Program-made: the position numbers and the translations under genes
In this document: one piece after another, positions 1-64,000 of the stretch
Layout: every line of letters starts with the position of its first letter
Numbering within the stretch: position 1 is the first letter of the stretch
Notes under the pieces: model-generated
The model's input: the letters and a program-made list of their open reading frames with translations, nothing else
What the model was told of the DNA's origin: nothing
The model's database searches: none
Origin: Bdellovibrio sp.
GTDB lineage: Bacteria; Bdellovibrionota; Bdellovibrionia; Bdellovibrionales; Bdellovibrionaceae
Direction: 5' to 3'
NCBI GenBank assembly: GCA_025359945.1
Contig: JANYDD010000006.1
Location: 1 to 64,000, forward strand
Length of the DNA: 64,000 nt

Positions 1-492
1 CAAAGCTGCCCACGATGCGCTCAATTTAGAGCTTGGCGAGACAAACAGGGCGTCTGCGGAACGTGAAGCGCTGGCTCCGGCTGTAAGAATATAACTTGTG
101 GGCACCCAGCCTCTCTCGAGTTGAGCTCCCCAAAGTTAAACGCTTCCAGTGCTAGCGTTCACCGCGTTCGAGGGAAATATGGCTAAGCGCACATCTGAGT
201 TACCAGATGAATTATTCTTATTTCTCATCCAAAATCGGTACCAACCATTTGGGTACTTGATCATTCCACGAGTTGCGGCGCCCTGACTACAAGCTGGACC
301 ATTGGTGTCCACATTCGCCCAAGTCACAACTGCATTTGTTTGTACTGCGCCGCCACCATTAAGATACCAAAGAGAAAATGCAGTTGTTCCTCCAGTGCCT
401 TGCTTGGCAAATATGCTAGCAACAAATTCATCACTAGTTCCAATTCCCGTTTTGGTGACATATCTGTGAGCGCCGTTACCGGCCCGAAGAAG
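1..492 (-). pseudogene. phage tail/spike-like surface protein fragment, interrupted by a stop
   Basis: Read on the minus strand, one frame opens at about 492 and runs to the left edge. It contains NGWYRFWM, LWGAQLERG, VPTSYI and SRSADAL in the order seen in many phage tail-fibre, head-spike and concanavalin-like carbohydrate-binding proteins. A TAA at 136-138 falls inside the usual 'YLWGAQLE' stretch, where a Tyr codon (TAC or TAT) would be expected. Downstream reading continues in the same frame to the edge, so this looks like a single nonsense mutation in a gene that was already cut at its 5' end. The family likeness is by motif memory only; the rest of the gene, or prophage, would lie left of the window. 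Confidence 0.55.
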
Positions 493-695
493 TCATCGCA
501 AACTTTGCTTTGACCTGCCCTTGAAGACTCAAGGGACATGGCAAATTGGCATGTGAAGCAAGATGGGTCTGGACCCGACAGGGCTTTTATCTTTTGTTGA
601 TCATCGAACAAATCTGCCGCATTTTTGTCGGCTGGTGCTTGTGCCAAAGCAAGGCTGGGTAGCAGAAGAAATACGATTAGATTTTTAATCCCCAT
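324..695 (-). CDS. small exported protein with hybrid C-terminus
   Basis: The protein starts MGIKNLIVFLLLPSLALAQA, a clear signal peptide ending in an A-x-A-type cleavage site, so export is predicted. The mature part has a short Cys pair (CFTC) and a further Cys. I do not recognise the family. From about position 480 downward the reading frame runs out of register over the phage-like sequence on the same strand, so the last ~50 residues are probably not native. The 5' part may be a genuine gene whose 3' end was lost at a rearrangement junction. The start chosen gives a proper signal peptide; a longer frame to 818 exists but adds a non-signal-like leader. No good ribosome-binding site is visible. 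Confidence 0.35.
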   Translation of the reverse strand: MGIKNLIVFLLLPSLALAQAPADKNAADLFDDQQKIKALSGPDPSCFTCQFAMSLESSRAGQSKVCDDFFGPVTALTDMSPKRELELVMNLLLAYLPSKALEEQLHFLFGILMVAAQYKQMQL

Positions 696-800
696 ATGTA
701 AAGTGTGAATTGAACTTATCGCAATCGCAAGATTTTCTAAGAAAACAGGTCCAGTTTGCTGACGTAGTGTAGGTGTTACTTTTCGTAAGGAAACAAAATA

Positions 801-908
801 ATGGCGGACTGGAAGCAAGAATTAGATAAAGTTCCACCGGCTGTTGAGCGAAGGTTAAACTATTCAGTGAAACCCAAAAATGATCCGAAGACTTTTTCTC
901 AAGGTTAA
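801..908 (+). CDS. possible 35-residue small protein
   Basis: An ATG at 801 follows an AAGGAA ribosome-binding site at suitable distance and opens a 35-codon frame starting MADWKQELDKVPPAVERRL. The peptide is charged, hydrophilic and has no signal or membrane segment. The frame carries on after the TAA with another ~18 protein-like codons, so this could also be the front of a longer gene cut by a stop. No family is recognised. It is divergent from the exported protein to its left. Confidence 0.35.
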   Translation: MADWKQELDKVPPAVERRLNYSVKPKNDPKTFSQG

Positions 909-1092
909 CAAGCGCTAAATGAGGCGTGGCAAAAGCCAAAGATCGCATTTTCCAACGTTACTTAACCCTGCTATTTTTCGTATTTATATTTCCAAATTTG
1001 ACAGGGTCAAAAATTGCTAGGTAGTTTTAAAAAGGTTTTTAATCGAGCCTAAGTGACTTCGAAAACAAACCAAAAATGAAGGGAGAAAAGCT

Positions 1093-1914
1093 ATGACTTT
1101 AGCCCATGAACCTCCTCGGCAATCACTTGCGCTTTTACTAAGGAAACTCAAGCTTTCTCCCGTTGTTTCCATTCAAGGGGCAAGGCAATCCGGGAAAAGT
1201 TATTTAGCCAGAAAAATTTTGGCACAACACCTAAAATCAATCCACTTCAAAACACTCGACTAGCGTGAAGAACGATCTTTCGCTGAAAACAATCCATCTC
1301 TTTTTTTATCTTCGACTGACGCAAAACATTTAGTGATCGATGAAGTTCAAAAAGTTCCGCATTTGTTTGATGAGATAAAAGCTAAAGTCGACGAAGCCCC
1401 CCGGCCTGGCCAATTCCTCATTCTAGGGTCGACCGAATTTTCAATTGAATCTAAAATCAAAGAATCCCTAACAGGCAGGCTTTCCAGATTGAAAATCTAT
1501 CCCTTCAATTTGTCCGAGACTCAATCACTCCCGATGAATCCACAAAAACAATTCCCATTCATTGGCCCCAAAAGTCGAGCCTCAAAACAGAGCCTTTTAA
1601 AATATCTAAAAAATGGGGGACTGCCGGGAATCTTTATTATTAAGTCTGAACTCGAGAATCAAAATGCAATTTCGGATTGGATTGAACCCAAGGTCCGAGA
1701 AAGAATCGAAAAGCTGGGGTTTGGCTGGATGAAGTCAGTAGACCCAGAAGCTTTCGATCGACTTAAAAAGCTCCCCTGCTCGTCGTATTTTCTATCACCC
1801 ATTTCTTCTCCTTCGGTTTCAAATTGTCCTAACAGGATCGAAGAACTCAACGAAGCCTTTGAAAATGCGAAAGTGAAGGCTCAGGTGCTTGACCACTCAT
1901 CTAAAAAACGATGA
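1093..1914 (+). pseudogene. AAA/DUF4143-type ATPase, interrupted by an in-frame TAG
   Basis: From the ATG at 1093 the frame reads a P-loop (GARQSGKSYL) and then hits TAG at 1261, codon 57. It continues in the same frame with a Walker B-like VIDEVQKVPHLF and a GSTEF sensor stretch. This is the order of the AAA_14/DUF4143 family, as in the intact neighbour on the other strand (GPRQVGKTTL, YIDEVQKVPALF). The C-terminal half loses resemblance after about 1680 and no complete DUF4143 nuclease-like domain is seen, so there is probably a second lesion. The 3' end overlaps the convergent paralogue by 34 bases. Best read as a decayed second copy; stop-codon readthrough is much less likely. Confidence 0.65.
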
Positions 1915-3062
1915 AGCGCAAAAATCGATATGGCCTCGATTTTCTCTGCTAAAGAAAAGCGCTGTTCTGTGGTGCAAACAACGATTCCTTTTTTTGCTTT
2001 GGCGTATTCGCTCATAAAAATATGCAGATGTTTCGTGTCTGATGTCTTTGGATTGCTCTTAATTTTGACCTCAATTGGCAACAAACGGCCCTGAAATTCC
2101 AAAACCCAATCGACTTCAGGTCCGTCAGGGTCACGCCAAAAATAGAGCTTTGCTCCGTTTGCATTGGCTCGAGTCCATTTCAAAATCTCGTTGCCCACCA
2201 AATGTTCGAACAGGTCCCCCTTCCTCTCCGGCAAGAAGGTCCTAGCTTCTCCAGCTGAAACCCTGCGAACACCTAAATCAAAAAACAAGTATTTGCTGGA
2301 CTTAGTCAGTTTTTTGCGACTGGCGTTTTTCAGATAGGGATCAATTCGATCGACGATCAGAGTGTCTTCTAAGATTTGATAATAAGATTGAATCGTCGCC
2401 ACTGTCGGCCCCAATTCTTTTGAGATTTCTGTAAAATTAGTAACCTTGCCGGATTGAATTGCGGCGAGCTCGATAAATCGAATAAAGGGAGCCATCTGGC
2501 GAATACGGGTTTCTTTACGAATCTCTTCGTCCAGATAGTTCTCGACATAGGATCTTAGCTCAAGATCCTTTTGCTCAGAGTCAGATTCTTTAACTATCCG
2601 GGGAAGTTGACCAAAACTCAAAGCTTCAGCAATTGGAATTTTCAACTCGTGCAAAGACAAAGCATCCAGGCGCAGGTTAATCAGCCGCCCAGGAATCAGA
2701 TTCTGGTCAGACTGCATTTTCAGTTTGCGTGCACTGGACCCTGTCAAAAAAAATTGAGCCTTCTGTTGATCGGCCAGCACTTGGATTTCGCCAAAAAGAG
2801 CAGGTACCTTTTGCACTTCGTCGATATAGATCAAAGGTTTCTTTTTAAAAGACAAAGCTTTCTGGCTAAGAATCTCTGGAGACTTTTCATATTTTAAACG
2901 CTCTGAGCTTGTGGCCAGATTCAGTTCCAAATCAGTTCGTAAGTCTTTGGCCAAAGTGGTCTTGCCGACCTGACGAGGTCCCAAAACAAACAAGCTTTTG
3001 CCTTTTTTAAGCTGTTTTTGAATAATATGGATTAAATCCCTCTTTATCATATACCTATACAT
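1881..3062 (-). CDS. AAA family ATPase with DUF4143 C-terminal domain
   Basis: This 393-residue protein is full length for its family. The N-terminal AAA_14 domain has Walker A GPRQVGKTTLAKDL at ~25-40 and Walker B LIYIDEVQKVP at ~75-85. The C-terminal DUF4143 part ends in a PD-(D/E)XK-like stretch, PEVDWVLEFQGRLLPIEVK. Proteins of this type are common, mobile and poorly characterised; some have been suggested to act in defence or toxin-antitoxin-like settings, but no specific job can be given here. Two ATGs are possible (3062 and 3050). The first lies inside a 9-bp inverted repeat. It converges on a broken paralogue. Confidence 0.85.
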   Translation of the reverse strand: MYRYMIKRDLIHIIQKQLKKGKSLFVLGPRQVGKTTLAKDLRTDLELNLATSSERLKYEKSPEILSQKALSFKKKPLIYIDEVQKVPALFGEIQVLADQQKAQFFLTGSSARKLKMQSDQNLIPGRLINLRLDALSLHELKIPIAEALSFGQLPRIVKESDSEQKDLELRSYVENYLDEEIRKETRIRQMAPFIRFIELAAIQSGKVTNFTEISKELGPTVATIQSYYQILEDTLIVDRIDPYLKNASRKKLTKSSKYLFFDLGVRRVSAGEARTFLPERKGDLFEHLVGNEILKWTRANANGAKLYFWRDPDGPEVDWVLEFQGRLLPIEVKIKSNPKTSDTKHLHIFMSEYAKAKKGIVVCTTEQRFSLAEKIEAISIFALHRFLDEWSST

Positions 3063-3085
3063 ATTCGCCGAAAATATATAGGTAT
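3051..3085. promoter_or_regulatory. perfect 9-bp inverted repeat between divergent genes
   Basis: ATACCTATA at 3051-3059 is the exact reverse complement of TATAGGTAT at 3077-3085, separated by 17 bases. The left arm covers the start of the minus-strand ATPase and the right arm overlaps the ATG of the plus-strand frame at 3084. The placement suits an operator controlling both divergent starts. This is inference; no promoter elements stand out in the 17-base spacer. Confidence 0.45.
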
Positions 3086-3293
3086 GTCAAACTGCTTTGA
3101 ATTGGCAAAGTTGATTCTCACTTCTGACTACGTCCCTATGGAGTTCCGCCGAAATCTGTTGATTAAAAAACCCCAGGCCCTGGATATGATTGAAAAAATG
3201 ATCAAGAAAATCCGCATTGTCCCAAACCTACACACAAGTTTTTCCTCATTGAATTACCATAGAAGGATCGACCTATTTTATTTACGGCAATGA
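3084..3293 (+). CDS. short hypothetical protein, possibly truncated
   Basis: The 69-residue frame begins MSNCFELAKLILTSDYV and looks protein-like for its first ~48 residues (amphipathic, Lys/Ile rich). The last ~20 residues (from about HTSFSS) look out of register. A neighbouring frame reads STYFIYGNDVHALTFGPG, suggesting a frameshift near 3250. It is divergent from the ATPase gene and its ATG overlaps the inverted repeat. No family recognised and no clear ribosome-binding site. Confidence 0.3.
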   Translation: MSNCFELAKLILTSDYVPMEFRRNLLIKKPQALDMIEKMIKKIRIVPNLHTSFSSLNYHRRIDLFYLRQ

Positions 3294-3532
3294 TGTACAT
3301 GCACTCACTTTTGGACCGGGGACATGAAAGATTTTGGTCGGCAAATGAATAAAAAAGATAAGCGCTATGGTCTGACAATACAGACTGTTTCACAATTTTT
3401 GGCGGACCTCTAGGCATTTATTTCTCGATGGCTTCAGTTGATACGGCGGAAAGAGGTGGCGTTCCGACGGTGGCAGCTAAGATTTGGTGCGCATTCGGGC
3501 TTCGCAGCCAACAAAACCTGAAATTTTATTGA
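3253..3532 (+). pseudogene. remnant of an unidentified gene, split over frames
   Basis: Protein-like sequence jumps between plus-strand frames here. One frame gives YFIYGNDVHALTFGPG (about 3268-3321) and another gives FTIFGGPLGIYFSMASVDTA and further residues, ending at TGA 3530-3532. A third short frame (3324-3413) reads MKDFGRQMNKKDKRYGLTI. A G-rich run at about 3317-3321 and a TAA close by are probable lesions. I cannot name the family. It may be the back half of the gene starting at 3084. The stretch 3533-3655 shows nothing. Confidence 0.35.
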
Positions 3533-3658
3533 AAATCCAATCAAAAATAACTAGAGACCGATTCGTCGATACTTCGTTCCATGCGCAAAAGCAGGCTTTA
3601 TTTTCCTTATACTCGCTTAGGCGATGACTCTACTCACGAGAAAGCCTCCAAGCCAGGC

Positions 3659-3692
3659 AAAAAAAAGGGCAACCGTTCCTGGCTACCCTTTT
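3659..3692 (-). terminator. rho-independent terminator of dnaK
   Basis: On the minus strand, GGGTAGCC pairs with GGTTGCCC (two G-T pairs) around a 6-base loop, flanked by A's, and is followed by a run of T's. It sits 25-58 bases past the dnaK stop. Confidence 0.75.
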
Positions 3693-3716
3693 GAAATACT
3701 CTAATATTTTCGAAAA

Positions 3717-5645
3717 TTAATTCACATCTTTGTAGTCGGCGTCGATCACGTCCTCTTTGCCGCCGCCGCCAGCTGCCGATGCGCCACCAGAATTTTCACC
3801 GCTGCTAGCCTCACCGCCGCCAGCAGGTCCGCCCGAGGCCGCTCCGGCTTTTTTATAAAGCTCGGCGGTCACTTTGTGCGAAACAGCTTGCAGGGTCTCG
3901 TTCTGTTTTTTCAGGTCGCCGACAGAAGCCTCTTTGTTTTCCAAAACTTTTTTCGCTGCATCCATGGCCTCTTGAACCGCTTTTTTGTCAGCTTCCGGAA
4001 GGTTGGCATTATCTTTCAGAAGTTTTTCAGTCTGATAAACCAAGCTGTCCAAACCATTTCGCGCAGTCGCCACTTCTTGTTTTAACTCGTCATCTTTTGA
4101 ATGCGCTTCGGCTTCTTGAACGGCTCGTTTAATTTCTTCTTCTGACAATCCGCTTTGCGCGGTGACTTTAATATTCTGCGATTTTTGCGTGTTCATATCT
4201 TTCGCGGATACATTTAAAATTCCGTTGGCATCCAAATCAAATGTCACTTCGACTTGCGGCACGCCTCGGGGTGCGGCTGGAATTCCCATCAGCTCAAATC
4301 GCCCCAAAGTTTTATTGTCCGACGCCATTTTGCGTTCACCCTGTAAACAGTGGATATCCACCGCAGGTTGATTATCAGCCGCTGTTGAAAAAACTTGCGA
4401 TTTTTTTGTTGGAATGGTCGTGTTTCGAGGGATCAATACGGTCATCACACCGCCCATGGTTTCAATACCCAAAGACAGCGGAGTCACGTCTAACAACAGA
4501 ACGTCTTTAACATCTCCGGCTAAAACTCCACCCTGTACCGCAGCGCCGATCGCTACAACCTCATCGGGATTCACAGTTCGATTGGGTTCTTTACCAAAAA
4601 AATCTTTTACCGCTTTTTGAATTGCCGGCACTCTAGTGGAACCACCTACCAAAACCACTTCGTCGATTTGCGAAACCGACAAGCCAGAATCTGCCAAAGC
4701 TTTTTTGCAAGGCTCGATCGATCGCTTTACTAAATCGTCGACCATTTGTTCAAACTTCGAGCGAGACAATTTGATCTGCAAATGCTTGGGACCGCTGCTG
4801 TCCGCAGTAATAAATGGTAAATTGATTTCGGTCTCTTGCGCAGATGAAAGTTCAATTTTGGCTTTCTCTGCGGCTTCTTTCAAGCGCTGCAAGGCCATTT
4901 TGTCATTTTTTAAATCGATACCTTGATCTTTTTTAAACTCTGCGATCATCCATTCTAAAATTCGGATATCGAAGTTATCGCCACCCAAATGTGTATCCCC
5001 GTTGGTTGATTTCACTTCAACGACATTGTCGCCCACTTCCAAAATGGAAACGTCAAAAGTTCCTCCACCAAAGTCATAAATCGCAATTTTTTGTTCTTTC
5101 TTTTTGTCCATCCCGTAGGCCAAAGCCGCAGCGGTTGGTTCGTTGATAATCCGTTTGACATCCAAACCGGCTATACGACCAGCGTCTTTAGTGGCTTGCC
5201 TTTGAGAGTCATTGAAATACGCAGGCACAGTAATCACGGCCTCGGTGACAGGTTCGCCCAAATAGTCTTCAGCAACTTTTTTTAGTTTTGCCAAAATAGC
5301 TGACCCGATTTCCTCAGGGGACACGGTTTTGCCACCGTGAATTTTAAATGCACAATCATTACCCTTGTCGACAACGTTGTACGGCACTAATTTGATCTCT
5401 TCATTGACCTCGGAAAACTTACGGCCAATAAATCGTTTTGAAGAAAAAATGGTATTTTCCGGATTGGTAACCGCCTGACGTTTTGCGATCTGTCCGACCA
5501 GACGTTCCTCGTCTTTTGTGTAAGCTACGACAGAAGGAGTGGTCCGTGCGCCTTCTTCATTGACCAAAACTTTGGCTTCGCCGCCCTCCATAATTGCAAC
5601 ACACGAATTTGTAGTCCCTAAATCGATTCCAATAATTTTTCCCAT
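3717..5645 (-). CDS. dnaK: molecular chaperone DnaK (Hsp70)
   Basis: The 642-residue protein is full-length DnaK. The N-terminal ATPase domain starts [17 protein letters not shown] with phosphate-binding loop 1; [13 protein letters not shown] and [14 protein letters not shown] mark phosphate 2 and adenosine sites. The linker [15 protein letters not shown] joins the substrate-binding domain. The C-terminal lid ends in a Gly/Ala/Ser-rich tail and the acidic DADYKDVN. It binds unfolded segments in the cytosol with ATP cycling driven by DnaJ and GrpE. A good AAGGCGG ribosome-binding site precedes the ATG. Gene order is dnaJ then dnaK on the same strand with 176 bases between, the reverse of the common dnaK-dnaJ order. 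No CIRCE element is seen, so HrcA control is not supported here. Confidence 0.98.
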
Positions 5646-5821
5646 GTTTCCGCCTTTTCTTTATGTTTGTTTAAATTTTTTAGTAATTTAGTCCGTAAAC
5701 TAAAAGCCGAGGAGACCTGTATTAATCTTCAGTCTTAAACTTGACCTGACCCTTAGAACATCTCACCTGTTGTCAATCTGAGTACGGGCGTAACTTAGTC
5801 AAGTGATCGGACCGTAAAAAT

Positions 5822-6940
5822 TTACTTTCGTTTCCAGAAAGATGCAGCCGAACCCACGTTTTCTAAACCACGTAATTTTGCAAGCTCACGCAGAAGTTTT
5901 TCCTCGTCTTTGCTGACTGCGCGAGGGAACTCGACTTCCACCCGGTAAAAAACATGCCCACGTCTTGAGCCCCGTAAAGAGGGAATCCCCTCGTTAACCA
6001 ATTTGATCTCGTCACCCACTTGCGTACCAGTCGGTATCGTCAGGGTTTTAACTCCAGTCAAGGTAGGAGCTTCGACCTGGCCACCTAACATCAGGTGCAA
6101 ATAATTAATTTTTAAAAGCGTATAAAGATCATCACCATTGCGCTCAAATTGCGGGTGGGGTTTCACCAAAATTTCCGCGTATAAATCACCGGCCGGACCG
6201 CCCTTGTATCCACCCTGACCCTCTTTCGCTACCCTAAGCCTGGTACCTGAATCGACCCCGGCGGGAATCGAGATTTTTATTTTTCGTTGTGCGCGAACCC
6301 GACCTTCACCGCGGCAGCTTTTGCAGGGATTTTTGACAATTGAACCTTGCCCCCGGCACGTGGGACACGTCGAAGCCATCGAAAAAAATCCTTGCGCCCG
6401 AACCACTTGGCCCCGACCACCACAGGTTCCGCAAGTCGTGCTTTGAGTGCCTTTTTCAGCACCGGACCCCTGGCAGGTGTCACACCCATCGTCGGTCTCA
6501 AATTCGATCTCGCGCTCGACTCCAGAGACCACATCTTTTAAATTTATTTCCAAAACATACCGAAGGTCCGCGCCTTTGCGGGGCCCTTGCGTTTTTTGAT
6601 TTCGGGCAGACCCGGCACCGGCATTTCCTCCGAAAAAGTCAGAAAAAATATCCCCGAAGTTTGAAAAAATATCTTCCACGTTGGTGAACTGAGGGCCGCC
6701 GCCATGTCCGCCTTGAAAAGCTTGGTGCCCAAATCGGTCGTACTGCGCCCTTTTTTCGGGGTGACTAAGGATTTCATAGGCTTCTGCGGCCTCTTTAAAC
6801 TTTTCTTCGGCCGATGCGTCCCCTGGGTTTTTATCGGGGTGAAACTGCATCGCCAGTTTTCGATAGGATTTTTTCAAAGTGTCGGCGTCGGCTTCTCGTG
6901 ACACCATAAGAATTTCGTAGAAGTCTCTTTTTTTTGACAT
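5822..6940 (-). CDS. dnaJ: co-chaperone DnaJ (Hsp40)
   Basis: The 372-residue protein has all class A DnaJ parts. A J domain at 1-70 contains the HPD motif (QFHPDKNPGD). It is followed by a Gly/Phe-rich linker (QGGHGGGPQF). Four CxxCxGxG zinc repeats (CDTCQGSG, CGTCGGRG, CPTCRGQG, CKSCRGEG) follow at ~150-215, then the C-terminal substrate-binding domains. It stimulates the DnaK ATPase and delivers clients. It lies upstream of dnaK on the same strand and diverges from purK, with a 94-base A/T-rich gap. Confidence 0.97.
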   Translation of the reverse strand: MSKKRDFYEILMVSREADADTLKKSYRKLAMQFHPDKNPGDASAEEKFKEAAEAYEILSHPEKRAQYDRFGHQAFQGGHGGGPQFTNVEDIFSNFGDIFSDFFGGNAGAGSARNQKTQGPRKGADLRYVLEINLKDVVSGVEREIEFETDDGCDTCQGSGAEKGTQSTTCGTCGGRGQVVRAQGFFSMASTCPTCRGQGSIVKNPCKSCRGEGRVRAQRKIKISIPAGVDSGTRLRVAKEGQGGYKGGPAGDLYAEILVKPHPQFERNGDDLYTLLKINYLHLMLGGQVEAPTLTGVKTLTIPTGTQVGDEIKLVNEGIPSLRGSRRGHVFYRVEVEFPRAVSKDEEKLLRELAKLRGLENVGSAASFWKRK

Positions 6941-7034
6941 AGCTTTCTAAATTGGTGATAAAACTGAAGCTCGTCAAGCATCAAACAAATAGTTTTTTTC
7001 AAAAAAAAACAAAAAGAGACTTAACAAAAAATCA

Positions 7035-8192
7035 ATGCAAAAAATTTCTATTCCAAAAAACTCAAGATTAGTAAGCCCAACATTCGGAAAAAAACTGGGG
7101 CTTGTGGGCGGTGGCCAACTGGCGCGAATGCTGGTGATCGACGCTCATTCTTTAGGTTTAGAATCCCACGTGCTTTGCCATCACAAAGACGAACCCGCCA
7201 CACGGGTAACACCGTTTTTTTCACTGGATGGAATGGCCTCTGACAAATCAATCAAGAATTTCGTCAAAGATTTAGACTATCTGACTTTCGAAAGCGAACT
7301 AGTACCCACCGCCATTTTGCGTTGGTTAGATCAAAATGATTTAGGTTCGGGCAGGGCGCGACCTTTTGTTTTTCCACGCCCAAGTTTAATGTTGCAAATC
7401 CAAAATCGAGCCTCGCAAAAAAAACTGCTTGAAAAATTTCAGATCCCTACCTTACCCTGGCTCGAGATCGACAAGTTCGAAAAGCTGTATGAAGCTGCCG
7501 CGATCAAAGACCTGCCGCTGATTTTAAAGAAGAGTTTTGGTGGATACGACGGCTACGGAACTTACTTGGTTGATTCCAAAAAAATGGAAAATTTGAAGTC
7601 CTTGTTTCCGGGATCTTTTATCCTGGAACCCAGGATAAGCTTTGAAAGAGAATTAGCGCTTGGAATCGTCCGAAATACCAAGGGTCAATTCGCCCAATTG
7701 CCGCTGGTTCACACAGTGCAAAAAGATTCAAAATGTGATTTTGCTGCGGGACCGATCGATTTTCCTGTCAGCGGGATGGTCTCGAAAATAAAAAAAATGA
7801 TGAACGCCGTGGATTATGTAGGAATTTTGCATTTTGAATTTTTCTTGTGGCAAAAAAAGCTTTGGGTTAACGAGCTTGCACCTAGGGTCCATAACTCGAG
7901 CCACTTCTCGATGGATGCCTTAAGCGAATCCCAGTTTACCCTGCACCTAAAAGCGGGGCTGGGTCATCGGCTGACGAATCCTCGCCAGAAAGCCCCACAT
8001 TTTGCGATGTTCAATCTGATTGCTCAGGACCACACGCCTTTAAAAAATCCCGCCCAGTTGGCAGGAAGACTTCACTGGTACGGCAAAAGCGAAAGCAGGC
8101 CTGGCAGAAAAATGGGACACATCAATTATTTTGGTGATTCTATGGCTTCATTAATTCAACTTGGGAAGACGGATCGCAGGAGGTTTTTTTAA
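7035..8192 (+). CDS. purK: N5-carboxyaminoimidazole ribonucleotide synthase
   Basis: A 385-residue ATP-grasp enzyme of purine synthesis that adds bicarbonate to AIR using ATP to give N5-CAIR. The N-terminus has KLGLVGGGQLARML, the PurK signature. The ATP-grasp core includes PLILKKSFGGYDGYGTY, a Glu-rich FILEPRISFERELALGIV and the metal-binding WVNELAPRVHNSSHFSMDA. The C-terminus HWYGKSESRPGRKMGHIN matches the family. About 30 residues precede the family's usual beginning, so a shorter start cannot be excluded. It abuts purE directly. Confidence 0.95.
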   Translation: MQKISIPKNSRLVSPTFGKKLGLVGGGQLARMLVIDAHSLGLESHVLCHHKDEPATRVTPFFSLDGMASDKSIKNFVKDLDYLTFESELVPTAILRWLDQNDLGSGRARPFVFPRPSLMLQIQNRASQKKLLEKFQIPTLPWLEIDKFEKLYEAAAIKDLPLILKKSFGGYDGYGTYLVDSKKMENLKSLFPGSFILEPRISFERELALGIVRNTKGQFAQLPLVHTVQKDSKCDFAAGPIDFPVSGMVSKIKKMMNAVDYVGILHFEFFLWQKKLWVNELAPRVHNSSHFSMDALSESQFTLHLKAGLGHRLTNPRQKAPHFAMFNLIAQDHTPLKNPAQLAGRLHWYGKSESRPGRKMGHINYFGDSMASLIQLGKTDRRRFF

Positions 8193-8717
8193 GTGAAAGT
8201 AGCAATTATAATGGGAAGTCACAGTGATCTGCAGACTATGCAACAGGCGGCCCAGGCCTTAAAAGATTTTGGAATCGATTTTGAAATTAAAATTTTATCC
8301 GCCCACCGAACGCCCTTAGAAATGGTCAAATTCGCAAAAAATTCCCACAAAAAATTTCAAGTGATTATTGCCGGTGCCGGAGGGGCCGCACACTTGCCCG
8401 GGATGGTCGCAAGCCTAACCCCCCTACCTGTCATAGGCGTGCCCGTCAATTTAGGAAAATGGAATGGGTTAGATTCTTTTTTATCAATAGCCCAAATGCC
8501 TAAAGGAGTTCCCGTGGCCACCGTTGGAGTTGATCAGGCCTACAACGCGGGACTTTTGGCCGCGCGAATTTTATCGATTTCGAATAAAAAGATTTTAAAA
8601 AAGATCCAAGCTTTTCAAAAGAAAAATCGTCAGAAAGTAATTCGGGCTAACCAAGAACTGAAATCCGAAGCGGCCAAGAGTATTTCTTTGCCGAAAAATA
8701 ATAAACGCCAAAAATAA
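8193..8717 (+). CDS. purE: N5-CAIR mutase, catalytic subunit
   Basis: A 174-residue class I PurE that converts N5-CAIR to CAIR, the step after PurK. Signature motifs are IIMGSHSDLQTM, ILSAHRTPLEM, IIAGAGGAAHLPGMVAS and GVPVNLGKWNGLDSFLSIAQ. It starts with GTG immediately after the purK stop (TAAGTG), so the two are translationally coupled. The family core ends near residue 155; the Lys/Arg-rich tail overlaps the 3' end of the convergent membrane-protein gene by 71 bases. Confidence 0.95.
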   Translation: MKVAIIMGSHSDLQTMQQAAQALKDFGIDFEIKILSAHRTPLEMVKFAKNSHKKFQVIIAGAGGAAHLPGMVASLTPLPVIGVPVNLGKWNGLDSFLSIAQMPKGVPVATVGVDQAYNAGLLAARILSISNKKILKKIQAFQKKNRQKVIRANQELKSEAAKSISLPKNNKRQK

Positions 8718-9309
8718 TTCCGCTGTACATTAGGTCGCCGAAAAGCTGATTTGAGAAAAACTGCAATCCCAAAGCGTAGCAATTGAAAAGTCCATTCAAA
8801 GTTTTTGGATACATAAAGCCTAGTGACCAAACACTAAAGTTGGTGATTAAAAAAAACTGGATACTTCCTAACAATGTCAAAAACGTCACAGCCCTAAAGC
8901 TAAGCTGTGCGCGCGCCGCTGTTCCAGAATTTAAAAATCGCGCCAACCAAATCGAAATCGCAAACGAAAAATAGACCGCAGGGGCCGACCAGTGAAACCC
9001 AATCAAAAAATCAGTCATTAGCATCGTTAACAACGGAACAAAAAAACGTTCTGCCTTCCCTTTGAAGACAAAACCGCTGAACAAAGCCATAGGCAATAAA
9101 GCCGTCAAATTAGCCGGATGGGGAATCATACGTGTTAAGCCGCCGAACACTACCAGACCTAAAACCATTCCGACTTGAGACATTTCCAATTTTTTATCGG
9201 GCTTGATTCCAGATAACAAATTGACCCAACTATTAAGTATTGCACGAATAAATTTTGCCCGAATTAGTATTGGACTAGTTGTACGCGTTGAAAATGGACC
9301 CGATTTCAT
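8647..9309 (-). CDS. DUF6580-like integral membrane protein
   Basis: The protein has about five to six hydrophobic segments and a family-typical core RMIPHPANLTALLPMALFSG near the front and FYPK-like FMYPKTLNGLFNCYALGL near the end. This matches what is annotated as DUF6580, a putative small-molecule transporter resembling ECF S-components; the substrate is unknown. The start at 9309 (MKSGPF) is chosen because GGAGG lies nine bases before the ATG, giving 220 residues; the longer frame to 9333 lacks this. It converges on purE and overlaps its end. Confidence 0.7.
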   Translation of the reverse strand: MKSGPFSTRTTSPILIRAKFIRAILNSWVNLLSGIKPDKKLEMSQVGMVLGLVVFGGLTRMIPHPANLTALLPMALFSGFVFKGKAERFFVPLLTMLMTDFLIGFHWSAPAVYFSFAISIWLARFLNSGTAARAQLSFRAVTFLTLLGSIQFFLITNFSVWSLGFMYPKTLNGLFNCYALGLQFFSNQLFGDLMYSGIIFGVYYFSAKKYSWPLRISVLG

Positions 9310-9611
9310 AATGTTGAACCTCCGCTCTCTCAAAAGATATTCGGTCGCTCACAGGTTGGCAAGTTACAATCGACCAAATGATTTGCTGAATTGACTTCGG
9401 AAAAGCCCAACTTTAAAACAAAACAGGGCGGACGACGAAAATGGATTTTTCCGGTGGACTTAATATAATGGCAAAAAAAAATGTTTCTGAAGCATTTCTT
9501 CTTAACTGCAACTTTTCTAATTTAAATGTAAAAGAACTCTCCAGCTTTTGTTTTGAAAAATTTAAACGGGATTGCCAATATGGGTGCGGGGTTAGACTCT
9601 TCAGTATAGGT

Positions 9612-10979
9612 GTGAAAAAACCGTCGGGATTTCTTCGAAGCCTCACTCTCCCCTGGATGCTATGTCTCATCAGCCTTGTGGGCCTGAGCGCTTGTCAGAA
9701 TAAAAAATCAGTCGATCTTGCACCGGCCGAATTGGCGACGACTTCACCTTTGCAAAAGCCTTGTTGTGAAAACAAACCCGATTCCGAACAACCCGCTCCA
9801 CAGCCTGCTCCGGTGGAAGTGCTTAAACATCAGATTCTTTGCGTAAGTCCGGCCTCCACGCTTTTTTTCGGCACCACCGCTTTGCAGTCCCAGGGCTTTA
9901 TGCAAGAGTTTAATTTTTTAGATCCGCGCCCGCTGACATCGGCTCGCCCTAGTGCTTCGCAGTTAGAAATCAATTCACCTTTCTTTTTAAACGCGGACAA
10001 AGACGATCTGTATTTTCTGGCCTCCGAAAAAATGGGTGTACAAGATTCGCCCTGGGCAAAACTTTATTTTGGCAAAATCTCGCTACTGACCCAGCTGACT
10101 GACCTTCAGCCGCTGATTCAGTTTCAATTAAACACTAGTCCACTGCGAGGCCTTTTGAAACGATTGGGCTTCAGGGCAAATAACTATGCTTCGGACCGCT
10201 CAACCCATTCGTTTTTATTCCCAAAGACAGATTCTGTAGGGTCACACTATTCTTTGTATTCCAACCCTAGTCTTTTCAGCGGCAATTACTCGATGGGAAA
10301 ACTGGTGAAAACGCTTTCACAAAATCCAAATAAATTTTTATTTCCTTCGTTAACTAAGGGGAGCGCGGGAATTTCTTTTCACGCGCTGGCCGCTAACGGG
10401 CAAGCAAAAATATTTTACTTTGATTTAAGTAATTCTGAACTTAGGCAGGTTCCCGAATTAGCTGCCGAATCACTTCAACTTGGGTCCCATTTTAGTGCCT
10501 CTGATCGGCATTATTGGTTCGAGTATTTAAACGGCAGTTGGCACTTGCAAGGGCAAAAAATCGTTGATCGCCAACGGCCACAGACTTATTGGAAAACCAA
10601 AGCCACACCACACGGACCTGCTGTAACGGGATTTAAAATGATATCAAAAACAAGCGCCGACCGAGACCTGATTTATTTTTTGACCGGCAATGCAATTCAG
10701 GCGCTTGAAATATCAACAACAACCGGATTGCTTCTTTCAAGTTCGACGTACGCGCCCTCAGCATCTGTGCTACAAGCGATCGGAAAAAGTAATTTCGAAG
10801 AGATCACTTCAGCTGCGGAAAGTTCGGAATTATTAATTGGAATAAGTGAAAGTGGATTTTTAGTTTACGATATCGCGTTAGGAATTTTTTCACCAAAGGC
10901 TTTGGCTCCGCCTTTAAGTTCGGCGTTTCAATGTTCCCAAATCACTGACCTAGTGTCGAATGGGAATTTAAATCCGTGA
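9612..10979 (+). CDS. predicted lipoprotein, unknown, first gene of an envelope operon
   Basis: With a GTG start at 9612 the protein begins with two Lys and a hydrophobic stretch ending in the lipobox LSAC, so a 455-residue lipoprotein is predicted. The frame is open 57 codons further up (to 9441, also ATG at 9468), but that would bury the lipobox at residue ~70. A Pro/Cys-rich linker (KPCCENK, EQPAPQPAPVEV) is followed by repeats of short strands and Ser/Thr/aromatic turns that could be a beta-propeller; this fold guess is weak. No family recognised. Its stop overlaps the next start (GTGA), placing it in one operon with an outer-membrane protein, a TolC-like protein and another lipoprotein. 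Confidence 0.7.
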   Translation: MKKPSGFLRSLTLPWMLCLISLVGLSACQNKKSVDLAPAELATTSPLQKPCCENKPDSEQPAPQPAPVEVLKHQILCVSPASTLFFGTTALQSQGFMQEFNFLDPRPLTSARPSASQLEINSPFFLNADKDDLYFLASEKMGVQDSPWAKLYFGKISLLTQLTDLQPLIQFQLNTSPLRGLLKRLGFRANNYASDRSTHSFLFPKTDSVGSHYSLYSNPSLFSGNYSMGKLVKTLSQNPNKFLFPSLTKGSAGISFHALAANGQAKIFYFDLSNSELRQVPELAAESLQLGSHFSASDRHYWFEYLNGSWHLQGQKIVDRQRPQTYWKTKATPHGPAVTGFKMISKTSADRDLIYFLTGNAIQALEISTTTGLLLSSSTYAPSASVLQAIGKSNFEEITSAAESSELLIGISESGFLVYDIALGIFSPKALAPPLSSAFQCSQITDLVSNGNLNP

Positions 10980-11737
10980 AAACATCTTATTTACTTGTGG
11001 GAATATCAGCGTTGTTGGTGTCTGCTCAATCGGTTGCTGTATCATTAGCTCAGCAGGCACAATCAGAAATTTTGCCGCCGAAAGCCTTAAAAATTTCGGC
11101 TGAAAAGATAAAAAAGCACGCGCAAATCGAAGATTCTTTTTTAAGGCTTTCGCTGGCACAGCCAAAAATAGTTCCTCGAAATTGGTTGGCGCAAATAGCT
11201 ATTTCGACCGAGTGGTATCATCCAGAAGGCACGGTGGCTTCGCCAGAGCTTTCGAGTTTCGAATTAAAATCCTTAAGGGCCAATCCCCTTTTAAAATTCG
11301 AAGGAGCTATGGGTTGGTCTGTGTTTCAAGGCTTTCAAGAAATTTTCATTGGCGCGGGCTATGGTTTTTCTAGTCAAAGCTACGATTTGCGGACTACCAA
11401 TCAAGTTGAAATTCCGGCTTCATTGCTGACCCAAGTGTTTTCGCTAAATTTGGGTAGCACCTGGCCGTATTTGTTCAAGGACATGTGGGGATCTCGATGG
11501 CGACCCGGCCTGTTTGCTGAATGGGGTGACTATCAACTGTATCAAAATTCTGGAAATTCATTTGCTAGGTGGAGTTCTCAGACCCGATTTATTAGTGTCG
11601 GCCCCCGCTTTGAATATCTGCTGTCTAAAACAATTCGATTGGCAGCTGGTTATCACTGGAGAATGAACTCCTCAGTCAGCCCCGATCATCCCAGGCTTAA
11701 TTCTCAATTTGATTTAGGAGTTCTGACATCATGGTAG
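10976..11737 (+). CDS. predicted outer-membrane beta-barrel protein
   Basis: This 253-residue protein has a signal peptide (start GTG; MKTSYLLVGISALLVSAQS) and, from ~70 on, alternating aromatic/polar strands such as FIGAGYGFSSQSYDL, RWRPGLFAEWGDYQLY and IRLAAGYHWRMNSS. The last residues end in an aromatic-rich strand (FDLGVLTSW with terminal Trp), typical of barrel C-terminal signals. It is likely a small barrel of 8-10 strands; the exact family is not recognised. It overlaps both neighbours (GTGA upstream; ATG inside its 3' end), so it is co-translated with the lipoprotein and TolC-family gene. Confidence 0.65.
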   Translation: MKTSYLLVGISALLVSAQSVAVSLAQQAQSEILPPKALKISAEKIKKHAQIEDSFLRLSLAQPKIVPRNWLAQIAISTEWYHPEGTVASPELSSFELKSLRANPLLKFEGAMGWSVFQGFQEIFIGAGYGFSSQSYDLRTTNQVEIPASLLTQVFSLNLGSTWPYLFKDMWGSRWRPGLFAEWGDYQLYQNSGNSFARWSSQTRFISVGPRFEYLLSKTIRLAAGYHWRMNSSVSPDHPRLNSQFDLGVLTSW

Positions 11738-13191
11738 TTTGTCGTTTCATTTGCGTATTTGTTTTGTTTGTGAGCTTGGTCTCGAACGCAGAAAGCCAAA
11801 GCCTTGAGCTGACCCAGCAAAAAGTCGCCGAGATGGTTTTGAAAGAAAGCTTTCAATCCGATGAAATCCAAAAAACTAGTGATCTTTCGATTTATTCTGT
11901 GGCCCTGGCAAAATCGCTTTACGATTGGAATTTTTCGCTAGAAAGCTATTACGAAAATACCCAGTTTCAGAATTTTGCTCGCACGGCTAACCCCAAAGAC
12001 GAGAACTACAAGACTTCTGTGCTAGTGACCAAGCCTTTGATGTCCGGCACATTACTTGGATTGGATATCTCAAGGACGCAAATTCAGTCTACGTTTAGCG
12101 CCACATCGACGGCATCCTTCCCAGCCAATCAAACTTTGGATGTTGCAGGAATTACGATTGAACAAAGTTTATTAAGAAATTTTTTTGGAAGATCATTTCG
12201 TGCCGAGGTCGCGTCTGCAGAAAAATTGGACCAGTCTAAGCGAGTCCTCAAAACCGACTTACTGCAAACACTGGTTTTAGAAACCGTTCAGCTTTTTTGG
12301 AATGCTTTTGTGTCTCAAGAAAACTTTGAAGAGGCCCTGAACTCCAGAGAAAGAACTGAAAAACTAGCCGAGGTCGTACGAAAGAAAAGCAGCCTGGGTT
12401 ACACCAATCCCGGAGAGCTTCCGCAAGTTCTGGCCGAGCTTGAAGTTCGAAACCAAACGGTCAAGTCCGAGTCCGCGAATTATTTAGGTTTACTGTCGCA
12501 ACTGAAAACCAAATTGCGCATTCCCGAAGCGACCGCAGTTAAACTAGTAACTTCGACCGAGATCCCCGAGCTTCCGCAGTTGTCGCCAACTTCGATCGAA
12601 GACTTGCGCTCGATAAAATCTTTAAAAAGTAAATTAGAGTCCTCGGATTTGAGCTTAGTTTCGTCGAAATCAAAAGCCTATCCAGATTTATCTTTGGTTG
12701 GAAAATACTACACCAGTGGGATTGGATCCACGACGACGGATTCGTTCCAGGAATTGTCGTCACAGACGCGTCCCAAATATTATGTCGGCGTGAAACTAGC
12801 TTACCGCTTTGGTTCGGATCTCCAAGGCCAAGAAATCTACAATAAAAAACTTCAGCGCGATATCGACGAGTCCACCCTTTCGCGAACTCGACTAGAAATG
12901 AAAGATCAAATTCAAAACGCTGAACGAAGAATGCAATCGACCTACGCCATAGTTTCAAGCTCAAAAAAACAAGTTGTCCTGCGCGAAGAAGCCGCCCGTG
13001 AAATTCAAAAGGCTTACAACCAAGGGCGAACCGATATTAAAATTTTAATTGATGTTTTAAATTCTTTTTTTGCAGCAGAAGTTCAGTATTCAAAAGCGGT
13101 CGGGGATTATCAAATCGCTTTGAATAATTTGGCCGCTTTAAGAGACGAGTTGATACCAGAAAAGGGGACGCTCTATGAAAACAGCCTTTAA
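11731..13191 (+). CDS. TolC-family outer-membrane efflux protein
   Basis: A 486-residue protein with a signal peptide and the two-repeat OEP layout: long coiled-coil helices (for example LEVRNQTVKSESANYLG near 240 and LEMKDQIQNAERRMQSTYA near 390) and barrel strands (YPDLSLVGKYYTSGIG, YYVGVKLAYRFGS). The C-terminal DVLNSFFAAEVQYSKAVGDY fits the family's final helix. TolC proteins form trimeric tunnels for efflux pumps or type I secretion. No inner-membrane pump or adaptor gene lies next to it; instead there are two lipoproteins and a barrel, so the partner is unknown. It overlaps its neighbours by 7 and 17 bases. Confidence 0.85.
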   Translation: MVVCRFICVFVLFVSLVSNAESQSLELTQQKVAEMVLKESFQSDEIQKTSDLSIYSVALAKSLYDWNFSLESYYENTQFQNFARTANPKDENYKTSVLVTKPLMSGTLLGLDISRTQIQSTFSATSTASFPANQTLDVAGITIEQSLLRNFFGRSFRAEVASAEKLDQSKRVLKTDLLQTLVLETVQLFWNAFVSQENFEEALNSRERTEKLAEVVRKKSSLGYTNPGELPQVLAELEVRNQTVKSESANYLGLLSQLKTKLRIPEATAVKLVTSTEIPELPQLSPTSIEDLRSIKSLKSKLESSDLSLVSSKSKAYPDLSLVGKYYTSGIGSTTTDSFQELSSQTRPKYYVGVKLAYRFGSDLQGQEIYNKKLQRDIDESTLSRTRLEMKDQIQNAERRMQSTYAIVSSSKKQVVLREEAAREIQKAYNQGRTDIKILIDVLNSFFAAEVQYSKAVGDYQIALNNLAALRDELIPEKGTLYENSL

Positions 13192-14110
13192 TTTTTTATT
13201 TTCTTTAATTTTAATTTCTGCGATGGGGTGCGCCCCAAACAAATCGCAACAAGAAATTGGTGCGGTAACATCTAAACAAGAATTTCAGAACAATCAAAAG
13301 GTGAAAGACAATAATTCTTTAGTCCGAGGCACCTACAAAGGTCAGATCAAACCTTTCGCCGGTGGCGCCAATATCCCGGTAGAAATTGGTTTTTTTGAAG
13401 TTTTAGTCACCCTAGGCAGTAATAACGAGGGTGAAAATAAAATCATTCCGGTTTTAAAAGCCCGCTTTCGCCGTTTGGACACCTTTCAGCGCTACCAAAT
13501 TATGGATGCCAAATTTTTTAAAGAGAATGGGACTCTGCTTTTATCCTCACGGAGCACCAGCAGCCCTGGAAATTCAGCAAACCCATCTTCGAACAGCGAA
13601 TTTTTGGGCGAGGGCTATTCCTTTGATGGGGTTCTACAGAATGGAGTTTTCAGCGCGCAAGCATCAGTACGAACCGGGAACTTGGGCGTGCTGGAAGCCC
13701 TGTTGGTTAATGCTGACGTGATCGCAGCTCCGAAGGGCGAGTCCAACGAATTCAATCAACAGCTGAAAGAAAAGATGGAGAAAGTCGCTGGCGAGTACAA
13801 TTACAAAATCGAAATAAATGATCGCATATTCACAGGTACTTTGAATATTGTCATCAGCCTATCAAACAATTTGGAATACTTTTTAGTGGGCAGCCTTAAC
13901 GATGCCAGTTCGACTTTAGTGAAATTTAGTGCGCCCTTTGTGATCACCTACAAGCCCGAGACCTCGCCAGAGGGGCTTTTTTTCTCGAAACTTTCATCCC
14001 AGAATGATCCTTTTTCATTTAATTTCACCGGTCAGGTAGTGGGACCCGAGATTCAAGGAAATCTGATCACCACCAATGGTGTTGGGACTTTTACTGCCCA
14101 TCGAAAATAG
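13175..14110 (+). CDS. predicted lipoprotein, unknown, last gene of envelope operon
   Basis: The 311-residue product starts MKTAFNFLFSLILISAMGC with lipobox SAMGC, so it should be a lipoprotein. The mature part begins with a Gln/Asn-rich linker. It then has two similar halves: RGTYKGQIKPFAGG followed by EIGFFEVLVTLG, and GEYNYKIEINDRIFTG followed by LNIVISLSNN. This suggests a duplicated beta-rich domain. No family recognised. The ATG lies inside the TolC-family gene (17-base overlap), which argues for a shared function in the same envelope complex. No terminator is evident in the 211 bases downstream. Confidence 0.65.
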   Translation: MKTAFNFLFSLILISAMGCAPNKSQQEIGAVTSKQEFQNNQKVKDNNSLVRGTYKGQIKPFAGGANIPVEIGFFEVLVTLGSNNEGENKIIPVLKARFRRLDTFQRYQIMDAKFFKENGTLLLSSRSTSSPGNSANPSSNSEFLGEGYSFDGVLQNGVFSAQASVRTGNLGVLEALLVNADVIAAPKGESNEFNQQLKEKMEKVAGEYNYKIEINDRIFTGTLNIVISLSNNLEYFLVGSLNDASSTLVKFSAPFVITYKPETSPEGLFFSKLSSQNDPFSFNFTGQVVGPEIQGNLITTNGVGTFTAHRK

Positions 14111-14321
14111 TTAGGAATTAATTGCTTGTCCGTCTAACTTGCGAACGTCTGGCGTGGAATATGAGGTCTTGGGATCGCCTGCAGTTAAAATCTGTCGAAC
14201 GCGACCAGCCGACGAAACTCACCTATATTTTTTAAAGATCAAAAATTGACCTTAACTTTATTTTAATCTAAGGTTCCAGGCTTTGGGTCGACTCAAAGCT
14301 GAATTCTGAGGGGCATTAGAA

Positions 14322-15923
14322 TTGGTCAAATTTCATTTTAAATTTTATCGAATAATTTGTGTTTTATTTCCGGTCGCCGGGGCCTTAATGGGTGCGAACG
14401 TGTTTGCTGTTCAGTGTGCGAAACCGAGTAAACTTCAAAAAACCGGCAAGCAAAGGCAAGTGCTCGCCAGCACCGATGGTGATGACCGTCCCTGGCCCAA
14501 CCAAGAAATTTGGAAACTTGGGCTAACACCACTTACTTCGAATTCTGATATTTTGGTGGTGCCTGGGGCTTATTCTTCAGGGTCACTGATTTTTGAAACG
14601 GCAAGAGCGCACCAAGTGCTAAATAACGGCCGACGACTGGTCACAGTTCACGTTGTTAATGAAAGTGAAATTGACTCTTCGTTGGCAAAACCATCGAACG
14701 GGTCGATCGATCTGGAAATTCCTTGGTCTGCATATGCAGGGAATACGGAGCGTCTGGTTGAAATCCTAAATGGATTGGGTGGAAAAATCTTAGCCGTTCT
14801 TCCCGGATACGAAGACAGCGTTATTTTATCTCACCAGCTTCAAATTTCTCCAGAATTGCGCCATGAGATTCCCCGCACTGCAATAGACCCTGGACCCTTA
14901 CAATCAAAAAGTAAACTCAGCCAGGCCGTGAAAAATAGCTCACACTGGATTGATGGCACGTTTAGTTCGTTTGAGGACTTTAAAATATGGTTGAACAAAA
15001 TTTCCATTTTTGAAAATCATCAACAATTAATGCTGAAGCCTGACTTAGGCGCGGCAAGTTTTGGCAATAAAGTAGTTTCTAACCTGGCCGAAGCAAAAGA
15101 ACAGTTCGAAAAAATATTGGGTCTAAAACTTACAAACGGCCAAACCAGCACCCACGTGCACGTTTCAGAATATATTACTGACCCAGAGTTTGCAGTGAAC
15201 TTTTCAAAATATACAGATCCAAAAAACCTCCAGAAGACAATTTTCAAGGTTTCTTCCTTAGTTTACATGAGAAAAGTTTTAGTCGATGGCCACCCGCTCT
15301 ATGACCAAGAATTTTTACTAGATCCTTATGACCCAGAAATTAAAACTAAATTGGTTCGATTGATAGGTTCAGGCGCCGAAAACATCGATCTAAAAAAGCT
15401 GCTTCAGCATACGGAAAATATGGCTTCTGAAATTGGTTTTTTGAATGGGCCCGCACATCCTGAAATATTTTGGAGTTTTAATAACCAAGGTCAGACTTTC
15501 GACGTGGCGGGGCGTTTGATGGGGGGTCAACGACCGCTTTGGGTAGGCCGAGCTTCCCACTTTAGTGACGTCTATTACGCGATTGCTTCAATGATTAATC
15601 CAAAACTTTTTTCTAAACTTCCAAAATTCAATCGTCCCCATTCGCACGCCGGAGTCGTTTTTCTGCATACGAAACAAGGTGGGGTGATGTCAGGTTCTGC
15701 AGTTGCCGAACTAAAAAACTTAAAAAGTCTTCGCGGCATTAAATCTGAATTTGTTGTGAAGGTAGCACCACCAGGAGCTGTCCTGCCTAAGACTAAAGAT
15801 ATTCACGAATTTCCTGGGGTTATCGAACTTACGCTTCCTTTTAATAAAGGAAGCTTTGAAGATCTGATTGCTGATATGGAAACAATCCGAACCAAAATCA
15901 AATGGGTTATCGAAAAACCCTAG
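14322..15923 (+). CDS. ATP-grasp ligase-like protein with predicted signal peptide
   Basis: This 533-residue protein resembles ATP-grasp amino-acid or dipeptide ligases. A Rossmann-like front (ILVVPGAYSSGSLIFETARA) is followed by MLKPDLGAASFGNKVVSN (ATP-binding loop), HVSEYITDPEFAVNF, and the metal-binding stretch GPAHPEIFWSF with FDVAGRLMGG. The tail APPGAVLPKTKDI and SFEDLIADMETIR are also typical of that group. Unusually, residues 1-35 look like a signal peptide (Lys/Arg, then IICVLFPVAGALMGANVFA). The TTG start is supported by a GAGGGG ribosome-binding site. Export would place an ATP-dependent enzyme outside the cytosol. The substrate cannot be told; the front could instead be a membrane anchor. 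Confidence 0.75.
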   Translation: MVKFHFKFYRIICVLFPVAGALMGANVFAVQCAKPSKLQKTGKQRQVLASTDGDDRPWPNQEIWKLGLTPLTSNSDILVVPGAYSSGSLIFETARAHQVLNNGRRLVTVHVVNESEIDSSLAKPSNGSIDLEIPWSAYAGNTERLVEILNGLGGKILAVLPGYEDSVILSHQLQISPELRHEIPRTAIDPGPLQSKSKLSQAVKNSSHWIDGTFSSFEDFKIWLNKISIFENHQQLMLKPDLGAASFGNKVVSNLAEAKEQFEKILGLKLTNGQTSTHVHVSEYITDPEFAVNFSKYTDPKNLQKTIFKVSSLVYMRKVLVDGHPLYDQEFLLDPYDPEIKTKLVRLIGSGAENIDLKKLLQHTENMASEIGFLNGPAHPEIFWSFNNQGQTFDVAGRLMGGQRPLWVGRASHFSDVYYAIASMINPKLFSKLPKFNRPHSHAGVVFLHTKQGGVMSGSAVAELKNLKSLRGIKSEFVVKVAPPGAVLPKTKDIHEFPGVIELTLPFNKGSFEDLIADMETIRTKIKWVIEKP

Positions 15924-15929
15924 GCTTTT

Positions 15930-16253
15930 CTAAACGTGTTCGTTCAAAAACTTGACGATATTGTCTTTGGGATGATTTCCCATCATTTGGCCTACCGGTT
16001 TTCCGTCTTTAAATAAAATCATTGTAGGAATGGAGCGAATGCCGAACTCGGCCGCCTTACCCTGATTTTCGTCGACATTCATTTTAACAATTTTTATTTT
16101 TGAACCCATTTCTCCGGCAATCTCCTCAAGTTTTGGGGTCAGAGCCTTGCACGGTCCACACCATTCGGCCCAAAAGTCGACTAAAACCGGAACCTGAGAT
16201 TGCACAACATCAGAATCGAAACTTTTGTCTGTTGTATTTGAAGAAGTTCCCAT
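15930..16253 (-). CDS. trxA: thioredoxin
   Basis: A 107-residue thioredoxin with the redox-active WCGPCK motif at ~32-37, preceded by VPVLVDFWAE, and the cis-proline loop RSIPTMILFKDGKPVGQ. It reduces cytosolic disulfides using thioredoxin reductase (not in the window). A GGAGG site precedes the ATG. It converges on the ATP-grasp gene with only six bases between stops. Confidence 0.96.
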   Translation of the reverse strand: MGTSSNTTDKSFDSDVVQSQVPVLVDFWAEWCGPCKALTPKLEEIAGEMGSKIKIVKMNVDENQGKAAEFGIRSIPTMILFKDGKPVGQMMGNHPKDNIVKFLNEHV

Positions 16254-16379
16254 AAAGACCTCCAGATCATTAGTTAGGGGCTCTTAAAGTCTCAGCATTT
16301 CCCGGAATTTGTCAATGCGACGATGATGAAATGATCTCAAGCCGAGGCACTTGCAACGCCGCCGACAAGAATCCACAAG

Positions 16380-16994
16380 CTATTTGCGGAAAAGCGCCCT
16401 AGTGAATTGCTTCTTTAACTCATCCAAAGATCGTAAAAAAGAAAGGTCCCAGGAATCACTTAGCGCTTTCTGTCGACTGCGAATTTCTTTGCGATCGTGC
16501 GAGGTCTCTTTGATATCCACGCTGAGGTTTAAAAATTTCATGTATTTCTTTTTTCTTTCGGGATCGGGTTCTTTGAAAGCCAGATCTGAAATTGGAAATT
16601 TTTTGTATTTATTGAGAAGGTTGCCCGAATCCAGACTCAATAGTTGGGAAATCCATTTGATCAGTTTTTCAGAATCCACTGGGTCTTCAAGCAAAACATC
16701 TTTTCGAATTTTATCTAGTTCAACTTTCCCGGCTTTCAACCCTTGAGGTAGAATCAAGATCACCTTGCCTTGATATTTGGGATAGTCGGCAATTTTTCGA
16801 CCCAACGACAGTGAAGAAACTTTTTGCCCTCGGCCGAACCCAATAATTAAATCCGGGTTAAAGGTAATGATATGATCGACCAAACGATTTTCGTTCAGCA
16901 TAATATCTGTGTCGAAGCCCACTTTCTTTAAGCTGGTTTCCATGTTCGAGGCTTCGCTGAAATCATCTGAAACAATTAAAATTTTTCTTCCCAT
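16380..16994 (-). CDS. response-regulator receiver-like protein
   Basis: From MGRKILIVSDD the protein (204 residues) folds like a CheY receiver domain for ~115 residues: acidic pair SDD near the front, PDLIIGFGRG where the phosphorylated Asp would be, and VILILPQG. The phospho-acceptor position reads NPDLIIGF, so an Asp is near but the local motif is unusual, and the Lys of the active site is not obvious. The rest is a charged helical tail with no DNA-binding domain seen. The frame is open to 17045, but the domain begins at 16994. It diverges from lptF. Confidence 0.6.
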   Translation of the reverse strand: MGRKILIVSDDFSEASNMETSLKKVGFDTDIMLNENRLVDHIITFNPDLIIGFGRGQKVSSLSLGRKIADYPKYQGKVILILPQGLKAGKVELDKIRKDVLLEDPVDSEKLIKWISQLLSLDSGNLLNKYKKFPISDLAFKEPDPERKKKYMKFLNLSVDIKETSHDRKEIRSRQKALSDSWDLSFLRSLDELKKQFTRALFRK

Positions 16995-17094
16995 ACTGTT
17001 AGTTTCGGATGCCTGCGAGGCAAACAAAAGAAAAATTTTGATCAAAGGCTGAACTTGTTTGACTCGGGGCCTTTCGGACTACACTTTCGTCTAT

Positions 17095-18207
17095 ATGGTT
17101 CGAGTTCCGCGCAAAGCCATTCAGTACTTGTTCTTTGAAATGTGGCCTAGTTTTATTCTGGGCATTTTGGTTTTTATTTTTATCCTGATGATGTTTCAGG
17201 CAATTCGCTACACCGAATTTGTTTTGATTCACGGAGTGGCGGTTCAAGTTATTTTTCATCTGATGGGCTATCTAGCGATTAGCTTTTTGCCCGCCCTATT
17301 CCCCATGGGACTTTTGTTCAGTGTGCTTCTGACTTACGGAAGACTAAGTCAGGACTCGGAAATTGTGGCGCTGAAAGCCACCGGACATTCGATGTGGGCC
17401 ATCTTGTCGCCCGCCCTTATTTTCTCGTTTGTGGTGGCTCTGATGTCGGCTCAGACTAGTTTTAATCTGGCTCCGTGGGGCAATCGACAATTTGAATTGC
17501 TGATTGCGCAAATGAGTCAATCGAAAGCCGGCGCGGCTTTGCGTGAAGGTACGTTTTCGGAAGGTTTTTTTGATTTGGTGATCTATGCCAACGAGGTCAA
17601 TCCCAAAACCGGCGAAATGAAAAAGGTTTTTATTTTCGACGAGCGCGATCCCGAAAGCCCCCTGACCGTTGTTTCGCGCGAAGGAAAGCTGATTCAGGAT
17701 CCCCTGCGACCCGGTCATTCAGCCCTGCTGCGCCTACAAGACGGAGATATCCATCGCAAGACTGAAACGCATACTAAAATTAAATTCAATTCTTTTGATA
17801 TTCGCCTGATCGATCCCGTAAAAGAAGAGCGCAGAAATAAATCTCCGCAATCGCTGACCTACGCCGAGGTTCAAACACAGCTTGAGCTTAAAGAAAAAAA
17901 TCCAAAAACTCACGCTGAAGAGATCATCAACTTGAAGACAGAATTTCACAAGCGCTGGGCGGTTTGTATTGTCTGCATTGTGTTTGCGCTGATGGGAGTA
18001 GGACTTGGTACACAGACCAATCGTCGCGATAAAAAATCCGGTTTGGTGGTTTCATGCATGAGTGTAATCATTATTTACTGGGTGCTTTATGTCCTATCAG
18101 AAGGGGCCGCGCGAAACGGGCAACTGATGCCGGCCATTGCTCTGTGGACGCCGAATGTCTTATTTTTTATTGCGTCGATATTTTTTTTGCGGAAGATTTG
18201 GGATTAA
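17095..18207 (+). CDS. lptF: LPS export permease of the LptF/LptG family
   Basis: The 370-residue protein has the YjgP/YjgQ layout: three N-terminal membrane helices (FILGILVFIFILMMFQ, then LMGYLAISFLPALFPMGLLF), the SQDSEIVALKATGHSMW coupling loop that contacts the LptB ATPase, and a periplasmic beta-jellyroll (~120-270). Three C-terminal helices follow (for example CIVCIVFALMGVGLGTQTNR). It carries LPS from the inner membrane to the Lpt bridge. The start at 17095 (MVRVPRKAIQYLF) is chosen over an upstream frame because it begins right before the amphipathic helix; no strong ribosome-binding site is seen. F versus G cannot be decided firmly. Confidence 0.85.
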   Translation: MVRVPRKAIQYLFFEMWPSFILGILVFIFILMMFQAIRYTEFVLIHGVAVQVIFHLMGYLAISFLPALFPMGLLFSVLLTYGRLSQDSEIVALKATGHSMWAILSPALIFSFVVALMSAQTSFNLAPWGNRQFELLIAQMSQSKAGAALREGTFSEGFFDLVIYANEVNPKTGEMKKVFIFDERDPESPLTVVSREGKLIQDPLRPGHSALLRLQDGDIHRKTETHTKIKFNSFDIRLIDPVKEERRNKSPQSLTYAEVQTQLELKEKNPKTHAEEIINLKTEFHKRWAVCIVCIVFALMGVGLGTQTNRRDKKSGLVVSCMSVIIIYWVLYVLSEGAARNGQLMPAIALWTPNVLFFIASIFFLRKIWD

Positions 18208-18388
18208 AAAATCGCCTTAAAAATCGGACGATGCAGCAGCATCCTTACTACTGAGGTCATCCTTGACCACATCGCCCCTCCCTGACCTTTAGTGTAGGGG
18301 TATAAATGCAAATTGCGCAAAAATTATTTTCACTAAATTTCATTTTCTTTTGGTAAGGATCTTGCAACTACTAGGGGTAGTGTCTGAT

Positions 18389-19357
18389 TTAGGATTTTAG
18401 CATATATTGAGTTTCAGATTTCAAATACATGATCAGATCTTGTGCATCCCGCAATAAGGAAGCGCCCTCAGAAAGCAATTTCAAACTACCTTGTGAATTT
18501 CGATCCCATGGATTGGCTGGCATCACCAACAACGGACGACCCAGCTCGATGGCTTCGCGGGCAGTAATTAAAGTGCCGCTTTTAATTTTGGCTTCAACAA
18601 TCACGGTCAAATGCCCCAAGGCCGCGATCAATCGGTTCCGGCGAGCAAAGTGGTACTTCCTCATCGCAGTCTTCGGCCCGTATTCGGTCAGAAAAACGCC
18701 ATCGTGCTGAAGAATTATTTCACGCAAGGATTCCAAACTATTGGGATACAATACATCAAGACCGCTAGGCAAAATAACCACGGTCGGCAGTTGATTTCGT
18801 AAAGCCAGCTGATGCGCCAACTGATCCACCCCCACCGCGCCACCACTAACGACGATAAAAGGAATTTTTGGTAAAGCTTCCTGCAGTGTTTGATCCAGCC
18901 ACTGCAATGAATAGGGGTTAGGATTTCGGCTGCCCACACATGACAAAAATTGCGGATGTTTTTTCCAAATCGGATTTCCTAAATACATCAAAAAAAGTGG
19001 CGGATCCCTTAAGGCCAACATTTGAGTTGGATAATCCTCGCAGCCTGGGAAAGTAATTTTAAATTCTGGGGGAAGTTTTTTAATTTTATAAATTAGGTTT
19101 TCCACGGATTCGGGCAATAGTGACGAAACTTGATGGACTAAATCGCGCAAAGTTTGACCCTGAAGCAGGTCCCGCTGGTGTTGTAAAAATCTTTCCAGTG
19201 AAAAATTCAAGTGGTGCGAGCACAAATAGGCCCATGTTTGAAAGTCGACCCACTGTGGACCGGCCGATGGATTTTCAAAGCTATGCGCAGAGATTGTATT
19301 TTGGGTCATGGATTCACTTAAAAGCAATTTGGGCCACAACCCTAATGGACAATCCAT
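18389..19357 (-). CDS. dprA: DNA-processing protein DprA
   Basis: A 322-residue DprA/Smf protein. The Rossmann-like core has ITFPGCEDYPTQMLALRDPP, SCVGSRNPNPYS, VVSGGAVGVDQLAHQLAL, LPSGLDVLYP, FARRNRLIAALG and VEAKIKSGTLITAREA, all in family order. DprA loads RecA onto incoming single strands during natural transformation. The protein stops soon after the Rossmann core, so the C-terminal winged-helix (DML1-like) domain common in the family is missing. Start could be 19357 or ATG 19309; neither has a strong ribosome-binding site. With the comEC pieces 3 kb away it suggests competence. Confidence 0.93.
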   Translation of the reverse strand: MDCPLGLWPKLLLSESMTQNTISAHSFENPSAGPQWVDFQTWAYLCSHHLNFSLERFLQHQRDLLQGQTLRDLVHQVSSLLPESVENLIYKIKKLPPEFKITFPGCEDYPTQMLALRDPPLFLMYLGNPIWKKHPQFLSCVGSRNPNPYSLQWLDQTLQEALPKIPFIVVSGGAVGVDQLAHQLALRNQLPTVVILPSGLDVLYPNSLESLREIILQHDGVFLTEYGPKTAMRKYHFARRNRLIAALGHLTVIVEAKIKSGTLITAREAIELGRPLLVMPANPWDRNSQGSLKLLSEGASLLRDAQDLIMYLKSETQYMLKS

Positions 19358-19421
19358 TCTTTAAAGAAAAGAATTTTCGGACGGCAAATGTCCGGGCGCC
19401 CTAGTTTTCGGACTAAAAATA

Positions 19422-20684
19422 TTAAAGCGTGTAACCAACCAAAATTTCTTCGTCTGATTTTACAACAACGGCTGTGGATACCCCACCTTGCGCGCGCAGA
19501 ATTTTAATCTCGCCTACTTTTTGTTTGTTCAAGGCCTGCTTGCTATTGTTGACCGTAACCTCTGGAATCTTGAAGACCGAAAAAACTTGGCCGGGTTGCA
19601 AGCCGTCGTCAACCCCTCCCTCAAGATAAACAAACCCATTCGAGTATCCAAAGTATCTTTGGCTCTGCGAGGGAAATCCAATAATCGGAATGTTTTTTCC
19701 AAATTCTTTCGAAGGGGCGCTGGATAAATCATATCTGGGCACTGAACCTACTTGAAGAAGACTTCCCACTTGGACTGGGGAGTAAGCCGTTTTTACTTGA
19801 GCTCGGTAAATGAGGTCGTTTGACGAGACTGATTCTAAAACTTCTAGATCCCCCTCGTAACGGATTTCTTTAAAGTCTGATTTCTCGCCAGCAGGAGTTT
19901 TGACGTCCTGAGAAACAGTGTAAGATAAAAATTTCGTCCCTTCAGGCGGCTGATTAAAACGAACAAAAACAAATTGGGTGTTTGATGACACTAAACTACT
20001 TTCGGTAAAAGTTTTAATGACTTTTCCAACCGGGGCCTGAATCGATAAAACTAACTCATTAGCCAAAGCCGGATTTTCATGTTGCGGTTTTCCTAAAATA
20101 TTTCGGGTGAAATCCGCTTTCATTTTACTTGCTGATGGGACCAAGTATTCCCATGTCGGGAAAGAGTCCGGCGGATCACGAATCACCACAGAATGTTTTT
20201 TGGGCGGCGGCACTTCCAAAATGATATTGGACCTCCACCAGTCTTCTTCTTGCGCGGCCGGTGCGGCGTCTCCGGCGACTTTGGAGTCTGCAACTTTAGG
20301 ATCGTCACCTTTTGTCTTTTGCACGGCCACTTGCGGGGGCTCATAACCATCACCAGGAATAAATTGGATGGTTCTACCCTTGGCGATTTCGTGGGGGTTG
20401 CTCATCGTATCGCTGTTGAGTGACCACAGTTTTGGCCAAAAATTTGGATCCGCAAACAAGACTTCGCTGATCTCCCAGAGTGTGTCACCTTTTTGAACTT
20501 CATACTTTTGCGATCCCGTTTTTGAAAGTGCCTTTGACCATTCGGTTTCGCTAGTAGGTTCAACGTAATAATTTTGATAAACCTGGTGAAGCCTAAGCTC
20601 ATCGGCTGTGGGTTCTGTATCCTGCTGGGCAAAGACCCCCGCTTGCGCAAAAAAAATTAGGTTCGTCAGTAGAAATATTTTCAT
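19422..20684 (-). CDS. exported LysM-domain protein
   Basis: The 420-residue protein has a signal peptide (MKIFLLTNLIFFAQAGVFAQ) and one LysM domain at ~58-110 (YEVQKGDTLWEISEVLF, then FWPKLWSLN, AKGRTIQFIPG), a peptidoglycan-binding module. The long remainder is beta-rich with Val/Gly repeats (GKVIKTFTESSLVS, VGSLLQVGSVPRYD, DDGLQPGQVFSVFK), as in the SH3-like/SLBB-type envelope proteins paired with LysM in Bdellovibrionota; no named family can be assigned. Its ATG overlaps the stop of the upstream TPR lipoprotein (ATGA), so the two probably work together at the cell wall. Confidence 0.8.
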   Translation of the reverse strand: MKIFLLTNLIFFAQAGVFAQQDTEPTADELRLHQVYQNYYVEPTSETEWSKALSKTGSQKYEVQKGDTLWEISEVLFADPNFWPKLWSLNSDTMSNPHEIAKGRTIQFIPGDGYEPPQVAVQKTKGDDPKVADSKVAGDAAPAAQEEDWWRSNIILEVPPPKKHSVVIRDPPDSFPTWEYLVPSASKMKADFTRNILGKPQHENPALANELVLSIQAPVGKVIKTFTESSLVSSNTQFVFVRFNQPPEGTKFLSYTVSQDVKTPAGEKSDFKEIRYEGDLEVLESVSSNDLIYRAQVKTAYSPVQVGSLLQVGSVPRYDLSSAPSKEFGKNIPIIGFPSQSQRYFGYSNGFVYLEGGVDDGLQPGQVFSVFKIPEVTVNNSKQALNKQKVGEIKILRAQGGVSTAVVVKSDEEILVGYTL

Positions 20685-21292
20685 CGGATATCCTCCTTGC
20701 GATCGTGCAACAGGCCTAATTCCAGTTGGGCCCGTTCGGCCTCGGCAGTGTGCGCGTATTTTTCTAAAATCAAAACAAGCGTCTTTTCAGAAAAATCAAA
20801 CAGTTTTAGTTTTTTATAAATTTCGGCTTTATGCAAAAGCGCTTGCTGATAGCGCGGATCATTTCTAGGACTTAGATTTAAAAAGTCATTGATTCGCTGA
20901 AGAGCGCCGGGGTTTTGCCCAAGCTGAAAAGCATTAAGACTGCCTAAATAGAGGACATCTTTTTTTTTGGTGCTTTTAGCGTAATGTTCGAAAAAAGTTT
21001 GGTAGCCTACTTCAAAATCTAGATATTTTCTTTCTTCAAACACCTGCATCAGTTTCGAGAAAAAAACATGGTCAGTTATTCCATTGGTCGTCCACATTTC
21101 ATTAAACTGATTTTCTCGTTTTTTTCGCAAAGCCGAGATTTCTTGCCGAAGTTCAGATTCTTTTTTTGACTGTTGGAATTTTTTGATCTGTTCGTCTTTT
21201 TGATCCGTCTTTAAGCGAACTAATTTGGGTTGTATCGCGCAGGCTGCTAACAAAAATGGCAATACAATGGCAATGGTTTTGTTCATATCCAA
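20681..21292 (-). CDS. TPR-like lipoprotein
   Basis: A 203-residue lipoprotein: MDMNKTIAIVLPFLLAAC shows a lipobox LAAC. A charged coiled-coil region (~30-65) is followed by TPR-like helices (LGSLNAFQLGQNPGALQRIN, ALLHKAEIYKKLKLFDFSEK, LILEKYAHTAEAERAQLELG), a layout like YbgF/CpoB. It is the first gene of a two-gene operon with the LysM protein, overlapping by four bases. A role in envelope maintenance is inferred from context only. Confidence 0.75.
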   Translation of the reverse strand: MDMNKTIAIVLPFLLAACAIQPKLVRLKTDQKDEQIKKFQQSKKESELRQEISALRKKRENQFNEMWTTNGITDHVFFSKLMQVFEERKYLDFEVGYQTFFEHYAKSTKKKDVLYLGSLNAFQLGQNPGALQRINDFLNLSPRNDPRYQQALLHKAEIYKKLKLFDFSEKTLVLILEKYAHTAEAERAQLELGLLHDRKEDIR

Positions 21293-21480
21293 TTATGACA
21301 CGCTTAAAAAAAAACTCTCAAGCATTCTTCATGGGTAGTTATCCACATTGTCTGGGGAAATGGTCTAGATCTGTACCTTAGACCAATCAATGGACAAGGG
21401 TTTGAGCTAATTGCTTATTTTTTTAGCACTAATCAATAGGCTGTTATTACTTAGGTAAAATAAAAATTAAGATGAAAAAA

Positions 21481-21579
21481 TTTAATTAAATTTAAGATAT
21501 TTTAATTAAAGCTGAAAAGTGTTGTCCGAAGATCACAGTTTAAGATTCATTTTAATTGAACTTAAAGTGGACTTTAATT
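21481..21579. promoter_or_regulatory. phased AT-rich palindromes upstream of comEC
   Basis: TTTAATTAAA occurs at 21481-21490 and again at 21501-21510, exactly 20 bases apart. Near copies are TTTAATTGAA at 21551-21560 and TTTAATT at 21573-21579. The first three begin 20 and 50 bases apart, that is, on one face of the helix. The rest of the 335-base gap (21293-21628) is AT-rich with no gene. A regulator array, for example for a homeodomain-size or H-NS-like protein, is inference; simple AT bias is the alternative. Confidence 0.35.
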
Positions 21580-21628
21580 TGCACCCATCTGAACTGACGC
21601 GAATCATTTCAAACGGCGGACAAGTGTT

Positions 21629-22558
21629 ATGTTTCAGTTTATCTTAATTTTTTCTGCACTGCTTCTGTCGTGTAAATATGATTTCTTTCATTTTCTTAAA
21701 CCCATTTCTGATTTGCTTCATAGTCAGTGTCTTTCTTGGATTTCGGCATCCCAATTTTGGGAACTAAAGGCGGCGTTGATCTGCGGGGAAGATATTCAGA
21801 ATTCAAGCATCAAAAAGACTTTGATTCACTTGAACGTTTATCACGTGGCGGTCATCAGCGCTGCGCAACTGCAGAGCTTGCATTTTATTTTTTATTGGCT
21901 GGGCCGGCCACTTTTTAAAGAGAAAACGCCAACTCTCGCTATAAGTTGGATTTATGTTTTGATGGTGGGAATGAATCCTCCGGTCACAAGGGCTTGGTTT
22001 TTTTTAAGCTGGCAATGGTTCAACCGAAAATTTCGCTGGCACTGGAGCTCAAGCCTACTGCTGATGGCATCGTGTCTGATAACGATCGCATTTCATCCAG
22101 CGTGGATTCAGTCTTTGTCGCTTTGCTTGTCAGTGGTTTCTGTCTGCGGATTGGCGATGGTTTCGTCCATTCGCCCTAGCGCCGGGAAGATTGAGCAAGC
22201 CCTTTGGGCAGCTATTTTGATTCATTTGCTGCTGGCCCCGCTTTTAATCCCTTTTCATCAGTGGAATCTTTGGCAGTTTCTTCCGGGAATGGTTTTAGCA
22301 CCTGTTTTGGGGATAGTTTTGCTTCCGTATTTTTTGTTAGAAATTTTTTTTCCCAGTTGGATTTCGACCAGCGACCTGATTTTAAGTGGGGTTTTGAAAT
22401 TTTTGGATCGATTTGAAATCTCGCCGATTGATTTCCAAATCACGGTTTCGGCGACGATCTATATGTTTTCAAGCCTGGCGATTTTATTTGCGTTGGATCG
22501 ATGGCTGCGGGTGGAAAGATTGAAGAATTATTCTCGTCAAGCCCAGAGTTCACTGTGA
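21629..22558 (+). CDS. comEC: ComEC/Rec2 membrane-channel domain protein
   Basis: The 309-residue protein is the Competence-domain part of ComEC. LKAALICGED, followed by TLIHLNVYHVAVISAAQLQS, corresponds to the family's 'LLGd...f..tGl.HllaISG.h' stretch, although the classic Gly/His are partly changed to Asn/Ala. VLMVGMNPPVTRAWFF matches the 'GfspSvvRA' segment. About eight membrane helices follow. The usual N-terminal OB-fold (DUF4131) is absent, and the metallo-beta-lactamase domain is encoded by the next gene. It would pass single-stranded DNA through the inner membrane. ATG 21629 follows GGACAAG. Confidence 0.75.
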   Translation: MFQFILIFSALLLSCKYDFFHFLKPISDLLHSQCLSWISASQFWELKAALICGEDIQNSSIKKTLIHLNVYHVAVISAAQLQSLHFIFYWLGRPLFKEKTPTLAISWIYVLMVGMNPPVTRAWFFLSWQWFNRKFRWHWSSSLLLMASCLITIAFHPAWIQSLSLCLSVVSVCGLAMVSSIRPSAGKIEQALWAAILIHLLLAPLLIPFHQWNLWQFLPGMVLAPVLGIVLLPYFLLEIFFPSWISTSDLILSGVLKFLDRFEISPIDFQITVSATIYMFSSLAILFALDRWLRVERLKNYSRQAQSSL

Positions 22559-22565
22559 GGCCACC

Positions 22566-23291
22566 GTGAGCCTCTTTAATATCCTTAATTTATTTTTTTC
22601 GATTTTTTTTGGCGCGCTTTGTTCTGCCGACCAATTGGTGATCTGGAATGTTGGGCAAGGGCAATGGATCACCGAGGTTCGCGATCAATATTGTTCTCAC
22701 TACGATTTAGGCGGCGAAAAAAATCCTGTCGTGAAAGTTCTTCGTCTATGCGGGCAAAAAATAAATCGCCTTTATATTACACATTGGGACTGGGATCATA
22801 TCTCCTTTATAAAAGATTTTAAACTACAGGCGCGAAAAATATGTTTGGCGCAAAAACCATTTTTACCTGACTTTAAAAAAGAAAAGCTATTGAGCGATCT
22901 ACCCCCTTGCGAAAAAAAAGGCGCAACAGTCAACATTCTGCCCTTCTTGAAGCACGGTCAAAAACTTCGACCCAATGACTCAAGCAATGTGTTTTTAATT
23001 GCTGACTGGGGAGTGCTGATTCCCGGAGACTCAACCACCGCCCAAGAAAAACATTGGCTTCAGAAAATCGATGAAAAAAAAGTACGGACTTTGATTTTGG
23101 GCCACCATGGCAGCCGAACTAGTAGCGGTGAAGAACTTTTCAAACAATTAAAACATCTGAAGTTAACCGCAAGCTCGTCTCGTTTTGCTAAATATCATCA
23201 CCCCCATCCTTTGATTGTTAAAAGAATCCAATTTCATCGAATTCCGCTTTTAACTTCAGAGACCTGGGGTGATATCCATTTACAGTTTTAA
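22566..23291 (+). CDS. ComEC-type metallo-beta-lactamase domain protein
   Basis: A 241-residue protein with a hydrophobic N-terminus and the metal-binding motif THWDWDHIS (HxDxDH), LIPGDST and LILGHHGSRTSS, the signature of the C-terminal ComEC nuclease-like domain. It begins with LVIWNVGQGQWI as that domain does. It starts with GTG seven bases after the ComEC membrane gene, in the order of the fused protein, so the two are a split ComEC. The N-terminal FNILNLFFSIFFGALCSA should send it to the periplasm, where incoming DNA would be met. Its last four bases overlap the alanine dehydrogenase stop. Confidence 0.85.
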   Translation: MSLFNILNLFFSIFFGALCSADQLVIWNVGQGQWITEVRDQYCSHYDLGGEKNPVVKVLRLCGQKINRLYITHWDWDHISFIKDFKLQARKICLAQKPFLPDFKKEKLLSDLPPCEKKGATVNILPFLKHGQKLRPNDSSNVFLIADWGVLIPGDSTTAQEKHWLQKIDEKKVRTLILGHHGSRTSSGEELFKQLKHLKLTASSSRFAKYHHPHPLIVKRIQFHRIPLLTSETWGDIHLQF

Positions 23292-24394
23292 ACTTTAAAG
23301 GGTTTGTATTCCATTCCCAAATCACGGGCCACTGGTTCGTAACAAACGTAACCACCGTAAACATTCAGACCCTTGAACAAACTTTCATCTTTCTGAATTG
23401 CGTCTTCAACACCCAATGCGGCCAACATCGAAGCATATTTCAGCGTCACATTTGTTAAAGCATAGGTTGAGGTTCTAGATACAACACCCGGCATATTGGG
23501 CACGCAATAATGAATCACGCCATCGACTTCGTAAGTGGGATTTTGATGAGAAGTGGGTTTGCAAGTTTCAATACAGCCGCCCTGATCCACGGCAACGTCG
23601 ACAACGACCGAACCTTTAGACATCGAAGAAATCATTTGCTTCGACACCAGGGTTGGAGCTTTGTGGCCAGTGATCAAAACACCGCCCACTAACAAGTCGC
23701 TGTGGCTAACACAAGATTCAATATTTTGAACATTCGAATACAAAGTCGTGATCCGTCCGCCAAAAATATCGTCTAAATATTCTAATCTGGCGGCGTTAAC
23801 ATCTAAAACGGTCACATCAGCTCCAAGTCCAACCGCCATTTTCGCAGCGTTGGTTCCCACTACACCACCACCGATAATGGTGACTTGAGCGGGACGAACT
23901 CCGGTGACTCCGCCCAATAGGATCCCTTTTCCGCCGTGATCTTTTTGCAAATAAAAGGCACCAATTTGTGTCGCCATTCGCCCGGCCACTTCGCTCATGG
24001 GAGTTAATAGCGGAAGGCTTCCGTCTTTCAATTGGATGGTTTCATACGCAACAGCCTTCACTTTTTTCTCGCACAAAACTTTTGTTAGCTTTGGCTCTGC
24101 CGCCAAATGCAAATAGGTGTAGAGAATTAGATTTTCTTTCAAAAGCTCAAATTCATCGGCCAGGGGCTCTTTCACTTTCATAATCATGTCAGCTTTTTGG
24201 TAAACTTCTTTTTTGGTTTCCAAAATCTGAGCACCAGCTTTCTCGTACTGAGAATTGGTGATTCCGCTACCCAGCCCTGAGTCTTTCTCGACGAAAACTT
24301 TGTGACCTTCCTTCACCAGCTGCTTGGCACCGGCTTCGGTCAGACCCACTCGCGTTTCGCTAATTTTAATTTCTTTTGGAACCCCGATAATCAT
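23288..24394 (-). CDS. ald: alanine dehydrogenase
   Basis: A 368-residue NAD-dependent alanine dehydrogenase, interconverting L-alanine and pyruvate plus ammonia in the cytosol. It starts MIIGVPKEIKISETRVGLT and has the substrate-site LLTPMSEVAGRMA, NAD-binding VTIIGGGVVGTNAAKMAVGLGA, and VDVAVDQGGCIETCKPTSH. The frame is open to 24451, but ATG 24394 matches the family start and has GGGAGA in place. A good promoter lies upstream. It could feed amino-acid carbon into pyruvate, sensible for a protein-consuming predator or scavenger (inference). Confidence 0.96.
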   Translation of the reverse strand: MIIGVPKEIKISETRVGLTEAGAKQLVKEGHKVFVEKDSGLGSGITNSQYEKAGAQILETKKEVYQKADMIMKVKEPLADEFELLKENLILYTYLHLAAEPKLTKVLCEKKVKAVAYETIQLKDGSLPLLTPMSEVAGRMATQIGAFYLQKDHGGKGILLGGVTGVRPAQVTIIGGGVVGTNAAKMAVGLGADVTVLDVNAARLEYLDDIFGGRITTLYSNVQNIESCVSHSDLLVGGVLITGHKAPTLVSKQMISSMSKGSVVVDVAVDQGGCIETCKPTSHQNPTYEVDGVIHYCVPNMPGVVSRTSTYALTNVTLKYASMLAALGVEDAIQKDESLFKGLNVYGGYVCYEPVARDLGMEYKPFKV

Positions 24395-24453
24395 AGAATT
24401 TCTCCCTTTTCTGTTGCTATTATTAATTTTGCTTTTAATTGTTTTTCCCAAAA

Positions 24454-24482
24454 ATCATCCTTTCGCCCAACACCTTTGTCAA
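24454..24482 (-). promoter_or_regulatory. sigma70-type promoter of ald
   Basis: On the minus strand TTGACA (24482-24477), 17 bases, then GATGAT (24459-24454), about 60 bases before the ald ATG. Spacing is ideal and the -10 matches four of six consensus bases. Confidence 0.5.
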
Positions 24483-24516
24483 AAGCCTTAGAGACAATTT
24501 TTTTTGGGGCCATCAG

Positions 24517-25407
24517 TCATATGGATTTTAACTTCTGAGCCTCGCTTAAATCAGCGCCAAGCTCGACCAGCTTGGTGCTTTCAGATTGCAGAATTTTTCG
24601 CACAAATTTTTGCATCAGATCGTGACCTGCCTTATAAAGAGTCAAATGCCCCATCAGCGGGTGGCCCAAAGTGACTAGATCACCCAGTGCATCTAAAACT
24701 TTGTGGCGCACAAACTCATCCTTGAATCGCAAGCCCTCGGCGTTCAGGACCTGGCTTTCATCTAATACTAGTGCGTTTTGCAAACTGCCCCCCAGCGCCA
24801 AGCCTTGATTGCGCAGGGTCTGAACCTCTTTTAAAAAACCAAATGTTCTAGCTGGAGCAATTTCGTGGGCAAAAGAAAAATCATTAATATCAATTTCGAG
24901 GTTCTGCTTTCCAATAGAGGGATGGGGAAAATCAATTCCCACGCTTAACTTCAACCCATGATAAGGAACTACCTGTGCCGTTTTGTCACCCTCGACCAAA
25001 GTGATGGGTTCTGTGATGTAGAAATATTTTCTAGGTTCATCCAGTTCCATGACGCCACACTTTTGGAAGGCCAACAAAAAATCTTTGGCGCTTCCATCGC
25101 AAATGGGGATTTCAGGACCATCAAGCTCGATAAATAAATTATCCACCCGCAAAGCAGACAAAGTAGACAGGCAGTGTTCAACAGTCGAAACGCTAAACTC
25201 TGGGCAGGAAAGAGTCGTCGCATACGAGGTTGCTGAAACGAAATCATTGTGAACTTTTAAATGTGGGCGCCCGGGCAAATCGTTGCGAATAAAATAAACG
25301 CCGGTGTTGGCAGGCGCCGGAGAAAATCGAAGCGTCGCCGGTTTACCCGAGTGCAGTCCGATCCCGTGGACCTCGACGTCTTTACGAATGGTTTTTTGAA
25401 GAAACAT
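24517..25407 (-). CDS. lpxC: UDP-3-O-acyl-N-acetylglucosamine deacetylase
   Basis: A 296-residue LpxC, the first committed step of lipid A synthesis. It starts with KTIRKDVEVHGIGLHSGKPA and has the zinc motif VSTVEHCLSTLSAL, the catalytic-Glu/Asp region PICDGSAKDFL, LALGGSLQNALVLD, and DEFVRHKVLDALGDL (second zinc His and Asp). Full length for the family. Its presence shows an LPS outer membrane. It stands alone on the minus strand and diverges from a small lipoprotein gene. Confidence 0.97.
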   Translation of the reverse strand: MFLQKTIRKDVEVHGIGLHSGKPATLRFSPAPANTGVYFIRNDLPGRPHLKVHNDFVSATSYATTLSCPEFSVSTVEHCLSTLSALRVDNLFIELDGPEIPICDGSAKDFLLAFQKCGVMELDEPRKYFYITEPITLVEGDKTAQVVPYHGLKLSVGIDFPHPSIGKQNLEIDINDFSFAHEIAPARTFGFLKEVQTLRNQGLALGGSLQNALVLDESQVLNAEGLRFKDEFVRHKVLDALGDLVTLGHPLMGHLTLYKAGHDLMQKFVRKILQSESTKLVELGADLSEAQKLKSI

Positions 25408-25452
25408 GGTCTTTTCTTAACATCAACGCCCAGATGATGTAAATTTAAGTTT

Positions 25453-25704
25453 ATGAAATGGATCGGGAATATCTATTTGTTCATCGCGCTTTTGGGCTGT
25501 GCCTCCTCACCGCGAGACGAACTGGCAAGAAGACAATCTGCCGGTCGGCCGAATCCCGCTGCTTTTGGAACGGAAGGATTTTTTTCTGACCAATCCGGCC
25601 CAGAATCTTCTGGTGGAAAAAAAGATTTCTACTTTAAAAACTGCGAAGTCGTCAGCCGAAAAACTTTTCCCAGCCATACTGAATACGAATGTCAAAACCC
25701 CTAA
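25453..25704 (+). CDS. small predicted lipoprotein
   Basis: An 83-residue protein, MKWIGNIYLFIALLGC, with lipobox LLGC and a short Ser/Gly-rich mature part ending KNCEVVSRKTFPSHTEYEC, where two Cys could pair. No family recognised. It lies between divergent lpxC and the FliG-like gene. Confidence 0.6.
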   Translation: MKWIGNIYLFIALLGCASSPRDELARRQSAGRPNPAAFGTEGFFSDQSGPESSGGKKDFYFKNCEVVSRKTFPSHTEYECQNP

Positions 25705-25835
25705 GCTGGGAAATTGTCTCAAAATTAAACGTTTGCTTAATGCTTAGCCCAAGATTTCAAGGCGGGACTTATTTTTTAAAACCATTTGCCGATACACAAG
25801 ATGTGTACAAATTTTAAACCCTTTGGAGTTTTCTT

Positions 25836-26531
25836 ATGGCCATGATCGATCGATACAAGAAAAAAGGCGGCTTTGTTCAACTGTTAAATTTATTGGAAAC
25901 TACTGGAAAAGATAAAAAAGATAAATTTTTAAAAATGATCGCCGATGAAAGCCCCGCTTGGGAAGTCGAACTGAAGAAAAAAATGTTTTCCATCGAAAAA
26001 ATTTCCAACTGGCCGACTCAAACTTTGATGGAAATTCTTCCGCAAATTCCACCGACTCAGATAGCGGCAGCTCTTGCCGGGCTTCCGCCAGATCAAAAAG
26101 AACGTTTTCTGAAAGCGGTGGGAACTTCTGAAAAAAGAAAGATGGATGAGTACCTGAAAGACAGCACTCCAAACCCCGGCGAGATCACAACTTGCCAGAT
26201 GAAAATTTTGACTGAAATCAGAACTATGGTTTCAAATAAAAAACTTAACCTTGAAGTCGTTGCCCCAGAAATGTCGATCGCGGAGAATATTGAAGATCAA
26301 CTTCTGAATGGCGGCGGCGCGGTGACTGCGATGAGTCCCACCGGCGGAAAAATGGACGCACCTGTGGAATTTAAAAACGAGCCCGCTCCGCAAGGGACAT
26401 CCCCTCAAGTGGCCGAAGAACTGAACGTTTTGCGCAAAAAAGTTTTTGTTTTAGCCCAGGAGAATCAAAAACTTTCGGTGCAACTTCACCAAGTGAATAG
26501 CAAATTAGAACAAATTCGTAAAATCGCCTAA
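25836..26531 (+). CDS. FliG-like domain protein with C-terminal coiled coil
   Basis: The 231-residue protein has, at ~25-110, helices like the FliG middle/C-terminal or MgtE N-terminal domain (FSIEKISNWPTQTLMEILPQ, PPTQIAAALAGLPPDQKERF). A variable linker follows, then a coiled coil (EELNVLRKKVFVLAQENQKL). GGAG precedes the ATG by seven bases. It is not a flagellar rotor FliG: it is too short and lacks the charged torque helix. It may be an adaptor; no neighbour is a flagellar gene. Function unknown. Confidence 0.7.
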   Translation: MAMIDRYKKKGGFVQLLNLLETTGKDKKDKFLKMIADESPAWEVELKKKMFSIEKISNWPTQTLMEILPQIPPTQIAAALAGLPPDQKERFLKAVGTSEKRKMDEYLKDSTPNPGEITTCQMKILTEIRTMVSNKKLNLEVVAPEMSIAENIEDQLLNGGGAVTAMSPTGGKMDAPVEFKNEPAPQGTSPQVAEELNVLRKKVFVLAQENQKLSVQLHQVNSKLEQIRKIA

Positions 26532-26580
26532 ATCCAGAATTTTGTTTTCATGTTGGGCCAACACCGGTAAGGGTTTGCCC

Positions 26581-27543
26581 ATGCTTACTTTATTTTTGGC
26601 GCCGATGGAAGGCATGGTGGATTGGGTGATCCGCGATCTTTTGACCGAGATCGGCGGCATCGATTTTTGCACCACCGAATTTTTGCGGATCAATGACACT
26701 CTTCTGCCGGATAAACTTTTTTACCGGGTGATGCCAGAACTTCACACCGAATCTAAAACAAGATCTGGAACTCCGGTTTTTTTGCAGCTTTTAGGCGGCC
26801 ACCCACAGCCTTTGGCAGAAAATGCACTTAGGGCGGTTCAGCTAGGCGCGTGCGGAATTGATCTCAATTTTGGGTGTCCTGCAAAAACCGTTAATCGTCA
26901 CGACGGCGGCGCCACACTACTGAAGTATCCCGATCGCATTTTTAATATCGTTCAATGTTTAAGAAAAAATTTGCCGGCTCACATTCCCTTGACTGTGAAA
27001 ATAAGATTAGGTTTTGACGATCCCAAGATGTGCTTGGCCAATGCGCAAGCTGCGGCTTTGGGTGGGGCAAGTCGTTTAACCGTTCACTGCAGAACAAAAC
27101 TAGATCTGTACAAACCGCCTGCTTATTGGGATTGGATTCCAAAAATCACCGAACTGATTTCAATTCCAGTTGTGGCTAACGGCGAGATTTGGTCACTTGC
27201 GGATTTGGCTGAATGTCGCCAAGTTTCAGGGACTGAACTTTTGATGATTGGGCGCGGAGCCTTGGCTCACCCAACGATTTTTTCCGATGCCAAAGCGCTG
27301 CAAGATCAGGCAGGGTTTTTTGATTCTCAAGTTCCCCAATGGGAATCAAGACGTAAACTTTTGTCTCGTTTTTTTCAAGCCAGCAGTGATTATCGAAGTC
27401 CCTTCTACGCTCAGGCGAAAACCAAGCAGTGGTTGGTTCAACTGAAACGCCATCATGTCGAGGCCGACGAAATTTTTCAGAGGGTAAAAGCAGAAACAGA
27501 TCCCAAGGTTTTCGAATCAAAAATTCAAGCTTTTTGCCTTTGA
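26581..27543 (+). CDS. tRNA-dihydrouridine synthase
   Basis: A 320-residue Dus flavoenzyme that reduces uridines in tRNA using FMN and NADPH. It starts LTLFLAPMEGMVDWVIRDLL; the catalytic-Cys loop is LNFGCPAKTVNRHDGGATLL, with VKIRLGFDD, LTVHCRTK, PVVANGEIW and LLMIGRGALAHP for FMN binding. The order and 'CPAKTVNRH' resemble DusC more than DusA or DusB. ATG 26581 directly precedes the conserved strand, so the 13 upstream codons are left out. Confidence 0.92.
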   Translation: MLTLFLAPMEGMVDWVIRDLLTEIGGIDFCTTEFLRINDTLLPDKLFYRVMPELHTESKTRSGTPVFLQLLGGHPQPLAENALRAVQLGACGIDLNFGCPAKTVNRHDGGATLLKYPDRIFNIVQCLRKNLPAHIPLTVKIRLGFDDPKMCLANAQAAALGGASRLTVHCRTKLDLYKPPAYWDWIPKITELISIPVVANGEIWSLADLAECRQVSGTELLMIGRGALAHPTIFSDAKALQDQAGFFDSQVPQWESRRKLLSRFFQASSDYRSPFYAQAKTKQWLVQLKRHHVEADEIFQRVKAETDPKVFESKIQAFCL

Positions 27544-27601
27544 ATGAAGTGGATTCCCTTGGGCGAAGAAAAATCTCGCTGCGCCTGTTCTGCAAACAGA
27601 A

Positions 27602-28357
27602 CTAAGGCTGGAGTTCGGATTCGAGAGAGATTCTATCGTCCAGCGCTTTTAAAACATTTTCCAGCGCGCGAATTTGATTTTGCAGAATGACTTTTCTTTT
27701 TGGAGGAAGGGGTTCCAGAGGTACCGCCTCCTCGTGGGACATTTCTAAAAGCTTCAGTCGCTCGTTTACCTTTTTATCCTGGGGGAAATCTTTTTGGACT
27801 TCGGCCAATAGTTCTTTGGATCGATCCAAATCGTTGCGCAAAATCAACGCATCGATCAGGGCCAAATTTCTTTCTAAACTAGCGCCCCCTTTTTGATTTC
27901 CAACGGCCGGCTTGTGTTTAAACTCGAAAACATCTTCGTCGTAATCGATGGCGGTTAGCTTTTCTAATTTCTCGACAGCCCGCTGCGACTTTTCATTCAA
28001 AGGATTAAAAAATAAAACCATCTTGTGGGCTTTTAAAGCCTGCGCGGGTTTTTTTAGCTGCAGTTGCACTTCGGCCATCAGCTGATACGCCAAAATATTT
28101 TCGCTGGAAAGCTGCAATGCCTTTTCAAGATGCGGCAGAGCCTGTGTGAATTCTTTTTTGTCGATTAAAATTCTGCCAAGAATGACGACTCCCCCGACGT
28201 ATTCGGGATGGCGACGCAAGCCCTCAAGCGCAACTCTTTCTGCTTGCGGCAGATCGCCGCTCTCGCGAAGAGCGTCGGCCAATGGGGCAAACAATTTTGA
28301 TTGCGGATCTTGGCTTAAAATTTTTTGATATTTTTCAATCAGCTGAGGGTCAATCAC
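27602..28357 (-). CDS. TPR-repeat protein
   Basis: A 251-residue cytosolic protein made of at least four TPR-like units: FAPLADALRESGDLPQAERV, YVGGVVILGRILIDKKEFTQ, LAYQLMAEVQLQLKKPAQAL and IDALILRNDLDRSKELLAEV. A charged C-terminal helix follows. No signal or membrane segment. It diverges from ruvC with ~55 bases between. Protein-protein contact is the likely role; the partner is unknown. Confidence 0.75.
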   Translation of the reverse strand: MIDPQLIEKYQKILSQDPQSKLFAPLADALRESGDLPQAERVALEGLRRHPEYVGGVVILGRILIDKKEFTQALPHLEKALQLSSENILAYQLMAEVQLQLKKPAQALKAHKMVLFFNPLNEKSQRAVEKLEKLTAIDYDEDVFEFKHKPAVGNQKGGASLERNLALIDALILRNDLDRSKELLAEVQKDFPQDKKVNERLKLLEMSHEEAVPLEPLPPKRKVILQNQIRALENVLKALDDRISLESELQP

Positions 28358-28412
28358 AGTCTACAGTTTGACATCAACTTTTGGGCGCGTCAATCTGACT
28401 TGGAGGGGCCAC

Positions 28413-28937
28413 TTGCCAATACGATCAACTTCATCTTCCACAATTTTAGGAATCGATCCCGGCAGTTTAAAGCTGGGGTTAAGTTTAATTCAGGCTGGTT
28501 CAGAAATTAAGGTGATCTTTGCCGACATTCTGGAACTACCGCCGCAAGAAAAATTTCATCGACGGCTTTTGATTTTAGGGCAAAAGGTGCGCGAGCTGCT
28601 GCAAAAATTTAGACCCGACGATGTCGTTGTCGAGCGAGCTTTCTTTGCTAAAGATCCCGAGAGTGCTTTTAAGTTAGGCCAAGTGCGCGGAGTTCTTTTT
28701 TACGAAGCCTTGCAAGCTCAAGCGCGCATCTTTGAATACACACCCCGCGCGGTGAAAAAAAGTATCACCGGAAATGGCGCAAGCTCTAAAGAAGAAGTGG
28801 CTTTCGTTTTACAAAAACAGTTTCGCCTGAAAAACTTTGCGTCCCTGGATGCCTCGGATGCGTTGGCGCTTTGTCTTTTTCATTCTTTTGAAAGGCAAAA
28901 AAACCAAATGCTAAAATCAGAAAGGATTATTTCATGA
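28413..28937 (+). CDS. ruvC: Holliday-junction resolvase RuvC
   Basis: RuvC cuts Holliday junctions moved by RuvAB. The four acidic residues are visible: Asp in TILGIDPGSLKLG, Glu in DVVVERAFFAKDPESAFKLG, and two Asp in LDASDALALCLFH. The TTG start at 28413 is chosen because GGAGGGG lies in position before it; a longer frame to 28368 exists but adds an unmatched leader. It is 174 residues from that start. It overlaps ruvA by four bases (ATGA). Confidence 0.95.
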   Translation: MPIRSTSSSTILGIDPGSLKLGLSLIQAGSEIKVIFADILELPPQEKFHRRLLILGQKVRELLQKFRPDDVVVERAFFAKDPESAFKLGQVRGVLFYEALQAQARIFEYTPRAVKKSITGNGASSKEEVAFVLQKQFRLKNFASLDASDALALCLFHSFERQKNQMLKSERIIS

Positions 28938-29506
28938 TTGCAAGACTTCGCGGTGAATTGGCAGAAATTAACGGCGACCATTTAGTATTGTGGAGCGGCA
29001 GTGTGGGATACGAGCTTTTGTGTTCGCAAGAAACCTTGCAAAGTGCACGCGAAGAAAAATCACTTAGCATGCAATTTTTCGTTTACACCCACGTGCGCGA
29101 GGATTCGCTGCAACTTTTCGGTTTTTGGACGGCGGCAGAAAAATCAGTTTTTTTACACCTTCTAAAAGTCAATGGAATCGGTCCTAAAATGGCATTAAAT
29201 ATTTTGTCGGGAACGCAAACTCCCCGACTGCTTCAGCTGATTGAAAACGAGGACGTCAAAGGGCTTTCTCAGTTGCCCAAAGTGGGAAAGAAAACCGCTG
29301 AACAGATGATTTTAACTTTGAAAGGCAAACTGATTTTGGCCGAGGCTTCTGTCGGTAAATCGACTGCACAACGAGATTTGTTTTCAGCACTGGTGAATTT
29401 GGGTTTCAAAGCACAGGACGTCGAACGCGTCATCGAGGATTTACCAAAAGATTTAAGCCTGCAAGATGGAATTCGCGAATCTCTCAGCGCGCTGACTCAC
29501 CTGTAG
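28934..29506 (+). CDS. ruvA: Holliday-junction helicase subunit RuvA
   Basis: A 190-residue RuvA: N-terminal OB-fold (MIARLRGELAEINGDHLVLW, then THVREDSLQLFGFW), two helix-hairpin-helix motifs (LLKVNGIGPKMALNIL, LSQLPKVGKKTAEQMILTLK), and a C-terminal domain III (ALVNLGFKAQDVERVI) that touches RuvB. It holds the four-way junction open as a tetramer. It sits between ruvC and ruvB in one operon. Confidence 0.96.
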   Translation: MIARLRGELAEINGDHLVLWSGSVGYELLCSQETLQSAREEKSLSMQFFVYTHVREDSLQLFGFWTAAEKSVFLHLLKVNGIGPKMALNILSGTQTPRLLQLIENEDVKGLSQLPKVGKKTAEQMILTLKGKLILAEASVGKSTAQRDLFSALVNLGFKAQDVERVIEDLPKDLSLQDGIRESLSALTHL

Positions 29507-29529
29507 AAAAATTTAAAGGAATTTTAAAA

Positions 29530-30519
29530 ATGGAATTAGAAGACTTTAAAATGAACGAACAGATTTTAGAACCTGAAACCACCTGGGAAAACAAACTTCG
29601 CCCGCAGAATTTCGATCAGTTTCCAGGACAGCACGAGGTCAAAGAAAAGCTCAAAGTTTTTCTGCAAGCGGCAAAATCGCGAAAAGAGCCCCTGGACCAT
29701 GTCTTGCTGTCAGGACCACCAGGACTGGGTAAGACCACATTAGCTCAGATTTTGGCCACGCATTTGGAAGTGGATATCAAAATTACTAGTGCCCCTGCTC
29801 TGGATAAAAAAGGCGATGTGGCAGCGCTTTTAACATCACTTAAACCATTTAGTCTTTTATTTATTGACGAGATTCATCGCCTGAGCCGTACGGTTGAAGA
29901 ATTTTTGTACACCGCGATGGAAGATTACTATATCGATTTTGTGATGGGCGAGGGCATGGGCGCACGGTCGATGAAATTTCAATTGGTGCCGTTTACCCTT
30001 GTGGGCGCGACAACCCGGGCAGGTTTGCTGAATCCGCCCTTCCGAGATCGTTTTGGAATTGTTGAGCGACTGCAGTTCTATGATCGCGAATCTTTGTCTC
30101 AAATTTTGCAACGGTCGACGCAAATTTTAGAACTAAAATACGAAATTGAAGGACTGCTTGAGATCGCTAAAAGATCGCGCGGAACACCGCGGATAGCGAA
30201 TCGGCTGCTCAAACGAGTTCGCGATTACGCTCAGGTAAAAGGGAACGGCGTGATTTCCGAGAAAATGGCGACCTATGCGCTGGACCAGTTGGGTGTGGAT
30301 CAAATGGGTTTGGACACCATGGATCGCCAAATTTTAACTTTAATTAACGACAAATTCGCTGGCGGGCCCGTGGGAATTGAAACTTTGTCCGCGGCACTGA
30401 ATGAAGAAAAAGAAACCTTAGAAGAAGTCTACGAACCGTTTTTAATTCAGGAAGGCCTAATTCAAAAGACTCATCGGGGCCGAGTCCTAACGGTACTTGC
30501 GAAAAAGCATTTGCAGTAA
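29530..30519 (+). CDS. ruvB: Holliday-junction helicase ATPase RuvB
   Basis: A 329-residue AAA+ motor that drives branch migration with RuvA. Motifs: RPQNFDQFPGQHEVKEKL, Walker A LSGPPGLGKTTLA, Walker B LLFIDEIHRLSR, sensor 1 VGATTRAGLLNPPFRDRFG, arginine finger region SRGTPRIANRLLKRVRDYAQ, and the C-terminal winged helix TLSAALNEEKETLEEVYEPF. AAGGA precedes ATG 29530 well; a second ATG at 29551 is possible. It follows ruvA by 23 bases. Confidence 0.97.
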   Translation: MELEDFKMNEQILEPETTWENKLRPQNFDQFPGQHEVKEKLKVFLQAAKSRKEPLDHVLLSGPPGLGKTTLAQILATHLEVDIKITSAPALDKKGDVAALLTSLKPFSLLFIDEIHRLSRTVEEFLYTAMEDYYIDFVMGEGMGARSMKFQLVPFTLVGATTRAGLLNPPFRDRFGIVERLQFYDRESLSQILQRSTQILELKYEIEGLLEIAKRSRGTPRIANRLLKRVRDYAQVKGNGVISEKMATYALDQLGVDQMGLDTMDRQILTLINDKFAGGPVGIETLSAALNEEKETLEEVYEPFLIQEGLIQKTHRGRVLTVLAKKHLQ

Positions 30520-30567
30520 GCGAAGAAAAATCTTAAAACTTAGAGTTCACAATTCGAGGGGGTATTC

Positions 30568-31155
30568 TTGAAACAATTTAGTCTTTTTTTGACCGTGGTA
30601 GGAATTGCAATCTTTTCGCACGAGGGGGCACAAGCCATTGGCCGCAATTTGACGACCGATACAAAACTCTGCTTTGAGAAAGTGATTCATTTTTTAAGTG
30701 ACGTTACAAAAGATGAATTTTCTGGACGCACACCTTCTGGCCACACATGCCTTACGCAAATTCGTCAGCAGATCACCCCAAATTCAAATGTTGTATCGTT
30801 TGGTGCGACGATTTATGAATCCAAGGATTTGACGACAGCACCTTTTTCAGACCTGATTCCGACGACATCTGCGCGCATTCACTACCAGGTCGAAGTTCCA
30901 TCCGCTAATAATCCTCTTCACGGCATGATCGATGAATTGACCGTTTTTCGTTGCGAGGTCCGTGAAAATTATCTGAATCTTATTTTTGATCGAGACCAGC
31001 GATCAGCATGGAGAAAAAAATATTCCTACAATTTCCAACTCATCAAAGAAGACAGAACAATAACCTTCGCAAAACTGCGCGAAACCCAAAAATCACAAGA
31101 GCTCTTTGTTGGCGACGAATCCATAACTAAAGAATGCACAACCCAAGATTTCTAA
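30568..31155 (+). CDS. exported hypothetical protein
   Basis: The 195-residue product begins KQFSLFLTVVGIAIFSHEG (TTG start, strong GAGGGGG ribosome-binding site), a signal peptide ending near AQA. The mature part has four Cys spread out and a beta-rich look (IHYQVEVPSANNPLHGMID, ITKECTTQDF at the end). I do not recognise the family. It follows ruvB by ~50 bases but the topic is different, so co-transcription is uncertain. Confidence 0.65.
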   Translation: MKQFSLFLTVVGIAIFSHEGAQAIGRNLTTDTKLCFEKVIHFLSDVTKDEFSGRTPSGHTCLTQIRQQITPNSNVVSFGATIYESKDLTTAPFSDLIPTTSARIHYQVEVPSANNPLHGMIDELTVFRCEVRENYLNLIFDRDQRSAWRKKYSYNFQLIKEDRTITFAKLRETQKSQELFVGDESITKECTTQDF

Positions 31156-31159
31156 GAGA

Positions 31160-31283
31160 TCAGACTTCTCGAGTGTGCTGCCAAATTCAGTTTTCAGTGG
31201 AAATTGAAGGCGCAGGCCATTTGCCTCAGGTAGAGAAATTCGATGACTATTCGAATGCGCTGCTCAAGTTTAGTGAAAAATAA
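31160..31283 (+). pseudogene. C-terminal remnant of an alpha/beta hydrolase
   Basis: One plus frame reads FSVEIEGAGHLPQVEKFDD and ends ALLKFSEK before TAA 31281-31283. This is the classic end of alpha/beta hydrolases: strand 8, the catalytic His in GAGHLPQ, and the last helix. No start, nucleophile elbow or lid precedes it; the upstream sequence belongs to another gene. It is a gene tail left by a deletion. Confidence 0.6.
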
Positions 31284-31285
31284 GA

Positions 31286-31870
31286 TTACTTATTTTCGTC
31301 TGACTTCTCGATCAGTTGGAAACCAGATAACTGATACGGCCAATTGGGAACAATCACATCGCCGGCCTGTATGGGTTTATTTGCATTGATCCAAATTAGA
31401 TAGAACGGGCCAGCGGAAGCAGAAGATACTTCAGGGTGAACGGGTCCCCAATTTTCTTCATCGGCTTCGATAGCTAGGTAGGCTTGGGCCCCGTCTTTAG
31501 CTCCGTTCAGGATGCTTTCAAGATCAATGGTGGCCGAAAAATTATCCAAACAAATAAATTTAGCTATAACGCCATTCTTGGGAAGGCCAATGCCTTTAAA
31601 GATTTCGGCGGCGGGAATCGCATGAAGATATTTTTTTTTGGCCGTCATGACGTGGTCGACTTGGTAGCCAGGGTCGGCCTCGACTGTGATCGCCTGAACA
31701 TCAGGTCGAGCTAAAAGTCCTTCGCCGGTAAAAGATCGTACGGTTTCACGTCCACCAAAATTCCAGGTGACGGTTAAAGTCCGTCCGGCGATCCGCGGCC
31801 GCGGCAAATCTGCTGGTTTCGCAGAAAATGCCATGGGCGCAACGGACATAGCCAATAAACCAAAAAACAA
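31286..31870 (-). CDS. exported hypothetical protein, probably frameshifted at its start
   Basis: The open frame from TTG 31870 begins FFGLLAMSVAPMAFSA, only the second half of a signal peptide. Upstream, an excellent GGAGA ribosome-binding site and ATG (31896-31898) sit in another frame, which ends after seven codons. Removing one A from the A4 run at 31890-31893 would join them into M-I-N-K-L-F-I-N-S-L and then this frame, a perfect signal peptide. So this is either a single-base frameshift or a phase-variable/sequencing-error site. The mature 178 residues are beta-rich with no family recognised (PYQLSGFQLIEKSDENK at the end). Confidence 0.55.
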   Translation of the reverse strand: MFFGLLAMSVAPMAFSAKPADLPRPRIAGRTLTVTWNFGGRETVRSFTGEGLLARPDVQAITVEADPGYQVDHVMTAKKKYLHAIPAAEIFKGIGLPKNGVIAKFICLDNFSATIDLESILNGAKDGAQAYLAIEADEENWGPVHPEVSSASAGPFYLIWINANKPIQAGDVIVPNWPYQLSGFQLIEKSDENK

Positions 31871-32033
31871 AGAATTAATAAAGAGCTTGTTTTATCATCG
31901 AATCTCCTTCGAATGAGAAAGGTTAGGTGCCGAGAATACCCACACGAGTGGCGTTTTTCTGATGATTTTTTAAAATGGAATGCGGGCGAAACGACTCGTG
32001 AAAAAAATAGGGAGTTGGCCGTCTATTCAGTAG

Positions 32034-32061
32034 ACACCCAGCTTGGGTCTTTCTTCTTTTT
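32034..32061 (+). terminator. orphan hairpin followed by T-rich tract
   Basis: ACCCA-GCT-TGGGT (32036-32048) is a perfect 5-bp hairpin followed by CTTTCTTCTTTTT. Just before it, GTCTA-TTCAG-TAGAC (32021-32035) is a second perfect hairpin. No plus-strand gene ends shortly upstream, so it could end a small untranslated RNA. The rest of 31899-32326 holds nothing else I can support. Confidence 0.35.
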
Positions 32062-32326
32062 GTAGAGGTCTGGTTTAGCAATAGTTTTGAATATAGAGCT
32101 AAGGCAAAGCGTACTTGGAGTTTTTCAGGGGTCTGTGATTCTGATTGGGTTTAGAGAACCCGAAATTTAATTTGTCGGCACGACGTTCTGACTGATTTTT
32201 TGCGGATTTTAGGATGAGCTTTCTGCTCGCTTCGATGTTGGCGTTAAAGGTGGGCGTCAAAATTGAAAAAATGGGTGACTGGCCGAACCCTGCGTTTAAC
32301 TCAATTCTGAGAATGGCAAAAATACT

Positions 32327-32515
32327 TTGCGAATAATTCACGCCAACAGAGAAAGATTGGTAAAAGAAAATCCTCTATTGGCCAACTACGGAAATTACTC
32401 CAAGGAAATTCAGTTGCCACTTTTGACCCAAGTTTTTGCTCCTGTTTTGGGATCTGAAGTTCTTTTTGTCGGTGCAAAAAATCATTCGACAAACGTTGAG
32501 AATTTTTACTTTTAA
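32327..32515 (+). pseudogene. possible remnant gene tail
   Basis: A 62-codon plus frame reads IIHANRERLVKENPLLANYG and ends VLFVGAKNHSTNVENFYF, which looks like the end of a real protein. There is no ribosome-binding site at the TTG and a stop lies just upstream. Family unknown. An opposite-strand frame overlaps it, so coding is uncertain. Confidence 0.25.
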
Positions 32516-32601
32516 ATTAAGTCATTCTTAGTTTGACCATCAAATTTGCATCTGCGATCAAGCTTACGAGTTACTAAAAAACTAAAGCGGTAAAGGAGCT
32601 T

Positions 32602-32649
32602 ATGGACCATCTTTTTATTGTTCCAATTTTAGCACTGGTGATTTCATGA
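32602..32649 (+). CDS. possible 15-residue leader peptide
   Basis: AAAGGAG then ATG at 32602 opens MDHLFIVPILALVIS, ending TGA at 32647-32649, which overlaps the ATG of the next gene (ATGA). The ribosome-binding site is far better than that of the downstream gene, so translation of the exported protein may depend on reading this peptide first. Confidence 0.4.
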   Translation: MDHLFIVPILALVIS

Positions 32650-32993
32650 ATTTCATAAGTAGAACCGTATTTTTTATTTTCATTAGTCTTTGCTTTCAAT
32701 TTTCAGGTGCATTTCAGGATTCCATAACTGGTCCGACTTTCATGACGACAATTTCGCCGTGGATGATGACTGACGAGATGAGGGCGTCAGATCGTCGCTA
32801 TGACGAGGCCACCCGTTTGGCCACCAATGATCTAGCAAAGTACATTGAAACTGAAGGAAAACATTCGTCTTTAGCTTTAACCGAAGCCTTTCGGACTTTC
32901 GATGTTGCCTCACCCGAACAAGCTAGCTTAAGCCCAATGCAAAAAGCCCAAATCATGTTTGTAAATGCACTCGGTCACGGTCAGTCCCGCTAG
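32646..32993 (+). CDS. small exported protein
   Basis: A 115-residue protein with signal peptide NFISRTVFFIFISLCFQFSG. The mature 90 residues are helical and charged (SDRRYDEATRLATNDLAKYI, LSPMQKAQIMFVNALGHG), without Cys. No family recognised. Its ATG overlaps the stop of a 15-codon leader that carries the ribosome-binding site. The 238 bases downstream (32994-33231) contain no gene I can support. Confidence 0.55.
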   Translation: MNFISRTVFFIFISLCFQFSGAFQDSITGPTFMTTISPWMMTDEMRASDRRYDEATRLATNDLAKYIETEGKHSSLALTEAFRTFDVASPEQASLSPMQKAQIMFVNALGHGQSR

Positions 32994-33231
32994 TACCAGG
33001 CCCCAGGCCAAGGATTTTCCTTCTGTACTGAAGGACTCCCAGTAGTTCTCATGTTCTAAAAAATGATTTTCACAAAGATTTAAAAGGCTTTTCTGATTTG
33101 CCTTTAATGCAATTGAATACAGCCCATTTTATTTTACGATTTTTTAACGATCTCGGGACTCGAGCCCGCAGCATCATTTGTCAAATCCTGCTTACAAAAT
33201 CATGCTAGAGATGTAACCGCGCAGCTTCTAT

Positions 33232-33741
33232 ATGCCTTTTCCTTGGTACGTTAAATCTTTCGTCGTGGCGCAGTGGCTTCGCTCCCAAGTAGTTCAGTCG
33301 GCACTTAAATTGGAGTGGCCGCCTTCGCCCACGCTACTGGTGCGTGAGTCCCTGGCGGGGCAATACGAATATCCAAAGAGTGTGTACTACGGCGGAACCC
33401 AGCCCGAATTTGAGTGCCGGCGGGCACAGATTTTTTATTCTTCCAATGCGCGCGAATATTCGTCGACACTTCACCTGGATATCCACACCGGATTTGGTGA
33501 ATATGGAATTACTGAAATCGCTCCGGATGAAGACGCCGGAAACGAAACCTTACTGCACCTTCGATCCTTGTTCCCAGACAAATCGGGCCAAGTCTACGTG
33601 GTCAGTCCAACAACTGGATCTGGGGGAACGCTAAAAACCCACGAAAACTTTAGCCGAGTCCTTTGCGATAGAAGCCCTTTCATGAAGTCGTGCAACTCGG
33701 CCACTGCCGAAATCGGCGCCTACACCCAGATCACAGGTTAA
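33232..33741 (+). pseudogene. C-terminal half of a DUF2817 (M14-like) protein
   Basis: The 169-codon frame reads LAGQYEYPKSVYYGGTQPEF and then LHLDIHTGFGEYG, the hallmark of DUF2817 proteins, which resemble M14 zinc carboxypeptidases. The family is about 350 residues long; the N-terminal half with the first metal-binding residues is missing, and the sequence upstream in all plus frames does not supply it. No ribosome-binding site precedes the ATG. The 3' end overlaps the convergent exported-protein gene by 111 bases. Best taken as a truncated remnant. Confidence 0.55.
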
Positions 33742-34797
33742 ATTTTGGTTGAAGAATTGCGGAATGATTTCGGGGGCCAACCAAGTTTGCGAACCTTCCG
33801 CACCGGCAAGGTCATTGCCCAAAAGTTTGACTTTAAATGGGCTTTTAATCTTCAAAATCGGAGCCTCGTTTTTTGAAAGAATTAAATCCGCCGGTGAAGT
33901 TGAGTTTACCGATAAACTCCCAGTTGAATTTACAGACAAAACCGAAAATTGATTTTTCGGAAAAAAGCTAAAAACGACCGCAGTTGGGACAGTCGAATCA
34001 AATTCTACCCCACTTAACTCAAATTTTCCGGGGCTCACCTGACCGGCAAGCCCTGAGTGCCCGAAGTCAATTCCAGACACGAAAGTTGTTCCTAAATAAA
34101 AATTTCTAAATCCGAAAATTCCAAAAAAGTTCAGTCGCTCGTTGGATGTTAAACTTTTGAGTAGGTCCGCACCCAGCTTGCCAACAAAATACTGAGAATC
34201 TAAAGCATCCGCCTTTCGTAACCAGCCTTTGCCTGAAAAAAATTGTAAGATTTCGTGAAAGGGAGTCAGCGCTTGATCATCAAAGTCCATGGCCTGCAAT
34301 AGGTCGACGTTGATCTGATAAATCGAATCCTCTTGATATCTTGGAATTCGATTCAAAGCTAATTGTTCAAGGTGACAACCCACCGGAATGTCCGATTCCA
34401 TCGAATCCGATATTTCAGGAAGTTGACGCCCGGATTTGAAATTGGACGGATTCGAATAAACGGCGAACTCCTTTTTAAATTCTAAGACGGCAGCTGGATC
34501 AAATGAGGCCAGTCGCTTAAAAAGCTCTTCAGTCTTTTCCTTAACCGTTGCGCCAGGGATTGAGATTTTAAACCCGCGGTCGCTAGCCCGAAAACTATCA
34601 TAGAGCTGAATCCAGCTTGAATTTTTTAGCGCCTTATTGGGTGCGGGCATTCCTGCCGAGTCTCTGCAAACAATCGCGTCGCCTCCGTTTCCAATGTCCT
34701 TTCCTTCTGCTCGCACGGTGAACGGGCATGCCAATGAAATCGTTAGCGTGATGGCGGTCAATATTCTTTCAGAATTAAATAAATGCTTTTCTTTCAC
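33631..34797 (-). CDS. exported GNGGD-motif protein
   Basis: A 388-residue protein with a signal peptide and a mature front EGKDIGNGGDAIVCRDS; the GNGGD..VC motif recurs in many secreted Bdellovibrio proteins whose role is not known. The middle is helical (KTEELFKRLASFDPAAVLEF) and the later part beta-rich, with the Ser/Asn repeat LSVNSTGSLSVNSTSPADL. The GTG start has GGAG in place. The last ~37 residues run across the DUF2817 remnant and may not be native. It follows a TIGR02147-family regulator on the same strand with ten bases between, so it is probably that regulator's target. Confidence 0.65.
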   Translation of the reverse strand: MKEKHLFNSERILTAITLTISLACPFTVRAEGKDIGNGGDAIVCRDSAGMPAPNKALKNSSWIQLYDSFRASDRGFKISIPGATVKEKTEELFKRLASFDPAAVLEFKKEFAVYSNPSNFKSGRQLPEISDSMESDIPVGCHLEQLALNRIPRYQEDSIYQINVDLLQAMDFDDQALTPFHEILQFFSGKGWLRKADALDSQYFVGKLGADLLKSLTSNERLNFFGIFGFRNFYLGTTFVSGIDFGHSGLAGQVSPGKFELSGVEFDSTVPTAVVFSFFPKNQFSVLSVNSTGSLSVNSTSPADLILSKNEAPILKIKSPFKVKLLGNDLAGAEGSQTWLAPEIIPQFFNQNLTCDLGVGADFGSGRVARLHERASIAKDSAKVFVGF

Positions 34798-34807
34798 GTG
34801 GGAGCTC

Positions 34808-35629
34808 CTATTTTTTGTGGTTGTGTAAAAGGTCTGTGGGGAAAAATTGTAGGGACAAACAATAAACTCTTTCTCTTTTTTTTGTTTTTGAAAAACGGGC
34901 GTTGAAAGCTTTGCGAAAATCTCGAATCATCGCCTTAGCTTGGATTAGATCTGATTCCGCGATGGCCATGTGAACGCACGAAAAGTCGCGCTTCTCAATC
35001 GGTATGGTCTCCAGCGCTTGCGTTGCCTTCGCTAGAATTTGCGAATGGTGCTCACACAAAGCGCTGGAAGCCAAATCGGTAGGTGTCGCCAATTCGGTGA
35101 AAGTTTGGTGTAAACGTCCGTCAGGGGCTTCTCGAACGATTAGGCCTAAAGCTATAAGCCGTTGCACGGACTGAGCAGCAAGCTTTAACGAGATTCCAAA
35201 TCGAACAGCAAAGTCCTTGGCCGTTCGTGGTGGACTTTCTGTCTCGAGCGATTCCAGAAACGCCATGTGGTGCCAGTCTGAAATTGTGCTAAATCGTTCA
35301 AGCGAAAGCTCTTCAATTTTTATCTGAAGGCGTTTTTTAGCCTCCCTACGATCCTGAGCACTTTTAGAATGTAGGCTGGTGAGAGAATCTAGAAAAAATT
35401 CTTTTTCGGTTTGGCTCCAATTCACAGACTTCAAAACTATCTGGGCCTTTTTGATGGAAATCGGCTTTTTTCCGTTTAGCGCCTCGCTCAATTTGGAGGC
35501 CGAAAGTCCCAGATCCCGAGCAAAGGATCTGAGAGAATAAGCCAAGTTGCGCTGCTTGCGGCGACGAAGCTCCTGCGAAAGCATTTCGCGGTAATTATTA
35601 ATCGGGAGTTGGCTTAAGTGTTGCCGCAT
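34808..35629 (-). CDS. TIGR02147-family regulator
   Basis: The 273-residue protein matches TIGR02147: a lambda-Cro-like helix-turn-helix at ~20-65 (YREMLSQELRRRKQRNLAYS, LRSFARDLGLSASKLSEALN), a middle winged-helix-like part (AKDFAVRFGISLKLAAQSVQ, LIALGLIVREAPDGRLHQT) and a C-terminal domain ending RVYCLSLQFFPTD, the family signature. Members are typical of Bdellovibrio and Fibrobacter and usually sit beside secreted-protein genes, as here. The ligand is unknown. Three palindromes lie directly upstream, suggesting self-regulation. Confidence 0.85.
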   Translation of the reverse strand: MRQHLSQLPINNYREMLSQELRRRKQRNLAYSLRSFARDLGLSASKLSEALNGKKPISIKKAQIVLKSVNWSQTEKEFFLDSLTSLHSKSAQDRREAKKRLQIKIEELSLERFSTISDWHHMAFLESLETESPPRTAKDFAVRFGISLKLAAQSVQRLIALGLIVREAPDGRLHQTFTELATPTDLASSALCEHHSQILAKATQALETIPIEKRDFSCVHMAIAESDLIQAKAMIRDFRKAFNARFSKTKKRERVYCLSLQFFPTDLLHNHKK

Positions 35630-35651
35630 AGACCAGCTGAATAGTAATTTC

Positions 35652-35727
35652 CACGTTCAGGTGTCAACGTGCCAGAGGAACAAAGTGTTCCCAATATAAA
35701 ATTGTTAAAAAAGGAACAGCTTGTTCC
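35652..35727. promoter_or_regulatory. three palindromes upstream of the TIGR02147 gene
   Basis: CACGTT-N8-AACGTG (35652-35671), GGAAC-N5-GTTCC (35677-35691) and GGAACA-N3-TGTTCC (35713-35727) stand in a row 23-98 bases before the regulator's start. The last two share GGAAC/GTTCC arms and their centres are 36 bases apart. They look like operators, most simply for the adjacent regulator, which has a helix-turn-helix. Binding is inference. Confidence 0.55.
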
Positions 35728-35845
35728 TAGTTCTTTGGTTGCTGGTCAGGCCGAGGTGTAAAAATCCACGGACGAGCCTTAATCGCCAAGCTTTTAGGTG
35801 CATTGGGACCAAACGGCTGCAAACAAAAGTCGTCCTGCGAATGTA

Positions 35846-36259
35846 CTAAAAAAACGAATTGAAGCGGGGTTGAAATGCTTTTATTTTTTTTATTTTCAAG
35901 GCCGATTTATGCCGCTCAAAAAATACGTAATTCCATTCTGCTTTGATCGATTTTTCAAGCTGAAAGCAAAAGACTGCGGCTTTGCCCTTGGGCTCAAGGG
36001 ATTCTATAAATTCCTTTTCCTTCTTATCGCACTCGAAGAGTTCGCTGATGTCATAAAGACTTAAAAATTCAAGATGTTTGATTAAAATGAAATCTTGATT
36101 TCGTGCCAGTGCGGATCTCAAACAACTTCTTTGATCTGTTTGGGAATTTTGATAGCACTTTTTGTAGGAAGTCCAAATATCCTGGGCTTCAGCCAGATGT
36201 GAGCGGCTGAAATCAAATCCCCACCCCCATCCCAAAATAGAGAAAAACACTAAAATCAT
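35846..36259 (-). CDS. small exported protein
   Basis: A 137-residue protein beginning MILVFFSILGWGWGFDFSRS, a short signal-like or anchor segment, then helical charged sequence with four Cys (YKKCYQNS, QRSCLRSA, FECDKK, VFCFQLE). No family recognised. Its ATG overlaps the stop of the upstream gene (ATGA), so both are co-translated. Confidence 0.6.
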   Translation of the reverse strand: MILVFFSILGWGWGFDFSRSHLAEAQDIWTSYKKCYQNSQTDQRSCLRSALARNQDFILIKHLEFLSLYDISELFECDKKEKEFIESLEPKGKAAVFCFQLEKSIKAEWNYVFFERHKSALKIKKIKAFQPRFNSFF

Positions 36260-37272
36260 TTTTTACCATCTTCCTTTTTTATCTGCTGTTTTGAAAAATG
36301 GGCCTCGGGAAACAGCTGTAGCCAACCCTGATATATAATTCTCCAACCTGCTCCCGCAAAAAACGGGTGCATTTCTTCGGCAGACATCAGTTTTGGTTCT
36401 TCCACCAGGGGGGAGCCGCGAATCTGATTTCGACATCGTGGCGAGAGTAGAGTTGCCTGGACGTGTTCAGGTAATTTTCGAGATAAAGCTTCGCATTTTT
36501 TTAAATCTACAGGACAAAGAGTCTCTTTTTTTGCCTGGACATTGGCCGCAAAAAGGTCAGAGTTCTTCTTGGAATTAACTGAAGAACAATTGATTCCCTC
36601 GTCCCACGAGTCGTCGGCGTAGTCCTCTATTTTAAACGATCGCGGCGATCTACTCCAGTGACCACTTGTACAAATCAAAAAAGGATTGGGGCCATCAAGT
36701 ATTTCTTTCCAAAACAAAAACCCAGAATAATTGGCAGCCAAGTCTCCATAGGACTTTACGCCAGTTCCGCTCAGGCCCCAACCGCCTTCTTCTTGTTTTT
36801 GGCCCAATTTCAGTACGCCGTTCTCGTCTTTAAATTTCAAAAAATTTTCATAGTAGAAATACCCATGACTTAAGAAATGATCTACCTTATCCAACCCAGT
36901 TAGCGATTTTCCTATGCGCAGGGTCGGCATACAGCAGCCGTTGTAGTTTGGTGATACAAAACCCTGATAGCTTGATTCTTTCGGACTTACATATTGCATC
37001 GGAGCATTTTGATCAATGAGATCCTCAACAACGTCTGGAAAATTCGTGTCCAAAATGTATGAAAGTTTTCTGAGGATTCCATTCCAGCCTTTAGATCCTT
37101 CGCAGGATTTTTTGTTCTCGCGGTTTTCCGCTTGAATAGCTCGATCAAAATATTTTTCGATCAGTTTGTTTATATTGGGTCCGGCATTTTCCAGAATTAA
37201 ATCTCTATAATCCAAATCGGCTGGATCACCCGCGCGAACAAAAGTGAGAAAAACAAAGTATATCAATCCCAT
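36256..37272 (-). CDS. exported hypothetical protein
   Basis: A 338-residue protein with a short signal peptide (MGLIYFVFLTFVRAGDP). It is Cys-rich (NGCCMPTL, FLICTSGHW, GINCSS, CPVDLKKC). A distinctive core reads LDKVDHFLSHGYFYYENFLK and, later, GVKSYGDLAANYSGFLFWKE. I have a vague memory of this pattern in other predatory-type bacteria but cannot name a family or a function. It is in an operon with the 137-residue exported protein downstream, and probably with the small secreted peptide upstream. Confidence 0.65.
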   Translation of the reverse strand: MGLIYFVFLTFVRAGDPADLDYRDLILENAGPNINKLIEKYFDRAIQAENRENKKSCEGSKGWNGILRKLSYILDTNFPDVVEDLIDQNAPMQYVSPKESSYQGFVSPNYNGCCMPTLRIGKSLTGLDKVDHFLSHGYFYYENFLKFKDENGVLKLGQKQEEGGWGLSGTGVKSYGDLAANYSGFLFWKEILDGPNPFLICTSGHWSRSPRSFKIEDYADDSWDEGINCSSVNSKKNSDLFAANVQAKKETLCPVDLKKCEALSRKLPEHVQATLLSPRCRNQIRGSPLVEEPKLMSAEEMHPFFAGAGWRIIYQGWLQLFPEAHFSKQQIKKEDGKK

Positions 37273-37300
37273 AAAAACTTACTTTCTGATGGCTCAAGTT

Positions 37301-37462
37301 TTATTTAGCGCCGGGTATTGGCGATTTTTGTACGTTAGAATTTTCTTTCCATAAGTCAGGGTCAGCCAAAGCAGTTTGAAAGAGGTAGAACATAAATTCT
37401 TTAACTCTCGCGTGAGCAATGGCGCTGGTCGCAAGAAGGACAGTGAGAATTATATTTTTCAT
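37301..37462 (-). CDS. 53-residue exported peptide
   Basis: From ATG 37462 the peptide starts KNIILTVLLATSAIAHARV, a signal peptide with an A-x-A site, leaving a mature part of ~35 residues (KEFMFYLFQTALADPDLWKE). GAGG lies in place before the ATG; the longer frame to 37510 is not needed. It lies 28 bases before the 338-residue exported protein on the same strand. Function unknown. In 37463-37852 I see no convincing gene: two plus frames there (to 37606 and from 37603) lack ribosome-binding sites. Confidence 0.5.
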   Translation of the reverse strand: MKNIILTVLLATSAIAHARVKEFMFYLFQTALADPDLWKENSNVQKSPIPGAK

Positions 37463-37852
37463 TTTCGACCTCTTCACTTCAATTGTAGTTCGTGCGTTTA
37501 CACTTTTCATCTGGCCAAACGTCTAATTTCCCAAATGATGCCAGGTTATAACGAGATAAGAGATTTAGTTTTGGAGCACTTGATGTCGGAAAAACTGGGC
37601 AGTTGATTTCAGTCGATTTAACTCGATCAAGTAATCGTCAACCATTTTTTGTGCGCCAGCTTCAATCCGGGTTAGCTTTCGCGCTTTGCCCCCCCCTGAA
37701 GCCTCCAGTTCTGATGGTGAAGAGTGATCAGTGGAGACTCCTTAGGCAAATGCAAATGCAAAGGAATCTCGACGATCGATATGAATCAAAGTGAAAAAAT
37801 AATCGCGTTCTAGCTTAGCTGCCACAAGCCTAGCGGTATTCGCAGGCGAATT

Positions 37853-38821
37853 TCACATCTGACAGCGCAGGTCCGCTTGCAGTGGATGGTGATCTGACGA
37901 CTGAACCTCTTTTAAAATTTGCAGATCCATCACTTCGCAATACCGGGTTAATAAGTGATCCAGTTTAAAATATCGATTGTCGTTTTTCGGGGTCCATGTC
38001 ACTAGCAAGTTTTGCGTGGCCCAGGTTTGCAAAACTTCTTTTCGCCATGGATTCCAGGTGTTGAAATCGCCGGCAACGACGACGGGCCCTGGGAAAACTA
38101 AAAGTATCGGATTCAGCTGTTCAAGCTCATTCCTTAAATGTTTCGACCTAGTGAAGTTAATTCCGTGAAGATTTATGACCAACAACGGCTGCCCGTTGGC
38201 TAACTGCAGTTGATGTATCAAAATCGCCTTAGGGGTTTTAGTTAAAGGTTCAAGCCTGTTTGTCTGCATCGATTCCGAGTGAAGAATCTGCGCCCGTGAT
38301 CCCGTCATTACGCCATTATAAGTTTTATTTCCTTTGTCGTAAAAGCTAACACCCATCACCCACTGCGGAAGTTCAGACTGCTGCAGAAGATCTGCGGTGG
38401 TGTTTTCCCAAATGGCTTCTTGAGCCAAAAATAAATCCGCCGTTGCGGTCAGAGTTTTGAAATTGTGAAACCATTCTATAAAATGATTTTGTTTTTGCAT
38501 ATTCCAAGACACCAATCGAAAAGTGGACGGCAAGACCGGCGACAGCATTCCGCTGCCGTTTTCTTTTTGCAAAACATGAAGCGCGCTTCCTTTGGGAATA
38601 CTTTTAAAATCAGAAAAAAGCCAAAGCCTTGAGGGCTGTTTATCGACCGGCCATGGAAAACAAGGGCGCTGAGAATCTGGCAGCACTTCGTGCGGCTGGG
38701 TCCCCCAATGCGGATTTGGAAACGACAGAAAGAGTTGGCCGTTCCCGCGCGGCAAGAAAACCAGAACTGAAAAAACTAATTTTGTGATCGCTAAAAAAAT
38801 CGGCAGAACTATTTTATTCAT
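37853..38821 (-). CDS. exported endonuclease/exonuclease/phosphatase-family protein
   Basis: A 322-residue member of the EEP superfamily (DNase I, sphingomyelinase, inositol-phosphatase fold). Active-site blocks are in order: RLVSWNMQK (Asn), FLAQEAIW (Glu), LLVINLHGINF (His-adjacent), VVAGDFNTWNPW (Asp, Asn), YFKLDHLLT and VQSSDHHPLQADL (catalytic Asp-His). The N-terminus NKIVLPIFLAITKLVFSVLV is a signal or anchor, so it acts in the envelope or outside. The ~100 residues before the core are unique. It could cut nucleic acid or phosphoester lipids; substrate not decidable. Confidence 0.8.
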   Translation of the reverse strand: MNKIVLPIFLAITKLVFSVLVFLPRGNGQLFLSFPNPHWGTQPHEVLPDSQRPCFPWPVDKQPSRLWLFSDFKSIPKGSALHVLQKENGSGMLSPVLPSTFRLVSWNMQKQNHFIEWFHNFKTLTATADLFLAQEAIWENTTADLLQQSELPQWVMGVSFYDKGNKTYNGVMTGSRAQILHSESMQTNRLEPLTKTPKAILIHQLQLANGQPLLVINLHGINFTRSKHLRNELEQLNPILLVFPGPVVVAGDFNTWNPWRKEVLQTWATQNLLVTWTPKNDNRYFKLDHLLTRYCEVMDLQILKEVQSSDHHPLQADLRCQM

Positions 38822-38847
38822 GATCCCCCCTACTTTGAATTTTGCTT

Positions 38848-39153
38848 TTACCCCAAAAGAATTTGCTGCATCTTCTTCCCTAATTCAGCAATCAGTGGGT
38901 CCTTCTCAAAACCCACTTTCGTTAAAACTTTTAAATCTATTTTTTGATCTCCCAATTTGCTTTTGAGTTGGATCAAAATTTCTAGTTTTTCTGAAAACCC
39001 AATAAGCTCTTACACGATCATCAAATCAATATCACCGCCCTTAAGTTTTGCGTCCAGCCTTGACCCAAATAAATAGACTTTGGCTTCTGGATCAAAACCC
39101 TCGATGACTTTGAGAATTTGTTTTTTTTCTTGTTGGGTTAGTCTGACATTCAC
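38848..39153 (-). pseudogene. MNT-type nucleotidyltransferase, interrupted by an in-frame TAA
   Basis: From GTG 39153 the frame reads a minimal nucleotidyltransferase: YLFGSRLDAKLKGGDIDLMI contains the GS-x-DxD catalytic motif. A TAA at 39012-39010 stops it after 47 codons. The same frame then continues ELIGFSEKLEILIQLKSKLG, DQKIDLKVL and on to a second TAA at 38848, exactly the expected rest of the domain. So one base change (for example TCA to TAA) has cut it. The GTG overlaps the stop of the HEPN gene (GTGA). In intact pairs MNT proteins modify and silence the HEPN toxin. Confidence 0.75.
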
Positions 39154-39542
39154 AACGACAAATTCACTTTCAGAAGTTCTGGTGTAAGCTCGATCAACTT
39201 TTTGTAAAGCGCCAAATAGTCCTCGGCGGCATAGTCGTGAGCCGCCACATTTCGAAGCTCTCGGATGGTCTTCCAAACTTCACTGGATTCTATCCAATTA
39301 AACTTCTCGGCCACATTCAAAAGGTCGATGGCGGATCCTCGAAAGGCTGGGTCCTTTTCAAAAGCTAAAACTCTAAAATACCGAGACACAATCAGATCGG
39401 AAAACCGCGCGAAGCGACTTGAAAAACTCTCAAGGATTTCCAATTGTCCGTCCAAAAGGTCTTCGTCCTGGGCTTCATCCAAAGCTTCATCCAAGGCTTC
39501 ATCTATGGTCATTTTTTGAACTTTTTTAAAACTGTACTCCAA
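39150..39542 (-). CDS. HEPN-domain protein (HepT-like, toxin or substrate-binding partner of MNT)
   Basis: The 130-residue helical protein carries the HEPN motif Rx4H in IRELRNVAAHDY, with AEKFNWIESSEVWKTI before it, as in HEPN proteins paired with minimal nucleotidyltransferases. HEPN toxins are RNases; the MNT partner usually lies next door, and here it is cut by a stop. The front contains an acidic repeat (DEALDEALDEAQDED) coded by a ~12-base tandem repeat at 39462-39505. The start is unsure: TTG 39542 or ATG 39512; a strong ribosome-binding site with ATG lies upstream at 39603 in a different frame. Confidence 0.65.
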   Translation of the reverse strand: MEYSFKKVQKMTIDEALDEALDEAQDEDLLDGQLEILESFSSRFARFSDLIVSRYFRVLAFEKDPAFRGSAIDLLNVAEKFNWIESSEVWKTIRELRNVAAHDYAAEDYLALYKKLIELTPELLKVNLSL

Positions 39543-39750
39543 AATGGCCTTTTGATTTCAGAGGATCAGTAATAATTTTTTTCTTAAACAAGGGCGTGGT
39601 CATTTGTGTTCTCCAAAAAAGATGGTCGACATCGGGTCCGGCGGAAGTCAACCCTGGGGTTTACTCTCCGCTCCAAATTTGATTCGCGCTGTCCCTAAGG
39701 GCTGATTTAGTTTAACCATAGAAGTTCTACCTACAACTGGAGATTTTGCT

Positions 39751-40314
39751 ATGAATGAAACCGCCGATTTTAAAAAGAATTTAAAGATTATGGTTGAAGG
39801 ATCGCCCTACACAATTTTGGATTTTCAGCACGTGAAACCAGGAAAAGGAAATCAGTTTACACGAACTAAAATGCGAAATCTTCTGACCGGCCAATTACTT
39901 GAGCGAACTTTTAAATCTGGCGAAAAATTTGAAGTGCCCGATGTTGCTAATCGGGAAATGTCTTTCTTGTACAAGGACGACACGGGGTACGTGTTTATGG
40001 ACCAAGAAAACTTTGAGCAAATCGCTTTGAACGATGCTCAGGTGGGCGAACAAAAAAATTATCTCTTAGAAAATATGGAATGCATTATTTTGTTTTATAA
40101 CGAACGTCCAGTTTCCATAGACGTTCCCAAAGCCGTCAACCTTCGGGTTGTGGAAACCGACCCCGGCTACAAGGGAAATACTGTGACCGGCGCCACCAAA
40201 CCCGCAAAACTAGAAACTGGTCTAGTCGTGCATGTGCCTACGCACATGAGCGTTGGTGATCTTTTACGCGTCGACACCACTACCGGCGAGTACGTCGAGC
40301 GCGTGAATAAATAA
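39751..40314 (+). CDS. efp: translation elongation factor P
   Basis: A 187-residue EF-P that rescues ribosomes stalled at consecutive prolines. The N-terminal KOW domain has the tip loop HVKPGKGNQFTR with the modified Lys at position 32; the OB domains follow (YVFMDQENFEQIALN; ETGLVVHVPTHMSVGDLLRV). GGAG stands eight bases before the ATG. No EpmA-, EpmB- or EarP-type modifier lies nearby. Confidence 0.97.
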   Translation: MNETADFKKNLKIMVEGSPYTILDFQHVKPGKGNQFTRTKMRNLLTGQLLERTFKSGEKFEVPDVANREMSFLYKDDTGYVFMDQENFEQIALNDAQVGEQKNYLLENMECIILFYNERPVSIDVPKAVNLRVVETDPGYKGNTVTGATKPAKLETGLVVHVPTHMSVGDLLRVDTTTGEYVERVNK

Positions 40315-40385
40315 TCGGGTCTAGTTAGGGTATTTGCATCGCGTTAAGTCCTCATTAATCCTGTAATTTTCTTTAAAATGGAAGC

Positions 40386-41462
40386 GTGCAAACGGCGACT
40401 TTTTTAGATCAAGAAATTAACCAATATTTGCGTGATTACGCGGGACCAGCCCAAGCGGTTCGCTTTTTGGTCGAAAAATATAAAACCAAATATTTAGAAT
40501 TGCCGGAACTGAGTTCGCTTTGCGTTTTTTTAATTTACTGCGGACAAAATTTATTAGTCTTTGAACTTTTGGAAACCTATCTAGATCGGGGAAAAAAAAT
40601 CCCATGGTCATTGTTGGCCGAATCGCTTTTTTTATTATCAACGCCTTCCGAAGATTTAATTCATGCCATCTTTGACGGTGCTGACGAAAACCATCAGCTG
40701 GCAGAGCTTTCTGGGACGCGGTTGCTAGATGCTTCCTATCCCGCCCTTCAGCAAATGGCAGAACAGCAGCAGGAAAAAAAGCAGCGGGCTTTTTCAGATC
40801 TTAAAAAAGATCTGATGTTAGAATATCTGACTTTAAAGTCCCAAAACCTTTTGGAAGAAGCGGAACGCTTTTTAAATCGCATTCAAAAGCAATTCCCCGG
40901 CGACGTTGAAGTGCGGGAAGAAATTAAAATCGCTCAGTTAGAAAAGGCATCAAGATTAATTTTTAAGGATCATCGCCAAAGTCATTTGCGGCGCGAAACT
41001 TGGGCGATTTACGACGACGTGGATCCGCAATTGCAAGCGGTGTCGGACCAAATCGAAACTTCGATGTTGGAAATTCTGACGGACGCTTCGATGGCGCACG
41101 AAATCGGTAGCCAATTGGCCTACGACTTTGCCTTGGCCCACTACTTTTGGGAATCTTTTGATAGTTCGCTGCGGCTATTGAATTTTGGCCCTTCTTCTGA
41201 ACGAACCCAGTGGCTTCGCATCGAAGTGCTTCTTAAATTAAGACGCTTTTTAGAGGTTCTTAAAGAAATTAACGTTTTGCAAGTTCAGTACGGTAAAGTT
41301 CCAGAAATTATTATTTCTTTAAATTATTTTAAGGCCATTTCTTATTTTGGTTTGGGACAAAATTTATTAGCCATCGAGATTTTAGAATCTTTGGTTACCC
41401 AGAATCCCAACTATCGCAATGCTCAGGCACTGCTGGCAGATTGGAAAGGTGATCGCCGTTGA
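40386..41462 (+). CDS. TPR-like helical protein
   Basis: A 358-residue cytosolic protein with GTG start, no signal peptide. The N-terminal half has helical repeats (LDQEINQYLRDYAGPAQAVR, SSLCVFLIYCGQNLLVFELL), the centre a basic/acidic helix, and the C-terminal half TPR-like units (LALAHYFWESFDSSLRLLNF, LNYFKAISYFGLGQNLLAIE, SLVTQNPNYRNAQALLADWK). Its TGA overlaps the TTG of the TamB gene by four bases, so it is co-translated with an outer-membrane assembly system; a supporting role is inferred. Confidence 0.7.
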   Translation: MQTATFLDQEINQYLRDYAGPAQAVRFLVEKYKTKYLELPELSSLCVFLIYCGQNLLVFELLETYLDRGKKIPWSLLAESLFLLSTPSEDLIHAIFDGADENHQLAELSGTRLLDASYPALQQMAEQQQEKKQRAFSDLKKDLMLEYLTLKSQNLLEEAERFLNRIQKQFPGDVEVREEIKIAQLEKASRLIFKDHRQSHLRRETWAIYDDVDPQLQAVSDQIETSMLEILTDASMAHEIGSQLAYDFALAHYFWESFDSSLRLLNFGPSSERTQWLRIEVLLKLRRFLEVLKEINVLQVQYGKVPEIIISLNYFKAISYFGLGQNLLAIEILESLVTQNPNYRNAQALLADWKGDRR

Positions 41463-44400
41463 GAAAGATGCTGTATGCACTTTTGCCGGTGGTCTTATTC
41501 TTGGCGACATTCCAAGTTTTTCTTTATTTTATTAAACCCACAGTTGAAAAATTTGTTTTAAGCCAACTAGAAAGTTATTCTGAAAAAAACTTAGCATATA
41601 AAATCTCTGCCAAAAACTTTGATTTTTCTCTAGTGGCGCCGCGCGCGTTGTTGAACGAAGTTTCCTTTCAACCATTGGATAAAAATTATCCAGCACTGAC
41701 TGTGCGGCAGATCCGTTTAAATTTGGATTTCTTTCAACTTTTGGGAGGTAGAATTTTTTTCTCAAGTTTAGCCATTCACGATGTTGGGGTTTCTTTAAAT
41801 ATAGCTACTGAAAAACAAAAAAAAGATTTGGTTAAAAATCCAGAAATTCCCACAGAGTTGATTTTTAAGATGCTGAAAAAAATCCCTCTAAGACAAATTA
41901 ATCTTTCACAAATTCATCCAGATATTTTTTTCCCCGATCTAAAAACTAGGATCACGACAACCATCCCAAGGATGTCGCTCACTTTAACTCAAAGCACATT
42001 GGCCATGGCCATCGAACAATCCCAAGTGCATATTGTGGGGCCCCATCAACAGGTCACGGACATGCAGTTGTATCTGGACACTTTGGTCACACCCAAATCG
42101 CTTCAAATCGAAAATTTTATTTTGCGCGGCCTTGGATCATCAGTACGGTTAAAAGGTTTTTTTACTAAATGGGATCAAATCCTAATTAAGCCTCAAGGAA
42201 ATATTAACTACGAGATCGTTGCCAGCATGGCTGAAATCAAAACGCTGTTTGCTTTTTTTCCGCAAATTCCTTGGCCGGCTTTGGAAGGGTCGCTGCAATC
42301 CGCTGGCGAATTTGATTTCAACGGATTAGAAACTTCCCGAGGCGGATTTTTTATCAACGGCATGGGACTTAGCTTTCAGGGCTTTGAAATCGGCAAGATT
42401 CAACTTTCTGCATTGCTGGGACCTGGGGAGATTTCAATCCCACGACTGGAAGTGGAACACAGCGCTGGTGTCGCCAAAATCGAAAAAGGTGTTCTGAAAT
42501 ATCAGATGCAGCCTTTCAGCGCAAAACTGCGGCTGGATGCTGAAAGCCCAAATATGGATATCCACCGACTTCTGAAAGCGATTCATGTGGGAGACCTTAA
42601 TCTGGATCTGGAAATTCAACCCAAGCTGACTTGCGACGGGACTTTGGTTCCTAATTTAGATTGGGGATGCTCGGGAAAAATTCATGCCTCAAATCTTGAA
42701 GTCCGCAGTGGCCGCGAAAAATCCAGCACGATTGTGCGCCTAAAAAAGTTTTCGGCCGACGGAAAGTTCACCGTCGATCGTGAAAAAGTCACTTACCAAG
42801 CAGGGGCCCATTGGGGATCAAATCACGGAGAAAGTGACGGCGTGATTGCCTATCAGTCTGGTTTTAAAATTAACTATCGCACTCTAAAACCTGCTAACTT
42901 GGCCGAGGTCGATGCCCTGTCGCATTTTAAAGTTGAAGGACTGGCGGATCTCTCGGGCACCACCGAAGGAAATTCAAAGACCGCTACTTTTTTTGTCGAT
43001 CTTAGCGGCCAAAACCTGGCGTTCGAAAACTATCTTTTGGGTCAGGCTCAAGGAAAACTTCGGTATCAGTCGGGGCATCTTTTTTTCGAAAATATGTCGG
43101 GCCTAGCCCGCACCAGTCCGTATCAAGCTGAATTAGATATTGATCTTCAAGAAGCCACGTTAAGTGTGACGGCGCAGTCGACCCATCTTGAGCTTGCCGA
43201 TTTGCAAAACGCCCTGCAAAGAATCGCCACCGTCCCCTTCGAGGCCTTGGGTCGGGGTCAACTTCAGGTGACGGCCCAAGGACCTATTGATCTTTCGGAA
43301 TTAAGCTATGATATTTCTTCTCACTTTAAAAAAGTTAAAATCTCGGGAGAATATTTTGACGACTTTAATTTTTCCTTAGCCGCGGAACAGGGTCATGTTC
43401 AAGTCCGAGATATTTTTTTGATGAAGAACAGTTCGTTAATCCGCATGACCGGGACCGTCGATCCTCAAGGCATCACTAATTTAGCTGTGAAGGGCGAAAA
43501 AATAAATTTGGAAGAGTCCGATTGGTTTTCAAAACTGGGCAATATTTCGGGACTACTGGATTTTGACGTCGAAATTAGAAAGCAAATCCTTTTTCCCTTG
43601 GTCAATTTGAAAGGGCATTTGTCCGAGTTGGCACTTGAGGATCAGATTTTTCCCGATTCCTATTTATCGTTTATCATCAGCCGAGAAAAAATTGACGGTA
43701 GCGTCTCGCTTTTAGGCAATCGCTTACAAAGTAATTTTTCGATCCCCTTCAAAGATAATTTGCCAATGAAGTTTCAAGCCAAAGCTAAGGATTGGAATTT
43801 TTCGACCTTTTTTGCCTTGTTTGGAAATTCTCAGAAACTGAGCGACTACGATTCTGCGCTGACGGCAAATATTGATCTTGAATCTGGGTCTGGATCTTTT
43901 TTAAAGTCATCAGGGCAAATTTCGATCGATCAAATTTTTCTGCAAAAAGAAGACAATCGGATTGAAAACAAAGGCTTGATGTTGATCTCCGCCGATCAAG
44001 GAAAGTTCACTTCAAAAAGCTTTGTGCTTCAGGGTCGGCAAACTGAACTTGAGTTAATCAGCGATGAGTCAACCGTGGAAAACTTGAATCTAAAAATCAA
44101 AGGCAACACTTCTTTAAGTTTATTTGTGATTTTCTTTTCTTTTATGGAAGAACTTTCGGGCCTTGGAAAAATCGATTTAAATATCAAAGGCCCCTTAGTG
44201 AAGCCTGATATTTTGGGTTTTGCTAGTTTGGATTCTGTTTACTTAAAAATTAAAAATTTAGTTCACGCTTTTGAAAAAGGATCGGTACAGGCGCAGTTTT
44301 CTAAAAGCAATGTGGTCTTTGAAAGAATTCAAGCTCAATTTGCTGGCGGCAAGCTGAAGGGCGATGGTCAAATGGAAATTCGCGGGCCACAAGATATCCC

Positions 44401-45412
44401 ACTAGATATTTCAGCTGATTTTGAAAACGTCAGTCTTAATATCCCCGAGCATTTCAAAACCTATGGAAACGGTGAACTTCAGATTTCCGGAAATTGGTTT
44501 CCGTTTAAACTTTCTGGAAATTACTATGTCGACCGTGGCTATATCGACAAGGAATTTGGTGATGATGCTTTTGCTGCTCCCAGCACTCTTAACGTTCCGA
44601 CTTTTTTAATCAATCCCACCATCGACCCCTTAGAGTTGGATCTTAAAGTGGACCTTACCAAAGCAGTTCAGATAAAAAATTCGCAAGCCGTCGGTCAGTT
44701 AACAGGTCAACTGATGGTGCAGGGACCACCGCAAAAAGCGGGACTGACGGGTAAAATTAATTTTGATAAAGCGACAGTCCTGAATGTTCGCGACAAATCT
44801 TTCGAAACCAATATTGGAACTTTGCAATTCAAAGGCGAGCGCGAAATCAATCCCATTTTGTATTTTTCGGCACGATCTAGGGTTAGCGACTACGACGTCA
44901 ACCTATTGGTTCAAGGGACGGCGAAAGAACCTTTGGTGTCATTTTCTAGTTCGCCGCCCTTGAGCGACAAAGAGCTGATCTCGCTGCTGGCTTTTGGCGC
45001 GACCTCGTCAAGACTAGAAAAGCAGGCGGCATCCCGAGATCAGGAAAATAATTTGAGTTATCAAATCGGCACAGCGATCGTTGCGAACAATCCTGTCACT
45101 AAAAATATTCAGCAAACTTTAGGGGTCAACTTTTCTTTTTCTTCGGCTTACGACGATACGAAAAATATTTCAAAGCAAAAAGCCACAGTCACTAAACCTT
45201 TGGGAAAAAATTTAAGTGCGTCGGCATCAAGACTTCGCGGCGAGCAATCTTCTACCGAAGTAAAACTGGAATACTCGATCAATAGCAATGTCTCGGCGAT
45301 TGCCACTTGGGAAAGTCGCGACCCTTCAGAAAACAAGGCCTCGGTCGACACGCAAAAACCTACCGAGAGCGTTTTTGGATTGGATCTGGATTTCAGAAAG
45401 GAATTTAAGTGA
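41459..45412 (+). CDS. tamB: TamB-family envelope protein
   Basis: A 1317-residue giant. One N-terminal membrane anchor (LYALLPVVLFLATFQVFLYF) is followed by >1000 residues of repeated beta-strands with an AsmA-like front, and a C-terminal DUF490/TamB domain (GTLQFKGEREINPILYFSAR, SDKELISLLAFGATSSRLEK). TamB spans the periplasm as a lipid-carrying groove and partners an Omp85 protein. The next gene, an Omp85, overlaps it by four bases (GTGA), giving a tamB-tamA-like order. TTG start, with an alternative ATG nine bases on. The gene order is inverted with respect to E. coli tamA-tamB. Confidence 0.85.
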   Translation: MRKMLYALLPVVLFLATFQVFLYFIKPTVEKFVLSQLESYSEKNLAYKISAKNFDFSLVAPRALLNEVSFQPLDKNYPALTVRQIRLNLDFFQLLGGRIFFSSLAIHDVGVSLNIATEKQKKDLVKNPEIPTELIFKMLKKIPLRQINLSQIHPDIFFPDLKTRITTTIPRMSLTLTQSTLAMAIEQSQVHIVGPHQQVTDMQLYLDTLVTPKSLQIENFILRGLGSSVRLKGFFTKWDQILIKPQGNINYEIVASMAEIKTLFAFFPQIPWPALEGSLQSAGEFDFNGLETSRGGFFINGMGLSFQGFEIGKIQLSALLGPGEISIPRLEVEHSAGVAKIEKGVLKYQMQPFSAKLRLDAESPNMDIHRLLKAIHVGDLNLDLEIQPKLTCDGTLVPNLDWGCSGKIHASNLEVRSGREKSSTIVRLKKFSADGKFTVDREKVTYQAGAHWGSNHGESDGVIAYQSGFKINYRTLKPANLAEVDALSHFKVEGLADLSGTTEGNSKTATFFVDLSGQNLAFENYLLGQAQGKLRYQSGHLFFENMSGLARTSPYQAELDIDLQEATLSVTAQSTHLELADLQNALQRIATVPFEALGRGQLQVTAQGPIDLSELSYDISSHFKKVKISGEYFDDFNFSLAAEQGHVQVRDIFLMKNSSLIRMTGTVDPQGITNLAVKGEKINLEESDWFSKLGNISGLLDFDVEIRKQILFPLVNLKGHLSELALEDQIFPDSYLSFIISREKIDGSVSLLGNRLQSNFSIPFKDNLPMKFQAKAKDWNFSTFFALFGNSQKLSDYDSALTANIDLESGSGSFLKSSGQISIDQIFLQKEDNRIENKGLMLISADQGKFTSKSFVLQGRQTELELISDESTVENLNLKIKGNTSLSLFVIFFSFMEELSGLGKIDLNIKGPLVKPDILGFASLDSVYLKIKNLVHAFEKGSVQAQFSKSNVVFERIQAQFAGGKLKGDGQMEIRGPQDIPLDISADFENVSLNIPEHFKTYGNGELQISGNWFPFKLSGNYYVDRGYIDKEFGDDAFAAPSTLNVPTFLINPTIDPLELDLKVDLTKAVQIKNSQAVGQLTGQLMVQGPPQKAGLTGKINFDKATVLNVRDKSFETNIGTLQFKGEREINPILYFSARSRVSDYDVNLLVQGTAKEPLVSFSSSPPLSDKELISLLAFGATSSRLEKQAASRDQENNLSYQIGTAIVANNPVTKNIQQTLGVNFSFSSAYDDTKNISKQKATVTKPLGKNLSASASRLRGEQSSTEVKLEYSINSNVSAIATWESRDPSENKASVDTQKPTESVFGLDLDFRKEFK

Positions 45413-48198
45413 GGTTTTTACGAACTCAACTTATTATTACCTTTTTGTTAGCGGTATCGGGCAGGTCGTCCCTAGCCAGCAGTTTAAGCACGCAATACGA
45501 AGGGATCGATCCTCAAACGCAACAAAGCGCTGCCAAGAAGTTTCCCGTTTTAAGAGGAAATTCTTTGCCAACGGCGGACGCGCTGGATGAGATCGTGCAA
45601 AGTTTAATCAAAGATTTTGGTTTTGATCTGGCTCAGTTTCAAGCGGAAACAGACGGGGATCGAAGTTTTCTAAAATTCAAAGCGCTTAGAACGCCGCGAA
45701 TTTCAAAAGTGGTTTTTGAAGGCACTCGAGCTTTTTCGGAAGCTGAAATGCGGCGTAATTTTCAGCTGAGTGAGGGTCAGCCTTATCGAGAAGACACTTT
45801 GAAAGAAGCTTTAGACAGATTAAAAACCTACTACGAGGAGCGCGGATATTTGCGAGCTCTGTTTACCTTCGAGGCCGAATTTGACAAAGAAAAAAATATT
45901 ATTCTTAAAGTTCAAGTTCGCGAAAACAGACAATCGCTGATCAAAGAAATTATTTTAGAAACCGCCAACGGTGAATTGAAAAACTTAGCTAAACGTGTTT
46001 TGCAAAAACGTCGAAGGGATGCCTATTCATCGGCCAATATCGCCGATTTTCGTCAAGAGATGCGGCGGTTTTTAAGCTTAAATGGATTTTACAAAGCCGA
46101 GCTTTCAGAACCCAAAGTCATCTTTAACGCCGACGAAGGACAAGTCACATTAACTTTTCAAGTGACCAAGTCCGAAAGCTACCAAGTTCAGATTGACGGA
46201 TCTGATCGCATTCAAAAAAGTCGCTTGATGGATGAGCTGAATTTGGAAGAATTCTTCTCGAATAATCCCAACTTAAGTTCCGAGCTGGCGAGCAAACTTA
46301 AAAATCTTTATTTTTCGCGTGGCTACGCAAAGGTCAAAATCAATGCCTTCGAGAAAGAGACCGATCGCGAATTTCATCGCCTGCTGGTTTTTGATATTAA
46401 CGAAGGCCCGCGGATTAAAATCAAAGACATCGATGTCCGTGGTAGATATTCCGGAACAAATGACTTCTACGTAAAAAAAATCCAGCGTTTCAGCCAAAAA
46501 GATTTTGCGCACGGAATTTATATTAAAGAAGAACTAGATAATGCTTTGGAGCGTTTTATTCGCGACCGCCAAAACGAAGGCTATTTAAGAGCAAAAATTC
46601 TTTCCAGCCGGATTAGCTACCTGAAAGATCAGGGAGAACTGAATAACCTGGTCAATATCGTCGTACAGTTTGACGAGGGGCCCTTGACCCAAATCCAAAA
46701 AATTTCTTTTGAGGGAATTCAAGCTTTTGACGAGACCACTTTATTCGAAGTTTTTAAAATCAATCGCGATCAACCATTAAAATTAAAAGACCTTGAAGAC
46801 GCTATAAAAAATTTAAAACTCTTCTACCAAAACAAAGGGTATTTAGAGATGAATTTGCTGAATGAAAAGGAAGATCTGATCACATACAACGAAGACTCAA
46901 GCTTGGTGGTTTTGAAATTTCGAATTTATGAAGGCCCGCCCATTTTTGTGAACCAAATTCAAATCGAAGGCAATTCGATGACCAAAAATTACGTCATCCT
47001 TAAAGAATTAGATTTTGAAGTCGGCGATTTACTAACCCCAGTTCGCATCGATGAATCCATTAGTCGACTGCAAAAAACCGGACACTTTGCCTCGGTGGAC
47101 ATTAAAACTATCGAGACCAACACGAACATCAGCCGAAGAACCGTCGTCGTTCGCGTCGCCGACCGCGACCCAGGCCTATTAAACTTTGGGGTGGGTGCGA
47201 CCAACGAACGCACGATCACCATGCGCGGTTATAGCGGCGTTGCCTATCGAAATTTGCAAGGCACCGGGCGAGGGGTTTCGCTGCGATTGGATGGAAATTA
47301 TAATTTGATCGACATCAAATATTTTGAACGCAAAGTTTCGTTTGGTTACCTAGAGCCTTACTTGTTCAATACGCGAACGCGCGGTCGATTGAATTTTACG
47401 CAGTCGGTGGGAATCACCAATTTTGATAAACTGTATGGTTCTGAAACGCGGCAACAGTCATTAAGCTTAGAGCAGGATTTATCGTCGCATTTGCTATTGA
47501 GCTGGGAAGTGATCAACTTTGCGCGGTACAAGGATTTTGGGCTGCGCCAGGAAAACCCTTTGGATGTTTTGACCGAGATTGGTTCGACCAGTTTAAATTT
47601 GGAAATCGATTTTAAAAATCACCCGTTTTTTCCGACGAAGGGAATTTTTTCAAGCTTGCGGGTTGAATACGGAAGCCCCCCGCTGGGCAGTAACGCCACG
47701 ATCGAATATTTGCGATCTAGTGCTTTGCTGACTCACTATTGGGAAGTTTTGGACACTTCAGTCTGGGCGAACTCGATCCGTTGGGGCCGTTTGACTAACT
47801 TAAAGAGCGGCGGCTCGGTGCCCTACGATAAAAAGGGATTTAGTTACGGTGGACAATCCACCTTGCGCGGTTACCAGCCCAGCGAATCTTTTCCCAATGG
47901 AAAAGAATTGGGCAATGATCTTTACCAACTGACGACCGAAGCGAATTCATTCTTAGCTAAATCCGAAATTCGATTTCCAGTGTGGGGCAACTGGGGCGGC
48001 GCGGTTTTTTACGACGGGGCCTACGTCAACGTTCAAAGCGTAACATTCACCGATTACTACCGAGACTCTGCCGGCGTCGCCGCAAGATATTCGCTTCCGG
48101 TAGGATCACTCAGCTTAGAGTACGCCTGGAAGCTGGATTACAATTCAAAACGGGATATCGACCCATCAGTGTTTCATCTATCGATCGGCACGTTCTAG
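45409..48198 (+). CDS. Omp85-family outer-membrane protein (TamA/BamA-like)
   Basis: A 929-residue protein: signal peptide, about six POTRA domains (starting near ISKVVFEGTRAFSEAEMRRN, SLIKEIILETANGELKN, SYQVQIDGSDRIQKSRLMDE, IKIKDIDVRGRYSGTND, TQIQKISFEGIQAFDETTLF, IFVNQIQIEGNSMTKNYV), then a 16-strand barrel with the Omp85 motifs GVGATNERTITMRGYSG and GGQSTLRGYQPSESF. It inserts outer-membrane proteins. The pairing with TamB suggests TamA, but six POTRAs exceed the three of TamA and the usual five of BamA. AAGGA precedes the GTG start. Confidence 0.85.
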   Translation: MRFLRTQLIITFLLAVSGRSSLASSLSTQYEGIDPQTQQSAAKKFPVLRGNSLPTADALDEIVQSLIKDFGFDLAQFQAETDGDRSFLKFKALRTPRISKVVFEGTRAFSEAEMRRNFQLSEGQPYREDTLKEALDRLKTYYEERGYLRALFTFEAEFDKEKNIILKVQVRENRQSLIKEIILETANGELKNLAKRVLQKRRRDAYSSANIADFRQEMRRFLSLNGFYKAELSEPKVIFNADEGQVTLTFQVTKSESYQVQIDGSDRIQKSRLMDELNLEEFFSNNPNLSSELASKLKNLYFSRGYAKVKINAFEKETDREFHRLLVFDINEGPRIKIKDIDVRGRYSGTNDFYVKKIQRFSQKDFAHGIYIKEELDNALERFIRDRQNEGYLRAKILSSRISYLKDQGELNNLVNIVVQFDEGPLTQIQKISFEGIQAFDETTLFEVFKINRDQPLKLKDLEDAIKNLKLFYQNKGYLEMNLLNEKEDLITYNEDSSLVVLKFRIYEGPPIFVNQIQIEGNSMTKNYVILKELDFEVGDLLTPVRIDESISRLQKTGHFASVDIKTIETNTNISRRTVVVRVADRDPGLLNFGVGATNERTITMRGYSGVAYRNLQGTGRGVSLRLDGNYNLIDIKYFERKVSFGYLEPYLFNTRTRGRLNFTQSVGITNFDKLYGSETRQQSLSLEQDLSSHLLLSWEVINFARYKDFGLRQENPLDVLTEIGSTSLNLEIDFKNHPFFPTKGIFSSLRVEYGSPPLGSNATIEYLRSSALLTHYWEVLDTSVWANSIRWGRLTNLKSGGSVPYDKKGFSYGGQSTLRGYQPSESFPNGKELGNDLYQLTTEANSFLAKSEIRFPVWGNWGGAVFYDGAYVNVQSVTFTDYYRDSAGVAARYSLPVGSLSLEYAWKLDYNSKRDIDPSVFHLSIGTF

Positions 48199-48289
48199 GA
48201 AAATGCCTGACTGATTTGATAAAACCCATTCGCAGGACACCGTACGGAGTTGGTACCGCATCCCTTTTTACGTAACCATAGGCCAAGCT

Positions 48290-48312
48290 TGCCACGTCAA
48301 GTGGCGCTTTTT
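48290..48312 (+). terminator. rho-independent terminator of the Omp85 operon
   Basis: GCCAC-GTCAA-GTGGC hairpin (48291-48305), then GC and a TTTTT run, about 90 bases past the Omp85 stop on the plus strand. It overlaps the end of the convergent lipoprotein gene. Confidence 0.6.
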
Positions 48313-48806
48313 AGCAAGCGCTCTATCGGACCAGGTTTTTCTGAGCATGAAAATGAATAGATGAGGATTTCGGGCTTTGGATTTTCGGTGACGACGCCGT
48401 CGCTGTCGACTTGGCCCAGGGTTTCTAGCATTGGTCTGCGATCCAAAACGTATTGTGGGTATTTCATTTTGTTTTTTTGTTCGCGACAAAAGAGCGATAG
48501 AAAGTATCGGGACTCGGGCTGATCGGCAACGCGAAAAATTTGGCCACGCACGATGTAGCGCAAATCTTGATATTCGACGCGATCTTTCGACACAGACCTT
48601 TGAGTTAACAAGTAGGTTTTGCCGCTTCCTTGGTCCTTTAAAAAAATACGGTCAGGAAAAACTTGGGGTTCGTAGCGACTTTTAAACGGTGAGCTGGCGC
48701 ACGAAATAAATAATGTACTAGGGAGGAAAACAAAACCCAACAGATAAAACTTTAAAACTCTTTTAGCTTTGCGCTGATTCCACTTAACCCTGGAAGAAAA
48801 AATCAT
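48297..48806 (-). CDS. predicted lipoprotein, unknown
   Basis: From ATG 48806 the protein has a basic front and hydrophobic stretch FYLLGFVFLPSTLFISC with lipobox-like FISC, giving a ~169-residue lipoprotein. Mature part: RYEPQVFPDRIFLKDQG, two Cys in SLFCREQ and YSFSCSE. No family recognised. The frame extends to 48899, but that leader contains a Lys-Phe-Arg-Gly repeat coded by a 12-base tandem repeat (48843-48878) and does not look native. It converges on the Omp85 gene. Confidence 0.6.
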   Translation of the reverse strand: MIFSSRVKWNQRKAKRVLKFYLLGFVFLPSTLFISCASSPFKSRYEPQVFPDRIFLKDQGSGKTYLLTQRSVSKDRVEYQDLRYIVRGQIFRVADQPESRYFLSLFCREQKNKMKYPQYVLDRRPMLETLGQVDSDGVVTENPKPEILIYSFSCSEKPGPIERLLKSAT

Positions 48807-48920
48807 ATTTAACTTGGTACAAGTCCAATTTATGATTTTGTTCCTGAATTTGCCTCTGAATTTGCCTCTGATTTTGTGCCCCATTTTGAAACAATGCATT
48901 CAGCCCACCTCTATGATTAT

Positions 48921-48949
48921 TTGACAGCTAAAATTTCAACCCCTAGCTT
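48921..48949 (+). promoter_or_regulatory. sigma70-type promoter of the prp operon
   Basis: TTGACA (48921-48926), 17 bases, TAGCTT (48944-48949), 36 bases before the prpD ATG. The -35 is perfect; the -10 matches about half the consensus. No operator is obvious, and no prpR-type regulator is in the window. Confidence 0.5.
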
Positions 48950-48985
48950 CAATTAATTACCATCGAATTAAAAGGAAAAAATCCC

Positions 48986-50494
48986 ATGAGAAAAATAAAA
49001 GTTCGCGTTTATCCTTCAAAAGAGAAACTGAAAAATCAAGATCAGTTGGCCTGGAAAATGGCCGAGGTCGCGCAAGATCCCACACCCGTTGCAAAAGACG
49101 TCAGCGAAATGATTATTAACCGGGTCATCGACAATGCATCCGTGGCCATCGCATCGCTGAATCGCACGCCGGTAGTGACCGCGCGATCTATGGCGCTGGC
49201 TCATCCTCGTGAAGATGGCGCTTGCGTTTTTGGCCTACCATCGCAGCAAAGATTTTCTGCAGAATGGGCCGCCTGGGCCAATGGAACCGCGGTTCGTGAG
49301 TTAGATTATCATGATACTTTTTTGGCCGCCGATTACAGCCACCCTGGTGATAACATCCCGCCTATTTTAGCGGTGGCCCAGCAATTGAAAAAAGACGGCG
49401 CTGCATTTGTTCGCGGTGTGGCCACTGGTTACGAAATTCACGTCAACCTAGTTAAAGCCATTTGCTTGCACGAATTTAAAAAAGATCACATTGCGCATTT
49501 GGCTCCGGCTACAGCCGCAGGGATTGGAACACTTTTGGGATTGTCTACGGAAGTGATTTATCAGGCGATCCAACAGGCTGTTCACGTTTCTTTTACCACC
49601 CGTCAATCACGCAAAGGGGAAATCTCTAGCTGGAAAGCTTTTGCTCCTGCACACGCTGGAAAATTAGCGATCGAAGCCGTTGATCGATGTATGCGAGGCG
49701 AAAAAGCTCCGTCGCCCATTTACGAAGGCGAAGACTCTGTTATCGCCTATATGCTTAGCGGAAAAAACGGCAGCTACGAAGTGCCCTTGCCCGAAATCGG
49801 CGAAGCTAAAAAAGCGATTTTAGAAACTTACACTAAAGAACATTCCGCGGAATACCAATCGCAAGCTTTGATCGATCTAGCTGCTAGGATGAGTATTAAA
49901 ATTAAAAACTTCGACGAGATTAAAGAAGTGGTGATTTATACTTCGCATCACACTCACTACGTCATTGGAACAGGGGCCGGCGATCCGCAAAAGATGGATC
50001 CGCAAGCCAGCCGAGAAACTTTGGATCATTCGATCATGTATATCTTTGCCGTCGCACTTGAAGATGGAAAATGGCATCATGTAGATTCATATTCTCAAGA
50101 ACGAAAAACCAAACCCGAAACCGTTCGCCTTTGGCACAAAATTAAAACCGTTGAAGATCCTCAGTGGACAGAATGGTATCACGATCCCGACCCAAGTAAA
50201 AAACGCTTCGGCGGTCGGGTTGAAATCACGATGAAAGACGGTAGTCAGCTGATTGATGAATTAGGCGTGGCTAATGCGCATCCGGCAGGCGCCAAACCAT
50301 TTGAACGCAAAGACTATATTCGAAAGTTTGATGATTTAACTGCGGAAATTCTAACCAAAGAAGAAAGAAATCGATTTCTTTCCTTGGTCGAACGCTTACC
50401 GGTATTGACAGCCCATGAATTGACCCTACTTAATGTAGAGATTCCGCTAGAAAAATTACTGGCCAGCAAGCGCGATCAAAAAGGAATTTTTTAA
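48986..50494 (+). CDS. prpD: 2-methylcitrate dehydratase (MmgE/PrpD)
   Basis: A 502-residue PrpD that removes water from 2-methylcitrate to give 2-methylaconitate. Family stretches: [63 protein letters not shown]-type [20 protein letters not shown], and [34 protein letters not shown] precedes the ATG. It is the first gene of prpD-prpB-prpC. There is no acnD/prpF in the window, so the PrpD route plus an aconitase for the hydration step is implied. Confidence 0.95.
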
Positions 50495-50497
50495 ATT

Positions 50498-51397
50498 ATG
50501 ATTTTCACTCAAGCGACGGCGGCTCAGAAAAGAATAAATTTTAAAAAAGATCTTCAATCGGGAAGGCTACTTAAGTTTTTCGGATCAACTTCACCGCTAG
50601 TTAGTCTAGAGTTGCAAAAACAAAAAGTGGATGGAATTTATATTTCGGGTGCGGTTTTGGCCAACGATTTGGGCTATCCCGATATCGGACTAACAACCCT
50701 GACCGAGGTCACTCAACGGGGCCGGCAAATTGCACGGGTGACCGAGCTTCCGTCGCTGATTGATATCGACACCGGCTTTGGTGAACCTATGAACGTCGCC
50801 AGAACAATTCAAGAGCTGATCGAGCTTGGACTTTCAAGCTGCCATTTAGAAGATCAGGTCAACCCCAAAAGATGCGGCCATCTGGATGGCAAAGCCGTGG
50901 TTGAAACTCAAGATATGATTTTAAAAGTTAAAGCGGCAGTCGAAGGAAAAAAATTGGACCCTAATTTTATGATTATGGCCCGCACAGATTCGCGTAGCAT
51001 CGAAGGTTTAGAAAAAGCCATCGATCGCGCCAAAGCTTATGTGGATGCGGGCGCCGACATGATTTTCCCCGAGGCTTTGCAAGACGAAACCGAGTTTGCC
51101 ACTTTTCGAAAAGCCATTAAAGTTCCCATTTTGGCGAACATGACCGAGTTCGGAAAATCACAGTTGCTTTCGACGAAAACACTTCAAGATTTAGGCGTAA
51201 ATATTGTCTTGTATCCAGTAACTACTTTGCGACTGGCGATGAAAGCAGTTCGCGATAATGTTCAAAAAATCTTAAAGGACGGCGATCAAAAACAAGTGAT
51301 CAATCAAATGTTCACCCGCGCCGAGCTTTATGAATTGATTCGCTACGAAGAATATAATCAGTTCGATCAAAAATTATTTAATTTTAAACTCAAATAA
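50498..51397 (+). CDS. prpB: methylisocitrate lyase
   Basis: A 299-residue enzyme of the isocitrate-lyase superfamily that splits 2-methylisocitrate to pyruvate and succinate. Motifs: LIDIDTGFGEPMNVARTI, the catalytic Cys loop NPKRCGHLDGK, MARTDSRSIEGLEKAID, and ILANMTEFGKS. It follows prpD by three bases. Confidence 0.95.
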   Translation: MIFTQATAAQKRINFKKDLQSGRLLKFFGSTSPLVSLELQKQKVDGIYISGAVLANDLGYPDIGLTTLTEVTQRGRQIARVTELPSLIDIDTGFGEPMNVARTIQELIELGLSSCHLEDQVNPKRCGHLDGKAVVETQDMILKVKAAVEGKKLDPNFMIMARTDSRSIEGLEKAIDRAKAYVDAGADMIFPEALQDETEFATFRKAIKVPILANMTEFGKSQLLSTKTLQDLGVNIVLYPVTTLRLAMKAVRDNVQKILKDGDQKQVINQMFTRAELYELIRYEEYNQFDQKLFNFKLK

Positions 51398-51409
51398 AGG
51401 GGAATTTTT

Positions 51410-52591
51410 ATGATTAACAAACCGACTGGCAGCCCAGAAAAAATGGTCAACCCAGACTATGTTCCTGAACCAGAAAAAATGAACGTCAAAAAAGGCCTTG
51501 AGGGCTGTGTGATTGATCAAACGATGGTTTCCAAAGTCACTCCAGAAACCAATTCGCTGATTTATCGCGGCTATCCGGTGCAGGATTTGGCCGAGACCTG
51601 CCGATTTGAAGAAGTGGCATATTTACTTTACAACGGTGAACTGCCCAATAAATCTCAGTTAGAAACTTTTGAAAAAGCTGAACGCAATTACCGCGATATC
51701 AGTAAAAATAATTTACAAGTCATCAAGCTTTTACCTGCTAAGTGTCATCCGATGGATTCGATCCGAACCGGAGTAAGCTTTTTAGGTTGCGAAGACGAAC
51801 GCGTGTGGGACAAAACCGCCAACGAAGACAAAGCCCTACGATTGTTGGCCAAAATTCCGACTTTAATCGCCGCCGATTACCGATTTAAAAAGGGAATGGA
51901 TTTTATTGCCCCCGATAAAAGTCTTTCGATTGCGGAAAACTTTTTTCATATGTGTTTTGGAAAAATCCCACAGAAAGAAATTGTGCGCGCTTTTGATGTA
52001 TCATTGACTCTTTATGCCGAACACAGTTTCAACGCATCGACCTTCACTACCCGTGTTGTGACTTCGACCGAATCTGATCTTTATAGCGCGACAGTGGCTG
52101 GGATTGGTGCTTTGAAAGGCCCCTTGCACGGTGGAGCTAACGAACAAGTGATGCATATGATGCTGGAAATTGGCGACCCCGCAAAAGCCACCGACTGGAT
52201 GTTAAAAGCTTTGGACCAAAAACGAAAAGTCATGGGCTTTGGCCATCGCGTTTATAAATACGGAGACTCGCGAGTTCCCACGATGAAAAAGTACGCGCAA
52301 AAAATGGCGGACCTGACCGGTGGGCAGAAATGGATGACCATGTACGAAAGTTTAGAAGACGTGATGGCCGAGAAAAAGAAAATCTATCCTAATTTGGATT
52401 TTCCTGCGGGCCCGGCGTATTACATGATGGGTTTCGAGATTGATTTTTTTACTCCGATTTTTGTAATGGCCCGAACCACTGGTTGGTCTGCGCATATTCT
52501 TGAGCAAGCTAAAAATAACCGTATCATTCGACCTTTAAGCGAATACACCGGAACGGCCGAGCGAAAAGTTCGAACCCTGTCTGAAAGGTAG
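51410..52591 (+). CDS. prpC: 2-methylcitrate synthase
   Basis: A 393-residue citrate-synthase-fold enzyme that joins propionyl-CoA and oxaloacetate. Motifs: GCVIDQTMVSKVTPETNSLI and YRGYPVQDLAE at the front, active-site His in GPLHGGANEQVM, His/Arg in KVMGFGHRVYKYGDSR, and PNLDFPAGPAYYMMGFEIDF. About 20 extra residues at the N-terminus. Last gene of the operon; with prpD and prpB it completes the methylcitrate cycle for burning propionate (from odd-chain fats, Val, Ile, Met). Confidence 0.94.
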   Translation: MINKPTGSPEKMVNPDYVPEPEKMNVKKGLEGCVIDQTMVSKVTPETNSLIYRGYPVQDLAETCRFEEVAYLLYNGELPNKSQLETFEKAERNYRDISKNNLQVIKLLPAKCHPMDSIRTGVSFLGCEDERVWDKTANEDKALRLLAKIPTLIAADYRFKKGMDFIAPDKSLSIAENFFHMCFGKIPQKEIVRAFDVSLTLYAEHSFNASTFTTRVVTSTESDLYSATVAGIGALKGPLHGGANEQVMHMMLEIGDPAKATDWMLKALDQKRKVMGFGHRVYKYGDSRVPTMKKYAQKMADLTGGQKWMTMYESLEDVMAEKKKIYPNLDFPAGPAYYMMGFEIDFFTPIFVMARTTGWSAHILEQAKNNRIIRPLSEYTGTAERKVRTLSER

Positions 52592-52598
52592 TTGATCA

Positions 52599-53696
52599 TT
52601 GAAAGAATTGAATTCTTTAAGCCTGAAAATCAGGACCACTTTGCGGGCAAACAAATCACCATTTTGGCCAACGGTGATTTCGGCATTATTTTTACTAAAG
52701 CTTAGCATTTTATCCGGATGTAGTTCTACTGCACCAGCCAGCGCCACCAGCGTGTCCGCTAATGAGGTGGCATCAGCGATGGACGATAATTCCAGTCAGC
52801 CGCCTTTGGTTTTACCAGGGGCCATTATCAATCCCCAAAGTGAAGTGCAAAGATTGGCTTTTGGGTCATCCAATAATCAAAAGTACTCGCAAGGTTTTTG
52901 GAATCAGATTCTGGTTCAAAAGCCGGAACTCTTTATTTTTACTGGGGGAGCTATCTCTGCCCGGCAAGTCGTGGACCGACCATTTATTAAATCTTATGCC
53001 AGGCTTTTGACCACTCGAGATTATCAAAATTTCAGAACGCTGGTTCCCGTGCTGGCGGCTTGGAATAAAGACGCCTTTGACCCTGCCGATAGAAAAGAAT
53101 CGACCAAGGCATTTAAAGATTTCTTTATCAATATGTCCGCCAAGATCCCCGATCTACAATCTGGAATTTACGCCTCGTTTAACCTGGGGCCAGCTGGTCG
53201 CCGGTTACAATTTTTGATTTTGGATCTGCAGACTTTTCAGGACAAGAATTCTAAAACGCTTTTGGGCCAGGCGCAATGGGACTGGTTGCAACAACAACTG
53301 CAGCAACAGGCCGATTTAAGAATTGTAGTCTCAGAAATGCCCGTTTTATCGTTAAGTGGGGAATCAGAAACTTGGAATTCATACCCCGAAGAAAAAGCCC
53401 GCCTTTTAAAATTAGCTGAAGCTACTTCCATGCATTTTATTTCCGGAGGCCAAGGCTTTGCCGAAATCAGCGCTCAGGCCAAGGATCGCAAAAAAAGATT
53501 TATTGAATGGTCTTCGTCTCCTCTGCTGAAATTAGGACCGCCAAAAGTTGTGCTTCAGAATAAGGCACGACAAGGTAAGCCCTTCTTGAATGAAAACTTT
53601 GGAATACTGGACATCGATTGGAATATAAGACGAATCAGGGGAAGCCTTCTTTCGGGCGCAAGCAAACCTGCATTATCCTTAGAAACCAGTTTTTAA
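52599..53696 (+). CDS. PhoD-like lipoprotein lacking metal ligands (pseudoenzyme)
   Basis: A 365-residue protein with a long signal ending in lipobox SILSGC. The mature part follows the PhoD-like metallophosphatase plan from start to end: FWNQILVQKPELFIFTGGAI, LLTTRDYQNFRTLVPVLAAW, ESTKAFKDFFINM, LQFLILDLQTFQDKN, LLGQAQWDWLQQQLQQ, IVVSEMPVLSLSGESETWNS, MHFISGGQGFAEIS. Metal ligands are replaced: the expected GDN reads GGA, WDDHD reads WNKDA, and SGDxH reads SGGQG. So catalysis is unlikely and a binding or sensing role is inferred. TTG start, seven bases after prpC; it may be read with the operon. Confidence 0.75.
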   Translation: MKELNSLSLKIRTTLRANKSPFWPTVISALFLLKLSILSGCSSTAPASATSVSANEVASAMDDNSSQPPLVLPGAIINPQSEVQRLAFGSSNNQKYSQGFWNQILVQKPELFIFTGGAISARQVVDRPFIKSYARLLTTRDYQNFRTLVPVLAAWNKDAFDPADRKESTKAFKDFFINMSAKIPDLQSGIYASFNLGPAGRRLQFLILDLQTFQDKNSKTLLGQAQWDWLQQQLQQQADLRIVVSEMPVLSLSGESETWNSYPEEKARLLKLAEATSMHFISGGQGFAEISAQAKDRKKRFIEWSSSPLLKLGPPKVVLQNKARQGKPFLNENFGILDIDWNIRRIRGSLLSGASKPALSLETSF

Positions 53697-53714
53697 ACGC
53701 CAAAAAATAGGTCC

Positions 53715-53743
53715 TTGACATCATTTTCCCGCCAGTTTATAAC
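53715..53743 (+). promoter_or_regulatory. strong sigma70-type promoter of the peroxide-defence unit
   Basis: TTGACA (53715-53720), exactly 17 bases, TATAAC (53738-53743): nearly perfect consensus. A PerR/Fur-type box begins 11 bases downstream, over the probable start of transcription. The leader to the regulator's start is about 160 bases. Confidence 0.75.
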
Positions 53744-53753
53744 TATTTTACTT

Positions 53754-53768
53754 TTAGAATGATTCTAA
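53754..53768. promoter_or_regulatory. PerR/Fur-type operator
   Basis: TTAGAAT-G-ATTCTAA is a perfect 7-1-7 palindrome, the shape of PerR (TTATAAT-N-ATTATAA) and Fur boxes, at about +4 to +18 of the promoter. The next gene is a Fur-family regulator, so negative autoregulation is likely. Confidence 0.7.
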
Positions 53769-53914
53769 TATTTTATTTTAAGTACTTTATTTGGATTTTC
53801 AGCAGAGGTTTTGGTGGTTTTGCTGGATTGAAAGTCAAAGTTCGAAGTTAATTTGATTGTGATACGTTCCGGTCCTTTCGTGGGCAACAAGAATTAAAAT
53901 CAGGAGGCGTGGGT

Positions 53915-54388
53915 TTGGTAAAGAAAACAAAGTCTGGTTTTAAAAAAAACACCGATTCAGTATCAAATGCATTTTCCAGGTCCGGTATGAGCATGCAAGA
54001 GGTTGAATCCAAACTTGTTGACCACGGAATTCAGCCTTCACTTCAAAGAATAAAACTGGCTCAATATCTTTTGGGAAAAGCGGATCACCCGACCGCGGAA
54101 CAAATTTATACCTGGGCCCAAAAAGAACTTGGAAAGATTAGCTTGGCAACGGTCTATAATACACTGTCGACTTTTATCGAATGCGGTTTGATTCAAGAGT
54201 TCAAATTTCCGCATTTGGATCAGGTGATCTACGACTGCCGGATGGATCATCATTTTCATTTCGTTGATACCAAATCCCAGCGACTGCACGATGTAGATAG
54301 TGGCAGCCTACGGGTGCAGCTGAAGCTTCCAAAAAAATTTTTAGTTGAAAAATTTGATATCGTTTTTAAAGGTGTGATCGAAGATTAA
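53915..54388 (+). CDS. perR: Fur-family regulator, PerR-like
   Basis: A ~157-residue Fur-type protein. Winged helix: HGIQPSLQRIKLAQYLLGKA, HPTAEQIYTWAQKELGKISL, ATVYNTLSTFIECGLIQEF. Dimer/metal part: QVIYDCRMDHHFHFVD and RLHDVDSG, with the His/Asp residues used by PerR for its sensing metal. The structural zinc Cys pairs (CxxC) of most Fur/PerR proteins are absent; HFHF replaces HxHFxC. The TTG start at 53915 is seven bases after AGGAGG; the GTG at 53909 is too close. It controls the adjacent peroxiredoxin, presumably, through the palindrome upstream. Irr-like or zinc-free PerR is an alternative. Confidence 0.75.
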   Translation: MVKKTKSGFKKNTDSVSNAFSRSGMSMQEVESKLVDHGIQPSLQRIKLAQYLLGKADHPTAEQIYTWAQKELGKISLATVYNTLSTFIECGLIQEFKFPHLDQVIYDCRMDHHFHFVDTKSQRLHDVDSGSLRVQLKLPKKFLVEKFDIVFKGVIED

Positions 54389-54438
54389 AATAACAAATCG
54401 CTTGAAAATTTAAGCGATGACCAAAAAAGGAGTTCGCT

Positions 54439-54978
54439 ATGGCAAGATACTTAGGAGTCGGAGAAAAATTTCCGGAGTTTAAACTGAAAGCCTGTGTTTC
54501 ACGGGAAAAGGGAAAAGAGTTTGGCGATATCAACAACGCCAATTTCAAAGGCAGTTGGGCGGTCATGTTTTTTTGGCCCTTGGATTTTACTTTTGTTTGC
54601 CCAACGGAAATTGCCGAGTTTAACAAAGCTCAAAAAGATTTCCAAAGTCGCGAAGCGAAATTATTTGGAATTTCTTGTGACTCTGAATTCGTACATTTGG
54701 CATGGAGAAACAATCACGATGATTTGAAAAACTTAAGTTTTCCAATGATCGCGGATTACAATAAATCTTTGTCGCAGGATTTAGGCATTCTTCATCCCGA
54801 AGTCGGCGCCCCCTTGCGAGCCACTTACATTGTTGATCCCGATGGAATTATCCGATGGGTCAGTGTTAATGATTTAAGTGTTGGAAGAAATGTAAAAGAA
54901 GTGGTTAGAACTTTGGATGCACTTCAAACCGACGAACTTTGCCCATGCAACTGGGAAAAAGGCCAAGCTACTTTGTAG
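54439..54978 (+). CDS. ahpC: peroxiredoxin (AhpC/TSA type)
   Basis: A 179-residue 2-Cys peroxiredoxin. The peroxidatic Cys is in FWPLDFTFVCPTEIAEF and the resolving Cys in ELCPCNWEKG near the C-terminus; GISCDSEFVHLAW and GAPLRATYIVDPDG are family blocks. It removes hydrogen peroxide and organic peroxides. AAGGAG precedes the ATG. It lies 50 bases after the PerR-like gene and ~310 bases before an AhpD-like reductant, so the three form a peroxide-defence set. Confidence 0.95.
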   Translation: MARYLGVGEKFPEFKLKACVSREKGKEFGDINNANFKGSWAVMFFWPLDFTFVCPTEIAEFNKAQKDFQSREAKLFGISCDSEFVHLAWRNNHDDLKNLSFPMIADYNKSLSQDLGILHPEVGAPLRATYIVDPDGIIRWVSVNDLSVGRNVKEVVRTLDALQTDELCPCNWEKGQATL

Positions 54979-55017
54979 AAACTGTTCTATTCTGCCTGGA
55001 GCAGCTGTTGAAAGATC

Positions 55018-55055
55018 AAAGAGGGGCCTTTCGTTTTTTTCAAAAGGCCCTAAAA
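55018..55055 (+). terminator. hairpin between peroxiredoxin and ahpD
   Basis: GGGCCTTT (55024-55031) and AAAAGGCCC (55042-55050) form a strong hairpin 45 bases past the peroxiredoxin stop, with a T7 run inside the loop rather than after the stem. It may attenuate or process the transcript between the two genes. Confidence 0.4.
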
Positions 55056-55066
55056 GATCGGCGCCC

Positions 55067-55181
55067 ATAGAGAAGCCAAATAGAGAAGCCAAATTTTGTG
55101 GCCAAATGAAATGCCTCATTTATGGACCCTTTAGGATGGCCGATTTAAAAGTCTTAGTAAAAGACCGTATAGAGAAGCCAA
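55067..55181 (+). repeat. three copies of a 13-bp repeat
   Basis: ATAGAGAAGCCAA occurs in tandem at 55067-55079 and 55080-55092, and again at 55169-55181. Small hairpins (GTCTT-AGTA-AAGAC near 55151; GCCA...TGGC around 55178) lie with it. All sit in the ~310-base gap between the peroxiredoxin and ahpD, which has no gene otherwise. Confidence 0.6.
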
Positions 55182-55287
55182 TTAAAATGGCCCAATAAAT
55201 AGCAAGATAAACTTGTCCGATCAAAATGCGGGGCATTTTTTCTAGTTCACCCACAATTATACCCACAGACTCAAACAAGGAGTATTA

Positions 55288-55833
55288 ATGTCTTTATCCG
55301 AAAAAATCGATCAACTTTTTGAAACTGAGTTTGCATTTTCAAGCACATCCATTCAAAAAGATCTCTACGTTAACTTCAAAAAACTAATGACTGAAAGTCC
55401 CCTACCCGAAGATCAACGCTTGATGGCTCTTTTGGCGCTGTCGCAATCTTTGAAGCAACCTCAATTAAAACATTTTGCGATCCAAGAACTAAAAGAAAAA
55501 AATATCGCGCCCGAATTAATTCAAGAGGCTCAAGAGTCCGCAGCTATTATGGGACTTTTAAACACCTATTATAAATTTAAATCCTATCTTAGCGATGAGG
55601 CCAAAGAACTGTACTTACGGGCGGGCTTGAGAATGCAGTCATTGATGAAACCCGTTACCGGGAAGGAAGTTTTCGAAAAACTTTCACTGGCTATTTCGGT
55701 AGTCAATGGATGCCCTAGCTGTATTGCCTCTCACGAACGTGCGTTAATTAAATTAAATGTTGCCGCAGACGAGATTCACGATCTTGCCCGACTGGCTGCT
55801 GTGTGCAAAGGTTTGCAATCACTGAAAGATTAA
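55288..55833 (+). CDS. ahpD: AhpD-like alkylhydroperoxidase
   Basis: A 181-residue all-helical AhpD. The catalytic Cys pair is in NGCPSCIASHERALIKLN, with the Glu and His of the proton relay. Duplicated AhpD halves: LMALLALSQSLKQPQLKHFA and VFEKLSLAISVVNGCPSC. In known systems AhpD reduces AhpC. CAAGGAG precedes the ATG. It closes the perR-ahpC-ahpD set. Confidence 0.9.
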   Translation: MSLSEKIDQLFETEFAFSSTSIQKDLYVNFKKLMTESPLPEDQRLMALLALSQSLKQPQLKHFAIQELKEKNIAPELIQEAQESAAIMGLLNTYYKFKSYLSDEAKELYLRAGLRMQSLMKPVTGKEVFEKLSLAISVVNGCPSCIASHERALIKLNVAADEIHDLARLAAVCKGLQSLKD

Positions 55834-55857
55834 AACTGATTTCCAAAGGGATTCCAG

Positions 55858-58488
55858 ATGGAAAAAAAACAGATTTTTTTAAAGGACTACCAGCAGTTCC
55901 CGTTTGCTCTTGAAAGCGTCGACCTTAAGTTTAAACTTTCTGTAGCTGAAGGCCCACATCGCGGAATGACTTTGGTTGATTGCGTGATGTTCTTTAAAAA
56001 AATAATCAAACCGAATTCGCAGCAAGATCTGTTTCTCGATGGCGATGATCTTCAGTTGCTGTCGATTTCACTGGATGACAAAATTCTTTCCACGGATCAT
56101 TTCAAAATTTCAGATAAGGGTCTGACGATCATTAATCCTCCAGCAGCTTTTAAACTTGCGACCAAGGTTGCTATTGATCCCGCCAAAAATTCGCAGCTGA
56201 TGGGTCTGTATCAGTCTTCGGGATTTTTATTTACCCAATGCGAAGCTCAAGGTTTTCGCCGGATCACGTACTTTCCTGATCGACCTGACGTTCTTTCCAA
56301 GTTCAAAGTTCAAATCAAAGGGGATTCTAAAAAGTACCCTTTGCTATTATCCAACGGAAATAGAATCAGCACCTCAGTAAGTCCCGACGGACAGCAGTTG
56401 GTGACTTGGGAAGATCCCTTTAAAAAGCCTTGCTACCTGTTTGCATTGGTTGCGGCCGATCTAGGTGTGCTTCAAGATCAATTTGTGACTTCATCTGGGC
56501 GAAGAATTGAACTTGAAATTTATTCGGCCCACGGGACCCAAAAATTGTGTCAGCATGCGATGATCAGTTTAAAAAAAGCAATGCAATGGGATCAAGACCG
56601 TTTTGGTCGCGAATACGATTTGGATCTTTTTATGATCGTGGCCGTGGATGATTTTAATGGCGGCGCGATGGAAAATAAGGGTCTAAATATTTTTAATTCA
56701 AAATTAGTTTTTGCAGATCCTGACATGGCCACCGATTTAGATTATTTTCGCATCGAAAGCGTGATCGGCCACGAATATTTCCATAACTGGTCGGGAAATC
56801 GGGTCACTGTTAGAGACTGGTTTCACCTGTCCTTGAAAGAAGGCTTGACCGTTTTTCGCGACCAAGAATTTTCAGCCGATTTATCTAGCCCGGCCTTGGT
56901 GCGCATTCAAGACGTCAACGATCTGCGAGCCAGCCAATTTCCCGAGGACGCCGGACCCAATGCTCACCCTGTTCGACCTTTAAGTTGTTACGCCGTTGAT
57001 AACTTTTACACGTCGACAATTTATGAAAAAGGTAGCGAAATCATTCGCATGCAACAAACCCTGGTGGGGCGTCCTGGTTTTCGGCGCGCGCTAGATATGT
57101 ACTTTTCAAAATTCGATGGACAAGCAGTCACTATCGAAGATTTTGTTCAAGTCATAGAACAAACTAATGCTATCGATCTGACCCAATTTAAACTTTGGTA
57201 TAGTCAGGAAGGAACACCTGAAGTGACGGTGCATGAAAGCTTCGACTTAACGGACCAAAAATTAACTTTAAAATTGGTCCAAAAAATAAAACCGGGTCAA
57301 AAGCCTTTTCTGATTCCATTGGTGTTTTCTTTTTACAATCAAGAAGGCCAGCTAATCTCCGTGCAAAGTAAAGACAGCGTGGTAAATTCAGAAGGTCAAA
57401 ATTTATTATTGTTTAAAGGCTTTGAGCAAATTTTTGTTTTTAACAAACTCAAAGAAAAGCCACTAGTTTCGTTGAACCAAACTTTTTCTGCTCCGATCAT
57501 TTTGAAACACCCTAAAAAAGATTCAGAGCTTCTTTCTTTGATACAACACGATCGCGATGTCTTTAATAAATACGAGGTCTCTCAAAATTTGTATGAAGAT
57601 TTTATTCTTGGAAGCCAAGATTTTTCTGGCAGTCGATTTGCTGGATTTGCGAAAAGTTTGCACCAGGTTTTTCTTAAAAACCAAGAAAGCGATCCCGAAC
57701 TTGTCGCTCAGATTTTAAATTGCCCCAGCGAAACCCTTCTGATGCAAAAAACAAAAAATTTCAGGCCCCTTTCATTGTTGGAAAAAAAACTGGCTTTAGA
57801 AAAAGCCGTTTTGGCCTTGATGAAGCCTGACTTTTATCATTTTTATAATAGCTGGAATCACAAGAACGAACTTTCGACGGATTCCAAATCCCAAGGTTTT
57901 CGACGCCTGAAGAATCTATGCTTCTATTACTTAAGTTTAGATCCTGCCGCCGCTGACCTTTCAAAAAATCAATTTTTAAATGCGAAAAATATGACGGATC
58001 GTTTGTCGGCTTTGAGCGTTTTAAATATGAGCGAAAACCCGTTTCGAAAAACTGCATTGGAGCAATTTTTAGAAAAAGCCCTAACTTCGAACTCCCTGAT
58101 GACCCAATGGCTTTCCGTTGTCGCTGGCGGTCGCCACTCAAGAGTTTTTGCCGAAGTTCAACAGACTTTGACTAGTCCCCACTTCAACTTTAAGAATCCA
58201 AATTTCGTTTACTCGTTGATCTATCGCTTTGGCAAAAATTTAAGTCAGTTTCATACGGGCTCGAAAGAAATCTATCAGTTTTATATTGAGCAAATCCTGA
58301 AAGTGGATCAGCTCAATCCCCAAGTGGCGGCCAGAATTTCTGACGTGTTTAATATTGCTCCACACTTACCGGTGGAAGATCAAAAGATCATCCGCCAGCT
58401 GTTAAGTGATCTCTTGAACGAAAAACTTTCCAGCAATACCTTTGAACTGATTTCGAAAACCGCAAAACATCTAGAAAGCTTGGCTTAA
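55858..58488 (+). CDS. pepN: aminopeptidase N
   Basis: An 876-residue M1-family zinc aminopeptidase. Key parts: FNGGAMENKGLNIFN (GAMEN substrate motif), zinc site VIGHEYFHNWSGNRVTVRDW with LKEGLTVFRDQEF carrying the third ligand Glu, and YEKGSEIIRMQQ with the catalytic Tyr region. The long helical C-terminal domain is complete. It has no signal peptide and works in the cytosol on peptides, useful for amino-acid supply. Its stop overlaps that of the minus-strand neighbour by four bases. Confidence 0.96.
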   Translation: MEKKQIFLKDYQQFPFALESVDLKFKLSVAEGPHRGMTLVDCVMFFKKIIKPNSQQDLFLDGDDLQLLSISLDDKILSTDHFKISDKGLTIINPPAAFKLATKVAIDPAKNSQLMGLYQSSGFLFTQCEAQGFRRITYFPDRPDVLSKFKVQIKGDSKKYPLLLSNGNRISTSVSPDGQQLVTWEDPFKKPCYLFALVAADLGVLQDQFVTSSGRRIELEIYSAHGTQKLCQHAMISLKKAMQWDQDRFGREYDLDLFMIVAVDDFNGGAMENKGLNIFNSKLVFADPDMATDLDYFRIESVIGHEYFHNWSGNRVTVRDWFHLSLKEGLTVFRDQEFSADLSSPALVRIQDVNDLRASQFPEDAGPNAHPVRPLSCYAVDNFYTSTIYEKGSEIIRMQQTLVGRPGFRRALDMYFSKFDGQAVTIEDFVQVIEQTNAIDLTQFKLWYSQEGTPEVTVHESFDLTDQKLTLKLVQKIKPGQKPFLIPLVFSFYNQEGQLISVQSKDSVVNSEGQNLLLFKGFEQIFVFNKLKEKPLVSLNQTFSAPIILKHPKKDSELLSLIQHDRDVFNKYEVSQNLYEDFILGSQDFSGSRFAGFAKSLHQVFLKNQESDPELVAQILNCPSETLLMQKTKNFRPLSLLEKKLALEKAVLALMKPDFYHFYNSWNHKNELSTDSKSQGFRRLKNLCFYYLSLDPAAADLSKNQFLNAKNMTDRLSALSVLNMSENPFRKTALEQFLEKALTSNSLMTQWLSVVAGGRHSRVFAEVQQTLTSPHFNFKNPNFVYSLIYRFGKNLSQFHTGSKEIYQFYIEQILKVDQLNPQVAARISDVFNIAPHLPVEDQKIIRQLLSDLLNEKLSSNTFELISKTAKHLESLA

Positions 58489-58799
58489 GCAGCGACCTTG
58501 GTGACTGTTGGTGCGGTCAATAAGCCCCGTGATTTAAGCACAAACTCGCAGTCAGCCCAAAATTGCTCTTTTATTTTTTGTTCGGCTGGCGAATACTTCA
58601 CTTTTGGAAATGAATTGTCTTGAAAATACTTCGCAAAGTCCTCGACGGGCCCTGAACGAATAATTTTGATCAACAATTGAAAATGAACGTCGGTCATATT
58701 TTTAGGAGCTTGCTTGGGATCGACAAGCATTTTGCGCAAACCCTTTTCAGGTGTGTGTAGCAAAAAATCAAAGAGACTTGGATAATCGTAGGCTGACAT
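58485..58799 (-). CDS. conserved-looking small cytosolic protein
   Basis: A 104-residue helical protein (MSAYDYPSLFDFLLHTPEKG) with no signal or membrane segment. GGGGGG stands before the ATG as a ribosome-binding site. It has one Cys and patterned hydrophobics (MTDVHFQLLIKIIRSGPVED). No family recognised. Convergent with pepN. Confidence 0.6.
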   Translation of the reverse strand: MSAYDYPSLFDFLLHTPEKGLRKMLVDPKQAPKNMTDVHFQLLIKIIRSGPVEDFAKYFQDNSFPKVKYSPAEQKIKEQFWADCEFVLKSRGLLTAPTVTKVAA

Positions 58800-58863
58800 A
58801 ACGGCCCCCCTTTGAATAGTTTATCGGCAGGAGGCCCATGAATTTAAAGTTCAATTCACGAGT

Positions 58864-60738
58864 TTATTGTAGGTCTGTCAAAATAGACAAACGCGAAAGA
58901 CCCCTATTTACCAAATCGATCTCATTACGAGACAAAGGGTTTTGCGTTAACATCATTTGTCTTAAACGGCGACAGTTCTCAAATGTCCTAACATCCATCG
59001 TGCGAAGCTGGTTCCAAGACAGATTGAGCGTTCTTAGGTCCGCCAAAGATGAAAATGCGCCACTTTGGATCTTTTCAATGCGGTTAGCAGATAAATTTAA
59101 GTAAATTAATTCTGAAAGTCCCCTGAAATCGTTGGAGCTAAGAACACGAATTTTATTTTGATTTAAGTAAAGTTGATTCAGCCTTGAAAGCCCCTGAAGA
59201 AAGCCGCCACTTAAATCTTCAATCAGATTCTGATCTAGATTGAGCAAGGTTAATTCTGGTAGTTGTCCAAAAGCCATGGGATCAATTCGGAAAATCAAAT
59301 TGTTATTTAATAAAATTCGAACGGACTTTGTCATTGCGGTAAAAGAATTTGCAGGCAAATAGGCGATTTTATTATTGGATAAATCCAGTTCCGCCAACTC
59401 TGCAAGATTTTGAAACCAGCGAGGGTCAATCCCATTGATCAGATTGCTGCGTACATGGATCCGGTCCAATTTTTTATTTGATGCTAACCATTGGGAATCA
59501 AAGCTGACCAACCGGTTACTTTCCAGAAAAAGCTGCCGTAGGTCACTAAGCACTGAAAAGAAACCAGGTTCAATTCTTTCGATGTGGTTCTGAGCAAACG
59601 AAATCATTTGCATTTCAGAATCAGGATGAAAAAGCTGACCGTGCAATGTGGTCAATTCGTTTCCGTCCAGAACTACAAACGAGAGTTTTCTATTGCCCGC
59701 CCAAAGCCCCGACGGTAGGTCCGTCAAACCATTTTTTCGAAGTTGAAGCTTAATCAACTGTGTATTCTCGCTAAACTGTTCAGCTTCTAAAAATTGCAAA
59801 CCATTCATATCAAGATCCAAAGTCTCTAGATTGCGAAGCGACGCCAGGGCCCTGGTGTGAATCGATTGCAGCAGATTCTTTGGCAAATAAAGACCCCGCA
59901 AAGAAGTCATTGGCTTGAAGACGTTTTCTTCCAAACGCACCAATCGATTATAAGTCAAATCCAAAGTCAGGACGTGATCTAAATTTTGAAAGGCGCGATC
60001 TGAAATCTCATCGATTTTGTTTTCTGAGAGGGTCAAAATGCTTAAATTATTTCTAGGCCCCATGATGGGTTCCGACAAAGTTTTCAAAGGGTTATTTTTA
60101 ATACTTAAATAAGTCAGAGAGGTTAAATTATAAAATGGCTTTGTATCTAACTGCTCTAGTTTTCCATCCTGAAACGAGAGCGTCGTCAGAGCCGGAAGTT
60201 GATCAAAAGCCCGCGAAGAGATTCTTTCGATGGTACTGCCGTTGAATTCTAAGGTTTCCAACGCTGGCAAATCCTGGATAATAAAATCCGGAAGTTCCTT
60301 GATCAAAGTGTTCGAGATCGAAATCCGTTTGAGAGTTTTGATGTGGGACAACTGACCAGGGGTCAACTTCAGAACTCCGCGAGTGTATTTTAGGGTTTCT
60401 AACTGCGTGAGCGGCACTAATAAATTTTTGGGAATCAAACTGGGTTGGTCAAAATTAATTTCTAAGCTAACGATTTGGCTCATGCCCTCGAGATCAAATT
60501 CCGAAAGACTGTCGTGACCCACAGACAGCGTATAATTTTTAATCGATTGCAGATCCGCGAAAGTAATATCCTGACAATTTTTTTTAAAAATTCCTTGAAG
60601 CGAATCAACGACCGAAGGCGCCCGCTGACAAATGGGCCGCCCAGGTATGGCCTGAAGAATGGCCGGCCAAGCAGGTTGGACCATCAACGAAACGTAGAAA
60701 AAAGCCCCCTTGAAAAGGATTTGGCCGACAAATGACAT
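58864..60738 (-). CDS. secreted leucine-rich-repeat protein
   Basis: A 624-residue protein with an N-terminal signal/anchor (VGQILFKGAFFYVSLMVQPA), an N-cap with Cys (PICQRAPSV, KKNCQDITF), and then about 19 consecutive 24-residue LRRs of the 'typical' kind, LxxLxxLxLxxNxLxxLxxxaFxx; examples: LAELAELDLSNNKIAYLPAN, LSELIYLNLSANRIEKIQSG, LADLRTLNLSWNQLRTMDVR. It ends without a visible anchor (LSRLSILTDLQ). Such curved solenoids bind proteins; outside the cell they could act as adhesin or recognition surface, for example toward prey or host, which is inference. The repeat length is the extracellular (Slit/LRIG-like) type rather than the cytosolic one. Confidence 0.9.
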   Translation of the reverse strand: MSFVGQILFKGAFFYVSLMVQPAWPAILQAIPGRPICQRAPSVVDSLQGIFKKNCQDITFADLQSIKNYTLSVGHDSLSEFDLEGMSQIVSLEINFDQPSLIPKNLLVPLTQLETLKYTRGVLKLTPGQLSHIKTLKRISISNTLIKELPDFIIQDLPALETLEFNGSTIERISSRAFDQLPALTTLSFQDGKLEQLDTKPFYNLTSLTYLSIKNNPLKTLSEPIMGPRNNLSILTLSENKIDEISDRAFQNLDHVLTLDLTYNRLVRLEENVFKPMTSLRGLYLPKNLLQSIHTRALASLRNLETLDLDMNGLQFLEAEQFSENTQLIKLQLRKNGLTDLPSGLWAGNRKLSFVVLDGNELTTLHGQLFHPDSEMQMISFAQNHIERIEPGFFSVLSDLRQLFLESNRLVSFDSQWLASNKKLDRIHVRSNLINGIDPRWFQNLAELAELDLSNNKIAYLPANSFTAMTKSVRILLNNNLIFRIDPMAFGQLPELTLLNLDQNLIEDLSGGFLQGLSRLNQLYLNQNKIRVLSSNDFRGLSELIYLNLSANRIEKIQSGAFSSLADLRTLNLSWNQLRTMDVRTFENCRRLRQMMLTQNPLSRNEIDLVNRGLSRLSILTDLQ

Positions 60739-60773
60739 AGGTGAAAGTCTTGTCTAGAAAAATGCCTGGAAGG

Positions 60774-61442
60774 TCAACCTAATTTTAGATTCGAGCAATG
60801 CTTCAAAAACTCTTGCCGGGTTTCAAGTTTGGCTTTGAAATCACCACGCAGATCAGAAGTCGACGTCGTACTTCGCGGATCCTGCACGCCTCGAGCAATC
60901 ACGCAGTAGTGCTTGGCATTGATGTGAACGGCGACGTTGTCGGTTTCTAAAACATATTGCAAGCAATCAGCGATTTGTTTAGTCAGCCGCTCTTGCACCT
61001 GTGGTCGGCGAGCGAAAAATCGAACAATTCGATTTATTTTTGAAAGGCCAATCACCCTTTGCTTAGGGATGTAAGCGACCGTGGCGATCCCGTCTATGGT
61101 TTGGAAGTGATGTTCACAGACCGAAAGAACCCCGATGTCTTGCACAACCACCATTTGGTCGTACTGCATTTGATTTTCAATCGTGGTCATCTTTGGAAAA
61201 TTCTTTTTATCGAGCCCCGAAAAAATTTCGTTGACATACATCTTTGCAATTCGCAGAGGAGTTTCTTTTAGGCTGTCATTTTTCAGGTCCATGCCCAAAA
61301 TCTGTAAAATTTCGGTAAATTTCTGAGCCACCTGAACGATTTTTTCTTCGTCCGACAAAGCCTCATTTCCAAATTTCTCCACCACAACAGGCGTAGGACG
61401 TACCCGCGCCAGTATTTCATCGACCGATTTTTCTTTTTCCAT
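60774..61442 (-). CDS. folE: GTP cyclohydrolase I
   Basis: A 222-residue FolE that opens GTP to dihydroneopterin triphosphate, the first step to folate. Motifs: [18 protein letters not shown], zinc-binding [55 protein letters not shown], and [20 protein letters not shown]. ~35 residues precede the family core. No ribosome-binding site stands out at the ATG. It follows the amine oxidase gene on the same strand with a ~20-base gap. Confidence 0.96.
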
Positions 61443-61463
61443 AAGATCTAAGGAGTTAATGGA

Positions 61464-62975
61464 TCAGACCGAACCTGTCGATTTCTTTTTTAGAATTTGT
61501 CTTTTTTCATAGATTAATTGCGCGACCGAAATCGATGATTGCAGACTGGCCTCTAAGCGGCCGCCTGCCATTGGATCCAAAAAATCGCCGGCAATGCGAA
61601 GGGATCCATCCGGCAATGGATTCCAATCTAATTTTGACCATTTCAAAAACTGGCCTGGCCGAAAAAAGAAATTACTTCCTTGAGTCCAAGGGTAGGTTGT
61701 CCAGTTGTGCACGTGGATATTTTCAGGCTGCTGCTTTTCTTGATCGCCGATCCCGCTTTGAAATTCGTTCAAGATCACATTGGCCGAATTTGGGTTGATT
61801 TGAAAAGAATGTTGACCGCCCATTTGAATTGAAATCAGACCCCTGGTCGCCTTCAGCGAATCCGAACCCTCGGGGGTAGCATCCCAGATGGATTGAGCAG
61901 ACAAAGTTCCCAGACCCATTAAAAAATTCAGCCGCTGGCGCCAAAATTTCTGCTTGTAACTAGCTACGATTTTAGAGGTTCGACCCAACCCCAACTGCGA
62001 AATTGGAGCACTTAAAGGGCCAGAAAACGATTCCGACGTCAAACCCTTGACCAAGCGCAATTTTGCCATGGGCAAGCATAAGACCGCGTCCATTGTTTGC
62101 ACTTGGAACTGCCCCTGGGGACTTTGAAAAGTCAATTCGACAGGCCCCTTGGGATCCGCCGTCGGGTAGGAGACCTGAATCAATTCGTGTTTTAAACGTA
62201 AAACTTCCTGAGGCAAAATCCCCACTAAACGATCATGAAGCGCATTAATCAACACACTGGACCCACCGGTAACCCGCGTATTGGATTGCGCCAAAGTCCG
62301 CAATGGTTTGGGCCCAATCACATCCAACCAACGCATAATAAAAAGGCCAGAAATTTCAACGGGATCTGCACCCCAACGTTTTTGCACGACCCTTTCCAGC
62401 CACATCAGAGCCACATCGGAAACTTTCGTGGTCGTTGGATTCATCAGTTTAAAAAGATTTGATAGCGGCATCAAATCTAATTCCCGATCCGATTTTTGCA
62501 GACCGATTTTAGCCAGTTGTTGATAAAGAATTTGGATTTCTTTTTCTAGGCGCGCTTGTGGGATCCATTGATCACCAGTAAAAAAAAATTGGTCCGAAGC
62601 GATACGACGATCAACCTGAAGTTCAATTTTAAGCTCTTTAGCCAAGTTTTTTAAATTTTGATCAGAATCGGAAAACCATTCGGCGCCTAATTCCGCTTTT
62701 TGCTCGGATGCATTGAAGTGTTCCAAAGAATAAATGCGGCCGCCCAAGCGCGCCGAGCCTTCCAAAATCTGAAAGGGAATGCCTTTTTTTTTAAGCTCGA
62801 AAGCTAAATTAAGCCCTGCGATGCCGCCGCCGACAATCAACACACGATCTTTGATACCGCGTTCAAGTTGAAAAAACCAATTGTCGAAGGATTTGCAACC
62901 CACCAAAGACATTGGGCCGCCCGTGGCCAACACAGCCGTGGGGAAAAAACGTTGCAAAAAATCTCGACGGTTCAT
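61464..62975 (-). CDS. Tat-exported FAD-dependent amine oxidase lipoprotein
   Basis: A 503-residue flavin amine oxidase. The N-terminus MNRRDFLQRFF is a twin-arginine signal, followed by SLVGC (Cys 27), a lipobox, so a folded FAD protein may be anchored outside the inner membrane. FAD-binding blocks: DRVLIVGGGIAGLNLAFELK, ILEGSARLGGRIYSLE, and near the end LRIAGDFLDPMAGGRLEASL. The middle has TGGSSVLINALHDRL. It could oxidise amines or related compounds; the substrate is unknown. It diverges from the ABC-exporter gene. Confidence 0.85.
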   Translation of the reverse strand: MNRRDFLQRFFPTAVLATGGPMSLVGCKSFDNWFFQLERGIKDRVLIVGGGIAGLNLAFELKKKGIPFQILEGSARLGGRIYSLEHFNASEQKAELGAEWFSDSDQNLKNLAKELKIELQVDRRIASDQFFFTGDQWIPQARLEKEIQILYQQLAKIGLQKSDRELDLMPLSNLFKLMNPTTTKVSDVALMWLERVVQKRWGADPVEISGLFIMRWLDVIGPKPLRTLAQSNTRVTGGSSVLINALHDRLVGILPQEVLRLKHELIQVSYPTADPKGPVELTFQSPQGQFQVQTMDAVLCLPMAKLRLVKGLTSESFSGPLSAPISQLGLGRTSKIVASYKQKFWRQRLNFLMGLGTLSAQSIWDATPEGSDSLKATRGLISIQMGGQHSFQINPNSANVILNEFQSGIGDQEKQQPENIHVHNWTTYPWTQGSNFFFRPGQFLKWSKLDWNPLPDGSLRIAGDFLDPMAGGRLEASLQSSISVAQLIYEKRQILKKKSTGSV

Positions 62976-63063
62976 GCCGTTTAATCTAGAGCTTTTCGAC
63001 GCAAAAAGAAAAGAAAATAAAACTCATGAATGTTCTCCGGTTCAGAAGTAGCGTCAAGTAGGG

Positions 63064-64000
63064 ATGAACGCAGCAGAATTGTTCAAAGAAATTCTATTCA
63101 CGCGTCTTAAGAGCCGGATTTTCCTGCTGGGACTGACTTTATTTTCTACTTTATTTGGTCTGATGGGCCCTTATTTCCAAAAAGAATTTCTGGATTCAAC
63201 TCTTCATCAAAAAGTTTTTTTACCGCCCGCACTGACCCGCCTGCCGCCGACGGTCCTTGAAATGACTTTGTTGGGTTTGTCATTCTTGGCTTTGCTAGCA
63301 AGCCTTGGAATGAATCAGGCGGTCTACTGGTTGGGTATGAAAGAATCGCTGATTTTGCAGAAATCAATTGGTGAGCGAATTTACACCCATCTTTTAAAAC
63401 TTCGGTCCGAAAGTCTATCGGGTCGACCGATCGGTGAAATTGTTTCGATTTACACGACCGATCTGCCTGGCGCAACGATCTTACTAGAGCAAAGTCTACC
63501 GCAATTTTTTGGAATTTTGTTCCCGCTGATCTTAGCGCCTTTATTTATGGGGATTCTTTTCCAAATTCCGGTCAAGATGACGGCAATTCTGATTGTGGCA
63601 CTGATCGCATTAAATTTAACTCTGGCTTTTCGACAAAGCCGATTTTTCTTTTTGTTTAAAAAGTTAGCCGGTGATCGAATCGCCATGGTCGCCGAATGGG
63701 TGCAGAATATCCGCGCTCTTCGAATCTTGGGTTGGACCGAATTTTTTGAAAATAAAATTTTTGAGATCCGCAAAGTAGAAACTAAAAACCGGATTGGCAT
63801 GTTGAACAACGGTCAAACCATGAATGCGATTTCGTCGTCGGTGACGTTTTTTCTGAATGTTTCGTTTCTGTCTAGTTTAGTGTTTTTAGCAGAACAAAAA
63901 CCCACCGTAGGCCAATTGTTAGCACTGCTTTGGGTGGTGGCTTTATTTTTAACAAAACCCTTTCGACAGATGCCTTGGTTTTTTACTTTTGTCTTTGATG
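63064..64000 (+). CDS. ABC exporter, membrane domain (cut by window edge)
   Basis: The frame from ATG 63064 stays open to the edge (312 codons). It reads like a type I ABC exporter membrane domain: SRIFLLGLTLFSTLFGLMGP, LGLSFLALLASLGMNQAVYW, IYTHLLKLRSESLSGRPIGE and EIVSIYTTDLPGATILLEQS (coupling-helix region), FPLILAPLFMGILFQIPVK, and MVAEWVQNIRALRILGWTEF. This resembles the ABCC/MRP-type half in which 'GRIVNLLSNDV' lies before helix 3. The ATP-binding domain would lie right of the window. Substrate unknown. Confidence 0.8.
   Translation, partial: MNAAELFKEILFTRLKSRIFLLGLTLFSTLFGLMGPYFQKEFLDSTLHQKVFLPPALTRLPPTVLEMTLLGLSFLALLASLGMNQAVYWLGMKESLILQKSIGERIYTHLLKLRSESLSGRPIGEIVSIYTTDLPGATILLEQSLPQFFGILFPLILAPLFMGILFQIPVKMTAILIVALIALNLTLAFRQSRFFFLFKKLAGDRIAMVAEWVQNIRALRILGWTEFFENKIFEIRKVETKNRIGMLNNGQTMNAISSSVTFFLNVSFLSSLVFLAEQKPTVGQLLALLWVVALFLTKPFRQMPWFFTFVFD

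Follow-up and report, generated by a model that had tools for sequence, protein, structure and literature searches.

Free ATP is normally absent or scarce outside the inner membrane, and ATP-grasp amide ligases are regarded as cytoplasmic because they require ATP. The closest described systems are the L-amino-acid ligases BL00235 (3vot), YwfE/BacD (3wnz, 3vmm), RizA (4wd3) and DdaF, all of which we take to be cytosolic enzymes without a signal peptide. The metazoan C7orf58/CPED1 was predicted to be a secreted ATP-grasp amino-acid ligase (PMC2824669). It belongs to a TTL branch fused to a PC-esterase and occurs in animals only, so it is a precedent in concept, an analogy and not a relative. The Pseudomonas protein RloC is an ATP-grasp protein linked to exported partners (PMC12239564); it resembles the family described here in this tie to export, but unlike it RloC itself was predicted to be cytoplasmic. 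No description of a bacterial exported ATP-grasp ligase was found in the literature searched.

The window (the whole stretch of 64,000 nucleotides of Bdellovibrio sp. DNA that was analyzed) encodes a protein with the same ATP-grasp block order and catalytic residues as BL00235, YwfE/BacD, RizA and DdaF at an identity of 12-17%, and with the same modelled whole-domain fold as the solved L-amino-acid ligases (Z 24.6-27.8). The following features were assigned to the locus:

14308..14313, + strand: ribosome-binding site GAGGGG, 8 nt 5' of the TTG (sequence)
14322..15923, + strand: gene of the predicted exported ATP-grasp ligase, 533 aa plus stop, TTG start (ORF, family profile, fold)
14322..14408, + strand: predicted Sec signal peptide, residues 1-29, site NVFA↓VQC (sequence, coding potential, family comparison)
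14409..14549, + strand: mature N-terminal linker, residues 30-76, mostly predicted disordered, carrying C32 (pLDDT <50 at residues 30-58)
14550..15920, + strand: ATP-grasp amide-ligase fold, residues 77-533, with K196, K239, E289, K318, H379, E381, D394 and R398 (profiles, alignment, model, fold search)

L-amino-acid ligases are usually cytosolic and begin at the first strand, although this does not define them. The window protein instead carries a 29-residue predicted signal and a 47-residue linker. Unlike BL00235, YwfE, RizA and DdaF, the exported members of its family have a cysteine-bearing linker, and in the clade of the window protein the second metal site holds Asp where they have Glu.

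Ligase identity and active site

An earlier note on this DNA had recognized an amino-acid or dipeptide ATP-grasp ligase, and the blocks on which it relied (MLKPDLGAASFGNK, EIFWSF and FDVAGRLMGG) were all found in the window protein. In Pfam only sub-threshold ATP-grasp matches were obtained. In NCBIfam the best family match was PRK07206, a group of hypothetical ATP-grasp proteins (4.5e-21), and dapdiamide A synthase DdaF was also matched (1e-8), all scores being below the curated cut-offs. The cut-off of PRK07206 (NF005543) is 302 bits and the window protein scored 75 (its paralogue L004 182, 1.4e-53); that of DdaF (NF041595) is 840 bits and the window protein scored 34.4. The PRK07206 model starts at the first strand without a signal, unlike the exported members. 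With a 32-sequence family profile, the best PDB matches were L-amino-acid ligases (30vh 4e-106, BL00235 4e-37, RizA 2e-30).

The AlphaFold2 model of residues 30-533 had a mean pLDDT of 89.8, with residues 30-58 disordered. The top fold matches of this model (Foldseek, VIA-align) were BL00235 (Z 27.8) and then YwfE/BacD (Z 27.5), and residues 45-504, covering the N-terminal, central and C-terminal ATP-grasp domains, aligned to 3vot, 3wnz and 3vmm with Z 27-28. The profile matches and the fold, including the AlphaFold/Foldseek comparison that the earlier note had suggested, thus upheld the ligase identity, with L-amino-acid ligases ranked on top and the active-site residues kept. As judged from sequence and model, the window protein belongs with the ATP-grasp L-amino-acid ligases of the BL00235/YwfE/RizA/DdaF type, and ATP-dependent dipeptide formation from L-amino acids is a candidate activity.

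The two ATP lysines K196 and K239 were invariant in 32/32 family sequences, and E289, H379, E381 and R398 were nearly invariant in the same alignment. H379, E381 and R398 were kept in all exported members covering those positions. Glu was present at position 289 in all exported members except L055, which also has His at position 318, where L047 has Arg. Of the residues typical of such ligases, the window protein has both ATP lysines (K196, K239), the H-x-E (H379, E381), the acidic metal residue (D394) and the phosphate Arg (R398). Since almost all exported members retain the active-site residues, they look like working enzymes.

The predicted exported subfamily

Direct searches with the window protein gave nothing, and a profile was therefore needed to find relatives. 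The profile, built from six exported members, was run against 369 genomes of the phylum and picked up relatives in 28 of them. No close orthologue of the window protein was detected among 60 relatives, genome contigs, phages and viral contigs. From inspection of the N-termini, a signal was predicted for 19 members in nine genomes (G000, G008, G140, G273, G275, G276, G277, G278 and G317). Two of these members, L024 and L049, are interrupted by contig ends; several genomes carried 2-4 exported copies.

The genome containing the window (G000, 2.74 Mb, 96% complete) encodes five family members. Four of them, all with a signal-like N-terminus, formed one clade (support 99/95). The N-termini of L002, L003 and L004 could not be aligned with that of the window copy, yet they were signal-like with an A-x-A-like site. 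The predicted cleavage sites of these four are:

Window protein: NVFA↓VQC
L002: DVLA↓ISSC
L003: PALA↓NSC
L004: DLQA↓GRC

The fifth member (L005) is divergent and has no N-terminal extension. About a dozen homologues in the phylum were likewise signal-less and began at the first strand (e.g. MKRPIVIVDPRSSG). Six plasmid homologues from other phyla were retrieved, and none of the four annotated ones (0/4) had an N-terminal extension; the two without annotation were left out.

Export clusters on the family tree. The export label required 3 changes compared with 8.9 for shuffled labels, and 0 of 500 shuffles were as low, on a tree in which several rows have long branches. The question of whether homologues share the signal, raised in the earlier note, was answered by 18 further members with signal-like N-termini, and neither orthologues starting downstream of residue 40 nor the lack of a predicted signal, the outcomes it had set against export, was found when looked for. 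The family comparison therefore suggests an exported sub-family of L-amino-acid ligases rather than a one-off. By its sequences, this sub-family is predicted to be a known kind of enzyme in an unexpected place.

The exported members show a plain cysteine pattern: in 16 of 19, a Cys lies 3-8 residues past the predicted cleavage site, mostly outside any lipobox. Cysteine makes up 0.22% of the mature exported proteins; relative to that background, the computed p-value was 3e-24, which overstates the case because the members share ancestry and their cleavage sites were chosen by visual inspection. In the window protein this Cys is at +3 relative to the predicted SPase I site, and as C32 it is the sole mature cysteine, while exactly two were present in 12 of 19 exported members. 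A conserved disulphide was not claimed, since the second Cys is spread over several columns and is missing from the window copy. A lipoprotein (SPase II) reading of the window copy was also rejected; it has no lipobox ([LVI][ASTVI][GAS]C) but AVQC instead.

Predicted export of the window copy and alternative readings

The N-terminus of the window protein (MVKFHFKFYR-IICVLFPVAGALMG-ANVFA↓VQC) displays the basic n-region, hydrophobic core and A-x-A-like site of a Sec/SPase I signal. A home-made signal test was positive in 10 of 54 window genes and in 5 of 80 shadow ORFs. It was positive for most of the exported set and negative for L004 (on a charge rule) and L022, and one signal-less homologue (L025) scored positive; because it missed the first two and let the last through, the test is a rough guide. 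The signal peptide proposed earlier thus gained agreement from the coding potential, from this test and from the signal-like N-termini of the three paralogues in the same genome. The proposed TTG start behind the GAGGGG site also stood, being the earliest possible start in the frame on ORF inspection.

TTG is a weak start codon, and translation from the ATG at residue 23 or the GTG at residue 47 would give a protein without the signal. The ATG at residue 23, the next in frame, is not preceded by a Shine-Dalgarno sequence, and the paralogues likewise have TTG or ATG starts ahead of a signal. With a codon model from the other window genes, codons 1-29 scored +0.23 bits/codon in frame and codons 77-533 scored +0.21, compared with -0.30 for the intergenic stretch upstream. 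The signal therefore belongs to the coding sequence, and a later start is very improbable. Another reading takes the hydrophobic stretch for a weak signal or for an anchor that stays uncleaved, so that the protein would be a normal dipeptide ligase in the cytoplasm at the inner membrane face, where ATP requires no special source and to which the homologues without an extension would also point. A basic mature N-terminus may hinder Sec export. That of the window protein has a charge of +4 in its first 15 residues, unlike the lack of positive excess typical of exported proteins, and the hydrophobic stretch is flanked by +4 on each side. Because the n-region is no more basic than the mature N-terminus, an inward-facing anchor remains a rival for this copy, and an uncleaved or poorly exported form is possible. 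The other family members, judged from their N-termini, argue against it: their first 15 mature residues range from -4 to +3, several being neutral or acidic (L051 -4, L052 -2), A-x-A-like sites occur in nearly all 19 members despite the unalignable N-termini, and the short hydrophobic cores and few cysteines fit export. We consider the inward-facing arrangement unlikely.

An exported protein could also have retained the ATP-grasp fold as a binding scaffold that leaves outside ATP unused. The scarcity of ATP outside would suit this, as would two substitutions in the window clade, where Ala or Gly replaces the usual Asn of E-x-N and Asp occupies the second metal position. However, the lysines, H-x-E and Arg are retained among very divergent members (mean column identity across the family 23%), and BL00235, described as an L-amino acid ligase, likewise lacks the Asn, with Gly at the same place in the profile alignment. 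Loss of activity seems slightly less likely than an inward-facing anchor. On balance, we lean towards an ATP-grasp carboxylate-amine ligase that is exported by Sec and catalytically competent, and that represents a secreted offshoot of the L-amino-acid (dipeptide) ligases.

Proposed activity and genomic context

For such an exported ligase, the signal peptide would carry the protein over the inner membrane and would be cut after A29, and the ATP-grasp domain would fold outside behind a flexible one-cysteine linker. Judging from conservation and fold, Mg-ATP would be bound via K196, K239, E289, H379, E381, D394 and R398. As in the family, an acyl-phosphate would probably form on a carboxylate and be attacked by an amine, giving an amide bond. 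The substrate might be a free amino acid or peptide, or else an envelope polymer that is modified at its carboxyl groups.

The location is odd because ATP is normally absent outside the cytoplasm, and an ATP-containing host or prey compartment may be the explanation. KARI and a convincing HisG were absent from the 96% complete genome G000, the controls being positive in 14 and 13 of 14, respectively. Their lack fits an amino-acid auxotroph feeding on other cells, and a predatory lifestyle is inferred. The compartment most likely to supply ATP to a Bdellovibrio-like bacterium with such an auxotrophy would be a prey or host cell that has been opened. ATP transport by B. bacteriovorus has been claimed (Ruby and McCabe, 1986, as listed among the references of PMC4834554). 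A search for the TLC ATP/ADP carrier, run without a positive control, gave zero matches. Tentatively, Bdellovibrio-like bacteria might secrete working ATP-dependent peptide or amide ligases that use prey or host ATP on molecules outside their own cytoplasm, as an extracytoplasmic bacterial ATP-grasp class with a shared post-signal cysteine for attachment or redox control.

The existence of such a family, exported, present in several copies and intact at its active sites, would imply that some bacteria form bonds with ATP outside the cytoplasm, and in predators the use of prey ATP in place by secreted enzymes would become testable. The label 'ATP-grasp domain-containing protein' hides the site of action of such genes and calls for caution in annotation.

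Upstream of the window ligase, beyond a 211-nt gap with no promoter above chance, are genes of a large, exported-looking protein and of outer-membrane-like, TolC-type efflux (PF02321) and lipoprotein-like proteins; neighbours without a Pfam match were named by reading their sequences. Downstream follows a thioredoxin-like gene on the opposite strand. No conserved gene neighbourhood was found around the exported members, whose neighbours share nothing and gave no substrate clue. A defence-system reading was set aside, with zero PADLOC matches.

The upstream genes include a four-gene run (window 9441-14110) of exported or lipoprotein-like proteins with the TolC homologue, three of the four without a Pfam match. 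Elsewhere, the paralogue L002 is convergent with a gene for a PBP4-type D-Ala-D-Ala carboxypeptidase (Peptidase_S13; L059 7971-9269). A CHU_C type IX secretion domain protein (L064 7511-9133) directly follows the exported copy L051, and a tandem pair of exported ATP-grasp genes (L065 8416-11599) adjoins a GT87 glycosyltransferase in a region rich in small exported proteins. The signal-less homologues L014 (1432-2682) and L015 (1468-2712) adjoin MatE-like transporters, as read from sequence, and resemble small dipeptide-product clusters.
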